The notes beneath the pieces are model-generated. The model was not told the origin of the DNA, made no database searches, and was given only the letters and a program-made list of their open reading frames with translations. This document shows positions 1 through 64,000 of a DNA stretch of 64,000 bases, piece after piece. Source of the stretch: Bacteroidaceae bacterium (lineage in GTDB: Bacteria > Bacteroidota > Bacteroidia > Bacteroidales > Bacteroidaceae). The DNA is taken from contig JAFUWG010000054.1 in NCBI GenBank assembly GCA_017483605.1, forward strand, positions 1-64,000. Direction: 5' to 3'. Position numbers and translations under genes: made by a program. How positions within the stretch are numbered: the stretch's first letter is position 1; the number at the start of each line of letters is the position of its first letter.

Positions 1-91
1 GCAGATTTTTCACAAATCATGTGGGGGAGCATCTTTGCCCCTTCTTTGTGGGGATGTCAATATCGTCGCTCCTAAAATGGCACGCAGGAAG

Positions 92-197
92 CCTCGAAAG
101 TGGTCTGAGTCAGACCGCCGAGGTGGTGTGACTCAGACCACCCGGGCGGTGTGAGTCACACCACTTTGGAGGTGACGAGTGTGTCATTTTGTCCTAT
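92..197. repeat. Tri-palindrome 23-bp repeat, copy A
   Basis: Three palindromic units start at 100, 123 and 146, exactly 23 bases apart. Each reads as GTGGT-(C/G)TGA(G/C)TCA(G/C)-ACC. They are flanked by the inverted arms CCTCGAAAG (92-100) and CTTTGGAGG (164-172). The 22 bases at 176-197 are the exact reverse complement of 37881-37902 beside copy C, so copy A is the same element in the opposite orientation. The rest of 1-396 shows no gene I can support; a 66-codon minus-strand ORF here is only read-through of the repeat. Confidence 0.8.
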
Positions 198-396
198 CGG
201 GAGAGATGGTTGAAGACATTCGGAGGTGTGATAGGCCAAAGTAACTTGCGAACCTTTAGCGACATAGTCAAACTTGAATGATGAATGACGTAGGCATTTC
301 GGGCGAAGGAAAGGCTTTTTGTTATCAAAACCAATTATTTTTAATACAAATTGCAATTATTTTCGATAAAAGTACGATAAAATGAAATAAAAGTTG

Positions 397-404
397 TAAT
401 TTTG
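397..404 (+). promoter_or_regulatory. -7 box of the gltB promoter
   Basis: TAATTTTG matches the Bacteroidetes -7 consensus TAnnTTTG and lies 49 bases before the gltB ATG. No clear -33 TTTG is visible at the usual 19-21 base spacing. Confidence 0.6.
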
Positions 405-453
405 CAGTCAAATTTACATAAATCAAGGAATCATAAGAAACAGACACGACAAA

Positions 454-3400
454 ATGGCAAAACGTAGATTAGAAAATCAGGGATTGTACAGTGCGGCGTA
501 TGAGCACGACGCTTGCGGTGTCGGAATGGTGGTCAACATTCATGGTGGCAAGAGCCATGAACTGGTGGACAACGCACTGAAAGTTTTGGAAAACATGGAG
601 CACCGCGGTGCTGAGACTCGCGACAAGACGGGCGACGGTGCCGGCATCTTGGTGCAGATTCCGCATGAGTTCATCTTGTTGCAGGGCATTCCGGTGCCAG
701 AGAAAGGAAAGTACGGCACAGGACTGGTGTTTCTGCCCAAGGACGAAAAGCGGCAGAGCGAGATGCTCTCGGTCATGATTGAGGAAATCGAACGTGCAGG
801 GCTGCAACTGATGCACTTGCGTAATGTGCCGACCAACAGCGAGGCACTGGGCGAAGGGGCTCACCAGGTGGAACCCGACATCAAGCAAATGTTCGTGACG
901 GGTGTGAGCGATGAGGATGTGCCCGTGTTTGAACGTATATTATATAAGGTACGCAAGAAGATTGAGAACCGCATCGACGACGAGGATTTCTACATCTGCT
1001 CGCTGTCGAGCAAGGACATCATTTATAAAGGCATGTTGACCTCGGGGCAGTTGAGGCGGTATTTCCTCGACCTGAGCAACGACTACTTCACGAGCGGATT
1101 GGCACTGGTGCATTCGCGTTTCAGCACCAACACGTTCCCGAAGTGGAAGTTGGCACAGCCATTCCGCTATCTGTGTCACAACGGTGAAATCAACACCGTG
1201 AGAGGCAACCGTGGCTGGATGAAGGCACGTGAAAGCGTACTCTCCTCCCCTGCCCTCGGCAACATTCAGGACATTCGCCCCATCTTGCAGGAGGACATGA
1301 GCGACTCTGCCAGCCTCGACAACGTGTTTGAGTTCTTGGTGATGAGCGGATTGAGTCTGCCGCAGGCGATGGCAATTCTGGTGCCAGAGTCCTTTAACGA
1401 CAAGAATCCTATCAGCGAAGACCTGAAAGCATTCTATGAGTATTACTCCATCCTGATGGAACCTTGGGATGGCCCTGCCGCCCTGATGTTCTCTGATGGA
1501 CGTTATGCGGGCGGTATGCTGGACAGAAACGGCCTTCGTCCCTCACGCTACACGATTACAAAGAACGGCATGATGGTCGTGGCATCCGAAGTGGGCGTGA
1601 TGGATTTCGAGCCAGGCGATGTGGTGAGCAAGGGACGTTTGCAACCCGGAAAGATTCTTCTTATTGACACACAGGAGGGTAAGATTTATTACGACGGGGA
1701 AATCAAGGCGAAGTTGGCATCGGAACATCCTTATCGTCAATGGCTCTCGACCAACCGCATCCAGTTGGAGAAACTGAAGAGCGGTCGCCACGTGGAAAAC
1801 AGCGTGGAGAACTACGAACGGAAACTCATCAACTTCGGCTTTGGCCAGGAAGACATTGACAAGACGGTGGTTCCGATGGCGGTGAACGGACAGGAGCCAG
1901 TCGCTGCCATGGGTAATGACACACCACTCGCCATCATCAGCGACCGTCCACAGATTTTCTTCAACTATTTCCGTCAGCAGTTTGCACAGGTGACCAATCC
2001 TGCCATCGACCCGATTCGCGAGGAACTGGTCATGTCGCTCACAGAGTATATCGGTGCGGTGGGCACCAACATCTTGACTCCCGACGAATCGAACTGCAAG
2101 ATGGTGCGTCTTCCGCAGCCCGTATTGACCAACACGCAGTTGGACATCCTGTGCAACATCCGCTACAAAGGCTTCAAGACACACAAGTTGCCGATGCTGT
2201 TTGACATTGAGAAAGGTGCCAGCGGTCTGCGTCAGGCGATTGAAGACCTCTGCAAGAAAGCAGAAGAGTCGGTGGACGAAGGTGTCAACTATATCATCCT
2301 TTCCGACAGGGACATTGACGAAAAACGTGCAGCCATCCCTTCGCTGTTGGCAGTCTCTGCAGTACACCACTATTTGATTAGCGTACAGAAACGTGTGCAG
2401 ACAGCCTTGATTGTGGAAAGCGGAGAAATCCGTGAGGTGATGCATGCGGCTCTCCTGCTGGGTTATGGTGCGAGTGCCATTTGTCCCTACATGACGTTTG
2501 CCGTGCTGGACGACTTGGTGAAGAAACACAAGATTCAAGAAGAATACGCCACTGCCGAAAGCAACTACATCAAGGCGGTGGATAAGGGTCTGAAGAAAAT
2601 CATGAGCAAGATGGGTATTTCCACCATCCGTTCGTATCGTGGAGCCAAAATCTTCGAATCGATTGGACTTTCGGAGGATTTGTTGCGTCGCTATTTCGGC
2701 ACAGAAATCTCCACCATTGGCGGTGTCGGTTTGCGTGATATTGCCCGCGACGCCATCCGTCTGCATGACGAAGCGTTCAAACCTGCTGAGATCAACGAGT
2801 TCCTGCCTAACAACGGACAGTTCTCCTATCGCAAAGACGGCATCCTTCATGCATGGAATCCCGATACCATCGCAAACTTGCAGATTGCCACCCGACTTGG
2901 CTCGTACAAAAAGTTCAAGGAGTGGGCAAAGTTGGTGGATGAGAAGGAGAAGCCCATCTTCATTCGCGACTTCTTCGGCTTCAAAAAGGCTGCAACACCT
3001 GTTCCTTTGGAGGAAGTGGAGCCAGTGGAAAGCATTGTGAAGCATTTCGTCACAGGAGCCATGTCGTTTGGTGCCCTCAGCATCGAAGCCCATGAGGCTT
3101 TGGCATTGGCGATGAACAAACTCGGCACTCGCAGCAACACGGGTGAAGGCGGTGAAGACAACGCACGTTACCATACCGAGGTGGATGGTGTCAGCCTTTC
3201 TTCCAAGACGAAGCAGATTGCCTCGGGACGTTTCGGTGTGACCGCCGAATACCTGGTGAATGCAGAGGAAATCCAGATCAAGGTGGCACAAGGAGCCAAG
3301 CCCGGCGAGGGTGGTCAATTGCCCGGTTTCAAAGTGAACAAAATTATTGCCAAGACCCGAAATGCCATCCCTGGCATCTCGCTCATTTCACCTCCACCAC

Positions 3401-4953
3401 ATCACGACATCTATTCGATTGAGGATTTGGCACAACTCATCTTCGACTTGAAGAACATCAACCCAACTGCCGCAGTATCAGTTAAATTAGTGGCAGAAAG
3501 TGGTGTGGGCACGATTGCAGCAGGTGTGGCAAAAGCAAAGGCTGACCTCATTGTCATCAGTGGTGCTGAAGGCGGCACGGGAGCCTCTCCAGCCTCTTCC
3601 ATGCGGTTTGCAGGTATCAGCCCTGAGATTGGCTTGGCTGAGACTCAGCAGACGCTCGTGCTGAACGGGCTTCGCAATCAGGTACGTCTGCAAACTGACG
3701 GTCAGTTGAAGACCGCCCGCGACGTGATTATCATGGCGATGTTGGGTGCAGACGAGTTCTCGTTTGGCACATTGCCTCTCATTGTGTTGGGTTGTGTGAT
3801 GATGAGAAAATGTAACACGAACACCTGCCCTGTGGGAGTGGCAACACAAGACGAACGCCTTCGTGCCCGATTCATGGGAAAGGCTGAATATGTAGTGAAT
3901 TACTTCACCTTCTTGGCTGAGCAAGTGCGTGAATATCTTTCTGAAATGGGTGTTCACAAACTCAAGGACATCATCGGCAGAACCGACCTCATCGAAGTGG
4001 AAGCCGCTGACCCATCCACCAAGCAGGGTACAATGGACTTCACACGTCTTTTGGCGAAAGTGGAAACGGACAAGGCACTCTACTGGGACAGAGGTGAGTT
4101 CACAAAGGTTTCGGCAGCAAAAGACGAGGAAATCATCAAGGCGGCTCAACGTGCCATCGAGCATAAAGAAGAGGTGAATCTCGACTATGCCATCAAGAAC
4201 ACGGATAGAGCCGTGGGCACGATGCTCAGTGGCGTGATTGCCAAGAAATATGGTGAGGATGGATTGCCAGACAGCACCATCAACATTAAGTTCAAAGGTT
4301 CGGCAGGACAATCGTTTGGTGCTTTTGCCGTGAAGGGCGTAAACCTCAAACTCGAAGGCGAGTGCAACGACTACTTCGGGAAAGGGCTCAGCGGCGGTCG
4401 CATCAGCATCTTGCCGCCAGCACGTAGCAGCAGCGACTTTGTGGCTGAAGACAACATCATCGCAGGAAACACAGGATTGTATGGTGCCACGACAGGCGAA
4501 CTGTATGTGAATGGCCGTGTGGGCGAACGCTTTGGTGTGCGCAACTCGGGTGCCATTGCTGTGATTGAAGGAGCCGGCGACCATTGCTGTGAATACATGA
4601 CAGGTGGTCGTGTGGTGGTGCTTGGCGAGACTGGCAGAAATTTCGCCGCTGGTATGTCTGGCGGCGTAGCATACGTATGGGACAAGAACCACAACTTCGA
4701 TTATTTCTGCAACATGGACATGGTGGAAATCAACCTTGTGGAAGATGCCGCTTTCCGAAAGGAACTGAAGGAACTTATCCGCAAGCACTATCTCTACACC
4801 GGTTCTGCCCTTGCAGGAAAGATGCTGGATGACTGGAGCCGCTATGTGGAAGAGTTCATTCAAGTGGTGCCGATTGAGTACAAACGCGTCTTGCAGGAAG
4901 AACAGATGGCGAAACTTCAACAGAAGATTTCCGACATCCAACGTGACTATTAA
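454..4953 (+). CDS. gltB: Glutamate synthase, large (alpha) subunit
   Basis: Catalyses glutamine + 2-oxoglutarate + reductant to two glutamates, with GltD supplying electrons from NAD(P)H. At 1499 residues it has full family length. The N-terminal class II glutamine amidotransferase domain begins at the conserved ACGVG (Cys21, so a propeptide of about 20 residues is probably removed). A central domain follows, then the FMN-binding synthase domain with the motif GEGGEDNAR. The 3Fe-4S cysteines lie in LGCVMMRKCNTNTCPVG near residue 1114, and a C-terminal GXGXG beta-helix (GGRISILPP, GGVAYVWD) closes the protein. It is first in a run with gltD (33-base gap), dapL, a PurF-like gene and pyrG. Long minus-strand ORFs across it are shadows. 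Confidence 0.97.
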   Translation: MAKRRLENQGLYSAAYEHDACGVGMVVNIHGGKSHELVDNALKVLENMEHRGAETRDKTGDGAGILVQIPHEFILLQGIPVPEKGKYGTGLVFLPKDEKRQSEMLSVMIEEIERAGLQLMHLRNVPTNSEALGEGAHQVEPDIKQMFVTGVSDEDVPVFERILYKVRKKIENRIDDEDFYICSLSSKDIIYKGMLTSGQLRRYFLDLSNDYFTSGLALVHSRFSTNTFPKWKLAQPFRYLCHNGEINTVRGNRGWMKARESVLSSPALGNIQDIRPILQEDMSDSASLDNVFEFLVMSGLSLPQAMAILVPESFNDKNPISEDLKAFYEYYSILMEPWDGPAALMFSDGRYAGGMLDRNGLRPSRYTITKNGMMVVASEVGVMDFEPGDVVSKGRLQPGKILLIDTQEGKIYYDGEIKAKLASEHPYRQWLSTNRIQLEKLKSGRHVENSVENYERKLINFGFGQEDIDKTVVPMAVNGQEPVAAMGNDTPLAIISDRPQIFFNYFRQQFAQVTNPAIDPIREELVMSLTEYIGAVGTNILTPDESNCKMVRLPQPVLTNTQLDILCNIRYKGFKTHKLPMLFDIEKGASGLRQAIEDLCKKAEESVDEGVNYIILSDRDIDEKRAAIPSLLAVSAVHHYLISVQKRVQTALIVESGEIREVMHAALLLGYGASAICPYMTFAVLDDLVKKHKIQEEYATAESNYIKAVDKGLKKIMSKMGISTIRSYRGAKIFESIGLSEDLLRRYFGTEISTIGGVGLRDIARDAIRLHDEAFKPAEINEFLPNNGQFSYRKDGILHAWNPDTIANLQIATRLGSYKKFKEWAKLVDEKEKPIFIRDFFGFKKAATPVPLEEVEPVESIVKHFVTGAMSFGALSIEAHEALALAMNKLGTRSNTGEGGEDNARYHTEVDGVSLSSKTKQIASGRFGVTAEYLVNAEEIQIKVAQGAKPGEGGQLPGFKVNKIIAKTRNAIPGISLISPPPHHDIYSIEDLAQLIFDLKNINPTAAVSVKLVAESGVGTIAAGVAKAKADLIVISGAEGGTGASPASSMRFAGISPEIGLAETQQTLVLNGLRNQVRLQTDGQLKTARDVIIMAMLGADEFSFGTLPLIVLGCVMMRKCNTNTCPVGVATQDERLRARFMGKAEYVVNYFTFLAEQVREYLSEMGVHKLKDIIGRTDLIEVEAADPSTKQGTMDFTRLLAKVETDKALYWDRGEFTKVSAAKDEEIIKAAQRAIEHKEEVNLDYAIKNTDRAVGTMLSGVIAKKYGEDGLPDSTINIKFKGSAGQSFGAFAVKGVNLKLEGECNDYFGKGLSGGRISILPPARSSSDFVAEDNIIAGNTGLYGATTGELYVNGRVGERFGVRNSGAIAVIEGAGDHCCEYMTGGRVVVLGETGRNFAAGMSGGVAYVWDKNHNFDYFCNMDMVEINLVEDAAFRKELKELIRKHYLYTGSALAGKMLDDWSRYVEEFIQVVPIEYKRVLQEEQMAKLQQKISDIQRDY

Positions 4954-4986
4954 ACCTCATTACAAAATTAAAGATAGAAGAGAACT

Positions 4987-6351
4987 ATGGGAAATCCAAA
5001 AGCATTTCTGACAGTGCCTCGTAAGGAGGCTGGATATCGTCCTGTTCATGACCGCATCCACGATTTTGGTGAGGTGGAACAGACACTCAACACAAGAGAC
5101 CGACAAGAGCAGGCAAGCCGCTGCATGGATTGTGGTGTGCCCTTCTGCCACTGGGCTTGTCCACTGGGCAATAAAGACCCCGAATGGAACGATGCCCTCT
5201 ATCGTGGCGAATGGGAAACCGCTTACAAGATACTGAAAAAGACCAATGACTTCCCCGAGTTCACAGGACGCATCTGCCCTGCCCTCTGCGAAAAGTCGTG
5301 TGTGCTCTATCTGACTACAGGCGAGGCGGTGACCAATCGCGAAAACGAGTGTGCCATTGCTGAACGTGCCTATCTGGAAGGATACGTGACCATCGAGCAT
5401 CCTGAAAGGAATGGCAAGAAGGTTGCGGTGATTGGTGCTGGTCCTGCAGGATTGGCTGCCGCCAATCAGTTGAACTATAAGGGATATGAAGTGACGGTGT
5501 TCGACAAGAACGAGGCGGCAGGCGGATTGCTCCGTTATGGCATTCCGAATTTCAAACTGAACAAGAGCATCATCGACCGCCGCATCCGAGTGATGGAGCA
5601 GGAAGGGGTGAAGTTTGTGTATGGGAAGGCGTTCAATCTGGAAGAACTAGACAACCTAGAGATTTTAGAAGAACTAGGGAAACCAGATGCGATTGTTGTT
5701 GCCACAGGTACGCCAGAGGCACGTGACCTCAAAGCCCCTGGTCGTGAACTGAAAGGCATTCATCTCGCCCTCGAACTGCTCAGTCAACAGAACCGTGTGT
5801 TGGCAGGTATGGAGTTCTCCAAAGAGGAGCGTGTGACCGCCAAAGGCAAGAAAGTGCTGGTCATCGGTGGTGGTGATACGGGTAGCGACTGCATTGGTAC
5901 GTCTCATCGACAAGGGGCAAAATCGGTGACGCAAATCGAAATCATGCCTAAGCCTCCTGTGGGACATAACCCTGCCACCCCTTGGCCCAATTGGCCTGTC
6001 ATCCTCAAAACCACATCGTCCCATGAGGAAGGTTGCGAACGTCGCTGGAACATCAACACCCTCGAATTTCTCGGTAAGGACGGCAAGGTGACAGGTGTGC
6101 GTGTTCAACCCATCGACTGGAAGCCGAATCCCGAGGGTGGCCGCCCCATCATGGTGGAGGCTGGTGAACCTGAAGTGATTGAAGCAGACCTTGTTCTCCT
6201 CGCCATGGGTTTCATCAAGCCTACACAACCGAAATTCCCTGAAAACGTCTTTGTGGCAGGTGATGCCGCCAACGGTGCATCTCTCGTGGTGAGAGCCATT
6301 GCGTCTGGCAGAAAGACCGCGGAGGCTGTGGACGAATTTCTGTCGAAATGA
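4987..6351 (+). CDS. gltD: Glutamate synthase, small (beta) subunit
   Basis: FAD- and Fe-S-containing oxidoreductase that takes electrons from NAD(P)H to the large subunit. The 454-residue protein has N-terminal 4Fe-4S cysteines in CMDCGVPFCHWACPLGN and CPALCEKSC, an FAD-binding VIGAGPAGLAAANQL near residue 148, and an NAD(P)-binding VIGGGDTGSDCIGTSHRQGA near residue 297. The C-terminal FVAGDAANGASLVVRAI closes the flavin site. The ATG follows gltB by 33 bases, so the two are surely co-transcribed. The length and domain order match family members with no truncation. Confidence 0.97.
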   Translation: MGNPKAFLTVPRKEAGYRPVHDRIHDFGEVEQTLNTRDRQEQASRCMDCGVPFCHWACPLGNKDPEWNDALYRGEWETAYKILKKTNDFPEFTGRICPALCEKSCVLYLTTGEAVTNRENECAIAERAYLEGYVTIEHPERNGKKVAVIGAGPAGLAAANQLNYKGYEVTVFDKNEAAGGLLRYGIPNFKLNKSIIDRRIRVMEQEGVKFVYGKAFNLEELDNLEILEELGKPDAIVVATGTPEARDLKAPGRELKGIHLALELLSQQNRVLAGMEFSKEERVTAKGKKVLVIGGGDTGSDCIGTSHRQGAKSVTQIEIMPKPPVGHNPATPWPNWPVILKTTSSHEEGCERRWNINTLEFLGKDGKVTGVRVQPIDWKPNPEGGRPIMVEAGEPEVIEADLVLLAMGFIKPTQPKFPENVFVAGDAANGASLVVRAIASGRKTAEAVDEFLSK

Positions 6352-6389
6352 CGAGAGAATGACATAATGCGATAACGACCACAAACAAT

Positions 6390-7574
6390 ATGGCATACAC
6401 AAATACAAACTATCAAAAACTTTCCCAGCGTTATCTCTTTGCCGAGATAGCACAACAGGTGAACGACTATAAGGCAGAACATCCCGAAGCCCAACTCATC
6501 CGACTGGGCATCGGCGATGTGACCCGCCCACTCCCCGAGGCATCTATTCAAGCCATGCATCGTGCGGTGGATGAATGTGCCGACGGAAAGACCTTCCGAG
6601 GTTATGGCCCCGAACATGGTTATGACTTCCTCATCGATGCCATCATCCAGCACGACTTCCTGCCTCGAGGCATCCAACTCGATCGCGAAGAGGTCTTCAT
6701 CAGCGATGGCGCGAAGAGCGACACAGGCAATATAGGCGACATCCTTTCCACAGATAACATTGTCGGCATCACCGACCCTGTCTATCCCGTTTATGTTGAC
6801 ACCAACATCATGGCGGGTCGCCAACTCCGTTACATCCCTTGCCATGCAGGAAATGGCTTTACGGGAGATATACCTCAAGAGCATCTGGACATCATTTATC
6901 TCTGCTACCCCAACAATCCCACAGGGGCAGTCATCACGAAAGAGAAGTTGGCACAGTGGGTCAAGTATGTACGAGAGAACGATGCCATCATCCTCTACGA
7001 TTCCGCATACGAAGCCTTCATCCAAGATGACACACTTCCCCACTCCATCTACGAGATTGAAGGAGCCAAGGAGTGTGCCATTGAGTTCCGCAGTTTCTCA
7101 AAGACCGCAGGATTCACGGGCATCCGATGTGGCTACACCATCATCCCCAAAGAACTCACCTCTGCCGACGGACAGAGCCTCAACGCTCTCTGGAATCGCC
7201 GGCAGTGCAGCAAGTTCAACGGAGCCTCCTACATATCCCAACGCGGTGCCGAAGCCATCTACACCCCTGAGGGACAACAGCAGGTGAAGGACACCATCCG
7301 TTACTATATGCAGAACGCCCACTACATCCACGACAGCCTTGCCCGCTACGGGCTCACGGTGTATGGAGGCGAACACTCCCCTTACATCTGGGTATCGACA
7401 CCCGAAAGCGAGGATTCGTGGTCGTTCTTCCACCGTCTGCTGACCCAAGCCAACGTCGTGGTCACTCCAGGCGAGGGATTCGGCAAGCATGGCGAAGGAT
7501 TTGTCCGCATCACCGCCTTCGGCACCCAGGAAGCGAGCGTTGAGGCGATGCAGCGAATCAAAAACATTCTGTAA
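6390..7574 (+). CDS. dapL: LL-diaminopimelate aminotransferase
   Basis: Converts tetrahydrodipicolinate and glutamate directly to LL-diaminopimelate in lysine and peptidoglycan synthesis, bypassing succinylated intermediates. The 394-residue fold type I PLP enzyme opens with YQKLSQRYLFAEIAQQV and IRLGIGDVTRPLP, typical of DapL. It carries the YPNNPTG motif and the PLP lysine in SFSKTAGFTGIRCGYT. Its product is the substrate of DapF, encoded at 11137-11991, so the window holds two successive steps. It follows gltD by 38 bases; the glutamate donor is the GltBD product, which gives a metabolic reason for the linkage. Confidence 0.95.
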   Translation: MAYTNTNYQKLSQRYLFAEIAQQVNDYKAEHPEAQLIRLGIGDVTRPLPEASIQAMHRAVDECADGKTFRGYGPEHGYDFLIDAIIQHDFLPRGIQLDREEVFISDGAKSDTGNIGDILSTDNIVGITDPVYPVYVDTNIMAGRQLRYIPCHAGNGFTGDIPQEHLDIIYLCYPNNPTGAVITKEKLAQWVKYVRENDAIILYDSAYEAFIQDDTLPHSIYEIEGAKECAIEFRSFSKTAGFTGIRCGYTIIPKELTSADGQSLNALWNRRQCSKFNGASYISQRGAEAIYTPEGQQQVKDTIRYYMQNAHYIHDSLARYGLTVYGGEHSPYIWVSTPESEDSWSFFHRLLTQANVVVTPGEGFGKHGEGFVRITAFGTQEASVEAMQRIKNIL

Positions 7575-7605
7575 ACTCTTCAATTCTCCAATTCTTCAAT
7601 CCTTC

Positions 7606-9507
7606 ATGGAACCTCTCAAACATGAATGTGGCGTGGCGATGATTCGCCTACTCAAGCCCCTTTCCTACTATCAAGAGAAATATGGTACGTGGATGTACGG
7701 GCTCAACAAACTCTACCTCCTCATGGAGAAACAGCACAACCGAGGACAGGAAGGGGCAGGACTCGCCTCGACCAAACTTGCGGCACTCCCTGGCGAAGAG
7801 TACATGTTTCGCGAACGTGCCCTCGGCAGCGGTGCCATCACCGAGATTTTCCAGCATGTGAATGAGCAACTCAAGGCTTACACTTCCGAACAACTTGCCG
7901 ATGCCGATTTTGCCCAACGCCACCTGCCCTTTGCCGGAGAAATCTATATGGGACACCTCCGTTACTCCACCACAGGCAAAAGCGGAATCGCCCATGTACA
8001 TCCCTTCATGCGTCGCAATAACTGGCGTGCCAAAAACCTCTGTCTTTGTGGCAATTTCAACCTCACCAACGTTGATGAAGTGTTCGATGACATCACCTCC
8101 AAAGGGCAGCACCCACGCATCTACAACGACACCTACATCATGCTCGAGATGATGGGGCATCGGCTCGACCGTGAGAGCGAACGCATCTACAACATTGCCC
8201 AAGAGAGAGGACTCACAGGCACAGCCATCACCGACTTCATCGAGGAGAACATCGACATTGCCAACATTCTTCGCACCTCCACACCTCTCTTCGATGGAGG
8301 TTACGTGCTGTGCGGCTTCACAGGCAGTGGCGAAATGTTCTCCATGCGTGACCCGTGGGGCATCCGTCCCGCCTTCTGGTATCAGGATGAGGAAGTGCTT
8401 GTCGTCGCCTCCGAACGACCTGTCATCCAAACCACGTTCGACGTGGAGACTGACAGCATCCACGAATTGCAAGCGGGTACAGCACTCATTGTCCGCAAGA
8501 ACGGCACCGTCCGTCTCACCCCGATTCTTCCACCTCAAGGCAACCACGCCTGTTCTTTCGAACGCATCTACTTCAGCCGAGGAAGCGACCGAGACATTTA
8601 CCGTGAACGCAAAGCCCTTGGCGAACAACTCACCCCACAGGTAGAAACCGCCATCGGTGGCGACCTCGAGCATACCGTCTTCAGTTACATCCCCAACACT
8701 GCCGAAGTTGCCTTCTACGGACTTCTCGACGGTTTCAAGAAAAAACTCAACGAAGAAAAGGTTGAACAACTCTTCCAACTCACGCAGGATCATCAGCCTA
8801 CGAAGGAAGAGATACGTGGTATCCTGCATAATTACGTGCGGAGCGAGAAAGTTGCCATCAAGGACATCAAACTACGCACTTTCATCACCGAAAGCAACCA
8901 ACGCAACGACCTTGCTGCCCACGTGTACGACATCACATACGGTTCCCTTCGTCCCTACGAGGATAATCTGGTCATCATCGACGACTCCATCGTGCGAGGC
9001 ACTACCCTTCGCGAAAGCATCCTCCGCATTCTCGACCGCCTCCACCCCAAGAAGATTGTCCTCGTCAGTTCCTGTCCTCAGGTTCGCTACCCCGACTACT
9101 ACGGCATCGACATGTCACGCATGGACGACTTCATTGCCTTCCGTGCTGCCATCGAACTTCACATCCAGCAGGGCAACTGGCAAATCATCCACGACGTCTA
9201 TCTGAAGTGTGTCGCACAGAAAGACCTGCCTGCCCAGCAGATGCACAACTATGTGTGTGACATCTATGCTCCATTCACCCCCGAAGAAATCTCCGAGAAG
9301 ATGCTCGACATGCTTCGTCCAGAAGGCATGACGACACCTCTGCAACTCGTTTATCAGTCACTCGAAGGACTGCACACCGCCTGTCCCCACCATCCTGGCG
9401 ACTGGTACTTCAGCGGCAACTACCCCACCCCTGGCGGTGTTCGGCTGGTCAATCAAGCCTACATCGACTGGTATGAAAACCGACAATCACAGAACAAACC
9501 ATCATAG
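7606..9507 (+). CDS. Amidophosphoribosyltransferase (PurF)-like protein
   Basis: Predicted glutamine amidotransferase fused to a phosphoribosyltransferase. I start it at ATG 7606 (MEPLKHECGVAMIRL), because upstream codons overlap dapL. Cys8 would become the N-terminal nucleophile after propeptide removal. HNRGQEGAG and MGHLRYSTTG are class II amidotransferase motifs; NLVIIDDSIVRGTTLRESI is the classical PRPP loop near residue 458. At 633 residues it is about 150 longer than ordinary PurF, with an extended C-terminus. It may be a second, Bacteroidetes-type PurF rather than the main purine enzyme; its real acceptor is not shown by sequence. It sits 31 bases after dapL and 8 before pyrG. Confidence 0.85.
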   Translation: MEPLKHECGVAMIRLLKPLSYYQEKYGTWMYGLNKLYLLMEKQHNRGQEGAGLASTKLAALPGEEYMFRERALGSGAITEIFQHVNEQLKAYTSEQLADADFAQRHLPFAGEIYMGHLRYSTTGKSGIAHVHPFMRRNNWRAKNLCLCGNFNLTNVDEVFDDITSKGQHPRIYNDTYIMLEMMGHRLDRESERIYNIAQERGLTGTAITDFIEENIDIANILRTSTPLFDGGYVLCGFTGSGEMFSMRDPWGIRPAFWYQDEEVLVVASERPVIQTTFDVETDSIHELQAGTALIVRKNGTVRLTPILPPQGNHACSFERIYFSRGSDRDIYRERKALGEQLTPQVETAIGGDLEHTVFSYIPNTAEVAFYGLLDGFKKKLNEEKVEQLFQLTQDHQPTKEEIRGILHNYVRSEKVAIKDIKLRTFITESNQRNDLAAHVYDITYGSLRPYEDNLVIIDDSIVRGTTLRESILRILDRLHPKKIVLVSSCPQVRYPDYYGIDMSRMDDFIAFRAAIELHIQQGNWQIIHDVYLKCVAQKDLPAQQMHNYVCDIYAPFTPEEISEKMLDMLRPEGMTTPLQLVYQSLEGLHTACPHHPGDWYFSGNYPTPGGVRLVNQAYIDWYENRQSQNKPS

Positions 9508-9515
9508 TAAAAGCA

Positions 9516-11105
9516 ATGAACACGAAATACATCTTCGTCACGGGAGGCGTTGTGTCCTCCCTCGGGAAAGGCATCATCTCCGCCAGCATCGGCAAACTCC
9601 TTCAGGCACGTGGCTACAAAGTCACCATCCAGAAGTTCGACCCCTACATCAACATCGACCCCGGCACACTCAACCCCTACGAGCACGGTGAGTGTTACGT
9701 CACTGCCGACGGCATGGAGACCGACCTTGACCTCGGGCACTACGAGCGATTCACCGACATTCAAACCACCCGCAACAACTCCATCACCACCGGACGCATC
9801 TACAAGACCGTCATCGACCGTGAGCGTCACGGCGACTATCTCGGCAAGACCATCCAAGTCGTCCCGCACATCACCGACGAAATCAAGCATCGGATGCTCC
9901 GAGAGGGCTTGGAAGAAGGACTTGACTTTGTCATCACCGAGGTGGGCGGAACCATCGGCGACATCGAGAGTGCCCCTTTCATGGAAGCCATCCGACAACT
10001 GCGTTGGCAACTGGGCAGGGATGCCGTCTGTGTGCATCTCACTTACGTGCCCTATCTGAAAGCCGCCGACGAACTCAAGACCAAACCCACTCAGCACTCC
10101 GTCAAGGAACTGCAGAGCATGGGCATCCAGCCAGACATTCTCGTTCTGCGTACCGAGCGACACCTGGACGATTCCCTCCGCATGAAGGTCGCTTCTTTCT
10201 GCAACGTTGACCTCGAATGTGTCGTGCAGAGCGAAGACATGCCCAGCATCTACGAAGTACCCGTCAGTATGCAACGCCAAGGGCTCGATGCCGCCATCAT
10301 GCGGAAAATCGGCATCCCTGTAGGAGAGACACCCGCCATGAGACCTTGGCACGACTTCCTCCATCTGCAACAAGAGGCTAAAGCAGAAGTCCACATTGGG
10401 CTCGTCGGCAAGTACGACCTTCAAGATGCCTACAAATCCATCCGCGAGAGCCTACACCTTGCCGCCATCTACGGCGGTCGGAAGGCACAGCTCCACTTCG
10501 TCAATAGCGAAGCCATCACCCCCGACAACATAGCAGAGAAATTGGAAGGACTTTCGGGCGTCATCATTTGTCCGGGATTTGGGCAACGTGGCATCGAAGG
10601 CAAAATTACCGCTATTCAGTACACACGAACCCACGGCATCCCCACCTTTGGCATCTGCCTCGGAATGCAGATGATGGTCATCGAGTTTGCGCGCAATGTG
10701 CTCGGTCACACCGATGCCCACAGCACCGAGATGAATCCCCAGACATCGCACCCCGTCATCGACCTGATGGAAGAGCAGAAGCACATCACAGGCATGGGAG
10801 GCACGATGCGTCTTGGAGCATACGACTGCCATCTGCGAGAGGACAGCAAGGTGCGTTCCATCTACGGAAAGTCCGACATCAAGGAGCGTCATCGCCACCG
10901 CTACGAATTCAACAACCACTATCTTTCCGACTTCGAAAGTCACGGAATGCAATGTGTCGGCACCAACCCCACGGGCAATCTGGTCGAAGTGGTTGAACTG
11001 CCCGACCACCCTTGGTTCATCGGCACTCAGTTCCATCCTGAATACACCTCTACGGTTCTCCACCCTCATCCGCTTTTCCTCGACTTCGTCAAAGCCTGCA
11101 TCTAA
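9516..11105 (+). CDS. pyrG: CTP synthase (glutamine hydrolysing)
   Basis: Makes CTP from UTP, ATP and glutamine. The 529-residue protein has the N-terminal synthetase domain starting KYIFVTGGVVSSLGKGI with its phosphate-binding loop, the metal and nucleotide motif QKFDPYINIDPGTLNPYEHGE, and a C-terminal class I amidotransferase domain with the nucleophile in FGICLGMQMM and the HPEY histidine-glutamate pair close to the C-terminus. The start is 8 bases after the PurF-like stop, which argues for one transcript. The next gene, dapF, is convergent, with 31 bases between the stop codons. Confidence 0.97.
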   Translation: MNTKYIFVTGGVVSSLGKGIISASIGKLLQARGYKVTIQKFDPYINIDPGTLNPYEHGECYVTADGMETDLDLGHYERFTDIQTTRNNSITTGRIYKTVIDRERHGDYLGKTIQVVPHITDEIKHRMLREGLEEGLDFVITEVGGTIGDIESAPFMEAIRQLRWQLGRDAVCVHLTYVPYLKAADELKTKPTQHSVKELQSMGIQPDILVLRTERHLDDSLRMKVASFCNVDLECVVQSEDMPSIYEVPVSMQRQGLDAAIMRKIGIPVGETPAMRPWHDFLHLQQEAKAEVHIGLVGKYDLQDAYKSIRESLHLAAIYGGRKAQLHFVNSEAITPDNIAEKLEGLSGVIICPGFGQRGIEGKITAIQYTRTHGIPTFGICLGMQMMVIEFARNVLGHTDAHSTEMNPQTSHPVIDLMEEQKHITGMGGTMRLGAYDCHLREDSKVRSIYGKSDIKERHRHRYEFNNHYLSDFESHGMQCVGTNPTGNLVEVVELPDHPWFIGTQFHPEYTSTVLHPHPLFLDFVKACI

Positions 11106-11136
11106 CCCCAATCGGCAATGAATGCTCATCAAGGCA

Positions 11137-11991
11137 TCACAGCGTGATTTCTCCCTCGAAGGAAATGACAGCCGGTCCCGTCATGAGGATATGATTGTCG
11201 GCGTCGTTCCAATGGATGTGAAGCGTGCCGCCGTCCATGCGGATATCGCTCTGTCGCCCTGCCCGACCCGTCAGATGTGCCGCCACGGCTGTGGCACAGG
11301 CACCCGTACCACAGGCGAGGGTGATGCCCGATCCACGTTCCCACACCCGCATACGGAACGTGTCTTCCTCCGTAATTTGGGCAAACTCAATGTTGCATCG
11401 TTGAGGGAAGATGGCGGCATGTTCGAGCAGAGGGCCATAGTGGTCAACGGGAAAGTGTTCCACGTCTTCGTTGAGGAAGATGACAAAATGCGGATTGCCC
11501 ATCGAAACGAAAGTGCCGACGAACGTGCGTCCATCTGCCGTTACCTCATAGTCGGTAGCACCGCCGCCGCAAGGAGTGAATTGATGGGCATCTTTCAGAA
11601 TCGGCTCACCCATATCGACCGTGACGGCATCGACCTTGTTTTCCTCGTCAAGATGGAGTTGCAGAATCTTGATGCCCGAGAGGGTTTCAAGGCGAATGGG
11701 ATTCTTGCGAGTCACCCCCTTGTCGTGGAGATATTTCGCCACACAGCGAGTCCCATTGCCACACATCATCGCCTCCGAGCCGTCATTGTTGAAAATACGC
11801 ATGGAAAAGTCGGCATCAGGACGGGTTGGAGCACCAATCAGAATGAGCCCGTCACTGCCAATACCGAAGTGCGGTTTGCTCCAAGCGATGGAAGTAGCCG
11901 AAGGGTCAGGTATATTATATAATAATGTGTTGACATAAATGTAGTCATTACCTGCCCCTTGCATTTTAGTGAAATGAATGGTTTGTTTCAT
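11137..11991 (-). CDS. dapF: Diaminopimelate epimerase
   Basis: Isomerises LL- to meso-diaminopimelate without cofactor, supplying lysine synthesis and peptidoglycan. The 284-residue protein opens with [15 protein letters not shown] and has both catalytic cysteines: one in [14 protein letters not shown] and one in [16 protein letters not shown] 11991 is supported by a minus-strand -7 box TACCTTTG (complement of 12023-12030), leaving a leader of about 25 bases. The gene converges on pyrG. It acts directly after DapL, encoded in the opposite operon. Confidence 0.96.
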
Positions 11992-12155
11992 TTTGTGTCA
12001 GCATTTTCTTTGTTTCGATGTACAAAGGTAAGCATTTCTGTTGATTTACATAGCAAAAAGAAAGCGTTTTGTGAATATTTCTTGACTCAAATCAAAATAA
12101 TAGCACTTTTCGCAACTTTATTGACATTTTGCTTGCTCAAACAAAGAAAACGCTT

Positions 12156-12163
12156 TACCTTTG
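12156..12163 (+). promoter_or_regulatory. -7 box of the glnK-amt leader transcript
   Basis: TACCTTTG fits TAnnTTTG exactly, with a TTG at 12133-12135 twenty bases upstream. Transcription would start near 12170, giving a leader of about 285 bases before glnK. This is far longer than the other leaders in the window except that of upxY. Confidence 0.65.
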
Positions 12164-12191
12164 CATCAAAATTAAAAACAAGACGAACATT

Positions 12192-12317
12192 ATGACATCC
12201 GAAAGAAGATATTTCACGGCCAATCTGCAGAGCCAGCAGAATCAGCGGCAGAACCTGAATCAGAATCAGGCTCTGAATTGCTTGTTGTGTAAATCTTCCA
12301 GCCGGATGGGCACATAG
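12192..12317 (+). CDS. Glutamine-rich leader peptide of the glnK-amt operon (predicted)
   Basis: A 41-codon ORF beginning MTSERRYFTANLQ lies wholly inside the glnK leader, about 20 bases after the predicted transcription start. Residues 13-26 contain seven glutamines, all CAG (codons 13, 15, 16, 18, 20, 24, 26), and six asparagines fall in residues 11-29. It ends at TAG 12315-12317, 137 bases before glnK. I know of no domain of this kind. The codon bias, its position before an intrinsic terminator and the nitrogen-assimilation genes downstream fit a regulatory leader peptide whose translation reports charged tRNA-Gln. Upstream in-frame codons to 12129 precede the promoter and are ignored. The function is inference. 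Confidence 0.6.
   Translation: MTSERRYFTANLQSQQNQRQNLNQNQALNCLLCKSSSRMGT
12249..12275 (+). promoter_or_regulatory. Hairpin over the glutamine codons (attenuator segment 1)
   Basis: CAGAACCTGA (12249-12258) pairs with TCAGGCTCTG (12266-12275) at nine of ten positions. The hairpin spans codons 20-28 of the leader peptide, so a ribosome in the CAG run would melt or mask it. Downstream, CCAGCC (12298-12303) is complementary to GGCTGG (12374-12379) in the left arm of the terminator and is a candidate antiterminator, though only six bases long. Confidence 0.45.
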
Positions 12318-12369
12318 AAATCAAGCACAAAAATAAAACACAATGCACAAGCACAAAATAAACACAAGA

Positions 12370-12412
12370 AGGAGGCTGGTTCGAAATGAGCGAATCAGCC
12401 TCCTCTCTTTTT
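12370..12412 (+). terminator. Intrinsic terminator / attenuator before glnK
   Basis: AGGAGGCTGGTTCG (12370-12383) pairs with CGAATCAGCCTCCT (12391-12404) over 14 positions, one a G-U pair, with a 7-base loop. CTC and five T residues follow (12408-12412). It lies between the leader peptide and the glnK ATG, so it can end transcription before the structural genes. Confidence 0.75.
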
Positions 12413-12454
12413 CGAGAACACATCAATTCATTTATTAACAAAAACAAAGACACA

Positions 12455-12802
12455 ATGAAAAAGATTGAAGCAATCATCCGCAAGACCAAGTTCGAGGATG
12501 TGAAAGAAGCATTGTTGCAGTCGGACATCGACTGGTTTGAGTACCACAATGTGCACGGTATCGGACAGAGCCGCGAGGAGCGTATCTACCGTGGCGTGCA
12601 ATACAGCACCGACGTGATAGAGCGCGTGGCACTGACCATCGTTTGCCGCGACCAGTTTGTGGAACCGACCGTGAACGTCATCCTCGAGGTGGCACACACA
12701 GGCGAAATCGGCGACGGACGCATCTTCGTGAGCGACATGATTGACACATGGAGCATCCGCACGGGCGAGAACGGCGACACCGTATTGAGAGACAAGAAGT
12801 AA
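12455..12802 (+). CDS. glnK: Nitrogen regulatory protein P-II (GlnK type)
   Basis: Small trimeric signal protein that binds ATP/ADP and 2-oxoglutarate and, when paired with Amt, blocks the ammonium channel in nitrogen-rich cells. I start at ATG 12455 (MKKIEAIIRKTKFEDVKEAL), the canonical P-II N-terminus; the longer frame runs into the attenuator. The 115-residue product has the T-loop GIGQSREERIYRGVQYS, one residue shorter than E. coli GlnB, so Tyr50 corresponds to the uridylylated Tyr51 and Tyr45 to Tyr46. The B-loop TGEIGDGRIFV and C-loop IRTGENGD are intact. amt follows after 46 bases, the standard glnK-amt pairing. Confidence 0.95.
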   Translation: MKKIEAIIRKTKFEDVKEALLQSDIDWFEYHNVHGIGQSREERIYRGVQYSTDVIERVALTIVCRDQFVEPTVNVILEVAHTGEIGDGRIFVSDMIDTWSIRTGENGDTVLRDKK

Positions 12803-12848
12803 CACAAGTTAGTCACAACACACAAGAAACACAAAAACACAAAACATT

Positions 12849-14105
12849 ATGAACGAAATTGGATTATCACTCGATACCGTATGGATGCTATTGGCAGCCA
12901 TGTTAGTTTTCTGGATGCAACCAGGTTTTGCCCTCTGCGAAGCCGGATTCACGCGGAGCAAGAACGCCGCCAACATCCTGATGAAAAACTTTGTCGATTT
13001 CATGCTCGGCTCACTGCTGTTCTTCTTTGTCGGCTTCGGCATCATGTTCGGCAGCGACATCTTGGGCGGTTTCATCGGTATGCCCAACTGGGGCGACCTC
13101 TCGTTCTACACGAGCGACCTGCCCGTTGAAGGTTTCCTGATTTTCGAGACCGTCTTCTGTGCCACCTCCGCCACCATCGTGAGCGGTGCAATGGCTGAAC
13201 GCACCAAGTTCTCGATGTATCTGGTTTACAGCGCCTTCATCTCCCTCATCATTTATCCCGTGGAAGGTCACTGGACATGGGGTGGCGGTTGGCTTTGCAA
13301 CGATGCTGCCGACTCTTTCATGATGAGCACCTTCGGCGACGTGTTCCACGACTTTGCAGGTTCTGCCATCGTACACAGCGTGGGCGGCGTGCTCGCTCTC
13401 ATCGGTGCTTTGGCACTCGGACCTCGTCTGGGCAAGTACGGAAAAGACGGCAAGAGCCGCGCTATTCCTGGTCACAACCTGACATTGGCAGCTCTGGGTG
13501 TCTTCATCCTCTGGCTCGGCTGGTTCGGTTTTAACCCCGGCAGTCAGTTGGCAGCCAGCGGCGAGGTGAACCGCACAGCCATCTCCCACGTGTTCCTCAC
13601 CACCAACTTGGCAGCCGTATCGGGCGGCGTGGCTACGATGTTCCTCACTTGGCTCAAATACGGCAAACCCTCTCTCTCGCTGACCCTCAACGGCATCTTG
13701 GCTGGTCTCGTGGGCATCACGGCAGGTTGCGACCTCGTTTCTCCTATCGGAGCGGTTATCATCGGTCTCGTTTGCGGCGCCGTATTGGTCTTCGCCATTG
13801 AGTTCATCGACCACAAACTGCACATCGACGATCCTGTAGGTGCTTCCAGCGTACACGGCGTATGCGGTATTCTCGGCACCCTCATGACGGGCTTGCTCTC
13901 CACAAGCAACGGTGCATTCTACGGTCACGGATGGGGATTCTTCGGAGCAGAACTGTTTGGCATCCTCGTCATCGACCTCTGGGCAGCAGCCTGCGGTTTC
14001 GTTCTCTTCTATGGCATCAAGAAGTTGCACGGTCTCCGCGTGGATGCTCGCATCGAGGAAGAAGGTCTTGACATTTACGAGCACGGAGAGAGTTGCTACA
14101 ATTAA
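12849..14105 (+). CDS. amt: Ammonium transporter (Amt/MEP family)
   Basis: Inner membrane channel conducting ammonium or ammonia. The 418-residue protein has about 11 membrane segments, the Amt signature stretch around CEAGFTRSKNAANILMKNF, and the two pore histidines in SAIVHSVGG and SSVHGVCG. The C-terminal tail (EEEGLDIYEHGE) is the cytoplasmic helix that contacts P-II proteins. Its partner glnK lies 46 bases upstream and both would be under the glutamine-codon leader. No signal peptide is cleaved in obvious fashion; the N-terminus enters the first membrane helix directly. Confidence 0.96.
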   Translation: MNEIGLSLDTVWMLLAAMLVFWMQPGFALCEAGFTRSKNAANILMKNFVDFMLGSLLFFFVGFGIMFGSDILGGFIGMPNWGDLSFYTSDLPVEGFLIFETVFCATSATIVSGAMAERTKFSMYLVYSAFISLIIYPVEGHWTWGGGWLCNDAADSFMMSTFGDVFHDFAGSAIVHSVGGVLALIGALALGPRLGKYGKDGKSRAIPGHNLTLAALGVFILWLGWFGFNPGSQLAASGEVNRTAISHVFLTTNLAAVSGGVATMFLTWLKYGKPSLSLTLNGILAGLVGITAGCDLVSPIGAVIIGLVCGAVLVFAIEFIDHKLHIDDPVGASSVHGVCGILGTLMTGLLSTSNGAFYGHGWGFFGAELFGILVIDLWAAACGFVLFYGIKKLHGLRVDARIEEEGLDIYEHGESCYN

Positions 14106-14154
14106 GATGTGAATACACAAAAGGTCACAACACAAACACAAAGTAAAACACAAA

Positions 14155-14883
14155 ATGGAAACAAAGATGAAAAAGGTAAAAGGATTGTTCCTCACGGCAA
14201 CGCTGCTCTTCGGGGCAGTCGCCGTAGAGGCTCAGGAAACAAAGGTGGAAACAACCGTGGAAGCGGATGTGGTGAACCAATACATCTGGCGTGGCCAGGA
14301 GTTAGGCAATGTGTCCTTCCAACCCACATTGGGCATCGACTACAAGGGCTTGTCGCTCTCGGCATGGGGCAGCGTAGGGCTGACCGACCCCAACGACACC
14401 AAGGAATTTGACCTCACGCTCAGTTACAGCACAGGCGGTTTCAACATCGGCGTGACAGATTATTGGTTCAACGCTGGTCTCGACCCTAAAGGACGCTACT
14501 TCAAATATGACGCCCACGAAACGAACCACGTCTTCGAGGCAAATGTCGGTTACGATTTTGGAGTGGTCAGCCTCCAGTGGTACACCAACTTTGCTGGCAA
14601 CGACGGACTGACCAAGAAGGGGAAGCGGGCTTACAGTTCTTACTTTGAAGTGTCGGCACCTTTCAAACTCGCCGCCATCGACTGGACAGCAACAGCAGGT
14701 GCGGTGCCCTACGCCACCGACTTCTACGGCACGAACGGTTTTGCCGTGACCAACCTCTCATTGACTGCCACGAAGGAGATCCGAGTGACGGACACGTTCA
14801 GCATCCCTATCTTCGGGCAAATCGCAACGAATCCGTGCAGTCAAAAAGCCTATTTAGTGTTTGGATTTTCATTGCGTCCATAA
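14155..14883 (+). CDS. Outer membrane beta-barrel-like protein downstream of amt
   Basis: A 242-residue exported protein. The signal peptide is MKKVKGLFLTATLLFGAVAVEA followed by QE; a second ATG at 14167 gives the more usual MKK start, so either start is possible. The mature part has alternating polar and hydrophobic strands, many aromatic residues and a C-terminal strand ending YLVFGFSLRP, as in small porin-like barrels. It resembles what I remember of the TorF-like putative porins found near amt genes. It follows amt by 49 bases and ends at a strong terminator, so it probably helps ammonium or another nitrogen source cross the outer membrane. That role is inference. Confidence 0.75.
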   Translation: METKMKKVKGLFLTATLLFGAVAVEAQETKVETTVEADVVNQYIWRGQELGNVSFQPTLGIDYKGLSLSAWGSVGLTDPNDTKEFDLTLSYSTGGFNIGVTDYWFNAGLDPKGRYFKYDAHETNHVFEANVGYDFGVVSLQWYTNFAGNDGLTKKGKRAYSSYFEVSAPFKLAAIDWTATAGAVPYATDFYGTNGFAVTNLSLTATKEIRVTDTFSIPIFGQIATNPCSQKAYLVFGFSLRP

Positions 14884-14896
14884 AATTCAAACCTAC

Positions 14897-14935
14897 GCCC
14901 CCTCTTCCTGCCCCATAGGGGAAGAGGGGGCTTTC
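14897..14935 (+). terminator. Terminator after the glnK-amt operon
   Basis: GCCCCCTCTTCC (14897-14908) pairs perfectly with GGAAGAGGGGGC (14920-14931), followed by TTTCTT. It closes the operon 14 bases after the porin-like stop codon. Confidence 0.8.
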
Positions 14936-15082
14936 TTATGACCTTTTCCTTTTGGACAAATAACGACTCTAAAAACACACCAAAACATCACTTTTCTTCC
15001 CTAAACGCCCAAAAGCAAGACAAAATAACGCTAAAATCTTAAAATTATTATCAGATTGTATTGTAATTAAATAATTTTATTG

Positions 15083-15090
15083 TAATTTTG
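15083..15090 (+). promoter_or_regulatory. -7 box of the asnB promoter
   Basis: TAATTTTG lies 66 bases before the asnB start in an A+T-rich intergenic stretch (14936-15156). No other gene or structure is seen there. Confidence 0.6.
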
Positions 15091-15156
15091 CAACCAAATT
15101 AAACACAACTTAAAACATTTTGATTTTCAAACAATCATTATAATAACAAAAAAAAC

Positions 15157-16848
15157 ATGTGCGGATTTGTAGCAATACTCAAGATGAAAGGCGATGCTCA
15201 GAAAAAGCGAGAGCAGGCGCTGAAGATGTCGGCAAAGATTCGGCATAGAGGTCCCGACTGGAGCGGGGTTTATAGCAGTGAAAAGGCTGTGCTGGCACAT
15301 GAGCGGTTGGCGATTGTTGACCCTCTTTCTGGCGGACAACCACTCTACTCACCAGATGGCAAGAAGGTGCTGGCGGTGAACGGCGAGATATATAATCATC
15401 AGTTATTGCGTGAGGAGACAAAAGATTCGTTCCAATACAAGACCGGCTCTGACTGCGAGGTCATTCTGGCTCTCTACGAACGGTATGGTGTTGACTTTAT
15501 CGACCGTCTGAACGGCATTTTTTCTTTTGTACTCTACGACTCCACCACCGACGACTACCTGATTGCCCGCGACCCCATGGGTGTCATTCCGCTCTACATC
15601 GGGCACGACAAGGACGGCACCGTGTATGCAGCCAGCGAACTGAAGGCTTTGGAGGGTCAATGCGACTCGTTTGAGCCTTTCCCTCCTGGACATTTCTGCA
15701 CCAGCAAGCATGACGGAAAACCCGAACGTTGGTATCAGCGTGACTGGTTCAAGTATGACGGAATGCAGTGGTCAACTTCCGACCGCAAGGAAGCGGTGCA
15801 GATGGTGAAAGAAGGGCTGATGGCAGCGGTGAAGCGTCAGTTGATGAGCGACGTGCCCTACGGTGTCTTGCTGTCGGGAGGTCTCGACAGTTCGGTGGTG
15901 TCAGCCATCGCCAAATTGTACTCGGCAAAACGTATCGAGACGAACGACCAGCACGATGCGTGGTGGCCACGTCTGCACTCGTTTGCCGTCGGTCTGAAAG
16001 GTGCGCCCGACCTGTCGAAAGCCCGTGAAGTGGCAGAGCACATCGGCACGGTGCATCACGAGGTGAACTATACCATTCAGGAGGGTTTGGATGCCATTCG
16101 CGATGTGATTTATTACACAGAGACCTACGACGTGACCACCGTGAGGGCATCCACGCCGATGTATCTGTTGGCGAGGGTCATCCGAAGCATGGGCATCAAG
16201 ATGGTGTTGAGCGGCGAGGGTGCCGATGAGATTTTCGGTGGATACCTCTACTTCCACAAGGCACCCGACGCACAGGCATTCCACGAAGAGACCGTGAGGA
16301 AACTGAGCAAACTCCACTTCTATGACTGCCTGCGTGCCAACAAATCGCTCATGGCATGGGGCATCGAAGGACGTGTACCTTTCCTTGACAAAGAATTCCT
16401 CGACGTGGCCATGCGCATCGACCCCGCCCTGAAGATGTGTCCAGGAAAGACGATGGAAAAAGGCGTGGTGCGTGAGGCTTTTGCCGACATGCTGCCCGAG
16501 AGCGTTGCATGGCGGCAGAAGGAGCAGTTCAGCGACGGTGTCGGCTACAGTTGGATTGACACGCTGAAAGACCTCACATCGAAACTGGTCACAGACGAAC
16601 AGATGGCACACGCCAAAGAGCGTTTCCCCATCAACCCACCGCTGAACAAAGAAGAGTATTACTATCGCAGCATCTTCGAAGAGCACTTCCCCAGCGAATC
16701 GGCGGCACGGAGTGTCAACCAAGAGGCGTCCGTGGCTTGTTCAACCGCCATTGCCCTCGAATGGGATGCCGCTTTCAAGAACATGAACGAGCCGAGCGGC
16801 AGGGCTGTGAAGGACGTGCATGAAGGATGCCCTCAAACCTCAAAATAG
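15157..16848 (+). CDS. asnB: Asparagine synthase (glutamine hydrolysing), AsnB type
   Basis: Converts aspartate, ATP and glutamine to asparagine. The 563-residue protein begins MCGFVAIL, so Cys2 becomes the N-terminal nucleophile of the class II amidotransferase domain; RHRGPDWSGVY and VNGEIYNH are typical. The synthetase domain has the ATP pyrophosphatase loop LLSGGLDSSVVSAIAKL near residue 234 and the family stretch LSGEGADEIFGGY. It has its own promoter and is followed by repeat copy B. It is one of five glutamine amidotransferases encoded in the first 25 kb. Confidence 0.96.
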   Translation: MCGFVAILKMKGDAQKKREQALKMSAKIRHRGPDWSGVYSSEKAVLAHERLAIVDPLSGGQPLYSPDGKKVLAVNGEIYNHQLLREETKDSFQYKTGSDCEVILALYERYGVDFIDRLNGIFSFVLYDSTTDDYLIARDPMGVIPLYIGHDKDGTVYAASELKALEGQCDSFEPFPPGHFCTSKHDGKPERWYQRDWFKYDGMQWSTSDRKEAVQMVKEGLMAAVKRQLMSDVPYGVLLSGGLDSSVVSAIAKLYSAKRIETNDQHDAWWPRLHSFAVGLKGAPDLSKAREVAEHIGTVHHEVNYTIQEGLDAIRDVIYYTETYDVTTVRASTPMYLLARVIRSMGIKMVLSGEGADEIFGGYLYFHKAPDAQAFHEETVRKLSKLHFYDCLRANKSLMAWGIEGRVPFLDKEFLDVAMRIDPALKMCPGKTMEKGVVREAFADMLPESVAWRQKEQFSDGVGYSWIDTLKDLTSKLVTDEQMAHAKERFPINPPLNKEEYYYRSIFEEHFPSESAARSVNQEASVACSTAIALEWDAAFKNMNEPSGRAVKDVHEGCPQTSK

Positions 16849-16850
16849 CA

Positions 16851-16951
16851 TCCCTCGTATCCCCAAAAGTGGTGTGAGTCACACCGCCTCGGTGGTCTGA
16901 GTCACACCACTTCGGCGGTCTGACTCAGACCACTTTTGAGGTATCGAGGGA
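16851..16951. repeat. Tri-palindrome 23-bp repeat, copy B
   Basis: Units start at 16869, 16892 and 16915, again 23 bases apart, each with the palindrome GGT(G/C)TGA(G/C)TCA(C/G)ACC. Outer arms TCCCTCG (16851-16857) and CGAGGGA (16945-16951) and the inner CAAAAG/CTTTTG let the whole element fold into one long hairpin. It starts three bases after the asnB stop and may also serve as its terminator. The remainder of the gap to fbp carries only the fbp promoter. Confidence 0.8.
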
Positions 16952-17103
16952 AGCGTTTGGGGGCATTCCCTTTTGTGTGAAGAGGAGGGACGAAGATCGC
17001 GACGCGAACACAAGAAATGTGGACTTTTGGATGCCATGAATGAACTTTTGGGGGCAAAAAGAGGGTGCAAGCAGCAAAAAGAAACATAAAAACTGCAAAA
17101 CTT

Positions 17104-17134
17104 TTTGTTTTGTTTCCGATTTGTACTATCTTTG
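17104..17134 (+). promoter_or_regulatory. fbp promoter
   Basis: TTTG at 17104-17107 and TATCTTTG at 17127-17134 are separated by 19 bases, the Bacteroidetes -33/-7 arrangement. It places the transcription start near 17141 and so decides for the downstream ATG of fbp at 17156. Confidence 0.65.
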
Positions 17135-17155
17135 CAATCAGAGAAAAACGACTCC

Positions 17156-19162
17156 ATGGAAAATCAGAAAGAGCACATACTGACGGAAGAGGAAATCAGG
17201 GACGACCTGCGGTACCTGCAACTGCTGGCTCAGAGTTACCCCAACGTGGCTGAGGCAAGTTGCGAAATCATCAATCTGGAGGCAATTCTGAACCTGCCCA
17301 AACCGACGGAACACTTCATCAGCGACCCACACGGCGAGAGTGAAGCGTTCAACCATGTGCTGCGGAACGCTTCGGGCTATGTGAAACGGAAGGTGGAGGA
17401 GATTTTCGGCCCCACGTTGCGGCTGTCGGAGAAGCAGGAACTGTGTACGCTGATCTACTACCCCGAGGCGAAGTTGCAGCGCATCAAGGCGGCAGAGACG
17501 AACATGGAGGACTTCTATGTCATCACGCTCAACCAACTCATCAAGGTGCTCCGCGAGGTCAGTTCGAAATACACCCGGAGCAAAATCCGCAAGGAACTGC
17601 CCGAGGAGTTCGGCTACATCATCGAGGAACTGCTGCACGAGAGCCACAGCGGCGTGGGCGAGAAACGGCATCAATACTACAACGTGATTGTGCAGACCAT
17701 CATCGACACCCAGCGTGCCGACCACTTCATCGTGTCCATCTGCAACCTCATCCAGCGGCTCGCCATCGACCGCCTCCACCTGCTGGGCGACATCTTCGAC
17801 CGCGGTCCTGGTGCCCACCTCATCATGGAGACCCTGATGCACTACCATCACTTCGACATCGTGTGGGGCAACCACGACATCGAGTGGTTCGGTGCCGCAG
17901 CCGGCAACCGTGCCTGCATCGCCAATGTGCTCAGGCTCTCGCTCCGATACGGCAACCTCACCACGCTGGAGGACGGCTACGGCATCAACCTGCTGCCACT
18001 CGCCACGTTTGCGATGGAGACCTACAAGGACGACCCCTGCAAGCAGTTCGCAGCCAACGAACTGACCAAGGAGAGCCAGCACGACAAGAAGACCAACCGG
18101 CTCATCGCCCAGATGCACAAAGCCATCACCGTGATTCAGTTCAAGGAAGAGGCAAAGATCATCAACCGCCGCCCCGAGTTCGACATGGCAGGCAGAAAGA
18201 TGCTGGAGCACATCTACTTCGCCAGCGGCACCTGCTTCATCGAGGGAGGCGAATACGAGATGCTGGACACCTTCCTCCCCACCGTCGATAAGGACAACCC
18301 GAACGCGCTGACCGAGGAGGAAGAACTGCTGATGGCAAAACTGGAACACTCGTTCCGCACCAGCGACAAACTGCAACGCCACATCCAATGCCTCCTGGCA
18401 CATGGCGGCATGTACCACATCGCCAACAGCAACCTGATGTATCACGCCACCGTGCCACTCAATGCCGACGGCACCCTGAAGGAAGTGGAGATAGGCGGCA
18501 AGAAGTACAAAGGCATGGCGCTGATGAAGAAGACGGGGCACCTGGTGCGCGAGGCGTTCAACGACGACACCCCCAAGGAACGGAAAGACTTTGCCAGAGA
18601 TTACATCTGGTACCTGTGGTGCGGAAAGGACTCGCCGCTGTTCGACAAGGACAAGATGACCACCTTCGAACGATACTTCATCAAGGACAAGTCAACCTAC
18701 ACAGAGACAAAGGGATACTACTATCAATACAACAACGACGAGAAGACCGTCGATATGATTCTCGACAACTTCGGCGTGGAAGGCAAGCATCGCCACATCA
18801 TCAACGGGCACACCCCCGTGAAGGTGCTGAAAGGCGAGACCCCCATCAAGGCAAACGGCAAACTGCTCGTCATCGACGGCGGTTTCTCCCGCGCCTATCA
18901 GCCCGAGACAGGCATTGCCGGCTACACGCTCACCTTCCACAGCCGAGGACTCGACCTCGTGCAGCACCAGCCCTTCAAGTCGGCAGAAGAAGCCATCCAG
19001 AACGGCGACGACATCAAGAGTTCGACCCAGATTGTCGAGTTGAGTTCCGAGCGCATGTATGTGAAGGACACCGACAAAGGCAAGGTGCTGAGAGCCAAAG
19101 TGGAAGACCTCAAGAAGTTGCTCTTCGCCTACCGGAACGGATTCATCAAGGAAATAAAATAA
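17156..19162 (+). CDS. fbp: Fructose-1,6-bisphosphatase, class III
   Basis: Hydrolyses fructose 1,6-bisphosphate to fructose 6-phosphate in gluconeogenesis. The 668-residue protein starts MENQKEHILTEEEIRDDLRYLQ; 17 further upstream codons lie over the promoter and are excluded. The class III metallophosphoesterase motifs are present: FISDPHGE near residue 53, HLLGDIFDRGPG near 204, and WGNHDIEWFG near 237, with INGHTPVK further on. Large size and this fold separate it from class I and II enzymes and match the Firmicutes/Bacteroidetes form. A 467-codon minus-strand ORF across it is a shadow. Confidence 0.95.
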   Translation: MENQKEHILTEEEIRDDLRYLQLLAQSYPNVAEASCEIINLEAILNLPKPTEHFISDPHGESEAFNHVLRNASGYVKRKVEEIFGPTLRLSEKQELCTLIYYPEAKLQRIKAAETNMEDFYVITLNQLIKVLREVSSKYTRSKIRKELPEEFGYIIEELLHESHSGVGEKRHQYYNVIVQTIIDTQRADHFIVSICNLIQRLAIDRLHLLGDIFDRGPGAHLIMETLMHYHHFDIVWGNHDIEWFGAAAGNRACIANVLRLSLRYGNLTTLEDGYGINLLPLATFAMETYKDDPCKQFAANELTKESQHDKKTNRLIAQMHKAITVIQFKEEAKIINRRPEFDMAGRKMLEHIYFASGTCFIEGGEYEMLDTFLPTVDKDNPNALTEEEELLMAKLEHSFRTSDKLQRHIQCLLAHGGMYHIANSNLMYHATVPLNADGTLKEVEIGGKKYKGMALMKKTGHLVREAFNDDTPKERKDFARDYIWYLWCGKDSPLFDKDKMTTFERYFIKDKSTYTETKGYYYQYNNDEKTVDMILDNFGVEGKHRHIINGHTPVKVLKGETPIKANGKLLVIDGGFSRAYQPETGIAGYTLTFHSRGLDLVQHQPFKSAEEAIQNGDDIKSSTQIVELSSERMYVKDTDKGKVLRAKVEDLKKLLFAYRNGFIKEIK

Positions 19163-19192
19163 TTTGTTACACATTATTAAATTTAAAGACGT

Positions 19193-19957
19193 ATGAAGAA
19201 ACTTTTACTCATGGCTGCTTTTGCACTCGGTTGCATCAGCATGAACGCTCAGGAGACACTCAATCTGAGCACGTATCAAGGAACAAACTTGAGTAAGTAC
19301 ACGGGCAAGACACTCACCGTGACCGTGAACCGCTACGTTTTCAACGGATGGAACACCATCTCCCTGCCTTTCCAGATGACAGAGGCACAGGTGAACGAGG
19401 CTTTCGGCAGCGACTGCCGCCTGGAGCGACTGGCTGGCGTGGAGAACGACGGCACCAACATCCGTCTGAACTTCCAGAACTGCAAGGCTGAGGGCATCAA
19501 GGCAAACGTGCCTTACATCCTTTACTACACTGGCGAAACTGGCACAAAGAAGTTCAAGACAGAAAATGTTGCAGTTCATGACGACGCTGCATCCATCACC
19601 TTCACAGCAGAAGGCACTGGCGAAACCGTCACCATGGCTTGTGCCAAGACGAAGAAAGGTGCAGAAGGTCTGTACGGCATCTTGGCAAGAGACAACTCGG
19701 AAGCCACTTTCGTGAATGTCGATGACATCTCCAACGGCTTCTACGCCACTCGCTGCTACATCCAACTGTCCAATGGCAACTCTACCCTGCTCACCACCAA
19801 CCACATCAGCGGTGATGTGACCAGCATCAACTCTGTTGCCAAACTCGGCGAGAAGGTGGACGTTTACAACCTCTCCGGCGTGAAAGTGGCAGACAACATC
19901 AATGGTCTCCAGAAGGGCATCTACGTGGTGAAAGGCAAGAAGGTGATGGTGAAGTAA
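19193..19957 (+). CDS. Secreted protein with a type IX-like C-terminal sorting tail
   Basis: A 254-residue exported protein of unknown role. The signal peptide MKKLLLMAAFALGCISMNAQ is followed by a Gly/Thr-rich beta-strand body containing NGWNTISLPFQMT, a phrase common in Prevotella surface proteins. The last 35 residues (VDVYNLSGVKVADNINGLQK, then GIYVVKGKKVMVK) have the form of the C-terminal domain that directs proteins through the type IX secretion system. This points to a surface or released location. It follows fbp by 30 bases and is closed by a perfect hairpin terminator. No catalytic motif is visible. Confidence 0.8.
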   Translation: MKKLLLMAAFALGCISMNAQETLNLSTYQGTNLSKYTGKTLTVTVNRYVFNGWNTISLPFQMTEAQVNEAFGSDCRLERLAGVENDGTNIRLNFQNCKAEGIKANVPYILYYTGETGTKKFKTENVAVHDDAASITFTAEGTGETVTMACAKTKKGAEGLYGILARDNSEATFVNVDDISNGFYATRCYIQLSNGNSTLLTTNHISGDVTSINSVAKLGEKVDVYNLSGVKVADNINGLQKGIYVVKGKKVMVK

Positions 19958-19975
19958 TCTATACCATTCCTCCAA

Positions 19976-20020
19976 CTCAAAAGGGGGCAAGCAGAACGAT
20001 TCTGCTTGCCCCCTTTTGAG
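19976..20020. terminator. Perfect 21-bp hairpin terminator between convergent genes
   Basis: Positions 19976-19996 and 20000-20020 are exact reverse complements with a three-base loop CGA. The stem begins CTCAAAAGGGGGCAAG and ends in CTTTTGAG, so A and T runs flank it on both strands and it can stop transcription from either direction. It lies between the converging genes at 19193 and 20118. Confidence 0.85.
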
Positions 20021-20117
20021 TCGGTTCCTTCATTTCATATTGTCAACCAATGCTTGAGGTTCTTTACGAGTATCCCAGAAATCTAGTATTTCAATTGGGG
20101 CATCGACAACCCGTCGC

Positions 20118-20702
20118 TTATTTGCACTGTATATCCGTCTGCACCATCTCCACTAATGTTTTCCCTCTTATCTCTGTAAGGTTTCGCAGAAATGGCATGA
20201 TATCATCGCCGTATGCACGCCGACTATAGAAATCAAGTTTCAAAGCCTTTTTCCCATTGATTGTTATTTGCCGATACACATGCACATCGAACTCTACAAC
20301 AGACAAAAGTTCGGGATTGTTGGCATCATTCTGACTGACCAAGAAATCTATCAGATAATCATCGCCTTGATTCATGACCTTATAGTTGCAGCAAGCATCC
20401 GTTTTCTTTCGAGCACTCAGTTCTATCATTTTTGCCTCCACCGCAAGTCGAGGAGTAAGAGTTTCTGAACAATGCACAGAAACTGTAAACATCTGTTTAT
20501 AAGATTCTGGTTTTTCGCCCTTAGGGAAAAACTCTTGGACATAATAACCATCCATCGGTTGGGCGCTCCAACCAAGATGATAGGTTTCGTTATTGAAGCG
20601 GATGGTATCACCTATATTCAGATAGTCTTTCACACTTTGAGACCTCATCAACAGAGGAGAGATCAATAAACCTATCAGTAAAAATAATTTTCTTGACTTC
20701 AT
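20118..20702 (-). CDS. Exported protein of unknown function
   Basis: I start this at 20702 (MKSRKLFLLIGLLISPLLMRSQ), which gives a clear signal peptide; the in-frame extension to 20774 would overlap the upstream gene. The 194-residue product has no family I recognise. It contains SVKDYLNIGDTIRFNNETYHLGWS, a pair of adjacent cysteines (DACCNY) and a basic C-terminal half. The upstream gene (TonB-like C-terminal domain) ends 16 bases before it, so both are probably on one minus-strand transcript. A periplasmic location is inferred from the signal peptide only. Confidence 0.75.
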   Translation of the reverse strand: MKSRKLFLLIGLLISPLLMRSQSVKDYLNIGDTIRFNNETYHLGWSAQPMDGYYVQEFFPKGEKPESYKQMFTVSVHCSETLTPRLAVEAKMIELSARKKTDACCNYKVMNQGDDYLIDFLVSQNDANNPELLSVVEFDVHVYRQITINGKKALKLDFYSRRAYGDDIMPFLRNLTEIRGKTLVEMVQTDIQCK

Positions 20703-20718
20703 ATTATACAAACCATTA

Positions 20719-21261
20719 TTATTTTCCTTTGAAAGTAATTGGCATTGCCATTTTGAAGCATACAGGTTCTCCATCTTTCATGGCTGGTTGTTCGACTGGA
20801 GGCATCTGAGAGATAATACGGATGGATTCCGTGATGATATCCCTGACGGCTTGCAGATATGCCTGCTGTGCCTTGGGCTTCATCTTCGACTTTTCCATTT
20901 CTTTTTCCAATGCCACTTGCGGGATGCTTTTGCCATTCTGTTCCTTGCAACCATTGAAAGAGAGAGGCACAATGTTCGTTGCCTTTCCTTCCTTATCCAC
21001 CACATAACTGATCAGCACGCGACCCTCAACATGCATGTCTTTTGCAGAGGAAGGATATTTCAGATTTTTCCTCATATATTCCATCAGAGCCTTTCCTCCA
21101 TCGGCATAAGCAGGAGGGGTATCGGCTTCTTCAACGTATTCATCGCTTGTTTTTTCCAATGTTGCCATCACACCTTCACGATTTGATTGGGCATGACCGT
21201 CCAAGGTAAGGCAAAGAAAGGAAAGAATCACCCACTTTTTTGAGATTCGATTGATATTCAT
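20719..21261 (-). CDS. Exported protein with TonB-like C-terminal domain
   Basis: Start at 21261 (MNINRISKKWVILSFLCLTL) is supported by a minus-strand -7 box TAATTTTG (complement of 21288-21295). After the signal peptide (cleavage near DGHAQ) the 180-residue protein has PPAYADGGKALMEYMRKNLK, YPSSAKD and GRVLISYVVDKEGK, the pattern of the TonB C-terminal fold. There is no N-terminal membrane anchor with a long Pro-rich spacer, so it is a stand-alone domain protein as is common in Bacteroidetes, not a classical energy-transducing TonB. It is divergent from the trp operon and followed by the gene at 20118. Confidence 0.8.
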   Translation of the reverse strand: MNINRISKKWVILSFLCLTLDGHAQSNREGVMATLEKTSDEYVEEADTPPAYADGGKALMEYMRKNLKYPSSAKDMHVEGRVLISYVVDKEGKATNIVPLSFNGCKEQNGKSIPQVALEKEMEKSKMKPKAQQAYLQAVRDIITESIRIISQMPPVEQPAMKDGEPVCFKMAMPITFKGK

Positions 21262-21374
21262 AAGTATCTTTGTTTTGTATGATGGCACAAAATTACAAAA
21301 TTCTTCTCGTCTGACCAAAAAATAATAGTGTAAAGGCTATTTTTTCATCGAAACGTCATTTTTTCTCGTTTTTA

Positions 21375-21406
21375 TTTGTCCATTTGAAAGAAAAGTCGTT
21401 ACTTTG
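21375..21406 (+). promoter_or_regulatory. trp operon promoter
   Basis: TTTG at 21375-21378 and TTACTTTG at 21399-21406 (one mismatch to TAnnTTTG) are separated by 20 bases. Transcription should begin about 7 bases further on, very near the ATG of the leader peptide at 21415. Confidence 0.7.
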
Positions 21407-21414
21407 CAAACGAA

Positions 21415-21474
21415 ATGATACAGAACAGCAAAACATATTGGCGTTGGCGTTGCTTGGGATTCAAAAAATCGTAA
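21415..21474 (+). CDS. trpL: trp operon leader peptide (predicted)
   Basis: A 19-residue ORF, MIQNSKTYWRWRCLGFKKS, sits immediately after the trp promoter and 51 bases before an intrinsic terminator that precedes trpB. Codons 9 and 11 are TGG, giving Trp-Arg-Trp, the hallmark of a tryptophan-sensing attenuator peptide. It is too short for normal ORF calling. Its ATG is only 8 bases after the -7 box, so the transcript may be almost leaderless. GGCGTTGCT (21446-21454), over the second Trp codon, can pair with GGTGATGCC (21482-21490) if G-U pairs are allowed. The role is inferred from position and codons, but the fit to the classical arrangement is close. Confidence 0.75.
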   Translation: MIQNSKTYWRWRCLGFKKS

Positions 21475-21524
21475 GTCCAATGGTGATGCCCCTATGCAAA
21501 ACTGAACACATAGCATAGAATAGA

Positions 21525-21558
21525 AAGAGCCTGTCGTACTTGCGATAGGCTCTTTTTT
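21525..21558 (+). terminator. trp attenuator terminator
   Basis: AAGAGCCTGTCG (21525-21536) pairs with CGATAGGCTCTT (21543-21554) over 12 positions with one G-U pair and a 6-base loop, followed by a T run to 21558. An earlier short stem CTATGC/GCATAG (21492-21497 with 21513-21518) and the pairing CCTAT (21491-21495) with ATAGG (21545-21549) are possible competing structures. The gene-free remainder to trpB has only short repeated words. Confidence 0.8.
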
Positions 21559-21627
21559 ATATGTAACACGAGAAATGTAACATGTAGCATTTGAAGTTCA
21601 ACATTTGACATTCAACATCAAAAAGAC

Positions 21628-22827
21628 ATGACATACCAAGTAGATGAAAATGGCTTCTACGGACAGTTCGGAGGAGCCTACATTCCAGAGATTCTCTACA
21701 AGACGGTGGAGGATCTGAAGAAGGCTTACCTCCCCATCCTGGAGAGCGAGGAGTTTAAGCAGGAGTACTATGCGCTGCTGAAGGATTATGTGGGTCGCCC
21801 TTCCCCACTCTACTTCGCCAAGCGGATGAGCGAGAAGTACGGCTGCCAGTTGTACCTGAAGCGTGAAGACCTGAAACACAAGGGTGCCCACAAGATCAAC
21901 AATGCGTTGGGGCAGATTCTGCTTGCCAAGAAGATGGGCAAGAAGCGCATCATTGCTGAGACGGGTGCCGGTCAGCATGGTGTGGCGACGGCTACTGCCT
22001 GTGCGCTGATGGACATGCCCTGCACGGTGTATCAGGGTGCACTCGATGTGCAGCGTCAGCATGTGAACGTGGAGCGGATGAAGATGCTGGGTGCGACGGT
22101 TGTGCCTGTGGAGAGCGGCAACAAGACGCTGAAGGATGCCACCAACGAGGCTATCCGTGACTGGTGCTGCCATCCTGCCGACACCTTTTATATTATAGGC
22201 AGCACGGTGGGGCCGCATCCCTATCCCGACATGGTGGCGCGGCTTCAGTCGGTCATCTCGGAGGAAATCAAGTGGCAACTTGAGGAGAAGATTGGCAGGG
22301 ACTACCCCGACTATCTGATGGCATGTGTGGGTGGCGGCTCGAATGCTGCCGGCACCATCTACCATTATATCGACGATGAGCGAGTAAAGATTATCCTCGG
22401 CGAGGCTGGTGGACACGGCATCGAATCGGGCGAAACTGCCGCCAGTATGCAGGTGGGCACCGTGGGCATCCTGCATGGCAGCCGCATCAAGTTGATGCAG
22501 ACGGAGGACGGGCAAATCATCGAGCCTTATAGCATCTCGGCTGGTCTCGACTACCCGGGCACAGGCCCCATCCATTGCAACCTCTACGAGACGGGGCGTG
22601 CACAGGTGCTCCCTGCCAACGACGACGAAGCCCTGCGAGCCGCCTTCGAACTGACCCGCATGGAGGGTATCATCCCTGCCCTGGAGAGTGCTCATGCCTT
22701 GGCACTGCTGCCCAAGGTGAAGGAGCAGTTCACCAAGGACACCGTGGTGGTGCTGACCGTGAGCGGCAGAGGCGACAAGGACTTGGACACGTATCTCAAA
22801 CATCAATCAGAAGTAAAACTTGACTAA
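21628..22827 (+). CDS. trpB: Tryptophan synthase, beta subunit
   Basis: Condenses indole with serine to tryptophan, in complex with TrpA. The 399-residue protein begins [19 protein letters not shown], the TrpB1 N-terminus. The PLP lysine is Lys89 in [13 protein letters not shown], and the phosphate-binding glycine loop is GGGSNAAG. Placement of trpB first and trpA last in the operon (B-E-G-D-C-F-A) is the Bacteroidetes order. A TAA stop at 22825-22827 is followed after one base by the trpE ATG. Confidence 0.97.
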
Positions 22828-22828
22828 T

Positions 22829-24223
22829 ATGTATCACTATCATACCGCCTCAAAAAAGATTCTGGGCGACCTGAACACCCCCGTGAGCGTCTATATGCGA
22901 GTGCGTGACGCCTATCCACAGAGCACCCTGATGGAGAGTTCCGACTATCACGACGGGAAGAACTCGCGTTCGTTCATCTGCGTGCATCCCATCGGCAGCG
23001 TTTCGGTGGAGCATGGAGTGGGTGTGATGCGGTTCCCAAATGGCGATGAGACACGCACTCCCATCAATGACGGCTACAACACAGCACGGCTCATCAACGA
23101 CTTCTTGGGCAGTTTCAACATCACGGGCGACGACAAAGGCGACTGCGGTCTGTTTGGCTACACCACCTTCAATGCCGTTCGCTACTTCGAGCACATCGAC
23201 GTGAAGGACGAGACGCAGGAACAGAACGATGCGCCCGACTTGCAGTACATCCTCTACAAAGACTACATCGTGTTCGACCACTTCAAGAACGAACTGAAAC
23301 TCATCGAACTCTTGGAGGATGGCGAACAGGACGACCTCGACCAACTGGAGCACGACGTGAACAACCGCCCCTATCAGAAATACGACTTCCACCCTGTGGG
23401 CGACTATTGGTCAACCTTGACCGACGACGAGCATCGTGAGAACATCCGTCGGGGCATCAAGCATTGTCTGCGTGGCGACGTGTTCCAGATTGTGCTCTCA
23501 CGCCGCTTCAAGCAGCGGTATGAGGGTGATGACTTCAAACTCTACCGTGCCCTGCGTAGCATCAACCCCTCGCCCTATCTGTTCTACATGGACTTCGGCG
23601 GTTTCCGCATCTTCGGCTCCAGCCCCGAGACCCATTGCCGCATCGAGGACGGCACGGCGTATATCGACCCCATTGCCGGCACTACCAAACGAACGGGCGA
23701 TGCCGAACAAGACCGCCAGAATGCCCTCTACCTGAAGAACGACCCCAAGGAGAACGCCGAGCACGTGATGCTGGTGGATTTGGCTCGCAACGACCTCTCT
23801 CGCAACTGCCACGGGGTGAAGGTGGACTTCTACAAGGACATGCAGTTCTACAGCCACGTCATCCACCTCGTCTCTCGCGTGAGCGGCAAACTGAACGAGG
23901 GTGCCGACCCCATCCAGGCATTCATCGACACCTTCCCAGCCGGCACACTCTCGGGCGCACCGAAAGTCCGTGCCATGCAACTCCTCTCCGAATACGAGCC
24001 CCACAACCGTGGTGCCTACGGAGGCTGTGTGGGAAGCATCGGGTTTGACGGCAACCTGAATCAAGCCATCACCATCCGCACCTTCGTCTCCCGCAACAAC
24101 GAACTTTGGTTCCAAGCCGGTGGCGGCATCGTGGCGAAGAGCAACGTGGAGTATGAACTGCAAGAAGTGAACAACAAACTGGGGGCTTTAAGGAAAGCCA
24201 TCGAAATCGCAGAGAAACTCTAA
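22829..24223 (+). CDS. trpE: Anthranilate synthase component I
   Basis: Converts chorismate and ammonia (from TrpG) to anthranilate. I start at ATG 22829, one base after the trpB stop; a TTG at 22820 would overlap trpB. The 464-residue protein has the regulatory region with LMESSDYHDGKNSRSFI, matching the LLES tryptophan-binding motif, so feedback inhibition is likely. The chorismate-binding domain has FGSSPETHCRIEDG, IAGTTKRTGD, LVDLARNDLSRNC and the C-terminal FVSRNNELWFQAGGGIV. It is separated from trpG by an unusual 242-base spacer. Confidence 0.96.
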   Translation: MYHYHTASKKILGDLNTPVSVYMRVRDAYPQSTLMESSDYHDGKNSRSFICVHPIGSVSVEHGVGVMRFPNGDETRTPINDGYNTARLINDFLGSFNITGDDKGDCGLFGYTTFNAVRYFEHIDVKDETQEQNDAPDLQYILYKDYIVFDHFKNELKLIELLEDGEQDDLDQLEHDVNNRPYQKYDFHPVGDYWSTLTDDEHRENIRRGIKHCLRGDVFQIVLSRRFKQRYEGDDFKLYRALRSINPSPYLFYMDFGGFRIFGSSPETHCRIEDGTAYIDPIAGTTKRTGDAEQDRQNALYLKNDPKENAEHVMLVDLARNDLSRNCHGVKVDFYKDMQFYSHVIHLVSRVSGKLNEGADPIQAFIDTFPAGTLSGAPKVRAMQLLSEYEPHNRGAYGGCVGSIGFDGNLNQAITIRTFVSRNNELWFQAGGGIVAKSNVEYELQEVNNKLGALRKAIEIAEKL

Positions 24224-24240
24224 AACAAGGATTTTTTTCT

Positions 24241-24449
24241 TTTTAACAACGAATTAAACGAATTGAACGAATTTGCCATGCGGACAGGAAATGATGAGCG
24301 AATTTCTCGAATAAGAGCCTTGCAAGGCTCTGGCTACCGCCGTGCAAACCGCATGGAAGAGCCACATTTTGGCTCTCATTCGTAAACATTCGTCGCCGTT
24401 TGCGGCATTTCAAATCAATTCGTCAAATTCGTCAAATTCGTTGTTTTAA
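24241..24449. repeat. Inverted-repeat spacer element inside the trp operon
   Basis: The gap between trpE and trpG holds arms made of short tandem words: left 24241-24274 (repeats of ACGAATT) and right about 24409-24449, which reads as its reverse complement with a few mismatches. Inside are an 18-base perfect palindrome AGAGCCTTGCAAGGCTCT (24314-24331) and a hairpin AGAGCC/GGCTCT (24358-24376). No protein is encoded. It looks like a small inserted or amplified hairpin element in an otherwise tight operon. Confidence 0.65.
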
Positions 24450-24465
24450 AAAAACTATTTGAGTT

Positions 24466-25038
24466 ATGAAAGTAGTAATTATCGATAACTATGACTCGTT
24501 TACGTACAATCTGAGTCATCTTGTGAAGGAGTTGGGAGCCGACGTGACGGTGTATCGCAACGACCAGTTCCAGATGGAGCAACTGGAGGCATTTGACAAA
24601 ATCATCCTCTCTCCAGGTCCCGGCATCCCATGTGAGGCGGGTCTCCTGCTCGATGTCATCAAGACATACGCCGGCAAGAAGCCCATTCTCGGGGTGTGCC
24701 TCGGTCATCAAGCCATCGGCGAAAGTTTCGGCGGACACCTGACCAACCTGAGCGAAGTGTATCACGGCGTGGCCACTCCTGCCACCATCACCATGCGCGA
24801 CTATCTCTTCGAGGGATTGCCTGACAAAATCGAGGTGGGACGTTACCACTCATGGGTGGTCGATACTGAAGGACTGCCCGATTGCCTCGAAGTGACCAGC
24901 GTCAGCGACGAAGGCTTCATCATGTCTCTGCGACATAAGCAGTTCGACATCCGTGGCATTCAGTACCACCCCGAAAGCGTGCTCACAAAAGAAGGAAAAA
25001 CAATCATCAACAACTGGTTAAAACACAACTCAATATGA
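24466..25038 (+). CDS. trpG: Anthranilate synthase component II (glutamine amidotransferase)
   Basis: Supplies ammonia from glutamine to TrpE. The 190-residue class I amidotransferase begins KVVIIDNYDSFTYNLSHLV, and has the oxyanion stretch LSPGPGIP, the nucleophile in GVCLGHQAIGESFGG and the catalytic pair in QYHPESVLT. It could also serve p-aminobenzoate synthesis, as TrpG does in some bacteria, but it lies in the trp operon. Its stop overlaps the trpD start by 4 bases (ATGA). Confidence 0.96.
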   Translation: MKVVIIDNYDSFTYNLSHLVKELGADVTVYRNDQFQMEQLEAFDKIILSPGPGIPCEAGLLLDVIKTYAGKKPILGVCLGHQAIGESFGGHLTNLSEVYHGVATPATITMRDYLFEGLPDKIEVGRYHSWVVDTEGLPDCLEVTSVSDEGFIMSLRHKQFDIRGIQYHPESVLTKEGKTIINNWLKHNSI

Positions 25039-26030
25039 AACAGTATCTTTTGAAACTCATTGAGGGTAACACTCTCACACAGGAAGAGACCCACGAGATC
25101 ATGCTTGGCATCGTGGAAGAAAAGTACAACGTGCAGCAGATAGCCGCTCTGCTGATGGCGATGCAGACACGCGGTGTGACGGTAGATGAACTCTTAGGGT
25201 TCCGTCAAGGACTGCTCGAAACGGGCAAGTATATGGATTTCAGCGAGTACAACACGCTGGACATCGTGGGAACAGGCGGCGACGGCAAAAACACGTTCAA
25301 CATCTCCACGTGCTCAGCCTTCGTCATTGCAGGTGCTGGCTATAAGGTGACCAAGCACGGCAACGGAGGTTCCTCGTCGGTGAGCGGTGCCAGCAACGTG
25401 CTGCAGGGACACGGCGTGAAGTTCACGGATGACATCAACCTGCTGAAGCGTTCGCTGGACGAGGCTGGCATCTGCTACTTCCACGCTCCCCTCTTCGCCT
25501 ACGGCATGAAGTTTGTAGGTCCCACCCGCAAAGCACTCGGCGTGCCCACCTGCTTCAACCTGCTGGGTCCTCTCGTCAATCCGTGCCATCCCAAAAACTC
25601 CCTGCACGGCACCGCCTACCAGGCACAACTGCGGCTCTACACCAACGTGCATCAGAAGATTGGCGACAATTTCGGCGTCATCACCTCTTACGATGGCTAC
25701 GACGAAATCTCGCTGACGAGCGGTTTCAAGATCTGCACCAACAACTTCGAGAAAGTGCTCACGCCGGTTGACCTTGGACTCTCCTATGTGAATCAAGCCG
25801 ACATCTACGGAGGTGAGACAGCCGAAGATGCTCAGAAGATATTCGATGCCGTGCTGGAAGGCACATCCACCCCTGCACAGCGAAACGTGGTCATCGCCAA
25901 TGCTGCTTGCGGCATCAGCGTGATGGACAAGAACCTCTCCATGTCTGACTCTGTCGCCATTGCACGCGAATCGCTCGAAAGCGGCAAGGCATTGGCAACC
26001 TTCAAGAAATTCCTTGCTATCAATTCCTAA
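25035..26030 (+). CDS. trpD: Anthranilate phosphoribosyltransferase
   Basis: Transfers phosphoribosyl from PRPP to anthranilate. The 331-residue protein has the family's GTGGDGKNTFNIST PRPP-binding motif near residue 79, KHGNGGSSSVSGASN, and the anthranilate-binding region GPTRKALGVPTCFNLLGPLVNP. Length and motif order are standard, with no fusion to trpG. It is translationally coupled to trpG and followed after 27 bases by trpC. Confidence 0.96.
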   Translation: MKQYLLKLIEGNTLTQEETHEIMLGIVEEKYNVQQIAALLMAMQTRGVTVDELLGFRQGLLETGKYMDFSEYNTLDIVGTGGDGKNTFNISTCSAFVIAGAGYKVTKHGNGGSSSVSGASNVLQGHGVKFTDDINLLKRSLDEAGICYFHAPLFAYGMKFVGPTRKALGVPTCFNLLGPLVNPCHPKNSLHGTAYQAQLRLYTNVHQKIGDNFGVITSYDGYDEISLTSGFKICTNNFEKVLTPVDLGLSYVNQADIYGGETAEDAQKIFDAVLEGTSTPAQRNVVIANAACGISVMDKNLSMSDSVAIARESLESGKALATFKKFLAINS

Positions 26031-26057
26031 TTCCTCACTCCTAATTCCTAATTAAAT

Positions 26058-26861
26058 ATGGCTAAGGACATTTTAGAGGAAATCGTTGCCTACAAGCGCA
26101 TCGAGGTGGAGGAACAAAAAAAATTGGTGCCACCTTCCTTATTATATAGTAATGTGGAGAAATTGATGGCTGACGGTCAGCAGAAAAGTCTCTCCATGCG
26201 GGAAAGCCTTGCCAACAGCGCTTCGGGCATCATTGCCGAGTTCAAGCGGAAAAGCCCCTCGAAAGGCTGGATTAAGGAAGAAGGCAAGCCCGAGGTGATT
26301 CCTGCCTCGTACAGCGAGAACGGTGCCAGTGCCATCTCCATTCTGACCGATGAGAAGTATTTCGGCGGCAACATGGGCTTTATCCGCATTGCCCGTCCGA
26401 TGGTCAAGTGCCCGATTCTCCGCAAGGACTTCATCGTGGACGAGTACCAACTTTATCAGGCGAAAGCGATTGGTGCCAATGCCGTGTTGCTGATTGCAGC
26501 CGACCTAAAGAAAGACGAGTGCAAGGCGTTAGCCAAAACTGCCCACGAGTTGGGGTTGGAAACCCTGCTGGAAGTGCATTCGGAGCCTGAACTGGAGTAT
26601 GTGGGTGACAACATCGACATGGTGGGCGTGAACAACCGCAACCTCGGCACCTTCCACACCGACGTGCAGAACTCCTACCGCTTGGCTTCGCTCCTGCCCA
26701 AAGATTACGTGCTGGTCAGCGAAAGCGGCATCAGTAATCCGCAAACGGTGCGTGAACTGCGTGAAGCCGGCTTCCGTGGTTTCCTCATCGGCGAGACGTT
26801 CATGAAGAAGCCCGACCCAGGGGCAGCGTTGAAGGCTTTCATTGAGGAGGTGACAAGATGA
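26058..26861 (+). CDS. trpC: Indole-3-glycerol phosphate synthase
   Basis: Closes the pyrrole ring to make indole-3-glycerol phosphate. The 267-residue TIM barrel carries the catalytic motifs AEFKRKSPSKGWI near residue 59, LRKDFIVDEYQLYQA, GVNNRNLGTF and LVSESGISNP. It is not fused to TrpF, unlike the enterobacterial enzyme. The stop codon overlaps the trpF start by 4 bases. The spacer before it (26031-26057) is made of the repeated word CCTAATT. Confidence 0.96.
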   Translation: MAKDILEEIVAYKRIEVEEQKKLVPPSLLYSNVEKLMADGQQKSLSMRESLANSASGIIAEFKRKSPSKGWIKEEGKPEVIPASYSENGASAISILTDEKYFGGNMGFIRIARPMVKCPILRKDFIVDEYQLYQAKAIGANAVLLIAADLKKDECKALAKTAHELGLETLLEVHSEPELEYVGDNIDMVGVNNRNLGTFHTDVQNSYRLASLLPKDYVLVSESGISNPQTVRELREAGFRGFLIGETFMKKPDPGAALKAFIEEVTR

Positions 26862-27478
26862 TTATCAAAGTGTGTGGCATGAGAGACCCCGACAACATCC
26901 GGCAAGTGGATGAACTCGGCATGGTGGATTGGATGGGATTCATCTTCTTTCCACGCTCACCCCGTCATGTGAGTGAGGTGCCGACCTATCTGCCCAAGGA
27001 TTGCAAACGTGTGGGTGTGTTTGTCAATGCCACAACTGAGGACATCGTGAGTCGCATACACACTTTCGGTTTCCACCTCGTGCAACTGCATGGCAACGAA
27101 ACACCCGAATATATCTCATCTCTCCGCGAAGTCATCGGCAACGACGTGAGAATCATCAAAATGATTCAGATCGCCTCTCAGGAAGACCTCGCCAAGACAC
27201 ACCTCTACGAAGGGCAGATTGACTACTTCCTCTTCGAGACCAAATGCCAAGGCTACGGCGGCAGCGGTCAGCAATTCGACTGGGACATCCTGCACCACTA
27301 CACGGGCAAGACGCCCTTCCTCATCACGGGAGGCATCGGAGCCGAGAATGCAGCAAAGGTCAAGGCGTTCCACCATCCTCAATTTGTCGGCATCGACCTC
27401 AATTCTCGCTTCGAGACGGCTCCAGCCCTCAAGGACGTGACACGCATCAAGAACTTCGTTCAAATCGTCAAATCGTAA
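26858..27478 (+). CDS. trpF: Phosphoribosylanthranilate isomerase
   Basis: Amadori isomerisation of phosphoribosylanthranilate. The 206-residue barrel begins MIIKVCGMRDPDNI, with the catalytic cysteine at position 6; the phosphate site FLITGGIGAEN and the GIDLNSRFE strand are at the C-terminal end. It is coupled to trpC by a 4-base overlap. The 42-base spacer before trpA consists of short repeats of the kind TCAAATCGT. Confidence 0.94.
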   Translation: MIIKVCGMRDPDNIRQVDELGMVDWMGFIFFPRSPRHVSEVPTYLPKDCKRVGVFVNATTEDIVSRIHTFGFHLVQLHGNETPEYISSLREVIGNDVRIIKMIQIASQEDLAKTHLYEGQIDYFLFETKCQGYGGSGQQFDWDILHHYTGKTPFLITGGIGAENAAKVKAFHHPQFVGIDLNSRFETAPALKDVTRIKNFVQIVKS

Positions 27479-27520
27479 ATAAATAGTAAATCGTAAATTG
27501 TCAAATCGTCAATCAACAAG

Positions 27521-28294
27521 ATGAATAGAATCAACAAACTTTTCGCCACCAAGAGCGAGAAAATCCTTTCGATATACTTCTGTGCAGGACACCCCACACT
27601 GGACGGAACGGCACACACCATCAAGACCCTCGAACAGAAAGGTGTCGATATGATTGAAGTGGGTGTCCCCTTCTCCGACCCCATGGCAGACGGTCCCGTC
27701 ATTCAGGATGCAGCCACCAAGGCACTCCGCAACGGCATGACCCTCAAGACGCTCTTCTCGCAACTGGAAGGCATCCGCAACGAGGTGCAGATCCCCCTCA
27801 TTCTGATGGGCTACCTGAACCCCATCATGCAGTTCGGTTTCGACAAGTTCTGCCAGCGATGTGTGGAGACAGGCATCGACGGCGTCATCATCCCCGACCT
27901 GCCTTTCAAGGACTATCTGGAGGACTACAAGCCCATCGCCGACAAGTACGACATCCGCATCATCATGCTCATCACGCCCGAAACCAGCGACGAGCGCATC
28001 CGATTCATCGATGACAACACGGACGGTTTTATCTACATGGTCTCTTCGGCTGCCATTACGGGTGCCCAGAAAGAATTCAACGATGCCAAGCAAGCCTACT
28101 TCTCACGCATCAACAGCATGAACCTCAAGCATCCCCGCATGATTGGCTTCGGCATCAGCAACAAGCAGACCCTCGAAGCCGCCCAACGGAACGCCTCGGG
28201 AGCCATCATCGGCAGCAAGTTTGTCAACCTCTACGAAGAGACTGGAGACCCAGCCCAAGCGATGGACCAACTGCTCGAAGCATTGAAGAAGTAA
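27521..28294 (+). CDS. trpA: Tryptophan synthase, alpha subunit
   Basis: Cleaves indole-3-glycerol phosphate and channels indole to TrpB. The 257-residue barrel has the signature VGVPFSDPMADGPVIQ with the catalytic glutamate just before it (MIEVG) and the catalytic aspartate in ADGP. GFGISNKQTLEAA and GAIIGSKFV form the phosphate site. It is the last gene of the operon; repeat copy D follows after 36 bases and may act as the terminator. Confidence 0.96.
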   Translation: MNRINKLFATKSEKILSIYFCAGHPTLDGTAHTIKTLEQKGVDMIEVGVPFSDPMADGPVIQDAATKALRNGMTLKTLFSQLEGIRNEVQIPLILMGYLNPIMQFGFDKFCQRCVETGIDGVIIPDLPFKDYLEDYKPIADKYDIRIIMLITPETSDERIRFIDDNTDGFIYMVSSAAITGAQKEFNDAKQAYFSRINSMNLKHPRMIGFGISNKQTLEAAQRNASGAIIGSKFVNLYEETGDPAQAMDQLLEALKK

Positions 28295-28330
28295 GGTCAC
28301 GGACACATCTCGCCCATCACCCGTAAAAGA

Positions 28331-28468
28331 GGGTGTGTCAAATTGCGTGCTGTAACAACCTCAAAATCGATCACGTCGTGGTCGACCTGCCGACCACGTC
28401 GTCATCGGTTCACCGACCACGACGTGGTCGATTTTGAGGTGCTGAGGCTATAGCAATTTGACACACCC
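28331..28468. repeat. Tri-palindrome 23-bp repeat copy D with perfect terminal inverted repeats
   Basis: GGGTGTGTCAAATTGC (28331-28346) and GCAATTTGACACACCC (28453-28468) are perfect 16-base inverted termini. Within lie arms ACCTCAAAATCGATCACG and its complement (28358-28384 against 28414-28440, one mismatch) and three units starting at 28368, 28391 and 28414, 23 bases apart. The palindrome is CGACCACG-T-CGTGGTCG, different from copies A-C. The termini resemble those of a miniature transposable element, but there is no transposase here. Confidence 0.75.
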
Positions 28469-28496
28469 ATCTTTTTATGACTTTTCTTCAAAATCT

Positions 28497-28527
28497 TTTG
28501 TTGGTACAGAAAAAATTTGTACCTTTG
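28497..28527 (+). promoter_or_regulatory. Promoter of the gene at 28576
   Basis: TTTG at 28497-28500 and TACCTTTG at 28520-28527 are separated by 19 bases, a full -33/-7 pair. It lies 28 bases after repeat copy D and supports the start at 28576. Confidence 0.65.
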
Positions 28528-28575
28528 CAACAAAGAAAGCATACTCCCACATCACTCCTTCAGAAACAGATTAAG

Positions 28576-28932
28576 ATGTCCGAAAATACAGAGTTTGAGC
28601 AGTTACGTAATGCCATAGAAACGGCAGTGGACAGGAAAATGAAGTCTCCACGCGACTTCGACTTCTTGGCACAAGCCATCTTCGAGAAACTTCATCAATC
28701 CATCAGCACCTCCACGCTGAAACGCTTCTGGGGCTATCTGCCGCAGTATGCCACCATCCGCACATCCACCCTCGACCTCCTTTCGCAATTTGTCGATTAC
28801 AAGGATTGGGAGACTTTCTGCCAAGCACAGAGCCCTACCCCCACTCCTGCCGACACACCATCCATCAGCCCTTCCGACCACATGGGGGGGGGTAAAAAGT
28901 TCTCGTGCTCAAAGACTCGTAAGGCTTTGTAG
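28576..28932 (+). CDS. N-terminal part of a membrane protein split at a nine-G tract
   Basis: MSENTEFEQLRNAIETAVDR opens a 118-codon ORF. Residues 20-80 include STSTLKRFWGYLPQYATIRTS and DLLSQFVDYKDWETFC, a small helical domain I recall from many Bacteroidales proteins as an N-terminal, possibly nucleic-acid-binding unit. A Pro/Thr linker follows, then the frame runs through G9 (28884-28892) and stops at 28932. Removing one G joins it to the frame that continues with a membrane helix and a C-terminal domain to 29524. As read, this is a truncated soluble product; with G8 it would be one protein of about 315 residues. Confidence 0.65.
   Translation: MSENTEFEQLRNAIETAVDRKMKSPRDFDFLAQAIFEKLHQSISTSTLKRFWGYLPQYATIRTSTLDLLSQFVDYKDWETFCQAQSPTPTPADTPSISPSDHMGGGKKFSCSKTRKAL
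28884..28892 (+). repeat. Homopolymer tract of nine G residues within a coding region
   Basis: Nine consecutive G residues mark the point where the two reading frames of the gene meet. Such tracts slip readily during replication and are also prone to sequencing error. Confidence 0.85.
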
Positions 28933-28939
28933 TCTTGTC

Positions 28940-29524
28940 ATGCTTGCGGTCTTGCTATTAGGCTGTGCTTTTCTTTTTGGGGCAAACATCTTTAGGGGAA
29001 ATACAGGCAATCCTTACGAGAGCGGCCAGACACAAATCCTCCGACGCGGACAAATCTTCAAGACCAGCAATGACTACCTTCGCCTTTTTGGCATAACGGC
29101 ATCAGAACACTGGTGGGACGAGCCGCTGCCCCATCACGAAGGCGTCATCATCTGGAGTCCTGAATACCATCACCCCTGTTGGCACAACGACGGACAGCCC
29201 GACAGCCTCATGCCCACCATCACAGAGTGGTGGACACCCGCCGACAGCAGCGACTGCAGCGAAACCGCAGACTTAAAGAACCTCTCAGAAGCAGAACGCC
29301 TACTGCTGACGGAAGAGCGAAACGCCCAACTCTACTTCACCGTGATGCGAACCAACGAACTGCGTATCACCTTCATGAAAAACCTCGTCGATACAGGCTA
29401 TGTTTTCCTCGGCATCTACCGCACAGACCCCATACGCTCTGATAGTACCCACATCGTCTGGGAACGTATCGCCGACGAGTGCGACCTCTGCAACCTGACG
29501 TATCTGCAACAGTTGCGACACTGA
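28940..29524 (+). CDS. C-terminal part of the split membrane protein
   Basis: This is the +1 frame continuation of the gene at 28576. Coordinates start at the first in-frame ATG after the G tract, but translation from it alone is doubtful. A single membrane helix (LVMLAVLLLGCAFLFGANIF) is followed by about 175 residues with no family I know: GQTQILRRGQIFKTSNDYLR, EHWWDEPLPHHEG, an acidic region and FMKNLVDTGYVFLGIYRTD. In the joined protein the N-terminal domain would be cytoplasmic and this part periplasmic, an architecture compatible with a membrane-tethered sensor. That is inference. Confidence 0.55.
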   Translation: MLAVLLLGCAFLFGANIFRGNTGNPYESGQTQILRRGQIFKTSNDYLRLFGITASEHWWDEPLPHHEGVIIWSPEYHHPCWHNDGQPDSLMPTITEWWTPADSSDCSETADLKNLSEAERLLLTEERNAQLYFTVMRTNELRITFMKNLVDTGYVFLGIYRTDPIRSDSTHIVWERIADECDLCNLTYLQQLRH

Positions 29525-29602
29525 GAAAAAGTCCATTTTATCGGAGAAAAAAGGAAAAGAACCAAAAAGAACTGAAAAGAACCAAGCAAGATACAATAAG
29601 AA

Positions 29603-29635
29603 TTTGGCAGAATCGGCACGAAGGCATTACCTTTG
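29603..29635 (+). promoter_or_regulatory. Promoter of the gene at 29652
   Basis: TTTG at 29603-29606 and TACCTTTG at 29628-29635, 21 bases apart. Transcription would begin near 29642. Confidence 0.6.
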
Positions 29636-29651
29636 TGCCGATTTTTTTGTC

Positions 29652-30380
29652 ATGACACATGACACATTTAACAACCTTAAAAAATTAAACAAAGATGAAA
29701 AAAGACTTATGATGTGTATGGCAGCCTTGACTGCCTTGACATTCGTGCAGACCCAGGCACAGGAGTACATGGACCGCGACCTGACCATGACCGAGAACAT
29801 CACCGGCGTGATGCTTCCAACAAGCAATTCGAAGGTTGACCCCACGACTGACAAAGCCACTCTGCGAGTTATCAACTTCGGCGGTGAAGGCAACACCATC
29901 TATATTACACTTGATGTGAAATCGGTGAAAGAGTACGACCCCACCATCAACATGGAGTTCGCATGGTCGGGAAAGGACCTGCACTTGGTGAAGCAGAACC
30001 AAAACGGCGGTGTAGCCTATGCTATCATACGCGGTTCGAACACCATGTGTGGCGCGTTAATCAAAGTTCCTGCAGGAAACGGACAGTACGTATGGGTTGC
30101 ACAAATAGGCGGTGCCAACACACGCTGCATCTCCGACATTCATCTGGGAATGAATCGTTTGGCAGTCGAAAGCAAGTGCAAAGAGTTGGGATTGAGCCAA
30201 TTCAAGTTTGTCAGGAACGACGGAGCCTTGAAGGTCTATCAACTGCAATGGCTCGACATGAAGAAAAAGCGTGACTGGTTCGGTCCCGAAGATTACCACT
30301 ACGAAGTGACGAACGACAAAGCCTACGGCACTTTCTGGTTCGATGCCAACGACAAGTTGGTAAAGTGGCTGCTGCTGTAA
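29652..30380 (+). CDS. Exported protein of unknown function with uncertain start
   Basis: The mature part begins near QEYMDRDLTMTENITGVMLP and is rich in beta strands; no family recognised. The start is uncertain. In-frame ATG 29652 gives an unusually long N-terminal region before the hydrophobic MMCMAALTALTFVQTQA. A better-looking start, ATG 29695 preceded by AACAAAG, is out of frame by one base: with seven rather than six A residues at 29698-29703 it would give MKKRLMMCMAALTALTFVQT, an ideal signal peptide. So there is either a one-base loss, a sequence error, or a real start at 29652. The next genes downstream are lipoproteins. Confidence 0.7.
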   Translation: MTHDTFNNLKKLNKDEKRLMMCMAALTALTFVQTQAQEYMDRDLTMTENITGVMLPTSNSKVDPTTDKATLRVINFGGEGNTIYITLDVKSVKEYDPTINMEFAWSGKDLHLVKQNQNGGVAYAIIRGSNTMCGALIKVPAGNGQYVWVAQIGGANTRCISDIHLGMNRLAVESKCKELGLSQFKFVRNDGALKVYQLQWLDMKKKRDWFGPEDYHYEVTNDKAYGTFWFDANDKLVKWLLL

Positions 30381-30415
30381 TTCTTTATCATTAATTGATG
30401 TTTTGAATAACGAAT

Positions 30416-30988
30416 ATGAACATGAAGACAAAAATGATTTTGCCGCTACTGGCTTTGTTGGTATGCTCATGCGGCTCAAGTTCGAAAGAAATCGAAGTGA
30501 AAGAAAAGGTCATTGCAGATAATGAAATGTATGCACCGGGTACAGAATTCTTTTCGCTCGTACCCGAAAGCACGGTGCTCTCGTGGGATAAGGATGGCGC
30601 AACGAAAAGCGGATTCAAACAACTGAACGTGACAGTAAAAATAAGGCTTGACCAGCAACCTGATACCGTGAAATACATATTAAGTGAATATAAGGGCATG
30701 GGGGTTATAATCTACCTGACCGACATCAACGGGCAGTACTTCGACGGCAGTCAGTTCGCCTCGACTCAGATACCGCTGCCTCTGTCCCCCGGACTTAGCC
30801 TTGTTGACACAGACACCGAAAATGCAAAGATTAGGGATTTGCTGGCATCAAAACCTGGTACAGTGGCTGAAGTCACATTTGCCGGCGTCGTTCAGAAAGA
30901 CTACATAGACAATCTTGCCGAGCATGTCACCTCATGTGTAGCGAGTTGCATGATTCCATTTTATGACAAAAATCCACGTCGTCATTAA
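30416..30988 (+). CDS. Lipoprotein, unknown function
   Basis: A 190-residue protein with a lipoprotein signal, MNMKTKMILPLLALLVCSCG, the lipidated cysteine being the second in CSC. The body has LNVTVKIRLDQQPDTVKYIL, SEYKGMGVIIYLTDINGQYF and GTVAEVTFAGVV, a beta-rich module that I also see twice in the next gene. An ATG two codons on (30422) is an alternative start. It sits 35 bases after the preceding gene and 14 before the next, so these probably form an operon of cell-envelope genes. Confidence 0.75.
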   Translation: MNMKTKMILPLLALLVCSCGSSSKEIEVKEKVIADNEMYAPGTEFFSLVPESTVLSWDKDGATKSGFKQLNVTVKIRLDQQPDTVKYILSEYKGMGVIIYLTDINGQYFDGSQFASTQIPLPLSPGLSLVDTDTENAKIRDLLASKPGTVAEVTFAGVVQKDYIDNLAEHVTSCVASCMIPFYDKNPRRH

Positions 30989-31002
30989 ACTAAACGAAAA
31001 AT

Positions 31003-31983
31003 ATGAAAAAGACACTTATGGGTAGCCTCTTGCTACTCGCGGCAACATGGATGCTGCAAAGTTGTGACTCGACACCAGAATCTGTTAGCATCAATGCTGC
31101 AGACATTGAGGTCATTGGTGCTAACGACAACCAGTTGAAGGTGGTGGACGAAATTTACAAACTCGTACAACGCGAAACCAGCAAAGGTTCTGGCATGTGG
31201 CTACTCAATCTGCGCATTAAACTGAACACAGGCAATCAGGCATTGGAAGCGACAGATGCACCAACCATTGAGTTGCTCGACAATATGGGTGAACCCATCG
31301 ACGGCTGCATCTTGAAAATAGGCGATAACGCCATGGAAACCAAGTCAAAGAACGACTTCGCAGAATTTGCCAAACTGACAGATGGCTCCGAACAAACATT
31401 CGGATTCTTTCTTAACCTGACCAGTCTCGAAAAGGTCAATCTCATCATGAAGCAGGTCAACACCTTCAGACTCAACGTCGGAGAAGAGACTTCGGACAGT
31501 ATGATTGCCAGTGATGAAACAGAAGCAAGAGAGGAAATTGCCTCTGAAGGAATAGAAGCCATCCTGCCGTCCAACCTGCAAGGCAAGGTTGAGGTAGTCA
31601 GTGTTGATGGCGTTGATGTGGATGAATATGCCTATCCTGAGATTAGTGTCACATTCAAACTTCGACAGACCGTGAACACGGCATCGTTGGTTAGCGAATA
31701 TGGACAACTCTGGATTGTGGGTGTTGCACAAGATGTAACGGGCAGCGATGTGAAAGAACTCCTGCCAAACTACAAGCAGTGGCGCTCGGACGACAGCGAC
31801 GGAGAGGAATTCAAACAATTCCTTGAGGATGCACCGGGCAACACCATCACCATGCACTTCACTGGGGACAACGGATTGGACGCGCTCGAAAACGATGCAT
31901 CCAAGATTGAAGCAGCACGCAGTCGTGTGAATGATGCCGCCAGCAGGGTGAAAAAGTTCAGACTCAAGTTAGTCAACGAATAA
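31003..31983 (+). CDS. Lipoprotein with two copies of the same module
   Basis: A 326-residue protein with the lipobox WMLQSC after MKKTLMGSLLLLAAT. Two halves (about residues 40-150 and 190-320) look alike and like the body of the neighbouring 190-residue lipoprotein: each has a strand of the kind WLLNLRIKLN or ISVTFKLRQ, a segment with G and D around TIELLDNMGEPIDG or LWIVGVAQDVTG, and an acidic helix ending in a phenylalanine-rich strand. I recognise no named family. It ends before a terminator-like hairpin. Confidence 0.75.
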   Translation: MKKTLMGSLLLLAATWMLQSCDSTPESVSINAADIEVIGANDNQLKVVDEIYKLVQRETSKGSGMWLLNLRIKLNTGNQALEATDAPTIELLDNMGEPIDGCILKIGDNAMETKSKNDFAEFAKLTDGSEQTFGFFLNLTSLEKVNLIMKQVNTFRLNVGEETSDSMIASDETEAREEIASEGIEAILPSNLQGKVEVVSVDGVDVDEYAYPEISVTFKLRQTVNTASLVSEYGQLWIVGVAQDVTGSDVKELLPNYKQWRSDDSDGEEFKQFLEDAPGNTITMHFTGDNGLDALENDASKIEAARSRVNDAASRVKKFRLKLVNE

Positions 31984-32016
31984 ATGGGCTTGTAATAGAT
32001 TCTGACATCCCAAAAC

Positions 32017-32058
32017 AATAGTGGCGTATCCTCATTATCGAGGGTACGCCTATTTTCA
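32017..32058 (+). terminator. Terminator after the lipoprotein genes
   Basis: The arms GGCGTA..CCTC (within 32017-32033) and GAGG..TACGCC (within 32040-32054) pair with single-base bulges and are followed by TTTTC. They lie 34 bases after the stop of the second lipoprotein. Confidence 0.6.
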
Positions 32059-32110
32059 TTTATAAATGCAAAACGTTTTGCATTCTCTTCGCGTAGTCGA
32101 AATTTTGTAC

Positions 32111-32118
32111 TAACTTTG
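32111..32118 (+). promoter_or_regulatory. -7 box before the SGNH-type gene
   Basis: TAACTTTG, exact match to TAnnTTTG, 25 bases before ATG 32143. It excludes the upstream in-frame TTG- or ATG-type starts. Confidence 0.6.
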
Positions 32119-32142
32119 CAGCCGAAAACAAAAAGGATAGAT

Positions 32143-33273
32143 ATGAGAAGATTATTATGGATAGGACTTTTGGCTGTTCTCAGTCTGCAAGGCTTGGCAC
32201 AAACGAACAAGACAACAACGACGGGAAAGACGGTGGTGGTGAAGAAAACTACGACATCAAAAACGACGAATGCCGCAAAGACCACCACGGCAAAGGCGGA
32301 CAGCACCAAGGCGAATGCCCCCAAGACTAACGGGGCAAAAACGAGCAGCACCAAAACGGTAACTCCGGCAACCCCTGCAACGACACCCGCCGCTCCTGTC
32401 ACAGCCACAAAACCCACCACGACGTGCGGCTATCTTTGCAACCCGCCGCTGCCTTATATGCCCACCAAACTCGATGTGCTCTTCATCGGCAATTCTTTTT
32501 CCATCGACACCAGCACCGCTTTGCCAGAGATTTTCAAGTCGCTGGGCATCCGCAATGTCAATGTGTATGTGCTCTACAAGGGAGGATGCTCCATGAAGCA
32601 ACACTACGAATATTATCTGAGCAAGGAAAACGTCTATGAACTGTACAAATACAGCATCCAGGGGGAGCAGAAACTGGAGACAGCGACCAACATTGCAGAT
32701 GTAATGAGCCGTTTCGCCTACGACATTGTGGTGTTTCAGCAATATTCGCTCGACTCGGGCGACTACAACACCTACGAGCCTTATCTGTCGAAACTGATAC
32801 AGGCGTACAATCTCAACCGACTCTCGGCACGCACCACCTTCGCGTTCAACGAGACATGGGCGTATTCATTCACCAACAAGAACCTCTCCAAGTATAAGAC
32901 CCAGTTCGACATGTGGAAAAGCATCTGCTCGTCTGTCAAACAGATGAAGGCAAACACAGGCATCGATGTCATCATCCCGTGCGGAACGGCTGTCCAGAAC
33001 GCTCGTGCCGTCGAAAGCCTCAACATCGACAATGACCTCACACGCGATGGACTCCACATCAACCTCTACTCGGGCCGCTATCTGCTTGCCTGCACTTTTT
33101 TCGAGAGCATCATTGCCCCGTGCCTCGGCAAAAACCTGCGTGACGACACGACCCTGTACGGCAAGAATACAGACATCGGACCTGTGAACAACACGAACCG
33201 CACCCTTTTGCAAAACTGTGCACGTCTCGCTGTATCCAACAACTACGAAATCAGCGAGTTTGTGTGGCAATAA
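32143..33273 (+). CDS. Exported SGNH/GDSL-like hydrolase (DUF4886-like)
   Basis: Signal peptide MRRLLWIGLLAVLSLQGLAQ, then about 80 residues of Thr/Lys/Ala low-complexity linker, then a 270-residue hydrolase domain. The domain opens DVLFIGNSFSIDTSTALPEI, in which GNSFS is the block I serine region of SGNH esterases, continues with block-like DIVVFQQYSLDSG and FAFNETWAYS, and ends with the DGLHIN motif carrying the Asp-His pair of the triad. I recall this arrangement from the DUF4886 family. It may deacetylate polysaccharides in the envelope; the substrate is unknown. The Thr-rich linker could be O-glycosylated (one DST motif). Confidence 0.8.
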   Translation: MRRLLWIGLLAVLSLQGLAQTNKTTTTGKTVVVKKTTTSKTTNAAKTTTAKADSTKANAPKTNGAKTSSTKTVTPATPATTPAAPVTATKPTTTCGYLCNPPLPYMPTKLDVLFIGNSFSIDTSTALPEIFKSLGIRNVNVYVLYKGGCSMKQHYEYYLSKENVYELYKYSIQGEQKLETATNIADVMSRFAYDIVVFQQYSLDSGDYNTYEPYLSKLIQAYNLNRLSARTTFAFNETWAYSFTNKNLSKYKTQFDMWKSICSSVKQMKANTGIDVIIPCGTAVQNARAVESLNIDNDLTRDGLHINLYSGRYLLACTFFESIIAPCLGKNLRDDTTLYGKNTDIGPVNNTNRTLLQNCARLAVSNNYEISEFVWQ

Positions 33274-33381
33274 GTGTTAAACATCTTTAATAATGAGACA
33301 TTTAGCGGGCTTTATTCTACATAATTGACGGAGAAAGACTAACTTTGCAACGTCTTTTTGATAAAGTAATTATTAAACAAC

Positions 33382-33873
33382 ATGAAGAAAATCTTACTCA
33401 CACTGCTCGTACTGACAGCATCAGTGACAGGCATTCAGGCACAGAGCCTCTACAAGACTGTATATGACAAGGCAACAGCCGTTGTCAACAACCCTGCATC
33501 TTCCGACGAAGAAATCCAAATCAACCAATTCAAAGTGACATGCCTCAACTACATGACCACCATGGTGAAGAAGCGTGGTCTCCAGAAGGATTCATACTTC
33601 TACGACAGTCAGGCTGTCAACCTCACTTCTTTCGTCACAGACTTTTTGGCAAACCTTGAGAAAGCCCGTGCCATCTCTCCCGCCAAGCGTACCGAGATTA
33701 TCAAAATCTACACGGATGCCAGCAAGTTCAACCCGATGTTCAAGGACACAGACAAGGAGAAGGTGAACTGCTACGTGAACGACAAGAGCACTCAGACACC
33801 CTTCAGCATCGACACCGACTGGGAGAAAGCATACGACCAGGCAACAACACTTGCAAAGGCTGCTTTGAAGTAA
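33382..33873 (+). CDS. Small exported protein of unknown function
   Basis: A 163-residue protein with signal peptide MKKILLTLLVLTASVTGIQA followed by QSLYKTVYDKATAVVNN. The mature part is helical and charged, with two cysteines (VTCLNYMTTM and VNCYVNDKS) that could form a disulfide. No family recognised. A -7 box TAACTTTG at 33340-33347 precedes it and a clear terminator follows, so it is a single-gene unit. Confidence 0.75.
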   Translation: MKKILLTLLVLTASVTGIQAQSLYKTVYDKATAVVNNPASSDEEIQINQFKVTCLNYMTTMVKKRGLQKDSYFYDSQAVNLTSFVTDFLANLEKARAISPAKRTEIIKIYTDASKFNPMFKDTDKEKVNCYVNDKSTQTPFSIDTDWEKAYDQATTLAKAALK

Positions 33874-33916
33874 TCTACATAGCAGAAGTGCTATATTCAT
33901 AACAAACAACATACAA

Positions 33917-33952
33917 AAACAGGAGAAAATTACAACTTTCTCCTGTTTTTTT
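33917..33952 (+). terminator. Intrinsic terminator
   Basis: AAAACAGGAGAAA (33917-33929) pairs with TTTCTCCTGTTTT (33937-33949) perfectly around a 7-base loop and runs into a T tract. Confidence 0.85.
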
Positions 33953-33993
33953 GATGTTTTTTTGTAAATTTGCCGACAAATCGAACAATCAAC

Positions 33994-34893
33994 ATGAGTA
34001 CACCCGAAATCATCAAGGTAGATCTTTCCCACTTCCCGACGGACGAGCGGTTTGCACAGATACCCCAGAAATTGGTGTTAGCAGACAATCTCGATGGCGA
34101 ACGATTTGACGGCGAAGGAAATCATCCCACATTTCCGGTTCAAGTAACGATGGCCATTTGCTTCATTTGCGTTTCAGGCAAAATGGAAATGAGCATAGAC
34201 CTCACCCATTATACCCTCGAAGATGGGTGTACAGCCTTGATTCTTCCTGGCAGTTTTTTCCAGATGGAGCATTTGCAGCCAGGAACCAAGTGCCTTTTCA
34301 TGGCCATCTCACCCGACTTCGTCAATTACATCGGCGATGTGAAGACAGGCGTTGAGTTTGGCAGAAAACTGAAAGAGCACCCTGTACATAAACCGACACA
34401 CGACGAGATGCAAGAGAATCTTTCCATCTACAAAGAACTGAAACGCAAACTGCTCGATAAGAACTATCTTTTCAAGGAAGATGTGGCCCGGAGTTATCTG
34501 CGTATCTTGCAATGCAATGTGTTTCAGAAGTTTGTCAGAGAGGAAGCCACAAGACTGAGGCAGAAGCCGACTAGCCGAAAGGAAGAACTGTTCATGAAGT
34601 TTATGGCTGTGGTGAAAGAGCATTACATGGAGAGCCGCAACATCTCTTTCTATGCCGAAAAACTGTTTATCTCCCCCAAATACTTGTCTTGCGTCGTACA
34701 CGAAGTAAGCGGCAGTTACGCCACCGAGTGGATTAATCAGCACGTCATCCTCGAAGCGAAGACCATGCTGAGAGCCGAGGGCGTGTCCGTCAAGGACGTG
34801 AGCAACAAACTCAATTTTGCCAACCAGAGTTTCTTCGCAAAATATTTCAAGCAACATACAGGTTATACCCCAAAAGAATACAAAGCACTTTGA
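33994..34893 (+). CDS. AraC-family transcriptional regulator
   Basis: A 299-residue DNA-binding protein starting MSTPEIIKVDLSHFP; a -7 box TAAATTTG at 33965-33972 supports this start. The N-terminal 180 residues form a cupin-like sensor (FICVSGKMEMSIDLTHYTLE). The C-terminal 100 residues carry two helix-turn-helix units: NISFYAEKLFISPKYLSCVV and VKDVSNKLNFANQSFFAKYF, ending with HTGYTPKEYK, the AraC signature. It lies 12 bases before the uxaA-like gene and may regulate it, but no effector is visible. Confidence 0.93.
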   Translation: MSTPEIIKVDLSHFPTDERFAQIPQKLVLADNLDGERFDGEGNHPTFPVQVTMAICFICVSGKMEMSIDLTHYTLEDGCTALILPGSFFQMEHLQPGTKCLFMAISPDFVNYIGDVKTGVEFGRKLKEHPVHKPTHDEMQENLSIYKELKRKLLDKNYLFKEDVARSYLRILQCNVFQKFVREEATRLRQKPTSRKEELFMKFMAVVKEHYMESRNISFYAEKLFISPKYLSCVVHEVSGSYATEWINQHVILEAKTMLRAEGVSVKDVSNKLNFANQSFFAKYFKQHTGYTPKEYKAL

Positions 34894-34905
34894 AAAATTG
34901 AAGGT

Positions 34906-36453
34906 ATGAAGACAATAAAAATCAATCCTGCAGACAATGTGGCGGTTGCCATTGAACCTCTGAAAGCAGGAGAAGCCATCGACATCGACGGATTGCGTAT
35001 CAACCTCGCAAACGACGTTCCGGCAGGCCACAAGATGCTCCTCACCGACCTCAAGGCGGGTGAAAACGTCATCAAATACGGCTACCCCATCGGTCATCTG
35101 AAGGAAGACCATCGGCAGGGCGACTTCATCTGCCACGACCACATCAAGACCAACCTCTCGGGGCTGCTCGACTACGAATATCACCTCGTGGAGAAAGAGG
35201 CTCTGACCAACCCTGCCTACACAGAGTGGTTCCCTAAGGAGCAACTCACCTTCCAGGGTTATCGCCGCAAGAATGGCGAAGTGGGCATCCGCAATGAAGT
35301 GTGGATTGTGCCTACGGTCGGTTGTGTGAATGGCATCGTCAATCAGTTGGCAAGCAAATTGCAGCACGAGTTGTTCAACCCCGACTCGGAACTGAGCAAG
35401 ATGCTTCCTGCCGATGCTGAACGGCTTCGCATCGTCGCTTACCCACACAATTACGGCTGTTCGCAATTGTCCGATGACCACGAGAACACCCGCAAGGTGC
35501 TCCGCGACCTCGTTCTTCACCCCAATGCAGGTGCCGTACTGGTGGTAGGATTGGGATGCGAGAACAACCAACCCGACAAGTTTGAGGAACTTTTGGGCGA
35601 CTACGACAAAGAACGCATCCGCTTCATGGTCAGCCAGAAAGTGGAAGGCGACGAGGTGGAGGAAGGCATGAAGATGCTGCGTGAACTCTATGCCCTCGCT
35701 GCTCAAGACAAACGGGAGGAGATTCCTCTTTCAGAGTTGAAGGTGGGCTTGAAGTGCGGTGGTTCCGATGGTTTCTCTGGCATCACAGCCAATCCGCTCT
35801 TGGGCGTGTTCAGCGACTTCATCGTCAGCCAAGGCGGAACAACTGTCTTGACCGAAGTGCCCGAAATGTTTGGTGCAGAAACCATCCTCATGAACCGTTG
35901 CGAGACACCCGACCTGTTCAAAGAGACGGTCAGCCTCGTCAACGACTTCAAACAATACTTCCTTTCTCATGGCGAACCTGTGGGCGAAAACCCATCACCT
36001 GGCAACAAGGCAGGCGGCATTTCCACCCTCGAAGAAAAGGCACTGGGTTGCACTCAGAAGTGTGGAAAGAGTGCCGTGAAAGGCGTCCTTCCCTACGGCG
36101 AGCGTCTGAAAGAGAAGGGGCTTAACCTCCTCTCGGCTCCTGGCAATGACCTTGTGGCATCGACTGCCCTTGCCGCATCAGGCTGCCACATTGTGCTCTT
36201 CACCACGGGTCGTGGCACCCCCTTCGGCACGTTCGTCCCTACCCTGAAAGTGAGCACCAACAGCACCCTTGCCCAAAACAAACCCACATGGATTGACTTC
36301 AATGCTGGCACCATTGTGGAAAGTGAACCGATGGTGGAGGTGTTCAATCGTTTCATGCAGAAAGTCATACAGATAGCGAGCGGAGAACCGACATGGAACG
36401 AGAAGAAGAACTATCAGGAAATCGCCATCTTCAAAACAGGCGTGACATTGTAA
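34906..36453 (+). CDS. uxaA: Altronate dehydratase family protein (UxaA)
   Basis: Predicted to dehydrate D-altronate to 2-keto-3-deoxygluconate in galacturonate breakdown. The 515-residue protein has an N-terminal SAF-type domain (residues 1-95: LLTDLKAGENVIKYGYPIGH), then the large dehydratase domain opening with GYRRKNGEVGIRNEVWIVPT, and GLKCGGSDGFSGITANPLLG, typical of the family's metal/substrate site. GGISTLEEKALGCTQKCGKS adds conserved cysteines. The rest of a uronate pathway (uxaB, uxaC) is not in the window, so the sugar acid is a family-level guess. It is 12 bases after an AraC regulator, as expected for a sugar-acid operon. Confidence 0.88.
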   Translation: MKTIKINPADNVAVAIEPLKAGEAIDIDGLRINLANDVPAGHKMLLTDLKAGENVIKYGYPIGHLKEDHRQGDFICHDHIKTNLSGLLDYEYHLVEKEALTNPAYTEWFPKEQLTFQGYRRKNGEVGIRNEVWIVPTVGCVNGIVNQLASKLQHELFNPDSELSKMLPADAERLRIVAYPHNYGCSQLSDDHENTRKVLRDLVLHPNAGAVLVVGLGCENNQPDKFEELLGDYDKERIRFMVSQKVEGDEVEEGMKMLRELYALAAQDKREEIPLSELKVGLKCGGSDGFSGITANPLLGVFSDFIVSQGGTTVLTEVPEMFGAETILMNRCETPDLFKETVSLVNDFKQYFLSHGEPVGENPSPGNKAGGISTLEEKALGCTQKCGKSAVKGVLPYGERLKEKGLNLLSAPGNDLVASTALAASGCHIVLFTTGRGTPFGTFVPTLKVSTNSTLAQNKPTWIDFNAGTIVESEPMVEVFNRFMQKVIQIASGEPTWNEKKNYQEIAIFKTGVTL

Positions 36454-36463
36454 CAGAAAAAAT

Positions 36464-36557
36464 AAATTCATGAATAATTCGTGGCTAATTAATGGGAAAT
36501 TCATGTTTTATTTTAAACATAAATTATCATGAATTAACCACGAATTATTCATAAATT
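36464..36557. repeat. A+T-rich inverted-repeat spacer
   Basis: ATGAATAATTCGTGGCTAATT (from 36470, first 20 bases shared) recurs inverted at about 36532-36553 with one change, leaving a loop of about 40 bases. It is built like the spacers at 24241 and 40899, from short AATT-containing words. No gene is seen. Confidence 0.6.
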
Positions 36558-36588
36558 CTTATTGTTTAAAACACACCCAAAGCACAAA

Positions 36589-37848
36589 ATGAAAGCACTC
36601 AGCCCTCTATTTGTATTCCTTGTCTTGTATCTTGTCACCAGCATCATCGCACAAGACTTCTACAAAGTGCCCATCGCTGTAGCATTCCTTATCAGTTCCG
36701 TCTATGCCCTGCTGACCGTCAGCGGCACGATGAACGAACGCATCAAGGTCTTTGCCAAAGGAGCAGGGAACCCGACGATGGTGCTGATGCTTGCCATTTT
36801 CATCCTCGCAGGTGCGTTTGCCGCATCCGCCAAGACGATGGGTGCTGTGGATGCCACCGTGAATGTCGCCCTGAAATATCTGCCCGAGCAGTTCATCCTG
36901 CCCGGCATCTTCCTTGCTTCCTGCTTCATCTCGCTCAGCATCGGCACCAGTTGCGGAACCATTGCTGCACTCACTCCTCTGGCTGTCGGCATTGCCCAAC
37001 AGTCTGGCATCAGCGTGCCGCTCATGGTGGGGCTCGTAGTGGGCGGCACCTATTTTGGCGACAACCTCTCCTTCATCAGCGACACCACCATCGTAGCCAC
37101 CCAAACGCAAGGATGCAGCATGAGGGACAAATTCCGTGTCAACGTCCGCATCGTCGCCCCTGTGGCAGTCATCATGCTGATTATCTACTACTTCCTTGGA
37201 GAGAGAGTTTGCACCCCTGCTGAGATTGGCGACGTCAACTTCTGGCTGGTGCTCCCCTACCTCGCCGTGATTATCCTTGCCATCTGTGGTGTGAACGTGC
37301 TCCTGACACTCGCCATCGGCATCATCCTCACCGGCATCATCGGCCTTACGATGGGCACCTACGACCTCTTCGGCTGGTTTGCCGCCATGAATGAGGGCAT
37401 GATGGGCATGTCAGAACTCATCATCGTCACCATCCTCGCTGGCGGAATGCTCGAAATCATCCGCCACAACGGCGGCATCAACCTCATCATCAAGGCACTC
37501 ACACAGGGCATTCACGGCAAACGAGGCGGCGAACTCAGCATCGCTGCCCTCACCAGCCTCGTCAATGTCTGCACCGCCAACAACACCGTTGCCATCATCA
37601 CCGCGGGCCCCATTGCCAAAGACATTGCCCATCGTTTCCGCATCGACCCACGTCGCTCCGCCTCCATCCTCGACACAGCCTCTTGCTTCACACAGGGGCT
37701 TCTCCCCTATGGTGCCCAAGTTCTCATTGCTGCCAGCCTCTCCAACCTGAACCCTATTGCCATCCTCCCCAACCTGTTCTATCCTCTCCTCATCGGCATA
37801 GCCCTCCTGCTGGCAATTTTGTTCCGCTATCCGAGACGATTCAGTTGA
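36589..37848 (+). CDS. NhaC-family Na+/H+ antiporter-like transporter
   Basis: A 419-residue multi-pass inner membrane protein starting MKALSPLFVFLVLYLVTSII; a TTG at 36562 is a weaker start. It has about 10-12 hydrophobic segments and the conserved stretches SIGTSCGTIAALTPLAVGIAQ, VVGGTYFGDNLSFISDTTI and NNTVAIITAGPIAKDIA, which fit NhaC-type antiporters. The same fold transports organic anions in some relatives. Its position after uxaA, across a 135-base spacer, leaves a sugar-acid transport role open. The signs for Na+/H+ exchange are at family level only. Confidence 0.82.
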   Translation: MKALSPLFVFLVLYLVTSIIAQDFYKVPIAVAFLISSVYALLTVSGTMNERIKVFAKGAGNPTMVLMLAIFILAGAFAASAKTMGAVDATVNVALKYLPEQFILPGIFLASCFISLSIGTSCGTIAALTPLAVGIAQQSGISVPLMVGLVVGGTYFGDNLSFISDTTIVATQTQGCSMRDKFRVNVRIVAPVAVIMLIIYYFLGERVCTPAEIGDVNFWLVLPYLAVIILAICGVNVLLTLAIGIILTGIIGLTMGTYDLFGWFAAMNEGMMGMSELIIVTILAGGMLEIIRHNGGINLIIKALTQGIHGKRGGELSIAALTSLVNVCTANNTVAIITAGPIAKDIAHRFRIDPRRSASILDTASCFTQGLLPYGAQVLIAASLSNLNPIAILPNLFYPLLIGIALLLAILFRYPRRFS

Positions 37849-37875
37849 CACACGGACACCCTCTCCATACACCCC

Positions 37876-37989
37876 TCGCAATAGGACAAAATGACACACT
37901 CGATACCTCTCAAGTGGTCTGAGTCACACCGCCTCGGCGGTCTGAGTCACACCACTTGGGCGGTGTGAGTCAGACCACTTTTGAGGTGT
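37876..37989. repeat. Tri-palindrome 23-bp repeat, copy C
   Basis: Units start at 37914, 37937 and 37960, 23 bases apart, with outer arms around ACCTCTCAAG (37905-37914) and CTTTTGAGGT (37978-37987). The flank 37881-37902 is identical over 22 bases to the reverse complement of 176-197 beside copy A. The rest of 37990-38140 shows no gene. Confidence 0.8.
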
Positions 37990-38140
37990 ACGGCACGCCG
38001 TTTTGGTGGAGACGAAATTGACATGGCGACAAGGAAGGGGAATACGGGTGTGATGCTGTTTGCGGCGATAAAATGGTGGGGAGAGCAGAAATCAAAATCA
38101 AAAAATTGCTTTGGGGTAAAAGAGGTTTTTGATGTGAGAG

Positions 38141-39268
38141 TTACGCATTCTCTCTTAACAACCAGAGAGCAAAGAATTTGTCGGAGAGTTGATAGATGCC
38201 AAGGTGGTGGGTGATGAAGTCCTTTTCGAGAAGACCTTTGACAGCAGCCTGCACTGTGCTGGCGGTGAGTGTGTATTTTCGGAGGAATGCCTTGGCTGTC
38301 ACATTTTCAGCCTCACCTTCACGGGCTATAGCAATAAGTACTTCTTTCTGCTTGAAAGGTAACTGATAGAGCATATTTTCAAAAACGGGCGAGAAAGTTT
38401 GAAGGGTTTGCCTGATGGCGGCATCAACCACCCCTTCATCACATTGCATGCCTTTAGCGAGGATGCCGTATGTCATATTCAAGATGAACTGCACATACCA
38501 CGTCGTGCCTTCAAACTTGTTGTAAATCTTGTCGAAAGCCTCGCGAGTGATGTGTTTGCCCCCTGCCTTGAAATGATGCTCTGCAAAATCGTAGTACTTA
38601 TCCACATTGATGGGTTTGAGCGACAATGGTGAGGTGCTCATATAGAAAGGGCGGGCTGGCGACATGAACATTTCACCCATCAGATGCCGTTGCGAGCCAG
38701 CAAAGACAAAACGTGCGTTGTGCATTTTCTGAATGTAAGTGCGAAGCACGGCTTCCACGTTCGTCTCTGGATATTTGGCAATCTGCTGAAACTCGTCAAT
38801 TGCCACAAGGCAAGGCTTAGGAGCCTCCTCAAGAAACTGAAAGATTTCGTCCAAAGTGACAGAAGGGTTCTTGATGTCTCCCAAGCCCAAACTCCATTCG
38901 GGAACGCCATTAATATCAAAAGAGATGTTTGACTTCAATGATAGCAGAACGGCAAGAAACTGCTCCCACACCTTTCTGCCCATCGTCTTGACCGCCTGCA
39001 TCACTTTACTACCAAACACAAACACGAAGTCCTGTAGATTTTTGGTCGAATAAATATCCACCACAATGGTGATGTACTCATCTTTGATGGATGGCTGATT
39101 GAAGCAATGCTCTATCAGCCCCGTCTTGCCTATACGCCGAGGCGAAAGGAGCAACACATGATTTCCATTGGTCAGATAACGAGTCAGCATTTCTGTCTCT
39201 TCAACTCTGTCGCAGAAATACGCTGTCCCAGCATAGCCTTGAGTGGGAAAAGGATTGTTCTGTATCAT
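38141..39268 (-). CDS. AAA-type ATPase of the stand-alone NTPase kind
   Basis: A 375-residue cytoplasmic protein starting MIQNNPFPTQGYAGTAYFCD. It has a Walker A of the form SPRRIGKTGLI near residue 42, Walker B in CLVAIDEFQQI near residue 147, and a sensor-like region FVFAGSQRHLM. The C-terminal 100 residues look like a winged helix (QKEVLIAIAREGEAENVTAK, VQAAVKGLLEKDFI). This is the archaeal-type ATPase family that is multi-copy in Prevotella; cellular role unknown. The -7 box TATCTTTG (complement of 39288-39295) supports the start. It stands alone next to repeat copy C. Confidence 0.85.
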   Translation of the reverse strand: MIQNNPFPTQGYAGTAYFCDRVEETEMLTRYLTNGNHVLLLSPRRIGKTGLIEHCFNQPSIKDEYITIVVDIYSTKNLQDFVFVFGSKVMQAVKTMGRKVWEQFLAVLLSLKSNISFDINGVPEWSLGLGDIKNPSVTLDEIFQFLEEAPKPCLVAIDEFQQIAKYPETNVEAVLRTYIQKMHNARFVFAGSQRHLMGEMFMSPARPFYMSTSPLSLKPINVDKYYDFAEHHFKAGGKHITREAFDKIYNKFEGTTWYVQFILNMTYGILAKGMQCDEGVVDAAIRQTLQTFSPVFENMLYQLPFKQKEVLIAIAREGEAENVTAKAFLRKYTLTASTVQAAVKGLLEKDFITHHLGIYQLSDKFFALWLLRENA

Positions 39269-39445
39269 AAACGCCGCAAATTTTATGCAAAGATAATTAT
39301 AATAGTATTATAAAACAAAGAATGCAATCATTTTTTTGGATGAAAGAGGCTACTTTTTTGCAAAAAGTATTGGGCAAACGGAACTTTTTCAGCATCACCG
39401 AATAGATAATCTATTCCATCCCATACTGATTTGCAATTTTTTTCG

Positions 39446-39453
39446 TAATTTTG
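39446..39453 (+). promoter_or_regulatory. -7 box of the pyrBI promoter
   Basis: TAATTTTG, 32 bases before the pyrB ATG. The leader is too short for a pyrBI-type attenuator peptide and no terminator is seen. Confidence 0.6.
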
Positions 39454-39485
39454 CATGATTTTTTAGACTCATAACAATAAACGAT

Positions 39486-40433
39486 ATGGAAAACAGGAGC
39501 ATTGTTTCGATTGCGGACTATGGGAAGGAGAAGATTCAGTATCTGCTGGACATGGCGGCTGAGTTTGAGGCTCACCCTAACCGCCAGTTGCTGAAGGGAA
39601 AGGTGGTCGCCACTCTCTTTTTTGAGCCAAGCACCCGGACGAGGCTGTCGTTTGAGACGGCGGCAAACCGGCTGGGAGCGCGTGTGATTGGCTTCACCGA
39701 CCCGAAGGTGACCAGTTCTTCGAAGGGCGAGACGCTGAAGGACACGATTAAGATGGTGAGTAACTATGCCGACGTGATTGTGATGCGCCACAAGTTGGAA
39801 GGTGCAGCACTCTATGCCAGCGAGGTGACAAACATCCCCATCATCAATGCGGGCGACGGCTCGAACCTGCACCCCTCGCAGACGATGCTCGACCTCTATT
39901 CCATCTACAAGACACAGGGAACGCTGGAGAACTTGAACATCTACATGGTGGGCGACTTGAAGTATGGCAGAACGGTGCATTCGCTCTTGATGTCGATGCG
40001 GAAATATAACCCGACGTTTCATTTCATTGCGCCGAAGGAGTTGGAGATGCCCGAGGAGTACAAGTTGTACTGCAAGCAGAACGGCATCAAGTACATCGAG
40101 CAGCAGGACTTCACGGAGGACACGATTGCCGATGCCGACATTCTGTACATGACCCGTGTGCAAAGGGAGCGTTTCACGGACCTGATGGAGTATGAGCGTG
40201 TGAAGGATGCTTACATCTTGAGGGCAGACATGCTGGGCAAGGCGAAGGAGAACATGAAGATTCTGCATCCGCTGCCACGTGTGAACGAGATTGAATACGA
40301 CGTGGATGACTCAAAGCACGCTTACTACTTCGAGCAGGCACAGAACGGCCTGTATGCCCGCGAGGCTCTGATTTGCGATGTGCTGGGCATCACGCTGGAG
40401 GATGTGAAGAAGGACACAACAATTATTAAGTGA
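39486..40433 (+). CDS. pyrB: Aspartate carbamoyltransferase, catalytic subunit
   Basis: Condenses carbamoyl phosphate and aspartate, the committed step of pyrimidine synthesis. The 315-residue protein has the carbamoyl phosphate motif [15 protein letters not shown] near residue 44, [15 protein letters not shown] and the aspartate-site [10 protein letters not shown]. The regulatory subunit follows after 9 bases, so the enzyme is the CTP/ATP-regulated B-class holoenzyme. Together with PyrG, encoded at 9516, the window holds the first committed and the last steps of CTP supply. Confidence 0.97.
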
Positions 40434-40442
40434 AAAACGAAA

Positions 40443-40898
40443 ATGGAACAGAACAAAGAAAACATGATGGTGGCGGCTTTGGAGAATGGCTCCGTCATCG
40501 ACCACATACCAACGGACAAACTCTTCACGGTGGCACAATTACTTCAACTGAGCGAATGCAAGGAGGAGGTGGTGATTGCCAACAACCTGAAGAGCAACGT
40601 GATGAACAAAAAGGGATTGATTAAAATTTCGGGCAAGTTCTTCTCTGAATCGGAAATCAGCAAACTGGCTGTGCTCTGCCCGAACATCCGCCTCACGGTC
40701 ATCAGAAACTATGAAGTGGCAGAGAAGCGTGAAGTGACACTGCCCGAATCGCTGACCAACATCGTGAAGTGTGCCAACCCTGTGTGCATCACCAACAACG
40801 AACCGATGAAGACGGTCTTCTACCGCAAGGACATGCAGACCTTGAAGTGCAGATACTGCGGGAAGGAACAGAATTTGAAAGATATAAAACTTAAATAA
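40443..40898 (+). CDS. pyrI: Aspartate carbamoyltransferase, regulatory subunit
   Basis: Binds nucleotide effectors and, through zinc, holds catalytic trimers together. The 151-residue protein has the N-terminal allosteric domain (ENGSVIDHIPTDKLFTVAQL) and a C-terminal zinc domain with four cysteines in CANPVC and CRYCGKE. ATG 40443 follows the pyrB stop by 9 bases. Confidence 0.96.
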   Translation: MEQNKENMMVAALENGSVIDHIPTDKLFTVAQLLQLSECKEEVVIANNLKSNVMNKKGLIKISGKFFSESEISKLAVLCPNIRLTVIRNYEVAEKREVTLPESLTNIVKCANPVCITNNEPMKTVFYRKDMQTLKCRYCGKEQNLKDIKLK

Positions 40899-40993
40899 AT
40901 GTACAATTTATAATGTATAATTTATAATAGCCATGCGGCTTGCCTGCATCGCGTTAGCCAAATTATACATTGTAAATTATAAATTATAAATTG
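40899..40993. repeat. A+T-rich inverted-repeat spacer before ileS
   Basis: CAATTTATAATGTATAATTT (from 40904) is mirrored by 40961-40993, which reads as its complement with two or three changes. The loop AGCCATGCGGC..GTTAGCC is G+C-rich. It resembles the spacers at 24241 and 36464 in plan. It could be a terminator for pyrBI or simply an amplified spacer. Confidence 0.6.
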
Positions 40994-40998
40994 AAAAA

Positions 40999-43900
40999 GT
41001 GAAATTTACAGAAAGAGCAAAACTGAACCTCGCCGATGTGAACAAGGAGGTTCTGGAACAGTGGAACGCAGAGGATATGTTCCACAAGAGCATTGAGGAG
41101 CGCGAGGGCTGTCCTCAATTCATCTTTTTTGAAGGGCCACCATCTGCCAACGGACATCCGGGCATCCACCACGTGATGGGCAGAACGATTAAAGATACTT
41201 TTCTGAGATATAAGACGATGCAGGGCTTCCAAGTGAAGCGCAAGGCTGGTTGGGACACGCATGGCCTGCCAGTGGAGTTATCGGTGGAGAAGTCGCTGGG
41301 CATCACGAAAGAAGATATCGGCAAGAAGATTAGCGTGGATGACTACAACGACGCTTGCCGCAAGAACGTGATGATGTACACCAACGAATGGACGGAACTG
41401 ACCGACAAGATGGGCTATTGGGTGGACTTGGAGCACCCTTACATCACCTACGACAACAAGTACATCGAGACCCTTTGGTATCTGCTCAAGCAACTGTACA
41501 ACAAGGGATTGCTCTATAAGGGCTATACCATTCAGCCCTACTCTCCAGCCGCAGGAACAGGACTTTCTTCGCACGAGTTGAACCAACCCGGTTGCTACCG
41601 CGATGTGAAGGACACGACGGTGACAGCACAGTTCTTGGTGAAGGATGTTTGCGAAGGGCTGAAAGGCAAGGGTGAATTGCTGGGTGAAATGCCTCACGAC
41701 CTCAAGACATACATCCTCGCATGGACAACCACCCCTTGGACATTGCCATCTAACACCGCGCTTTGTGTCGGTCCGAAGATTGACTACGTAGCCGTCAAAG
41801 GCAAGAACCCATACAGCAACGAGGAAGCCATCTACATCTTGGCTGAACCTCGCCTTTCCGCTTATTTCCAAGCAGAGAAGGATGAGGAGGGCAATGAAAA
41901 GCCACTCGAAATCCTCTGGAGAGGTAAGGGAACCGACCTCGTGGGTCTGCACTATCAGCAGTTGATGCCTTGGGTGAAGCCATGTGCGTTGGAAGATAAC
42001 AAGGTGGTGGTGAAGGAGGAGGCTTTCCGTGTCATCCCTGGCGACTATGTGACGACAGAAGATGGTACGGGCATCGTACACATCGCACCCACCTTTGGTG
42101 CCGACGATGCCAAGGTGGCAAAGGATGCAGGCATCCCCTCACTCTTCATCATCGACAAGGCTGGCGACACCCGTCCGATGGTCGATTTCACGGGCAAGTA
42201 TTTCGTGAAGGACGACATGAACGAAGAGTTTGTAAGTCTCTGTGTGAACGAGAGTTATTGGAAGCATAGTGGCGACTTCGTCAAGAACGCTTACGACCCG
42301 AAATACAATCAGGGCGGCAAGTATGACGAGAAGGCAGCCAATAAGGATATGGACTTGAATGTGGTGTTGTGTCTGGAGATGAAGGAGGAAGGAACGGCGT
42401 TCAAGATTGAGAAGCACGTACACAATTATCCTCATTGCTGGCGCACCGACAAGCCTGTGCTCTACTACCCTCTTGACTCGTGGTTCATCAAATCGACGGC
42501 AAAGAAAGACCGCATGTTTGAACTGAACAAGACCATCCAGTGGAAGCCGGAATCGACTGGCACAGGACGTTTCGGCAAGTGGCTCGAAAATCTGAACGAC
42601 TGGAACCTCTCCCGTTCTCGTTATTGGGGCACTCCGCTGCCCATCTGGCGAAACCGCGACACCCATGAGGAAATCTGCATCGGCTCCGTAGAAGAACTGT
42701 ATAACGAGATTGAGAAGGCGGTTGCCGCTGGTGTGATGACTGCCAACCCCTTGAAGGAGAAAGGTTTTGTGCCTGGCGACATGAGTCAGGAGAACTACGA
42801 TAAGATTGACCTGCACCGTCCGTATGTGGACGACATCAAACTGGTGTCGGACAAGGGCAATGTGCTCACTCGCGAACTCGACCTCATCGACGTGTGGTTC
42901 GACTCGGGTGCCATGCCTTACGCACAGGTTCACTATCCTTTCGAGAACAAGGATTTGATAGACAAGGGCATCGCCTACCCTGCCGACTTCATTGCCGAGG
43001 GTGTTGACCAGACACGCGGCTGGTTCTTCACACTCCATGCCATTGCCACAATGGTGTTCGACTCGGCGGCATACAAGGCGGTGATATCCAACGGTCTTGT
43101 GCTCGACAAGAACGGCATCAAGATGTCGAAGCGTTTGGGTAATGTCATCAATCCGTTTGAGTGCATCGGCACTTACGGCGCAGATGCCGTGCGTTGGTAC
43201 ATGATTACCAATTCATCCCCGTGGGACAACCTCTCGTTCGACCCAGAGGGAGTGAAGGAAGTGACGAGCCAGTTCTTCATCAAGTTGCAACAGGCTTATT
43301 CGTTCTTCACGATGTATGCAAATGTGGATGGATTCACCTATCAGGAAGCAGACATCGCCTACAAAGACCGTCCTGACTTTGACCGCTGGTTGCTCTCAGA
43401 ACTGAACACGCTTGTGAAGAATGTACAGACATATCTCGACGACTACGATCCGACTCCTGCCGGCCGATTGATTCAGTCGTTCGTTATCGACAACCTCTCT
43501 AACTGGTACATCCGTCTGAACAAACCTCGTTTCTGGGGTGGCGAGATGACAGCAGACAAACTCTCTGCTTATCAGACACTTTACACGTGTCTCGACACAC
43601 TGAGCCGATTGATTGCACCAATTGCACCATTCTATTCCGACCAACTCTTCCGCGACCTCAACGCCGTGACTGGTAAGGATAAGAGCCAGAGCGTACACCT
43701 TGCTAAGTTCCCCACTTACAACGAGGCATACATTGACTCCGAACTGGAAGTAGCGATGGAGGATGCCATGAAGGTGACTTCGATGGGACTTTCCATCCGC
43801 AAGAAGGTGAAGATTCCTGTGATTCAGGCACTTCAAGCCATTGCCATACCCGACACAGATGCCCTGTTCAGCGGTCACATCGAGCGCATGAAGGACATCA

Positions 43901-44475
43901 TCATGAAGGAAGTGAACGTGAAGGAGTTGCAGTTGATGGACGGCAAGATGTTGGTGAAGAACGTGAAGTGCAACTTCCGTGTGATGGGCAAGAAATTTGG
44001 TAAGTTGATGAAGGCGGTGAGCAACGCGGTGGCAGAGATGTCGCAGGCACAAATCGCCGAACTGGAAACGAATGGACAAATTACCTTGCAAGCCGAAGGT
44101 CAAGACGCACTCGTAGAACTGGCAGATGTAGACATCATGTCTCAAGACATTCCAGGATGGAGCGTTGCCAACGAAGGCACGACGACGGTGGCTCTTGACA
44201 TCACCATCACGCCAGCCTTGAAGAACGAAGGCAATGCCCGCAAGGTCATCAAGCAGATTCAGGGTCTCCGCAAGTCGCAGGGCTTCGAAATCACTGACCG
44301 CATCAAGGTGGTCATCACCGACACACCCGAAACACAAGCAGTCCTTGCCTCCTTCAAGGATAACATCGCCAATCAGGTGCTTGCCAATTCCATCGAATTG
44401 GGTAATCCTGCAGGCGAGTCCATCGACTTCGACGACTTCAAGGCTGTCATCTGTGTCACTAAAGACGAAGCATGA
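40999..44475 (+). CDS. ileS: Isoleucyl-tRNA synthetase
   Basis: Charges tRNA-Ile. The 1158-residue class I synthetase has the HIGH-type motif in GPPSANGHPGIHHVMGRT near residue 45, and the KMSKS-type motif in KMSKRLGNVINP near residue 705. The editing domain carries TTPWTLPSNTAL and DGTGIVHIAPTFGADD. A long C-terminal extension marks the eukaryote-like IleRS type found in many Bacteroidetes, a type often tolerant of mupirocin. The start is GTG 40999 (MKFTERAKLNLADVNKEVL); I see no better ATG. The stop overlaps the lspA start. Confidence 0.96.
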   Translation: MKFTERAKLNLADVNKEVLEQWNAEDMFHKSIEEREGCPQFIFFEGPPSANGHPGIHHVMGRTIKDTFLRYKTMQGFQVKRKAGWDTHGLPVELSVEKSLGITKEDIGKKISVDDYNDACRKNVMMYTNEWTELTDKMGYWVDLEHPYITYDNKYIETLWYLLKQLYNKGLLYKGYTIQPYSPAAGTGLSSHELNQPGCYRDVKDTTVTAQFLVKDVCEGLKGKGELLGEMPHDLKTYILAWTTTPWTLPSNTALCVGPKIDYVAVKGKNPYSNEEAIYILAEPRLSAYFQAEKDEEGNEKPLEILWRGKGTDLVGLHYQQLMPWVKPCALEDNKVVVKEEAFRVIPGDYVTTEDGTGIVHIAPTFGADDAKVAKDAGIPSLFIIDKAGDTRPMVDFTGKYFVKDDMNEEFVSLCVNESYWKHSGDFVKNAYDPKYNQGGKYDEKAANKDMDLNVVLCLEMKEEGTAFKIEKHVHNYPHCWRTDKPVLYYPLDSWFIKSTAKKDRMFELNKTIQWKPESTGTGRFGKWLENLNDWNLSRSRYWGTPLPIWRNRDTHEEICIGSVEELYNEIEKAVAAGVMTANPLKEKGFVPGDMSQENYDKIDLHRPYVDDIKLVSDKGNVLTRELDLIDVWFDSGAMPYAQVHYPFENKDLIDKGIAYPADFIAEGVDQTRGWFFTLHAIATMVFDSAAYKAVISNGLVLDKNGIKMSKRLGNVINPFECIGTYGADAVRWYMITNSSPWDNLSFDPEGVKEVTSQFFIKLQQAYSFFTMYANVDGFTYQEADIAYKDRPDFDRWLLSELNTLVKNVQTYLDDYDPTPAGRLIQSFVIDNLSNWYIRLNKPRFWGGEMTADKLSAYQTLYTCLDTLSRLIAPIAPFYSDQLFRDLNAVTGKDKSQSVHLAKFPTYNEAYIDSELEVAMEDAMKVTSMGLSIRKKVKIPVIQALQAIAIPDTDALFSGHIERMKDIIMKEVNVKELQLMDGKMLVKNVKCNFRVMGKKFGKLMKAVSNAVAEMSQAQIAELETNGQITLQAEGQDALVELADVDIMSQDIPGWSVANEGTTTVALDITITPALKNEGNARKVIKQIQGLRKSQGFEITDRIKVVITDTPETQAVLASFKDNIANQVLANSIELGNPAGESIDFDDFKAVICVTKDEA

Positions 44476-45095
44476 TGACACAAAAGAAGAAATACATCCT
44501 TTCTACCACCCTTTTCCTTGCCATTCTTGTCATTGACCAAATCATCAAGGTCAGTGTCAAGACTGGCATGTATCTGGGTGAGCGCATCGAAATCACCAGT
44601 TGGTTCAGCCTTCTTTTCGTGGAGAACAACGGCATGGCATTCGGTTGGGAACTGTGGGGCGGAAAACTCTTCCTCACCCTCTTCCGTGTCATTGCCATTG
44701 GTCTTATCGGTTGGTTCATCCACCGAGAGATAAAAAGAAGAGAGCCAACAGGTTATATTGTTTGCCTCACCCTCATTGCTGCTGGTGCGGCAGGCAATAT
44801 TATTGACTGTCTTTTCTATGGGCTCATCTTCAACAACCCACCCTACCCGGAAGTGGCAGAATTTCAACCTTGGGGATACGGCTACGGAGAGTTTCTCTAC
44901 GGAAAAGTCGTCGATATGTTCTACTTCCCACTCATCGAATGGGACATGCCAGAATGGATGCCCATCTACTCGGGACAACACTGCGTGTTCTTCTCCCCCA
45001 TCTTCAATTTCGCCGATGCAGCCATTTCGTGCGGCATCATCGCTCTATTATTGTTTTATCACAAACAAATCAGCAAATTTCAGTTGGGAGAATAA
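44472..45095 (+). CDS. lspA: Lipoprotein signal peptidase II
   Basis: Inner membrane aspartyl protease that cleaves prolipoproteins after lipidation. The 207-residue protein has four membrane segments and both catalytic aspartates, in GAAGNIIDCLFYG and FNFADAAISCG. It is about 40 residues longer than the proteobacterial enzyme because of a loop between the two (NNPPYPEVAEFQPWGYGYGE onward), as I recall for other Bacteroidetes. It overlaps ileS by 4 bases; a lipoprotein gene follows. Confidence 0.94.
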   Translation: MMTQKKKYILSTTLFLAILVIDQIIKVSVKTGMYLGERIEITSWFSLLFVENNGMAFGWELWGGKLFLTLFRVIAIGLIGWFIHREIKRREPTGYIVCLTLIAAGAAGNIIDCLFYGLIFNNPPYPEVAEFQPWGYGYGEFLYGKVVDMFYFPLIEWDMPEWMPIYSGQHCVFFSPIFNFADAAISCGIIALLLFYHKQISKFQLGE

Positions 45096-45122
45096 GATTC
45101 CTCGCTGATAGTGGTCATTCAC

Positions 45123-46103
45123 ATGAGAAAACTTTTGCCTTTCATACTCTTACTCCTATTTGTCGCCACTGCATGTGACGACCGCCCCAAGGACGTTTTG
45201 TCACGTGGCAAGATGGAGGAGGTGCTATATGACTATCACATGGTGCAAGGGTATATTGACCAACTGCCAGCAACTGAACGAATAGAAAAGGCACAAGATT
45301 ACATCCATGCGGTCTATAAGAAGCATGGCATCACGGAAGAACAGTTTGATTCCTCCATTGTCTATTACAATCGCCACACCAAAGACCTCCTTAAGATTTA
45401 CTCCAATCTGAAAGAACGCTATACGACCATCAACGAAGAGATTCAATTGATGAATGGCAACAACGACATCATGGCAATCTATGCTGAGGGAGGAGACACG
45501 GTCAACCTTTGGAATTCTGTACCCCTTATTCTGCTCCGCAACAAAGGCTTTCTGAACAAAGAGAGTTTCTCTATCCATGCCGATACCAGTTTCAGACATC
45601 ATGACCAGTTCATCCTCACCTTTAGCCCTGTCATTATCAAAGAACAAGGTGATGAACGAGACATCAGTTTGAGTATTGGTCTAAGCATCCTTTATAAAAA
45701 CGGGAAACACATCGGAACGACTCGTTCCATCACAAACAACGGCATTCAACAACTCACACTCAAAGCAATGGATGACGAAGACATAAAACGAGTGACGGGC
45801 TTTTTCTATTTTAAGGGTAAACCCAACACTCGCAATTTCTGTCTTGTAGATGACATCCAACTCATACGAATGCACGAAAAACAAGAGGAGCCAGTAGCAA
45901 AAGCAGACACTCTGACAACAGACTCTTTGCCTGCTGACACACTTCCGAAACCCGTTGAACGCCGTCTGACTCCAGAGGAAATTCGTCAACAAAACAAATC
46001 AGAAGACCGTATCAAGATTCAGACTGCACCAGCAGTACGTACCCCAAATTCTATCGGGCCACGAAGGCGAACAAACAATGTTCCGCAACAACAAAAAAGA
46101 TAA
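45123..46103 (+). CDS. DUF4296-like lipoprotein
   Basis: Start at ATG 45123 gives MRKLLPFILLLLFVATACDD, a lipoprotein signal with Cys18. The next 90 residues (VLSRGKMEEVLYDYHMVQGYID, FDSSIVYYNRHTKDLLKIYS) match the DUF4296 domain that follows lspA in many Bacteroidetes. The second half is a beta-rich region and a Lys/Pro/Thr-rich tail. It is 27 bases after lspA and 8 before a small conserved-looking gene. Its function is unknown; the constant linkage with lspA suggests an envelope role. Confidence 0.82.
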   Translation: MRKLLPFILLLLFVATACDDRPKDVLSRGKMEEVLYDYHMVQGYIDQLPATERIEKAQDYIHAVYKKHGITEEQFDSSIVYYNRHTKDLLKIYSNLKERYTTINEEIQLMNGNNDIMAIYAEGGDTVNLWNSVPLILLRNKGFLNKESFSIHADTSFRHHDQFILTFSPVIIKEQGDERDISLSIGLSILYKNGKHIGTTRSITNNGIQQLTLKAMDDEDIKRVTGFFYFKGKPNTRNFCLVDDIQLIRMHEKQEEPVAKADTLTTDSLPADTLPKPVERRLTPEEIRQQNKSEDRIKIQTAPAVRTPNSIGPRRRTNNVPQQQKR

Positions 46104-46111
46104 AAAAAATA

Positions 46112-46360
46112 ATGCGAAGAGTTGCCGCGTCACGGGTTTATTTAAACGAAAAAGAGTTCCACACAAATTATGTAGTGGAACTCTTTGACCATCTTCTCGT
46201 CAACCATTACCCCCTCGAAGGCGAAATTGCCATGACCGAATGGCTGGGTGGCACCATTGTCATCCGAGGCAGAGAGGCTTATCATATTCGCAAAGTGTTA
46301 TCTCCTGCGGAACTCAGCACATACGACAGCGGTTGCAATAGCAACATTGAGCGACTCTGA
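46112..46360 (+). CDS. Small conserved-looking protein, unknown function
   Basis: An 82-residue ORF, MRRVAASRVYLNEKEFHTNY, with the phrase NHYPLEGEIAMTEWLGGTIV that I recall from small Bacteroidales proteins next to the DUF4296 gene. It starts 8 bases after that gene and is probably the last gene of the ileS operon. Its last 63 bases overlap the 3' end of the convergent TrmH gene, so one of the two stops may be read differently by other annotators. Confidence 0.6.
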   Translation: MRRVAASRVYLNEKEFHTNYVVELFDHLLVNHYPLEGEIAMTEWLGGTIVIRGREAYHIRKVLSPAELSTYDSGCNSNIERL

Positions 46361-47068
46361 CGTTTCACGTCCCTCGGGATAATTAGGAATGAGTAACCTT
46401 TCTGACACAAAGGCCTCCACCTCTTTCGACACCCCACGTCCCTCATTTCCCATCACAATCAAACCATTCTTTTTCAAATCCTTTTCGTACAAGTTTTCCC
46501 CATCGAGAAACGTTCCATAGACAGGAATCTCCTTATCAATCGATGACAACAATGTTGGCAAATCAGTATAATGCACCTGCACATGAGCCAATCCCCCCAT
46601 CGTTGCTTGTACCGTCTTCGGATTGTAGATGTCTGCACAACCCTTTGAACAAAAGATGTGTTCAATGCCAAACCAGTCAGCCAAACGCACTATCGTTCCC
46701 AGATTGCCAGGATTCTGCACCTCATCCAAGACCAAACACAAGTTCTCTTTTGCCACAAGATTCGCATCTACCGTCCAGACAGGCTGACGAAACACCGCCA
46801 ACACCTGCTGAGGTGTCTCTTGAAAACTGACTCGTCGAAGTTCATCCTCCGTCACCTCATCCATTTCGACTTTTCTGAATTGCTCATTGCCAAGCATTTC
46901 CGCATGTCCCTTATACCAATCAGGGGTTGCAGCCAGATACTGACACGAAAACACCTTCAGTAAATCACCCACAAGTTTGTGCCCTTCAGCCACAAACGCG
47001 CCTTCTGCTTTCCGATACTTCTTCAGTTCCAGTGAACGAACATACTTTATCCTGTTCTTACTTATCAT
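46298..47068 (-). CDS. TrmH/SpoU-family RNA 2'-O-methyltransferase
   Basis: Start at 47068 (MISKNRIKYVRSLELKKYRK) gives 256 residues; a near-match -7 box GACCTTTG (complement of 47086-47093) precedes it. An N-terminal substrate-binding domain (FVAEGHKLVGDLL) is followed by the knotted SPOUT domain with its three motifs: QNPGNLGTIVRLADWFGIEH, VMGNEGRGVS and IPNYPEGRETSESLNVAIAT. It should methylate ribose in rRNA or tRNA; the target cannot be told from sequence. Its end overlaps the small gene at 46112. Confidence 0.92.
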   Translation of the reverse strand: MISKNRIKYVRSLELKKYRKAEGAFVAEGHKLVGDLLKVFSCQYLAATPDWYKGHAEMLGNEQFRKVEMDEVTEDELRRVSFQETPQQVLAVFRQPVWTVDANLVAKENLCLVLDEVQNPGNLGTIVRLADWFGIEHIFCSKGCADIYNPKTVQATMGGLAHVQVHYTDLPTLLSSIDKEIPVYGTFLDGENLYEKDLKKNGLIVMGNEGRGVSKEVEAFVSERLLIPNYPEGRETSESLNVAIATAVVCAEFRRR

Positions 47069-47137
47069 CTTATGAATAATTTGTACAAAGGTCTGAATAA
47101 AAAATGAAAAGAACAACATTTATACATGAAATTTTTG

Positions 47138-47145
47138 TACCTTTG
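47138..47145 (+). promoter_or_regulatory. -7 box of the DUF6057-like operon
   Basis: TACCTTTG, exact match, 26 bases before ATG 47172. No other promoter is seen before 54.4 kb, which supports a four-gene transcript. Confidence 0.6.
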
Positions 47146-47171
47146 CAAAGTAATTTCACTTTTTAACAAAA

Positions 47172-49157
47172 ATGACAAAGAATAGCAACAGGAAGCCGAT
47201 GGCGACACAGGCAAAAAATACGGTGTCTGGCGGTAAGGTTTCCCAACAAACAACGAAACAGGCTCCCAAGCGGACGTCCAAGGAGAAAAAGCCTGTGACG
47301 ATTACCAAAGGAGCAGCAATAGTTCTTGCGTTGTTAGCAACCCTCTTCGTTGTTGTCCTGGGGGCTTTTCATCTGATAGCACGGAACAGCGACATGCTTT
47401 TCATGGCTCAAAGCAAAGACTTTTTCACAACGAACAGGCAATGGCTGGATGATTGCATGATGCAACCAGGAGGTCTCATTGCGTGGACATCGTCTTTCTT
47501 GACACAGTTTTTTTACCACCCAGCCTTAGGTGCTTCCATCATGATGGGCATTTGGGGGGGCAGTTTGTGGCTGAGCAAGTGGGCTTTCAGAGTCAGAACT
47601 GCCTGGATGGCGATACTGACACTTCCCGTCATCTGCTTGCTGGTCAGCACCATTGATATTGGATACTGGCTTTACTATGTGAAGCAGACGGGTTACTGGT
47701 TCTATGGCACATTGGGCTATTTTGTTGCGATGTTGCTTGTCCTGTTCTTCAGTTTCTTCAAGAAACGCATGGACAAGGTGATTGTCACCGTCCTCATTGC
47801 CATCACTTATCCTTTCCTCGGCTGGTACTCACTCTTGGCACTTATCTACACAGCCACTATCTCTATCGCAGACAAGTCTGGCAGTGAAACATTGGTTGGG
47901 AAAATCGCTCAGCCACTCATTGCACTGCTGTTGGTAGCCGCAATTCCTTATGGCTGCTATTTCCTGTATCCAGAAGTACGCCTCGAAGATATGTGGACAG
48001 CAGGATTTCCCTATTTTACAAACGATGACATCATCAGTGTTTATCCTGAAGTTCCATTCATCGTGTTGGCTATCCTTCCTTTAGGATTCGCCTTTATTCC
48101 AAAGGAGAAAGAGCCTAAAGGACTGGCTGCATGGGGAGTCTATGCTGTGACCATTGCTGTATTTGTGTTCTCCTACATCTGGACTGAAAAGAGAGACTTC
48201 CAGAACTACAACTACCATGCTGAAATGCGGATGTATCGTGCCGCTGACGAACAAGACTGGGAGAAAGTTCTGGATGAGATGAGCAGCCTGCCCGGGGATG
48301 CCTCTCGTCAGATGGTTCTGATGAAGAACATCGCCCTGCTCAACACTGGCGAAATGGGTACGAAAATGTTCAAGTACAACAATATGGGTGCCAATCCTGC
48401 CAATGATTTTGACACCCTGCATGTACACATGGTACAAACGGCTGCACCTCTTATCTATTATTATCATGGGAAAACGAACTTCACCGTGCGTTGGTGCATC
48501 GAAAACAGCGTAGAATTCGGTAATGATTATGACAACCTCAAGATGATGGCACGCTGTGCCCTTGTAGGTGGGGAGATGGATGTCGCTAAGAAATATCTCG
48601 ACATCTTAAAGACCACCATCTACTATAAGGATTGGGCGGAAGATTTGTGGCCAATCACAGAGAATCCAGAACTCATCAAGGAACACCATGAGTTTGATAA
48701 TGTTCGAGAACTGCGTGACCACATGGGCACCGTGCTCGACGGAGACAATGGTCTTTGCGAAATGTATCTGCTCAACTATTTCAGCAACACCATGAACAAA
48801 GACAGCAAACTGCTGCAAGAACTGACACTGAACTACGCTTTGGTTCAGAAAGACATCCAACTCTTTTGGCCACGCTTCTTCCTTTATGCACAGTTGCACA
48901 AAGACCAAGAAATGCCAATCCACTACCAGGAAGCGGCATATCTTTACGGAAACTTGGAGCCTCAAAATGTCAACATTTCGGGTATGCCTTTTGACCAAAA
49001 GAACGTCATTGAACGTTACCAAAATTTCCAACAACTTTCACAATCGTTACTTGCCTCTGGCATGAAGACACCTGATGTAGGTGAAGCCATGAAAAGTTCG
49101 TATGGCGACACGTTCTACTGGTTCTATTTCTTCTGCCGAGACATACATTCCTATTAA
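47172..49157 (+). CDS. Multi-pass membrane protein, DUF6057-like (paralogue 1)
   Basis: A 661-residue protein with a basic Lys/Thr-rich N-terminus (residues 1-45), about nine membrane helices to residue 330, and a soluble C-terminal half that looks like TPR helices. Shared with the gene at 50675 are FLTQFFYHPALG, the DIGYWLYYVKQTGYWF block, EMRMYRAADE, NSVEFGNDYDNLKMM and KTTIYYKDWAEDLW, and the C-terminal YGDTFYWFYFFCRD. I recall this as DUF6057 but cannot check. No transport or catalytic motif is visible. It is followed after 11 bases by a beta-propeller lipoprotein. Confidence 0.82.
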   Translation: MTKNSNRKPMATQAKNTVSGGKVSQQTTKQAPKRTSKEKKPVTITKGAAIVLALLATLFVVVLGAFHLIARNSDMLFMAQSKDFFTTNRQWLDDCMMQPGGLIAWTSSFLTQFFYHPALGASIMMGIWGGSLWLSKWAFRVRTAWMAILTLPVICLLVSTIDIGYWLYYVKQTGYWFYGTLGYFVAMLLVLFFSFFKKRMDKVIVTVLIAITYPFLGWYSLLALIYTATISIADKSGSETLVGKIAQPLIALLLVAAIPYGCYFLYPEVRLEDMWTAGFPYFTNDDIISVYPEVPFIVLAILPLGFAFIPKEKEPKGLAAWGVYAVTIAVFVFSYIWTEKRDFQNYNYHAEMRMYRAADEQDWEKVLDEMSSLPGDASRQMVLMKNIALLNTGEMGTKMFKYNNMGANPANDFDTLHVHMVQTAAPLIYYYHGKTNFTVRWCIENSVEFGNDYDNLKMMARCALVGGEMDVAKKYLDILKTTIYYKDWAEDLWPITENPELIKEHHEFDNVRELRDHMGTVLDGDNGLCEMYLLNYFSNTMNKDSKLLQELTLNYALVQKDIQLFWPRFFLYAQLHKDQEMPIHYQEAAYLYGNLEPQNVNISGMPFDQKNVIERYQNFQQLSQSLLASGMKTPDVGEAMKSSYGDTFYWFYFFCRDIHSY

Positions 49158-49168
49158 AATCAACCTAT

Positions 49169-50674
49169 ATGAAACTGCATAAAATTTTCACCATCATGGC
49201 GGTTGCTTGCCTCATCGCTTCGTGCAACCACCCCTCTATCCCGACTAACGCAAAACAAGAGTCAAGACTTCCGAACATCTACCCAGACTATACGGAAGTG
49301 ACGATTCCATGCAACATTTGCCCACTGAACTTTGTGGTTCGAGAGGGAGCAACAGATGTTGTTGCGAAACTGACCTACCCCGGTGGCGAAATGACCTATG
49401 GGAATGAACAGAAAGTTCTCATCGACGAAGAGGAATGGAAGGAGATCCTGAAAGCATCAAAAGGAGAGAGCATCCAAGTGGAGGTGTATGCCAATGTAAA
49501 TGGCAGTTGGAAGGCGTTCAAGCCCTTCAATATTTACGTGGCAGAAGACACGATTGACCACTACATTTCTTATCGTGTCATTCAGCCCTCTTATGTGGCA
49601 TACGAAAAGTTGAGCATCAATCAGCGTGACTTGACCAGTTTTAACGAACGAGAAATTTACAACAACATGTCGGTCAGCACCGAAAGCACAGGTCAGTGCA
49701 TCAATTGCCACTCCTACAAGAACTTCAAGACGGACAACATGCTCTTCCACATGCGTCAAGGCTATGGCGGCACCATGATTGTCAGCAACGGAGAACTGAA
49801 GAAGATTGACCTCAAGACCGATGAAACCATCAGTGCCGGTGTCTATCCCGCATGGCACCCAACCCACAACTACATTGCCTTCTCCACCAACAAAACAGGA
49901 CAATCATTCCACACAAAGCACATCAACAAAATTGAGGTGCAGGACACCGAAAGTGACCTGATCCTCTACGACGTGGATAAAAACGAGGTGAGCATTATCT
50001 CTGAGTTGGATGACGAGTTGGAGGTGTTCCCCACATGGAGTCCCGATGGCAAGAAACTTTACTTCTGTTCCGCCCATTTCGAATATCAGAATGACAGCAT
50101 CGCCCCCGAGACGGAGATGATTCAGCGATACAAAGAAGTAAAGTACGACCTCTACAGTGCCGACTTCGACCCTGAAACGAAACAATTCAGCAACATGGAG
50201 AAGATTTTCGACGCAGCCGACTCACTGGGTCAGAGCGTCACCCTTCCACGTGTCAGCCCCGACGGTCGCTACATGCTCTTTGCCAAGGCTGAATTTGGAT
50301 GTTTCCACGTATGGCACAACGATGCCGATATCTTCTTGATGGACTTAAAAACGAAGAAGACCGAGGAACTGAAAGCCGTGAATAGTCCTCGTTCCGAGAG
50401 TTATCCCACATGGTCGAGCAACGGCAGATGGATTATGGTGGACTCGCGTCGCGACGATGGCAACTACACACGCCCCGTCATTGCCTATTTCGACAAGAGC
50501 GGCAAGGCACATAAGGCTTTTGCCGTTCCACAGCAAGATCCCAATTTCTACACCTTCTTCCTCCGCTCGTTCAACCGCCCAGAGTTCATGATTGAACCTG
50601 TCACTGTGACCCCGCAGGAGTTTGCAAAAAAGGCTAAAGAAGATGCTGTCAAGGCAAAGTTTGCCAAGAACTAA
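49169..50674 (+). CDS. TolB-like beta-propeller lipoprotein with a CxxCH motif
   Basis: A 501-residue lipoprotein (lipobox LIASC, Cys19). Residues 40-160 form a beta domain (PDYTEVTIPCNICPLNFVVR). A single CINCH heme-binding-type motif lies at Cys177-Cys180-His181. From about 210 on there are PD40/TolB-type repeats: YPAWHPTHNYIAFSTNK, FPTWSPDGKKLYFCS, LPRVSPDGRYMLFAK and YPTWSSNGRWIMVDSRR. The combination suggests a periplasm-facing protein that could bind c-type heme. The gene lies between two paralogous membrane proteins and its stop directly abuts the next ATG, so the three probably work as a complex. Function is unknown. Confidence 0.82.
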   Translation: MKLHKIFTIMAVACLIASCNHPSIPTNAKQESRLPNIYPDYTEVTIPCNICPLNFVVREGATDVVAKLTYPGGEMTYGNEQKVLIDEEEWKEILKASKGESIQVEVYANVNGSWKAFKPFNIYVAEDTIDHYISYRVIQPSYVAYEKLSINQRDLTSFNEREIYNNMSVSTESTGQCINCHSYKNFKTDNMLFHMRQGYGGTMIVSNGELKKIDLKTDETISAGVYPAWHPTHNYIAFSTNKTGQSFHTKHINKIEVQDTESDLILYDVDKNEVSIISELDDELEVFPTWSPDGKKLYFCSAHFEYQNDSIAPETEMIQRYKEVKYDLYSADFDPETKQFSNMEKIFDAADSLGQSVTLPRVSPDGRYMLFAKAEFGCFHVWHNDADIFLMDLKTKKTEELKAVNSPRSESYPTWSSNGRWIMVDSRRDDGNYTRPVIAYFDKSGKAHKAFAVPQQDPNFYTFFLRSFNRPEFMIEPVTVTPQEFAKKAKEDAVKAKFAKN

Positions 50675-52219
50675 ATGAGAATTCGGATCGAACATATCTA
50701 CATTTTGGCGTTCATCATCGTCGCATACATCTTGTTGCCGGTGATGAATGCTGACTATTTGTTCACCATCCAAGAAAACAATGTTTTCATCAGTGGACAC
50801 ACTTTCATGATGGACATTGTCAAAAACGAAGGCGGATGGGTGGCATGGGTTGCATGTTACCTGACGCAATTCTTTTACCACCCCTGGTTAGGTAGCACCA
50901 TCCTCATTGCTTTCTGGGTAGCCATCTATGTGTTGACACTACATCTATTCGGCATCAAGGACAAGTTTTCGCCCATTGCACTCATTCTGCCAACAATTCT
51001 CCTTTTCAACCTGCTCGATTATGGCTATTGGATATACTATGTCCACACACCCGGCTTTCCCTTCCAACCCACGCTAATAGTCCTATTCATCCTTCTGTGT
51101 GCAAGCCTCACCCACCCTTTATTCAGACGCACCAAACACGGCAAGTTTCTGAGCAATGCCCTGCCCTTCGAGTTGTGCATCATCTTCTTAGCCGTCTGCA
51201 CATTGACCATCTGGAAACCCGAGAAGAAGAACATTCTGAACAATCATCAAAGTGCTATCCTTACCACACTAAAGGACAAGAACTTCAAGCATGAAATGCG
51301 GATGTATCGTGCCATCGACGAATCGAGATATGAGGATGCACTCTCAGAAATGAAAGACCTCAAAGAGCCGCCCACCAATCTGATGGTGCTGATGAAGAAT
51401 GTCGCATTGATGCACACGGGGCGTCTCACCGAGATGTTCAAGACCAACAACTGCGGCATCATGCCAGAGACAGGCGATTCGCTCCACCTGCACATCTCGC
51501 AACTCGCTGCCCCTCTCATCTATTATCAGTTCGGACAAATCAACTATGCCTACCGTTGGGCTATGGGCAATTCCGTCAAGTACGGACAAAGTTTTCGCAA
51601 CTTAAAGATGATGATTCGCTACGCCATTTTCAACCAAGAGTTCGACTTGGCTGCCAAATACCTGTCGATGCTCAAGACAAGCATCTACTATAAAGACTGG
51701 GCAAAAGAGCGGGAGGCATGGTTGACGAGCAGCACTCTTTTCATTCAGAGCAAAGAGTTTCAAAACATTGCACCATTGGTGAACGACGAGGCAAACTCTT
51801 TAGACTATGATGAAGGGCTTTGTGAAAAATACCTCCTTGAGCATTTCTCCAATCAACTCAATCCCAACTCGTCCAAACAGGAAGACGTCATCATCTGCTG
51901 CTCGCTGTGGAACAAAGATGCGTATGCCTTTTGTGTCCATTTCTACGACTACGTGCAAGCACATCCCAATCAAGCCATCCCCGAATTGTACCAAGAAGCA
52001 GCCATCTTGCTCGGCAATGCAGAGGATTCGCCCATCACGCTCAACAACTTCAAGTTTGACACCTTGGTTTCTGACAAATACAATAACTTCGTCAACAACT
52101 ACAACCAACTCTTGCAGCAAGGGATAGATGAGGCAGAAATGGCAAGACGCTTGAAGCCTCTCTATGGCGACACCTATTGGTGGTACTACTATTTTTATAC
52201 CGATTTCAACATTTACTAA
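50675..52219 (+). CDS. Multi-pass membrane protein, DUF6057-like (paralogue 2)
   Basis: A 514-residue paralogue of the gene at 47172, lacking its basic N-terminal extension and some membrane helices. Conserved blocks are YLTQFFYHPWLG, LLDYGYWIYYVHTPGFPF, EMRMYRAIDE, NSVKYGQSFRNLKMM, LKTSIYYKDWAKE and the C-terminal YGDTYWWYYYFYTDF. Its ATG directly follows the stop of the CxxCH lipoprotein. About six helices precede a helical repeat half that is probably periplasmic or cytoplasmic. Two paralogues of unequal size around one lipoprotein suggest a hetero-oligomer. Confidence 0.82.
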   Translation: MRIRIEHIYILAFIIVAYILLPVMNADYLFTIQENNVFISGHTFMMDIVKNEGGWVAWVACYLTQFFYHPWLGSTILIAFWVAIYVLTLHLFGIKDKFSPIALILPTILLFNLLDYGYWIYYVHTPGFPFQPTLIVLFILLCASLTHPLFRRTKHGKFLSNALPFELCIIFLAVCTLTIWKPEKKNILNNHQSAILTTLKDKNFKHEMRMYRAIDESRYEDALSEMKDLKEPPTNLMVLMKNVALMHTGRLTEMFKTNNCGIMPETGDSLHLHISQLAAPLIYYQFGQINYAYRWAMGNSVKYGQSFRNLKMMIRYAIFNQEFDLAAKYLSMLKTSIYYKDWAKEREAWLTSSTLFIQSKEFQNIAPLVNDEANSLDYDEGLCEKYLLEHFSNQLNPNSSKQEDVIICCSLWNKDAYAFCVHFYDYVQAHPNQAIPELYQEAAILLGNAEDSPITLNNFKFDTLVSDKYNNFVNNYNQLLQQGIDEAEMARRLKPLYGDTYWWYYYFYTDFNIY

Positions 52220-52234
52220 TTAGCTATAAACACA

Positions 52235-54373
52235 ATGAAAAGACTACTTTCATTCGCTCTGCTGGCATCAGCCGCATTGAGCATCCACGCACAAGGCACT
52301 GTGCAAGACTATCAAAACGCATTCGCCATCCGTGGCAAGTATTCATGGAAGATGAAGAACGGCGACATCCGTGTGCAGCCATCTCGTCGCACCGACTCCG
52401 CCTACTTCAACTACTCCACCTACAACGGCGACAGCACCGTGTGGTATCAGGTGGATGCCAAAACAGGAGAGAAGAAACAGATTGACAACCCTGAGCCACG
52501 CCAGCGTCCTGAACGTTGGGGAGGAGATGGTCACCACTGGATGGAAGTGCGTGACGAGAAAGACGGACGTGCCGAAAATCCCGTCAACAAGAACACCTTC
52601 ATCATCCACAAAGACAACAACCTCTATCTCTTGCAAGGTGACGACGAGGCAAATGCCGTGGCAGTCACCACCGATGGTGTGGACACTTGCTACTACTCTT
52701 CTTGGGGCAGTTGGTCGAAGGATGGCAAATACTACGCTACCGTGCTCATCAAGCCCGCTCCCAAGCACTACGTCACCTACACGATGTCTTCGCCCACCGA
52801 CCAGGTGCAGCCGAAGTATTCACAGCAGGAGTATGCCAAGCCTGGCGACTCGCTCAACTACCGCATTCCTGTGGTGGTGGATGTGGAGCAGAAGAAGACC
52901 ATCTATCCCAAGTCTTGCGAACTCTTCGCCTCTCAGTATCAGGTGACGGCTCCCGATTGGGACGAGAACGGGAAGACCCTCACCTTCGAGTTCAACGAAC
53001 GCGGCCACAAAACCTATCGTGTGCTGGAAATGAACCTTGAAGGCGACATCAAGACCCTCATCGAAGAGAAAAACGACAAGTATGTGGCATACTCACGCAA
53101 CCTTCGTCGTGACCTCGATGCCGACCACATCCTCTGGAAGAGCGACCGCGACGGTCACGCACACCTTTATCTTTATAATAGAAAGACCAGCAAACTGACC
53201 CAAGTGACCAAAGGTGACTACTGGGTGCGTGGTGTGCAACACACCGAGATTGACGCCAAGGGTAAGGGCTACATCATCTTTTCAGCCAACGGAATGAATT
53301 GCAAGAACATGGGTGTGGTCGCCTCCAGTTTCGACGGAAAGATTGCCGAAGAAGACCCCTATAACATCCACTACTACCGCATCGACCTCAACGGCAAGAA
53401 TCTCGTTGCTTTGACTCCCGAACGCGGCAACCACAGCATCACCTTCAACAGTGACCACACCGCTTTCATCGACACCTATTCTTCTGTCGACCAAGCCCCA
53501 GTCACCGTGCTCCGTTCTGCCATCGATGGCAAACTCATCTCCACGCTTGAAACGGCCGACATCACCCGTCTCGAAGCCACAGGATGGAAAGCCCCTGAAG
53601 TATTTGTGGCTCCCGGACGTGATGGCAAAACCGACATGTGGGGCATCATCCAGCGTCCCAGCAATTTTGATCCCAACAAAAAATATCCCGTCATCGAGTA
53701 CATCTACTCCGGTCCTGGCGACCAGTATGTTCCCAAGTCCTTCACGCCTTGGCTCTGGAACCTCGCCGACCTTGCCGAACTGGGCTTCATCGTCGTGCAA
53801 CTCGATGCTATGACCACCTCTTTCCGCTCTCTCGACTTCGAACAGGTCTGCTACAAGAACCTCAAGGATGCCGGTTTCCCCGACCGCATCGCATGGATCA
53901 AGGCTGCCGCTGAGAAATACCCCTACATGGACATCGACCGCGTGGGCATCTACGGCTGTTCCGCAGGTGGACAGGAAGCCCTCGGCGCCCTCCTCTTCCA
54001 CCCCGAATTCTACAAAGCAGGCTATGCTGCCTGTGGCTGTCACGACAACCGCATGGACAAAATCTGGTGGAACGAGCAATGGATGGGCTACCCCATCGAC
54101 CAGAGTTACATCGACTGCTCCAATGTCGAGAACGCCAAGAACCTGCAAGGCAAACTCATGCTCGTCGTTGGCGAAATGGACGACAACGTTGACCCCTCCT
54201 CTTCCTACCAAGTGGTCAACGCTCTCATCAAAGCCAACAAGGACTTTGAGTTCATCCTCATCCCCGGTGCCCACCACACCATGGGCGAATCCTATGGCGA
54301 GCACAAACGCTACGACTTCTTCGTGAAGAACCTGCTGGGTGTGGAACCACCCACATGGGACAAGGTGAAATAA
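52235..54373 (+). CDS. Dipeptidyl peptidase IV (S9 family), exported
   Basis: Removes X-Pro or X-Ala dipeptides from peptides in the periplasm. The 712-residue protein has signal peptide MKRLLSFALLASAALSIHAQ, an eight-bladed propeller (residues about 25-460) and a C-terminal alpha/beta hydrolase. The nucleophile is Ser576 in YGCSAGGQEA, the aspartate is in GEMDDNVDP (Asp649) and the histidine in PGAHHTMGES. The double glutamate motif of the propeller is not certain to my eye. It is 15 bases after the membrane gene at 50675 and closes that operon. Peptide scavenging fits the amino-acid-fermenting lifestyle of Prevotella. Confidence 0.92.
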   Translation: MKRLLSFALLASAALSIHAQGTVQDYQNAFAIRGKYSWKMKNGDIRVQPSRRTDSAYFNYSTYNGDSTVWYQVDAKTGEKKQIDNPEPRQRPERWGGDGHHWMEVRDEKDGRAENPVNKNTFIIHKDNNLYLLQGDDEANAVAVTTDGVDTCYYSSWGSWSKDGKYYATVLIKPAPKHYVTYTMSSPTDQVQPKYSQQEYAKPGDSLNYRIPVVVDVEQKKTIYPKSCELFASQYQVTAPDWDENGKTLTFEFNERGHKTYRVLEMNLEGDIKTLIEEKNDKYVAYSRNLRRDLDADHILWKSDRDGHAHLYLYNRKTSKLTQVTKGDYWVRGVQHTEIDAKGKGYIIFSANGMNCKNMGVVASSFDGKIAEEDPYNIHYYRIDLNGKNLVALTPERGNHSITFNSDHTAFIDTYSSVDQAPVTVLRSAIDGKLISTLETADITRLEATGWKAPEVFVAPGRDGKTDMWGIIQRPSNFDPNKKYPVIEYIYSGPGDQYVPKSFTPWLWNLADLAELGFIVVQLDAMTTSFRSLDFEQVCYKNLKDAGFPDRIAWIKAAAEKYPYMDIDRVGIYGCSAGGQEALGALLFHPEFYKAGYAACGCHDNRMDKIWWNEQWMGYPIDQSYIDCSNVENAKNLQGKLMLVVGEMDDNVDPSSSYQVVNALIKANKDFEFILIPGAHHTMGESYGEHKRYDFFVKNLLGVEPPTWDKVK

Positions 54374-54403
54374 ACAAAACCTTGCTTTTCCTTTCTTCAG
54401 TCC

Positions 54404-54476
54404 AAAATCGACATGCCCCACGTCGGCAAACCAATGTGCCCCACACCGCTTGACCGACGTGGGGCACATCGATTTT
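54404..54476. repeat. Tri-palindrome 23-bp repeat copy E, between convergent genes
   Basis: Arms AAAATCGACATGCCCCACG (54404-54422) onward to 54426 and 54454-54476 are reverse complements with two changes over 23 bases. Three units start at 54409, 54432 and 54455, again 23 bases apart, but with the palindrome built on GTGCCCCAC. It separates the stop codons of the convergent genes by 110 bases and can act as a two-way terminator. Confidence 0.75.
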
Positions 54477-54483
54477 CTCTTTC

Positions 54484-55473
54484 TTATACTCCCAATGCTG
54501 CGACAGTGTCACAACTTTTCTCCCCCTTCTTCCGCTCCTTCCACAATTGCCACGAGTTCACCAAATTATGCCAAACTGAATAAAAGCCGCCAGCCAAAGC
54601 CGTCACAGGATTCATAAACGTATAACCCATCCAAATGGCAAACACCGTATTCTTCTGCCCCAATGCCTGTGTACCTGCCACAGCCTCTCCGTGTTTCCTT
54701 CCAATCAAACGTCCACACACAAACTGCACCAAACAACACACCAGCGATACCACCGCAATCCCCACCATCGTCCAGAAACTTTCTTCGCTATGAACAATCA
54801 CCTTCACCGTCACGGCGATGGCAAGTGAAAGTGATACTGCCCAGAGGTTAAACGCCAAATTCACCTGCCGCAATATCGCCGCATGAAACCGTGGAAACAA
54901 ATGCCGCACCAACCAAGCCGTCACCAACGGCATGATGAGCAACGGAAACACCTTGCCAAGAATCAGCAGGAAAGACGTTTCAAAATTCATGTCGGGTAAT
55001 GTGCTATCGCCCAAGAAAGACACCACCGCCGGAACCAGCAACGACACCGCCAGATTGATGAGACACGTGTAACTGACCACCGCACTCGCATTGCCATGCA
55101 GCCGTGCCGTCACCACCGCAGCCGCCGTCGCAGTTGGACAAATCATGCAAATCATTGCACTCTCAATGACCACCCTGCCCGGCACATCAGGCACACAGAC
55201 AATCAACCCGCCCATCGCCACATAACTCACCGTCTGAATCGCCAGCAACTTCAGCATCCAAGCCCTGGGTTTCAACTCCCGAACACTCACCCTGCAGAAA
55301 CTCACAAACAGCATACAAAACAGCAACATCGGCTGCACATACCCTATCAGCCGATTCACCACCACGTGCGTCCCGTCCAGTGCAGGGATATTCACATATA
55401 TAAAATAAGAAGCCACACCGATTGCCATCGCAATCGGCAACATCCAATTCTTCACAAATCTGATGGCATTCAT
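54484..55473 (-). CDS. Bile acid:sodium symporter family transporter
   Basis: Start at 55473 (MNAIRFVKNWMLPIAMAIGV) is fixed by the -7 box TAACTTTG (complement of 55498-55505); the longer frame lies over the promoter. The 329-residue protein has about nine to ten hydrophobic helices and the family's CPTATAAAVVTARLHGNASA stretch, with VGTQALGQKNT-like crossover region (AGTQALGQKNTVFAIWMGY). Relatives carry bile acids, pantothenate or other organic anions with sodium. The substrate cannot be called. Confidence 0.82.
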   Translation of the reverse strand: MNAIRFVKNWMLPIAMAIGVASYFIYVNIPALDGTHVVVNRLIGYVQPMLLFCMLFVSFCRVSVRELKPRAWMLKLLAIQTVSYVAMGGLIVCVPDVPGRVVIESAMICMICPTATAAAVVTARLHGNASAVVSYTCLINLAVSLLVPAVVSFLGDSTLPDMNFETSFLLILGKVFPLLIMPLVTAWLVRHLFPRFHAAILRQVNLAFNLWAVSLSLAIAVTVKVIVHSEESFWTMVGIAVVSLVCCLVQFVCGRLIGRKHGEAVAGTQALGQKNTVFAIWMGYTFMNPVTALAGGFYSVWHNLVNSWQLWKERKKGEKSCDTVAALGV

Positions 55474-55607
55474 TCTAACAACCTTTTCAAATTTTGGCAA
55501 AGTTACAGTTTTCCTATCAAAAAACCGCACCAATCAATGAATTTGTCAATGAGCAATGGTCAATTATCAATTGAAAAACCTAACTTTGTGCCAAGAAACA
55601 AAGTCAC

Positions 55608-56321
55608 ATGAAGAAAAAGAACGATATCATCATCCCCGACGGACTCCACGAAGTCCTCCTCCACGCCTGTTGTGCCCCCTGCTCCTCCGCCATCGTCGAG
55701 TGGATGCTCCAGCACGACATTCGTCCCACCATCTTCTACTACAACCCGAACATCTACCCTCGCGAAGAATACGAAATTCGCAAGAACGAAAGCAAACGCC
55801 ATGCCGAAAGCCTCAACATCCCATGGATTGACGGCGACTACGACCACGAAGCATGGCTCACCCAAATGGCTGGACTCGAACACGAACCAGAGCGTGGCTC
55901 TCGCTGTGAACGGTGCTTCCGTTCGCGCCTTCTCGCCACCGCCCTCAAAGCCCAAGAACTCGGCATCCCCTACTTCGCCACCACCCTCGCCTCCTCCCGT
56001 TGGAAAAACCTCGACCAAATCAACCGAGCCGGCATCCAAGCCCAACAAGCCCTCGCCTCCTCTGTCCCCCATGATGCGACATTGTCGCATTCCCCTGCCG
56101 CCCCTTCCTCTCCCTCTGTCCTCTATGATGCGACATTGTCGCATCCCTCCGCCACCCCCTCCTATCCCCTCTTCTGGCCCCAAAACTGGCGTAAAGGCGG
56201 CCTTCAAGACCGCCGCAACCAACTCCTCCACGAATACGCCTTCTACAACCAACAATACTGCGGCTGCGAGTTCAGCATCCGCCCTGCCGCACCCCCATCC
56301 TCACCCTCCTGTCCGCAATGA
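55608..56321 (+). CDS. queH: Epoxyqueuosine reductase QueH with an in-frame repeat insertion
   Basis: Reduces epoxyqueuosine to queuosine in tRNA wobble positions. The 237-residue protein has HACCAPCSSAIVEWM, SRCERCFRSRL, the FATTLASSRWKNLDQI stretch and YCGCEFS, the conserved cysteine sites of QueH. Between QQALA (about residue 150) and FWPQNWRKGG (Phe189) there are about 38 residues of Ser/Pro/Ala-rich sequence containing HDATLSH and YDATLSH. These are the translated palindromic repeats at 56073 and 56127, where relatives, as I remember them, have only a few residues. The last 15 residues are also repeat-derived. It may still be active, since the insertion lies in a probable loop. A -7 box TAACTTTG is at 55581-55588. 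Confidence 0.85.
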   Translation: MKKKNDIIIPDGLHEVLLHACCAPCSSAIVEWMLQHDIRPTIFYYNPNIYPREEYEIRKNESKRHAESLNIPWIDGDYDHEAWLTQMAGLEHEPERGSRCERCFRSRLLATALKAQELGIPYFATTLASSRWKNLDQINRAGIQAQQALASSVPHDATLSHSPAAPSSPSVLYDATLSHPSATPSYPLFWPQNWRKGGLQDRRNQLLHEYAFYNQQYCGCEFSIRPAAPPSSPSCPQ

Positions 56322-56391
56322 TGCACCACTGCCGCATCCCTCCCCTTGCCCCTCCCCAAAAATGTTCACTATGATGCGACGTCGTCGCATC
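56073..56391. repeat. Family of palindromic repeats within and after queH
   Basis: Four units of the form GATGCGAC-N3-GTCGCATC start at 56073, 56127, 56320 (degenerate) and 56373. Spacing is 54 and 53 bases within each pair, and each is followed by C/T-rich sequence. The first two are translated in frame in queH; the third overlaps its stop codon; the fourth is intergenic. Confidence 0.75.
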
Positions 56392-56493
56392 CACCCACCC
56401 ATGTTTTGTCGGTTCGTCCGCCCCCTCCCCAACAAAAAAGCAACCACCTCTCAAAAAAAATCCCATTTATTTCTCCATTTCAAAAAAACTTCC

Positions 56494-56501
56494 TACCTTT
56501 G
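56494..56501 (+). promoter_or_regulatory. -7 box of the upxY leader transcript
   Basis: TACCTTTG, exact match, about 500 bases before the upxY ATG. A weak TTTC lies 20 bases upstream (56470-56473). No inverted repeats that would suggest an invertible promoter were found close around it. Confidence 0.55.
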
Positions 56502-56507
56502 CAATCG

Positions 56508-57002
56508 CTTTATGCCGTGGACTCTTCCCCAAGAGTGAAGGTGTGGGCAAAACTTATTGAAATAGCGTCTCGCAACGCACTGTTTTTGGCTTTTGAACGT
56601 AGGAAATTCAATCAAGTCTATCGAAAACATTGCAGAGTGGATGCTACGGGTTGGTATATCAAAAACTGCCCCGTTAGTGTGCAGAGGACCACCGTCCTCA
56701 CGCACACTTTAACGGGAGTGTAATATACCTGCGGCGTGAGCGTCAATTCTGTCTGTTCATAGACAAGGTTTCCTACGACCTAAAAGGCGGACAGGCAAGA
56801 GAGACATCACGCTCTTTTTGTGTTCTATTCCTTACAGGAACAAATCACAATAGCGTCTATTTCAATCACCGACTACAAGTCATTGACGTTATTGGACATC
56901 AGTAAGGAAAATGATTCGTAACATTTTTACGGCCCTCCCCACTGACTTCCCTTCACCAAAGGGGGTGTCCCTCTCCTATTGTCTTCATCCACAACGGCAG
57001 CA
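56508..57002 (+). promoter_or_regulatory. Long structured leader RNA of the polysaccharide operon
   Basis: No protein is encoded, but the stretch is dense in nested complementarity. ACTCTT-CCCC-AAGAGT lies at 56521-56536. ATTGAAATAG (56556-56565) pairs with CTATTTCAAT (56857-56866) and encloses a GGTATAT/ATATACC stem (56653-56659, 56723-56729). That stem encloses CCCGTTAGTGTGC with GCACAC..TAACGGG (56670-56716) and an inner GAGGAC/GTCCTC. GCGTGA/TCACGC (56734-56739, 56807-56812) and CTGTCTG/CGGACAG (56749-56755, 56788-56794) follow. T5 at 56815-56819 could end a terminator. UpxY proteins are known to act on such leaders. Confidence 0.6.
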
Positions 57003-57557
57003 ATGACAGAAGACAGAACATCCCTCCACTGGTACCCCATGCGAGTCACCTACAATCGAGAACTGAAGGTGAAAGCAAGCCTGGACCAACTGAGCATCGA
57101 AAACTTCCTGCCCGTCACCAACAAACTGGTCGAACGCAGCGGGCACCGTCGCTTTGAACTCGTTCCTGCCATCCACAACCTCCTCTTTGTCCACTCCACA
57201 CGTGAACAACTCACAGGGCTCAAAATGACCGACGAAGACTTCAGCCCCCTTCGCTACATGATGAGCCGCCCCCTCAATCCCGAGGAACGTCCCCACATTC
57301 TTAGCATACCCGACCGTGAGATGGAAAACTTCATCCGTGTCGCCTCCATCACCGACAACCGCGTCACCTTCCTCAACTACACCGACGTAGCCAATAAAGT
57401 CGGTCGCCGAGTCATCATCACCGAAGGAGACTTCGCTGGCATCGAAGGCACCGTAAAACGCATCGACGGCAACCGCCACGTTGTCGTCCAACTCGAAGGC
57501 ATCATCGCCGCCGTCATCGCCTTCATTCCTCCCGCCCATCTCAAATTTCTCGAATAA
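57003..57557 (+). CDS. upxY: UpxY-family transcription antiterminator (NusG-like)
   Basis: NusG paralogue that, in Bacteroides capsule loci, prevents premature termination in its own operon's leader. Start at ATG 57003 (MTEDRTSLHWYPMRVTYNR); the TTG at 56979 is weaker. The 184-residue protein has the NGN domain in residues 5-110 (HWYPMRVTYNRELKVKASLD, FLPVTNKLVERSG, PAIHNLLFVHST) and a KOW-like C-terminal domain (GRRVIITEGDFAGIEGTVKR). It ends in TAATG, overlapping upxZ. Its 500-base structured leader is the expected site of action. Confidence 0.9.
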   Translation: MTEDRTSLHWYPMRVTYNRELKVKASLDQLSIENFLPVTNKLVERSGHRRFELVPAIHNLLFVHSTREQLTGLKMTDEDFSPLRYMMSRPLNPEERPHILSIPDREMENFIRVASITDNRVTFLNYTDVANKVGRRVIITEGDFAGIEGTVKRIDGNRHVVVQLEGIIAAVIAFIPPAHLKFLE

Positions 57558-58015
57558 TGTATAAAAAACTTCGCCTTTGGGCATACCGCCAACTGCTCTT
57601 CCTCGACCCCGTCGAAGACGACAGCATCCAAGCCCGCACCCAACTCTGGCGTGACACCGAACAAACCATCACTCATCTCCTCACCCTCCACGGTTCCACC
57701 CCAAAAGAAGAAGCCGAAATCCTCCTCACCCTCTTCGTCCTCCTCCAAATCGGCACTCGCGACTTCTCCATTCTCCAAACCGTCATCAACCGCACCTATC
57801 ATATCCTCCCCCGCCTACGAACAGCGGTTTCCCTACAGTCCCCTTCGCAATTCCACCTCCTACCCCACCTCCTCGTCCACCTCTACAACGAAACCGAAGA
57901 CGAAACCCTTCTCCCCACCATCGAACACCATCTCTCCACCTGGACCGACGCCACCATGACCGAAGAAGACCACAACCTCCTGGAGTTCTACAACACCATA
58001 GACATCACGGCATAA
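57557..58015 (+). CDS. upxZ: UpxZ-like antagonist of UpxY proteins
   Basis: A 152-residue helical protein whose ATG overlaps the upxY stop by one base. LTLHGSTPKEEAEILLTLFV, INRTYHILPRL and LVHLYNETEDETLLPTIEHH line up with what I remember of Bacteroides UpxZ, including the GST-EEEA block and the Trp near the C-terminus. UpxZ proteins stop UpxY factors of other capsule loci in the same cell, so that one polysaccharide dominates. If so, the genome should hold further upxY loci. The assignment rests on memory and position. Confidence 0.7.
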   Translation: MYKKLRLWAYRQLLFLDPVEDDSIQARTQLWRDTEQTITHLLTLHGSTPKEEAEILLTLFVLLQIGTRDFSILQTVINRTYHILPRLRTAVSLQSPSQFHLLPHLLVHLYNETEDETLLPTIEHHLSTWTDATMTEEDHNLLEFYNTIDITA

Positions 58016-58108
58016 TAAAGTCTTCTACATCCTCAGCCAACTGATGCCCGCACCCTTTTCCATCTAATGCCCGTTTCCTCTTCTTATTTTAGCGTTATAA
58101 CAGAAATT

Positions 58109-58223
58109 AATTTAGCGTTGGGACACATTTCAATTTAGCGTTGGGACACATTTCAATTTAGCGTTGGGACACATTTCAATTTAGCATTGGGACAAAAAGC
58201 AATTTAGCGTTGGGACAAAAATG
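58109..58223 (+). repeat. Five tandem copies of a 23-bp repeat
   Basis: Units AATTTAGCGTTGGGACACAT + TTC start at 58109, 58132, 58155, 58178 and 58201; the last two differ at the end (GGGACAAAAA). TTTTAGCGTTAT (about 58087-58098) before and ATAACGCTAAAT (58228-58239) after are inverted arms that bracket the array. There are no spacers, so it is not a CRISPR array. Confidence 0.85.
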
Positions 58224-58299
58224 TGTAATAACGCTAAATTAGAATTTATATCAAAGCCAAATCCTTTTTTATATAAAGGCAAAAACACTCTTTGTTAAA

Positions 58300-58473
58300 A
58301 TGCTAAAGAAGTCAAATGTGACGGGCATCATGTTGTTGAGGCGAATAGCCTCAGTTGTTGGAAGTATTACAATTGTCACTTCCCTTTCATCCTCTCCCCT
58401 AAACAGGGGAGCAGGAGGGGGCTTCATATTGGGTGCGGTGGTCGCATCTCTCATCTTCGGTTCAATAGTGTGA
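58300..58473 (+). CDS. Possible 57-residue membrane peptide (doubtful)
   Basis: ATG 58300 opens MLKKSNVTGIMLLRRIASVV and ends at TGA 58471-58473. Two hydrophobic segments flank a stretch (SSPLNRGAGGG) that is translated from a common CCCCTAAACAGGGG hairpin. It may be chance, since it lies in a repeat-rich non-coding stretch with no promoter I can see. Confidence 0.2.
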   Translation: MLKKSNVTGIMLLRRIASVVGSITIVTSLSSSPLNRGAGGGFILGAVVASLIFGSIV

Positions 58474-58600
58474 CCACCAATCCCGTTCCTTAATAAAGCA
58501 ATGTTCTTAAATTATTCAACAATAGATATTTATTCGTCTATTCATAACGTCTTATCATCCTCTCTCCCCTAAACAGGGGAGTTGGAGGGGTCTTTAAATA

Positions 58601-58755
58601 GGGCCAACGATACTGCATCTTTTTTTATGCAACTATTCTATAGATGTAAGTCTGCGGCTTTTTATATCACATATCACAATTTTGTAAGCATACAGGGCCA
58701 ATGATACTGCATCTTATCTTCAACTATTCCTTATAGGTGTAAGTCTGCGGCTTTT
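58601..58755 (+). repeat. Two direct copies of a 60-bp element before the sugar genes
   Basis: GGGCCAACGATACTGCATCT (58601) and GGGCCAATGATACTGCATCT (58695) begin two copies that continue through CAACTATTC and GTAAGTCTGCGGCTTTT to about 58662 and 58755. A hairpin CTCCCCTAAACAGGGGAG also occurs twice upstream (about 58394 and 58563). The whole gap 58016-58787 otherwise encodes nothing I can support. Confidence 0.7.
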
Positions 58756-58787
58756 CTTATTTTATTCATATAGAGAATTATAGCAGG

Positions 58788-59900
58788 ATGAACAGAGATA
58801 TCATAACTGTAACATCACCGCTGCTGCCCAATCTGGAAGATTTCAACGAATATCTCCGTAAGATATGGGACAGCAAGTGGATTACCAACAACGGAAGTTT
58901 TCACCAGCAGTTGGAGGCCGCTTTGGCTGAATATCTGAAAGTGCCATACGTCAGTCTTTTCACCAACGGAACCCTTCCGCTGATTACGGCACTGCAGGCA
59001 CTGCGTATTTCGGGTGAAGTGATTACCACTCCTTATTCGTTTGTGGCGACCACCCATGCCCTGTGGTGGAACGGCATCAAACCGGTCTTCGTAGATATAG
59101 ACTGGAAGACGGGCTGTATTGACCCCAATAAGATTGAGGCCGCCATCACCCCGAAGACCACTGCCATCATGCCCGTGCATGTCTATGGGAAGCCCTGCGA
59201 TGTGGATGCCATACAGACGATAGCAGACAAGTACGGGCTGAAAGTCATTTATGATGCCGCCCATGCCTTTGGTGTGGAGGTGAATGGCAAGAGCATCCTG
59301 AATGCAGGAGACATGTCCACGCTGTCATTCCATGCCACCAAGGTGTACAATACGATAGAAGGCGGTGCGATGGTGATGCACGACGAGAAGACGAAGAAAC
59401 GCATTGACTATCTGAAAAACTTTGGTTTCGCAGGAGAGACGGAAGTGGTCGCACCAGGCATCAACAGCAAGATGGACGAGATGCGTTCTGCATACGGCTT
59501 GCTGAATTTGAAGCAGGTGGATGCCGCCATCGAAGCACGTCATCAGGTTGCCATCAAGTATCGTGAAGCCCTGAGAGATGTTGAAGGCATCGAGTTTTGG
59601 GATGACCTCCCCGGAGTGAAGCACAATTATAGTTATTTCCCAATTTTCGTACATGCTGAGCAGTACGGCATGACCCGCGATGAACTCTACTTCAAGATGC
59701 GTGAGCAGGGAGTCCTCGGACGTCGCTACTTCTATCCGCTCATCAGCGACTTCACCACATACAGAGGCTTGCCGAGTGCAACGAGAGAGAACCTGCCTGT
59801 GGCGACGAAGATGGCGGAAGAGGTGATTTGTCTGCCGATGCACCATGCATTGTCGGATGAAGATGTTGAAAGAGTTATTAATTGTATTGTGAGAAGATGA
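58788..59900 (+). CDS. DegT/DnrJ/EryC1 sugar aminotransferase
   Basis: PLP enzyme that transaminates a nucleotide-activated keto sugar, typically on the way to an acylamino sugar in O-antigen or capsule. The 370-residue protein has the family start NLEDFNEYLRKIWDSKWITN, the nucleotide sugar and PLP sites VYGKPCDVDAI and YDAAHAFGV, and the PLP lysine Lys185 in LSFHATKVYNTIEGG. Its stop overlaps the acetyltransferase start by 4 bases, so the two probably act in turn: amino transfer, then N-acetylation. Base composition is still like the chromosome backbone. Confidence 0.92.
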   Translation: MNRDIITVTSPLLPNLEDFNEYLRKIWDSKWITNNGSFHQQLEAALAEYLKVPYVSLFTNGTLPLITALQALRISGEVITTPYSFVATTHALWWNGIKPVFVDIDWKTGCIDPNKIEAAITPKTTAIMPVHVYGKPCDVDAIQTIADKYGLKVIYDAAHAFGVEVNGKSILNAGDMSTLSFHATKVYNTIEGGAMVMHDEKTKKRIDYLKNFGFAGETEVVAPGINSKMDEMRSAYGLLNLKQVDAAIEARHQVAIKYREALRDVEGIEFWDDLPGVKHNYSYFPIFVHAEQYGMTRDELYFKMREQGVLGRRYFYPLISDFTTYRGLPSATRENLPVATKMAEEVICLPMHHALSDEDVERVINCIVRR

Positions 59901-60538
59901 TAAAAGAGATTTATGCATTGGGGGTTGGACACGGAACTCCTCTTTTCATCGAATTGGCTGAAGCATGTGGATATAAGGTCGTTGGCTTATACCATTACAA
60001 TGAGACTCGTACGGGTGAGTATGATCATGGATATGAAATATTGGGGGCTTTTGCTGATTTGATGAATTTTAATATTAAAGGAAAGAGTTTCATGCTGACA
60101 ATGGGAGATATGAATATTAAGAATGAGATTAGTGATAACCTCATTCATTATGGAGGTATTTTGCCAACTTTGATTCATCCAACAGCGGTCATCTCTAAGT
60201 TTGTACAAATTTCAGACTCAGGCGTGTTGATTAATTCACATTGCGAAATACATTCAGATACGAAAATTGATGAAGGCTGTGTTTTATGGCCACGATCTAC
60301 AATCGAACATGATTGTCGCTTACACAAATATGTATTTGTTGGTCCTAATGCATATGTCGGTGCATATACAGAGATAAGTGACAGGGCTTTTATTGGACAA
60401 TGTTCAATATTAATGTCAAATAAGGCACAAGCAATAGGCTCATCAGCACTGGTTGGAGCAGGGGCATTGGTTACAAAACCAGTCCCTGCAAACTCTATTG
60501 TAGCAGGCCATCCTGCTCGGTTAATAAAAACACTATAG
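59897..60538 (+). CDS. Sugar O- or N-acyltransferase, NeuD/PglD-like
   Basis: The ATG at 59897 (MIKEIYALGVGHGTPLFIEL) overlaps the aminotransferase stop; TTG 59882 is not needed. The 213-residue protein has an N-terminal Rossmann-like domain (ALGVGHGTPLFIELAEACGY) and a C-terminal left-handed beta-helix of hexapeptide repeats (TAVISKFVQISDSGVLINSH, ALVGAGALVTKPVPANSIVA, GHPARLIK). It is likely to acetylate the amino sugar made by the preceding enzyme. A+T content rises from here. Confidence 0.85.
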   Translation: MIKEIYALGVGHGTPLFIELAEACGYKVVGLYHYNETRTGEYDHGYEILGAFADLMNFNIKGKSFMLTMGDMNIKNEISDNLIHYGGILPTLIHPTAVISKFVQISDSGVLINSHCEIHSDTKIDEGCVLWPRSTIEHDCRLHKYVFVGPNAYVGAYTEISDRAFIGQCSILMSNKAQAIGSSALVGAGALVTKPVPANSIVAGHPARLIKTL

Positions 60539-60555
60539 CCACAAAAGTTTTTTCA

Positions 60556-61992
60556 ATGGCATCCTTAAAGGGAAACATCATATTAAACTACATAAATACC
60601 ATTTCGGGATTGATATTCCCGATTGTGACCTTTCCCTATGCGGCACGCGTACTGCAGCCAGAGGGTATAGGTGTGGTGAATTTCCAGAACTCTATTATTG
60701 GCTATATCGTTTTACTTACAAGTTTAGGGATCCCCCTTTATGCTGTTCGTGAGATTGCTAAGTGCCGGAACAATGAGGAACTACGTGACCGTACTACGAT
60801 CGAGATAACGCTATTGAGTATTATTCTTTGTCTGTTTGGCTACCTTGCCGTCTGGTTGTTGGGCGAATACATCCCACGCATTCATGAACAAGCCACATTG
60901 TTCTATATCCTTAGCCTAACGATTATCTTTACAGGTATTGGTGTTCAATGGTTTTATCAGGGTATCGAAGATTTCTTTTTTATCACCATTCGTGGGTTGA
61001 TTGTCCGAACACTCTGTGCAATCAGTCTTTTCATCTTTGTCAAAGATAAGAATGACTTACTGATATACGGTTTGATTATTGTTGGCTCTACTGTTGGTAA
61101 TAACTTGGTTAATTTTGTCCATCTTCGGAAATACATAAGATTTTCCCATGTTGAATGGGGGCAATTGGACATCATGCACCATTTACGACCTACGTTTCGG
61201 GTATTTTTACTTAATGTTATCATCAGTATCTATATCCAACTTAATACTATTATGTTAGGTTTTATGACCGATGACAGGTCTGTCGGTTTGTTTACTTCTG
61301 GGATGAAATTGACCCACATCTTGGTCGTAATCATAACTTCTTTAAGCACAGTTATGCTACCTCGTTGTTCTCATCTGTTAGGTGAAGGAAAGATTGACGA
61401 ATTTAATGACATCATTTGTAAGTCCTATCATTTAATGATGTTTTCTTCCATTCCTGTCACTTTGGGCATCATGCTGATGGCTCGTCCTGTCATAATCTGT
61501 TTCTGTGGTGCTGAATATGTCGATGCCATTCCTGTCATCATCTATACTGCTCCCACTATTGTCTTCATTGCTATGACTCAGGTTATAGGCATTCAGATTC
61601 TTTATCCATACGGCAAGGAAAATCTGGTTATTTACAGCACTTTGGCGGCCGCAAGTTTGAATATTATACTTAATATACTATTGATACCTCCGTTTGCTGA
61701 GACTGGTGCGGCAATCTCTACGCTGATAGCAGAGTTCTCTGTCTTGGTGGTACAAGTAAAATTAGGTAAGAAGTATATCCCATTCCGTATCTTTGACCAT
61801 CGAACTGGCACCTATCTCATGGCTTCTATCGTGATGTCTATAGGCATCTTTTTATGTCTTCCTTTATCCAATGTTTGGTGGCAGTTTTTATCTGGTACGA
61901 CTGTAGGACTATGCGTATATTTCACCACCCTCTATGTCAAGAAGGACATCGTGTTACTAAATGTTTTAGACCTAATAAAGGCACATCTTTAG
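60556..61992 (+). CDS. Polysaccharide flippase, Wzx-like
   Basis: A 478-residue inner membrane protein with about 12-14 hydrophobic helices. It opens MASLKGNIILNYINTISGLI and FPYAARVLQPEGIGVVNFQN, the characteristic start of polysaccharide transporters of the MOP superfamily. GIPLYAVREIAKCRN and GVQWFYQGIEDFFFITIRGL are further family blocks. It should flip undecaprenyl-linked repeat units to the periplasm for the polymerase encoded next. The gene is visibly A+T-richer than the metabolic genes, consistent with acquisition by transfer. Confidence 0.9.
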   Translation: MASLKGNIILNYINTISGLIFPIVTFPYAARVLQPEGIGVVNFQNSIIGYIVLLTSLGIPLYAVREIAKCRNNEELRDRTTIEITLLSIILCLFGYLAVWLLGEYIPRIHEQATLFYILSLTIIFTGIGVQWFYQGIEDFFFITIRGLIVRTLCAISLFIFVKDKNDLLIYGLIIVGSTVGNNLVNFVHLRKYIRFSHVEWGQLDIMHHLRPTFRVFLLNVIISIYIQLNTIMLGFMTDDRSVGLFTSGMKLTHILVVIITSLSTVMLPRCSHLLGEGKIDEFNDIICKSYHLMMFSSIPVTLGIMLMARPVIICFCGAEYVDAIPVIIYTAPTIVFIAMTQVIGIQILYPYGKENLVIYSTLAAASLNIILNILLIPPFAETGAAISTLIAEFSVLVVQVKLGKKYIPFRIFDHRTGTYLMASIVMSIGIFLCLPLSNVWWQFLSGTTVGLCVYFTTLYVKKDIVLLNVLDLIKAHL

Positions 61993-62029
61993 GGGGATTA
62001 TATAGTTTACATTATTTACCCAAATAGTA

Positions 62030-63394
62030 ATGATAGAATTTGTCGTTATATCGCTTTTGGTAATATTACTTCTAGCATATTATACTATGGGACGAAACTT
62101 ATCTCGCCCAACGATATTGTATGTTAGTGGGTTCTTCGCTTGTGCGGTTGTGGCATCTCTCTATAAAGTTGAATGGGGATTGTCTAAAATGTCTTCTAAT
62201 ACTGTCTTAATTCTTGTAGGGGGCGCTTTCATGTTTTATTTGGTAGAACTATTGGATTTTAGAAGGCATTCTTCTAACATTGAAGATGTTGATATAACTT
62301 CAGATGATTTTGCTTCAATTAAGCCTTCAAGATTGATGCTTTTTCTTATTTCCCAAATATTTGTTTTTGCTCTGATGGCTAAATCGCAGATGTCCTATGC
62401 TATGACTGATGATTTGTCTGAAGCGATGGTTACTGTAAATGACGATGCTAAATTTCACCAGACATATGTGAAACATCCTTTCTATGTCCAACACCCTTTT
62501 TATATATGTATGGCAGCACGCACCTTATGGTGCATTTTATTACCATTTTATCTTTTTAAGTCAAGTAGATATAATTGGCATAAAATATTGTTGACATTGA
62601 ATTTTGTAGTTGGTGTTTCTGGAACGTTACTAACAGGGGGGCGTACAAATGTTTTATATGATATAATCTCTTTAGCAATTTGTGGTTACATATGCTATCA
62701 ATATAAGGTGAAATGGAGAGGAGGACTTTTCCCCAAAAAAATCATGTTAGTATTAGTAATAATAGTAACCATTTTCACTTCGACATTTACAAGTTTGGGA
62801 ACAGTGCTTGGTAGAGGAGAAAGTGATGACCCTGTATCAATTATGCTTTCTATTTATTGTGGTGCAGAAATAAAGAATCTGGATGATTATGTTCAACGGC
62901 CATTTAAGCAGGGTAATGAATCAGGATTACCTCTTCAATACACACTATGTGGAATGCATGATGAGATTCAAACACGTTTTTTAGGAGGAAAGATTGAAAC
63001 CAGATTGAATCAACCGGATTTGCGATTTAATAGTTACAGGAATTATCCTTTAGGGAATGTCTATACTACATATTTAAATTTCATCCTTGATTTTGGATTT
63101 TGGGGAGCAATAATATTTGTAGGTGCGATGGCTTGGATTTGTTCTTTTCTGTATAGGAAGAGTGTTGCATCTTCTTTTTGGAAAACAGGGCGTGTTAATT
63201 TGTGGCTTTTATTCTTCGTGTTTAAAGTGCCAGGGGCATGTTTCTTAAGTTTTTTTGCAAATAAATTTTTTGAAGATATTTTAATAATAGGCACATTTAG
63301 AACTTTAATCTATTGGTGGCTGTTGATATTGTTTCTACAGCAGGGTGCAAGGAAATCTCTCCCGGACACTATTTCAAAAAACAAAAATTCTTAA
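62030..63394 (+). CDS. Oligosaccharide repeat-unit polymerase, Wzy-like
   Basis: A 454-residue membrane protein with 10-12 helices and a large central loop (about residues 245-330). The GTLLTGGRTNVLYDIISLAI block and the C-terminal FRTLIYWWLLILFLQQG are typical of O-antigen/oligosaccharide polymerases. Sequence conservation is weak in this family, so the call rests on topology and position between a flippase and a glycosyltransferase. Strongly A+T-rich. Confidence 0.8.
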   Translation: MIEFVVISLLVILLLAYYTMGRNLSRPTILYVSGFFACAVVASLYKVEWGLSKMSSNTVLILVGGAFMFYLVELLDFRRHSSNIEDVDITSDDFASIKPSRLMLFLISQIFVFALMAKSQMSYAMTDDLSEAMVTVNDDAKFHQTYVKHPFYVQHPFYICMAARTLWCILLPFYLFKSSRYNWHKILLTLNFVVGVSGTLLTGGRTNVLYDIISLAICGYICYQYKVKWRGGLFPKKIMLVLVIIVTIFTSTFTSLGTVLGRGESDDPVSIMLSIYCGAEIKNLDDYVQRPFKQGNESGLPLQYTLCGMHDEIQTRFLGGKIETRLNQPDLRFNSYRNYPLGNVYTTYLNFILDFGFWGAIIFVGAMAWICSFLYRKSVASSFWKTGRVNLWLLFFVFKVPGACFLSFFANKFFEDILIIGTFRTLIYWWLLILFLQQGARKSLPDTISKNKNS

Positions 63395-63422
63395 AAAACT
63401 CTATCTGAATATAAAATAGAAG

Positions 63423-64000
63423 ATGAGATATTATCCAGTAGGAATACCTACATTATGCAGATATGAACATTTTTATCGTTGTGTGGAGTCTTTAAAACAT
63501 TGTACACATGCAGATAAGACAGAGTTGGTTATAGGAATAGACTATCCAACAAAAGAGGCTCATTGGGATGGGCACGACAAGATTGTTAACTATCTTGCTC
63601 ATTTGGAAGGTTTCGCTAAACTTACAGTGTTCAAACATAGCCGTAATTTGGGGGCAATTGGGAATTACAAGTTCATTGAGAATTATATGTATTCTCATTA
63701 TGATGCAGCAATCTTCTCCGAAGACGATAATGAATTCTCTCCTAATTTTCTCGATTATATGAATAAGGGATTAGAGTTGTATAAGGATAATCAGAAAGTT
63801 ATGGCTATTTGTGGTTATATGTATTTGTATCATATAAATCAGCCATTGCAAGAAGCTTTTCCCGCTTATGGATATTCTGCATGGGGAGTAGGACAATGGA
63901 AATGTAAAAAGTACATATATGAGCAGATGCACGAAAAAGATTATCTTGACTGTATATTGCTTTCTTGGGAAAAAACATTGAAATTGTTCAAATTACGGCC
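63423..64000 (+). CDS. Glycosyltransferase, GT-A type (truncated by the window end)
   Basis: ATG 63423 starts MRYYPVGIPTLCRYEHFYRC and the frame stays open for 192 codons to the last base. HSRNLGAIGNYKFIENYM and the acidic SEDDNEFSPNFLDYMNKGLE, in which EDD stands where the metal-binding DxD is expected, fit a family 2-like fold; GYSAWGVGQWKCKKY resembles an acceptor-site region. It is 28 bases after the polymerase and in the same operon. Donor and acceptor sugars are unknown. Confidence 0.8.
   Translation, partial: MRYYPVGIPTLCRYEHFYRCVESLKHCTHADKTELVIGIDYPTKEAHWDGHDKIVNYLAHLEGFAKLTVFKHSRNLGAIGNYKFIENYMYSHYDAAIFSEDDNEFSPNFLDYMNKGLELYKDNQKVMAICGYMYLYHINQPLQEAFPAYGYSAWGVGQWKCKKYIYEQMHEKDYLDCILLSWEKTLKLFKLR

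Follow-up and report, generated by a model that had tools for sequence, protein, structure and literature searches.

The classical ribosome-mediated attenuators are the trp, his, ilv, and thr leaders. The leader described here, which lies in front of a glnK-amt operon of a Prevotella-like bacterium, resembles them in having control codons in a short ORF, a putative antiterminator that competes with a terminator, and downstream genes that supply the amino acid concerned. It differs from them in its apparent specificity for glutamine and asparagine, in preceding several operons (those of ammonium uptake and assimilation and of enzymes that use glutamine), in the predicted location of the antiterminator strand, region 2, in a hairpin loop, and in its occurrence in the Bacteroidales. 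We regard the proposed specificity, multi-operon nitrogen regulon, and loop-presented strand as new, attenuation of the trp and his type being known.

The cyanobacterial glutamine riboswitch (glnA RNA) is an aptamer RNA that, in contrast to our leader, has no control-codon ORF. The Bacteroid-trp motif (RF01692), presumably a Trp attenuator, shares with the leader the status of a candidate cis-regulatory RNA in Bacteroidetes, but it has no match in the window (the whole 64,000-nucleotide stretch of Bacteroidaceae DNA analyzed here) or at the five leader loci searched. Indeed, at gathering score the window has no Rfam match, with the glutamine riboswitch families (glnA and Downstream-peptide), T-box, and RF01692 all included. 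The five leader loci, searched up to E 0.5, gave seven sub-threshold matches, all to unrelated families and none to glnA/Downstream-peptide, T-box, or RF01692; a single one overlaps a leader (MicX, E 0.45, on the opposite strand of the asnB leader L234). RF01692 is tabulated in the portion of PMC2864571 available to us, and leader peptide attenuation has been suspected in Bacteroidota transcriptomes (PMC9723704, PMC7366714). As far as the accessible parts of the latter two papers go, their cases resemble ours in that attenuation is proposed for short ORFs or structured 5′ regions, but they concern amino acid biosynthesis operons or BT_4401, with no Gln/Asn leader and no glnK-amt. The first-pass annotation of this DNA knew of no described attenuator of this type for glnK-amt. 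Our search agrees: in the accessible text of the literature covered, which included PMC9723704, PMC4833913, PMC7366714, PMC2864571, PMC8632094, PMC11109978, PMC5552732, and PMC2965389 and left most subscription papers and all bioRxiv preprints outside its scope, we found neither such an attenuator nor any Bacteroidota leader peptide for Gln or Asn.

In the window, the leader and the genes that follow it lie on the + strand. A −7 promoter element, TACCTTTG, was recognized by inspection at 12156–12163; we take TAnnTTTG to be the Bacteroidota −7 promoter consensus. Downstream is the leader peptide ORF (uORF) of 41 codons plus a TAG stop, MTSERRYFTANLQSQQNQRQNLNQNQALNCLLCKSSSRMGT (12192–12317), the frame of which is kept in relatives. 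Its control codons, seven for Gln (all CAG) and four for Asn, fall within residues 13–26 (12228–12269). The CAG codons encode residues 13, 15, 16, 18, 20, 24, and 26, and the uORF as a whole has six Asn codons (residues 11, 17, 21, 23, 25, and 29) among and beside them. A first hairpin, P1, lies over the control codons (12249–12275; −9.6 kcal/mol when folded alone), and in a constrained fold the antiterminator strand can lie in the loop of a second, P2, at about 12286–12314. This strand, region 2, has the sequence TCCAGCC (12297–12303), of which CCAGCC (12298–12303) is complementary to GGCTGG in the left arm of the intrinsic terminator. The terminator stem has 14 bp, including one G-U (arms 12370–12383 and 12391–12404), and the region 12370–12412, which ends in T5 at 12408–12412, folds with −24.3 kcal/mol. 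The annotation had already placed the promoter, the 41-codon ORF with its seven CAG codons, the hairpin at 12249–12275, the CCAGCC strand, and the 14-bp terminator with T5, and all of these coordinates hold on the sequence; the Asn codons, P2, and the regulon are absent from it.

As was also annotated, glnK and amt follow. The first (12455–12802) encodes a PII protein with a Pfam P-II match, and the second (12849–14105) an ammonium transporter above the cut-off of NCBIfam TIGR00836. A third gene of the operon (14155–14883) encodes a protein of 242 amino acids with no Pfam match at 1e-5, probably an outer-membrane protein and possibly related to ammonium. The next gene, asnB, begins at 15157 and is asparagine synthase B by NCBIfam. 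An inverted repeat followed by T (about 14897–14935) and a TAATTTTG element (15083–15090) precede it, and it is therefore probably a separate transcription unit. In five relatives (L032, L036, L051, L085, and L094), a homologue of the 242-residue protein (43–56% identical) is encoded between the leader and glnK. Because the leader precedes this homologue where the gene order has changed, it tracks the 5′ end of the operon and not a particular gene.

We consider it highly probable that the leader is a ribosome-mediated transcription attenuator that senses charged tRNA-Gln and tRNA-Asn and controls a multi-operon nitrogen regulon. Translation, stalling, antitermination, and the direction of the response we infer as follows. 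RNA polymerase would start a few bases past the promoter element and transcribe the uORF, and P1, a putative pause hairpin, would probably hold it until a ribosome loads. With Gln and Asn plentiful, the ribosome would pass the CAG, AAT, and AAC codons, reach the stop in or beside P2, and mask region 2, so that the terminator forms and glnK-amt is off. With charged tRNA-Gln or tRNA-Asn in short supply, the ribosome would stall on the control codons and leave P2 free. The P2 loop (CCAGCC in the window, often ACCAGTC elsewhere) could then pair with the left arm of the terminator, which would not form, and ammonium import would be switched on. GlnRS and AsnRS both score above the family cut-off in nine of the nine genomes tested, so that a direct route from the free amino acids to both charged tRNAs is available.

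Comparison between genomes establishes, at the level of sequence, the conservation of the uORF, the terminator, P1, and P2, along with the complementarity, the geometry, and the association with particular genes. Within the genus of the window, glnK is present in 40 of 45 genomes, and in 16 of those 40 its operon is preceded by a Gln/Asn-rich uORF. All 16 have a TAnnTTTG element before the uORF and a GGCTGGTTC...TCAGCC terminator after it, and the CC(A/G)G strand is conserved; one genome (G006) has two leader loci at glnK. Aligning the leaders of relatives had been proposed as a check on the attenuator, and in the relatives that bear a leader the Gln/Asn uORF and terminator are indeed kept while the rest drifts, coding indels being triplets. 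Relatives without the ORF, or with frameshifts in it, had been named as evidence against it. At glnK, the leader is absent in the other 24 glnK-bearing genomes (25 glnK places), which counts in that direction; yet the whole element is missing there, not decayed. At 14 of these 25 leaderless places, TAnnTTTG lies 50–80 nt upstream of glnK. When 185 loci (some of them duplicates) were scanned with a regular expression derived from leaders already known, the terminator turned up upstream of glnK 31 times and always with a Gln/Asn-rich uORF. Leader-bearing records include two of buffalo-rumen Bacteroidales (L128 and L132), one of RUG11961 (L135), and one of UBA1189 (L137); L137 has another leader, before asnB.

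A covariance model (R1) built from 25 leaders was run over 301 genomes of the family. Since the family, order, and phylum scans scored 8–9 candidates per genome, their counts are lower bounds. At 50 bits or more, R1 found at least 65 copies in at least 36 genomes, and the next-best score (45.6 bits) covers only the terminator end of the model. Thirty-two of the 65 hits are at glnK operons. The other 33 precede asnB (13), glmS (5), gltB (5), pyrG (4), glnN (3), purF (1), a CP-ATP-grasp gene (1), and a contig end (1). One representative per target was identified by HMM (asnB L234, glmS L235, pyrG L239, gltB L240, purF L260, glnN L257, and L261), and the remaining genes were assigned by 68–97% protein identity to such a representative. 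One genome (G272) has four leaders, before glnK, glmS, asnB, and pyrG. At L257, carA is next after glnN; at L250, glnN is the first ORF of at least 80 codons, about 0.9 kb downstream of the leader. The annotated target, glnK-amt, is thus correct for the window but is not the only one, since asnB, glmS, gltB, pyrG, glnN, and purF are also preceded by the element. The recurrence of the same device before these six kinds of gene points to a nitrogen-assimilation regulon read via the tRNAs of the amide amino acids. The targets supply or use Gln or Asn, with the exception of the CP-ATP-grasp operon (L261), for which no such link is known.

Several individual loci deserve mention. At one of the 32 glnK hits (L249, genome G067), a glnK-type leader stands before an interrupted glnK and a gene whose beginning resembles that of amt; part of the operon has apparently been deleted, with the leader remaining. 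At L261 (3073–3246, minus strand), a Gln-rich leader precedes a circularly permuted ATP-grasp/alpha-E gene pair, which hints at nitrogen control of this little-understood operon; a nearly identical leader (L262, 401–520) stands at a contig end. In an asnB leader of G272 (L252), the uORF stops early, within or just past the control codons, and this leader may have lost normal control. The R1 low scorers L267–L273 (30–41 bits) were set aside for want of a Gln/Asn-rich ATG uORF, the uORF of L270 being Gln/Lys-rich with a TTG start.

Evidence that the uORF is maintained as a coding sequence comes from its reading frame. In an alignment of 30 leaders (A1), gap runs are multiples of 3 in 66 of 66 cases in columns 1–100, which reach the last control codons, compared with 29 of 191 in columns 101–222, the runs being counted per sequence and hence not all independent. 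A larger alignment (A3) holds 68 R1 matches, 63 of them distinct, and 60 leaders were used for geometry after L262, L259, and L092:1–82 were dropped. The uORF of each, taken as the ATG ORF richest in Gln+Asn, is 34–54 codons long in 57 of the 60 and has at least 7 Gln+Asn within 14 residues in all 60; of the two alternative frames, one is open in just four leaders and the other in two. In 56 of 60, a TAnnTTTG precedes the uORF start by no more than 70 nt (median 35.5 nt). The C-terminal part of the peptide shifts frame over the same RNA, ending in SSRM, LPAG, or at an earlier stop, as would be expected if this stretch acts as RNA. The core codons of the 60 leaders are AAT (367), CAG (290), AAC (75), and CAA (12), and the counts in seven genes of the window are AAT (20), AAC (92), CAG (64), and CAA (44), so that the preference for AAT among the Asn codons of the leaders is opposite to that of the genes.

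The annotation had read the locus as a glutamine attenuator. Its layout is supported by comparison and the Gln codons are confirmed, but the control codons include Asn as well. Taken further, the signal might be mainly Asn with Gln secondary, an Asn attenuator having gained Gln codons in some lineages; this is a version of the attenuator reading rather than an exclusive alternative, and we think it possible but on the unlikely side. The best 14 residues contain, on average over 60 leaders, 7.2 Asn compared with 4.5 Gln (6.6 and 1.2 in gltB leaders), and asnB is the commonest target other than glnK (13 of 33). Against this, Gln exceeds Asn in the window's genus (6.4 compared with 5.6), and most target classes produce or consume glutamine.

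The Asn-centered version draws further on a second family. With a covariance model built from A3 (R2), 344 genomes of the order yielded, at a limit of E 1e-7, at least two hits in addition to the window itself. One (L275, upstream of a glnN identified by HMM, in family f19) is real; the other (L274) was rejected as noise, having no Gln/Asn-rich uORF and an unrelated terminator. In 296 genomes of the phylum, with 8–9 candidates scored per genome, nothing beyond the window was found at E 1e-7. A scan of 20 genomes of f19 at 141 candidates per genome and a limit of E 1e-5 gave 17 hits, spread over 12 genomes, including two copies in G551 compared with one in the order scan, for which fewer candidates were scored. 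Fifteen of the 17, all in a single genus (10 genomes), combine an Asn-rich uORF with a terminator; 10 of these precede glnN and the other 5 an ammonium transporter gene (identities by HMM for glnN at L275 and Amt at L318, and read from the sequence for the others). The Amt leaders have 13–15 Asn and no Gln, and the glnN leaders 7–9 Asn, 6–7 Lys, and 0–2 Gln; the almost equal share of Lys in these glnN leaders speaks against the attenuator reading. Hence Asn is the common denominator of the leaders, with Gln prominent in the window's genus. The two other hits (L315 and L316) were set aside because they have no Gln/Asn-rich uORF. A glnN search matched 152 of 198 genomes, from which 30 loci (L276–L305) were kept; in the 31 glnN upstream regions scanned (these and L275), the element was found in L275 only, and the short uORFs of L276 and L293 reach 5 Gln or Asn in 14 residues.

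In the terminator, over the 63 distinct leaders, 99.0% of cells are paired and both sides change in 6 of 11 pairs. Of 500 shuffles, none attains this percentage, the tally of changed cells, or the score, and 57 attain the number of changed pairs. When 61 leaders are folded to one RNAalifold consensus, the terminator alone is recovered. The last control codon ends 12–46 nt (median 22) before region 2, and 12–32 nt in 58 of 60 leaders. Relative to region 2, the stop of the uORF falls between −7 and +18 nt in 53 of 60, the exceptions being five gltB leaders (+36), L051 (+30), and L252 (−29); the positions in the gltB leaders and L051 fit masking less well. Between the uORF stop and the terminator, most leaders of the window's genus have a G-poor, A/C-rich linker of 54–76 nt (30 in L051). 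Such a linker, along with the conserved uORF, might serve Rho-dependent termination, and the uORF might also act through translational coupling or through a nascent-peptide stall independent of tRNA charging. We judge this group of mechanisms improbable: the leaders keep a strong intrinsic terminator that covaries, other genera have a shorter linker of a different kind, and the peptide varies except in its density of Gln and Asn.

P1 (GAACC...GGTTC) has 86.5% of cells paired over the 63 distinct leaders and both-side changes in 6 of 8 pairs; none of 500 shuffles reaches the percentage or the score. As the registers of P2 differ between gene classes, P2 was assessed by energy rather than by column counts, in folds restricted to pairs that enclose an unpaired region 2 and compared with shuffled flanks. 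The mean over 60 leaders is −8.7 kcal/mol, compared with −3.4 kcal/mol for shuffled flanks, and 43 of the 60 fall at 5% or less (6% for the window). The stems of P2 differ among most gene classes, and region 2 can be enclosed in all 60. The conservation of P1, P2, and region 2 could also be that of a metabolite-binding riboswitch, for example for glutamine, with the ORF incidental, and according to the available text of PMC2864571 similar genes in other organisms are associated with glnA RNAs. We find this very hard to credit, given the triplet indels, the single open frame, the retention of Gln and Asn codons while the P2 stems vary between classes, and the Rfam results above (no match in the window at gathering score, and none to the glutamine riboswitch at five leader loci up to E 0.5).

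For the attenuator, the competing antiterminator is a matter of complementarity rather than of clear covariation. Four core pairs between region 2 and the left arm of the terminator are possible in 60 of the 60 rows with letters on both sides, and the putative helix can be extended 5′ in asnB leaders (TTGACCAG/CTGGTCAA) and 3′ in gltB leaders (ACCAGTCC/GGACTGGT). The covariation score of region 2 with this arm (arm 3) is not above that of shuffles, 479 of 500 of which reach it. When the duplex energies were compared with random re-pairing, 6 of 5000 trials matched them; with one row per class the result was weak (1243 of 20,000). The first-pass annotation had also suggested folding the alternative structures. 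In pseudoknot-free folds before the right arm is made, region 2 pairs with arm 3 in 35 of 60 stalled cases, the window's own leader not among them; with the ribosome at the stop, arm 3 is still paired upstream in 19 of 60. At equilibrium, the complete leader prefers the terminator in 60 of 60 cases, stalled or not, and antitermination must therefore be kinetic. The hairpin P2 around region 2 suggests that the antiterminator may be a pseudoknot between the P2 loop and the terminator arm, which ordinary folding cannot display because it is pseudoknot-free.

Shuffling and an ORF count over the whole window make a chance origin of the leader ORF unlikely. Among 3000 dinucleotide shuffles of the leader, none contained an ATG ORF that packs 10 or more Gln+Asn, 5 or more of them Gln, into 14 codons, and 16 reached at least 6 Gln; among the 667 ATG ORFs of 15–75 codons in the window, the uORF is the only one with at least 9 Gln+Asn, or at least 6 Gln, in 14. 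A functionless low-complexity ORF inherited by close relatives, from which many of the aligned leaders do come, can be dismissed almost outright on the absence of any such shuffle and on the recurrence of the element, both in a second family and ahead of seven other kinds of gene.

Nitrogen sensing in the Bacteroidota is poorly understood. If true, a Gln/Asn attenuator regulon would constitute a direct and testable mechanism for it, would add two amino acids to those known to be read by leader peptides, and would mean that attenuation is used network-wide rather than for a single pathway; its parts could also be used to build nitrogen-responsive switches for gut and rumen bacteria. A broader proposal, on which we find the balance even, is that in several genera of the Bacteroidales global nitrogen control lies with a dispersed family of tRNA-Gln/tRNA-Asn leader attenuators, instead of or in addition to a protein regulator. 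These would act jointly on ammonium uptake, Gln and Asn synthesis, and the major glutamine amidotransferases, with an H-type pseudoknot between the P2 loop and the 5′ arm of the terminator as the means of antitermination.

The nitrogen metabolism of gut systems is termed poorly studied in the accessible part of PMC5552732. There, amtB, glnK, PRU_1977, asnB, glnN-2, and gltBD of Prevotella ruminicola 23 are reported to shift 26- to 69-fold with ammonium, text and legend disagreeing on the direction, and no attenuator is named for these genes in that part of the paper; the set bears the same gene names as the leader targets. PRU_1977, a gene of unknown function in the glnK-amtB-asnB cluster, has a response to ammonium nearly as strong as that of amtB (PMC5552732, same portion); the window's 242-residue gene likewise stands in a glnK cluster.

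In the window, a purF-like gene, pyrG, glnK, amt, and asnB are clustered together at 7606–16848. In genera g24 and g30, asnB, purF, glmS, pyrG, and glnK, kinds also clustered in the window, bear such leaders. The PurF-like protein of the window (7606–9504) has about 630 amino acids and scores far under the purF cut-off (128 of 350 bits). By comparison, the PurF of L260 has 460 amino acids and scores 519 bits, the form in the window being divergent and longer.
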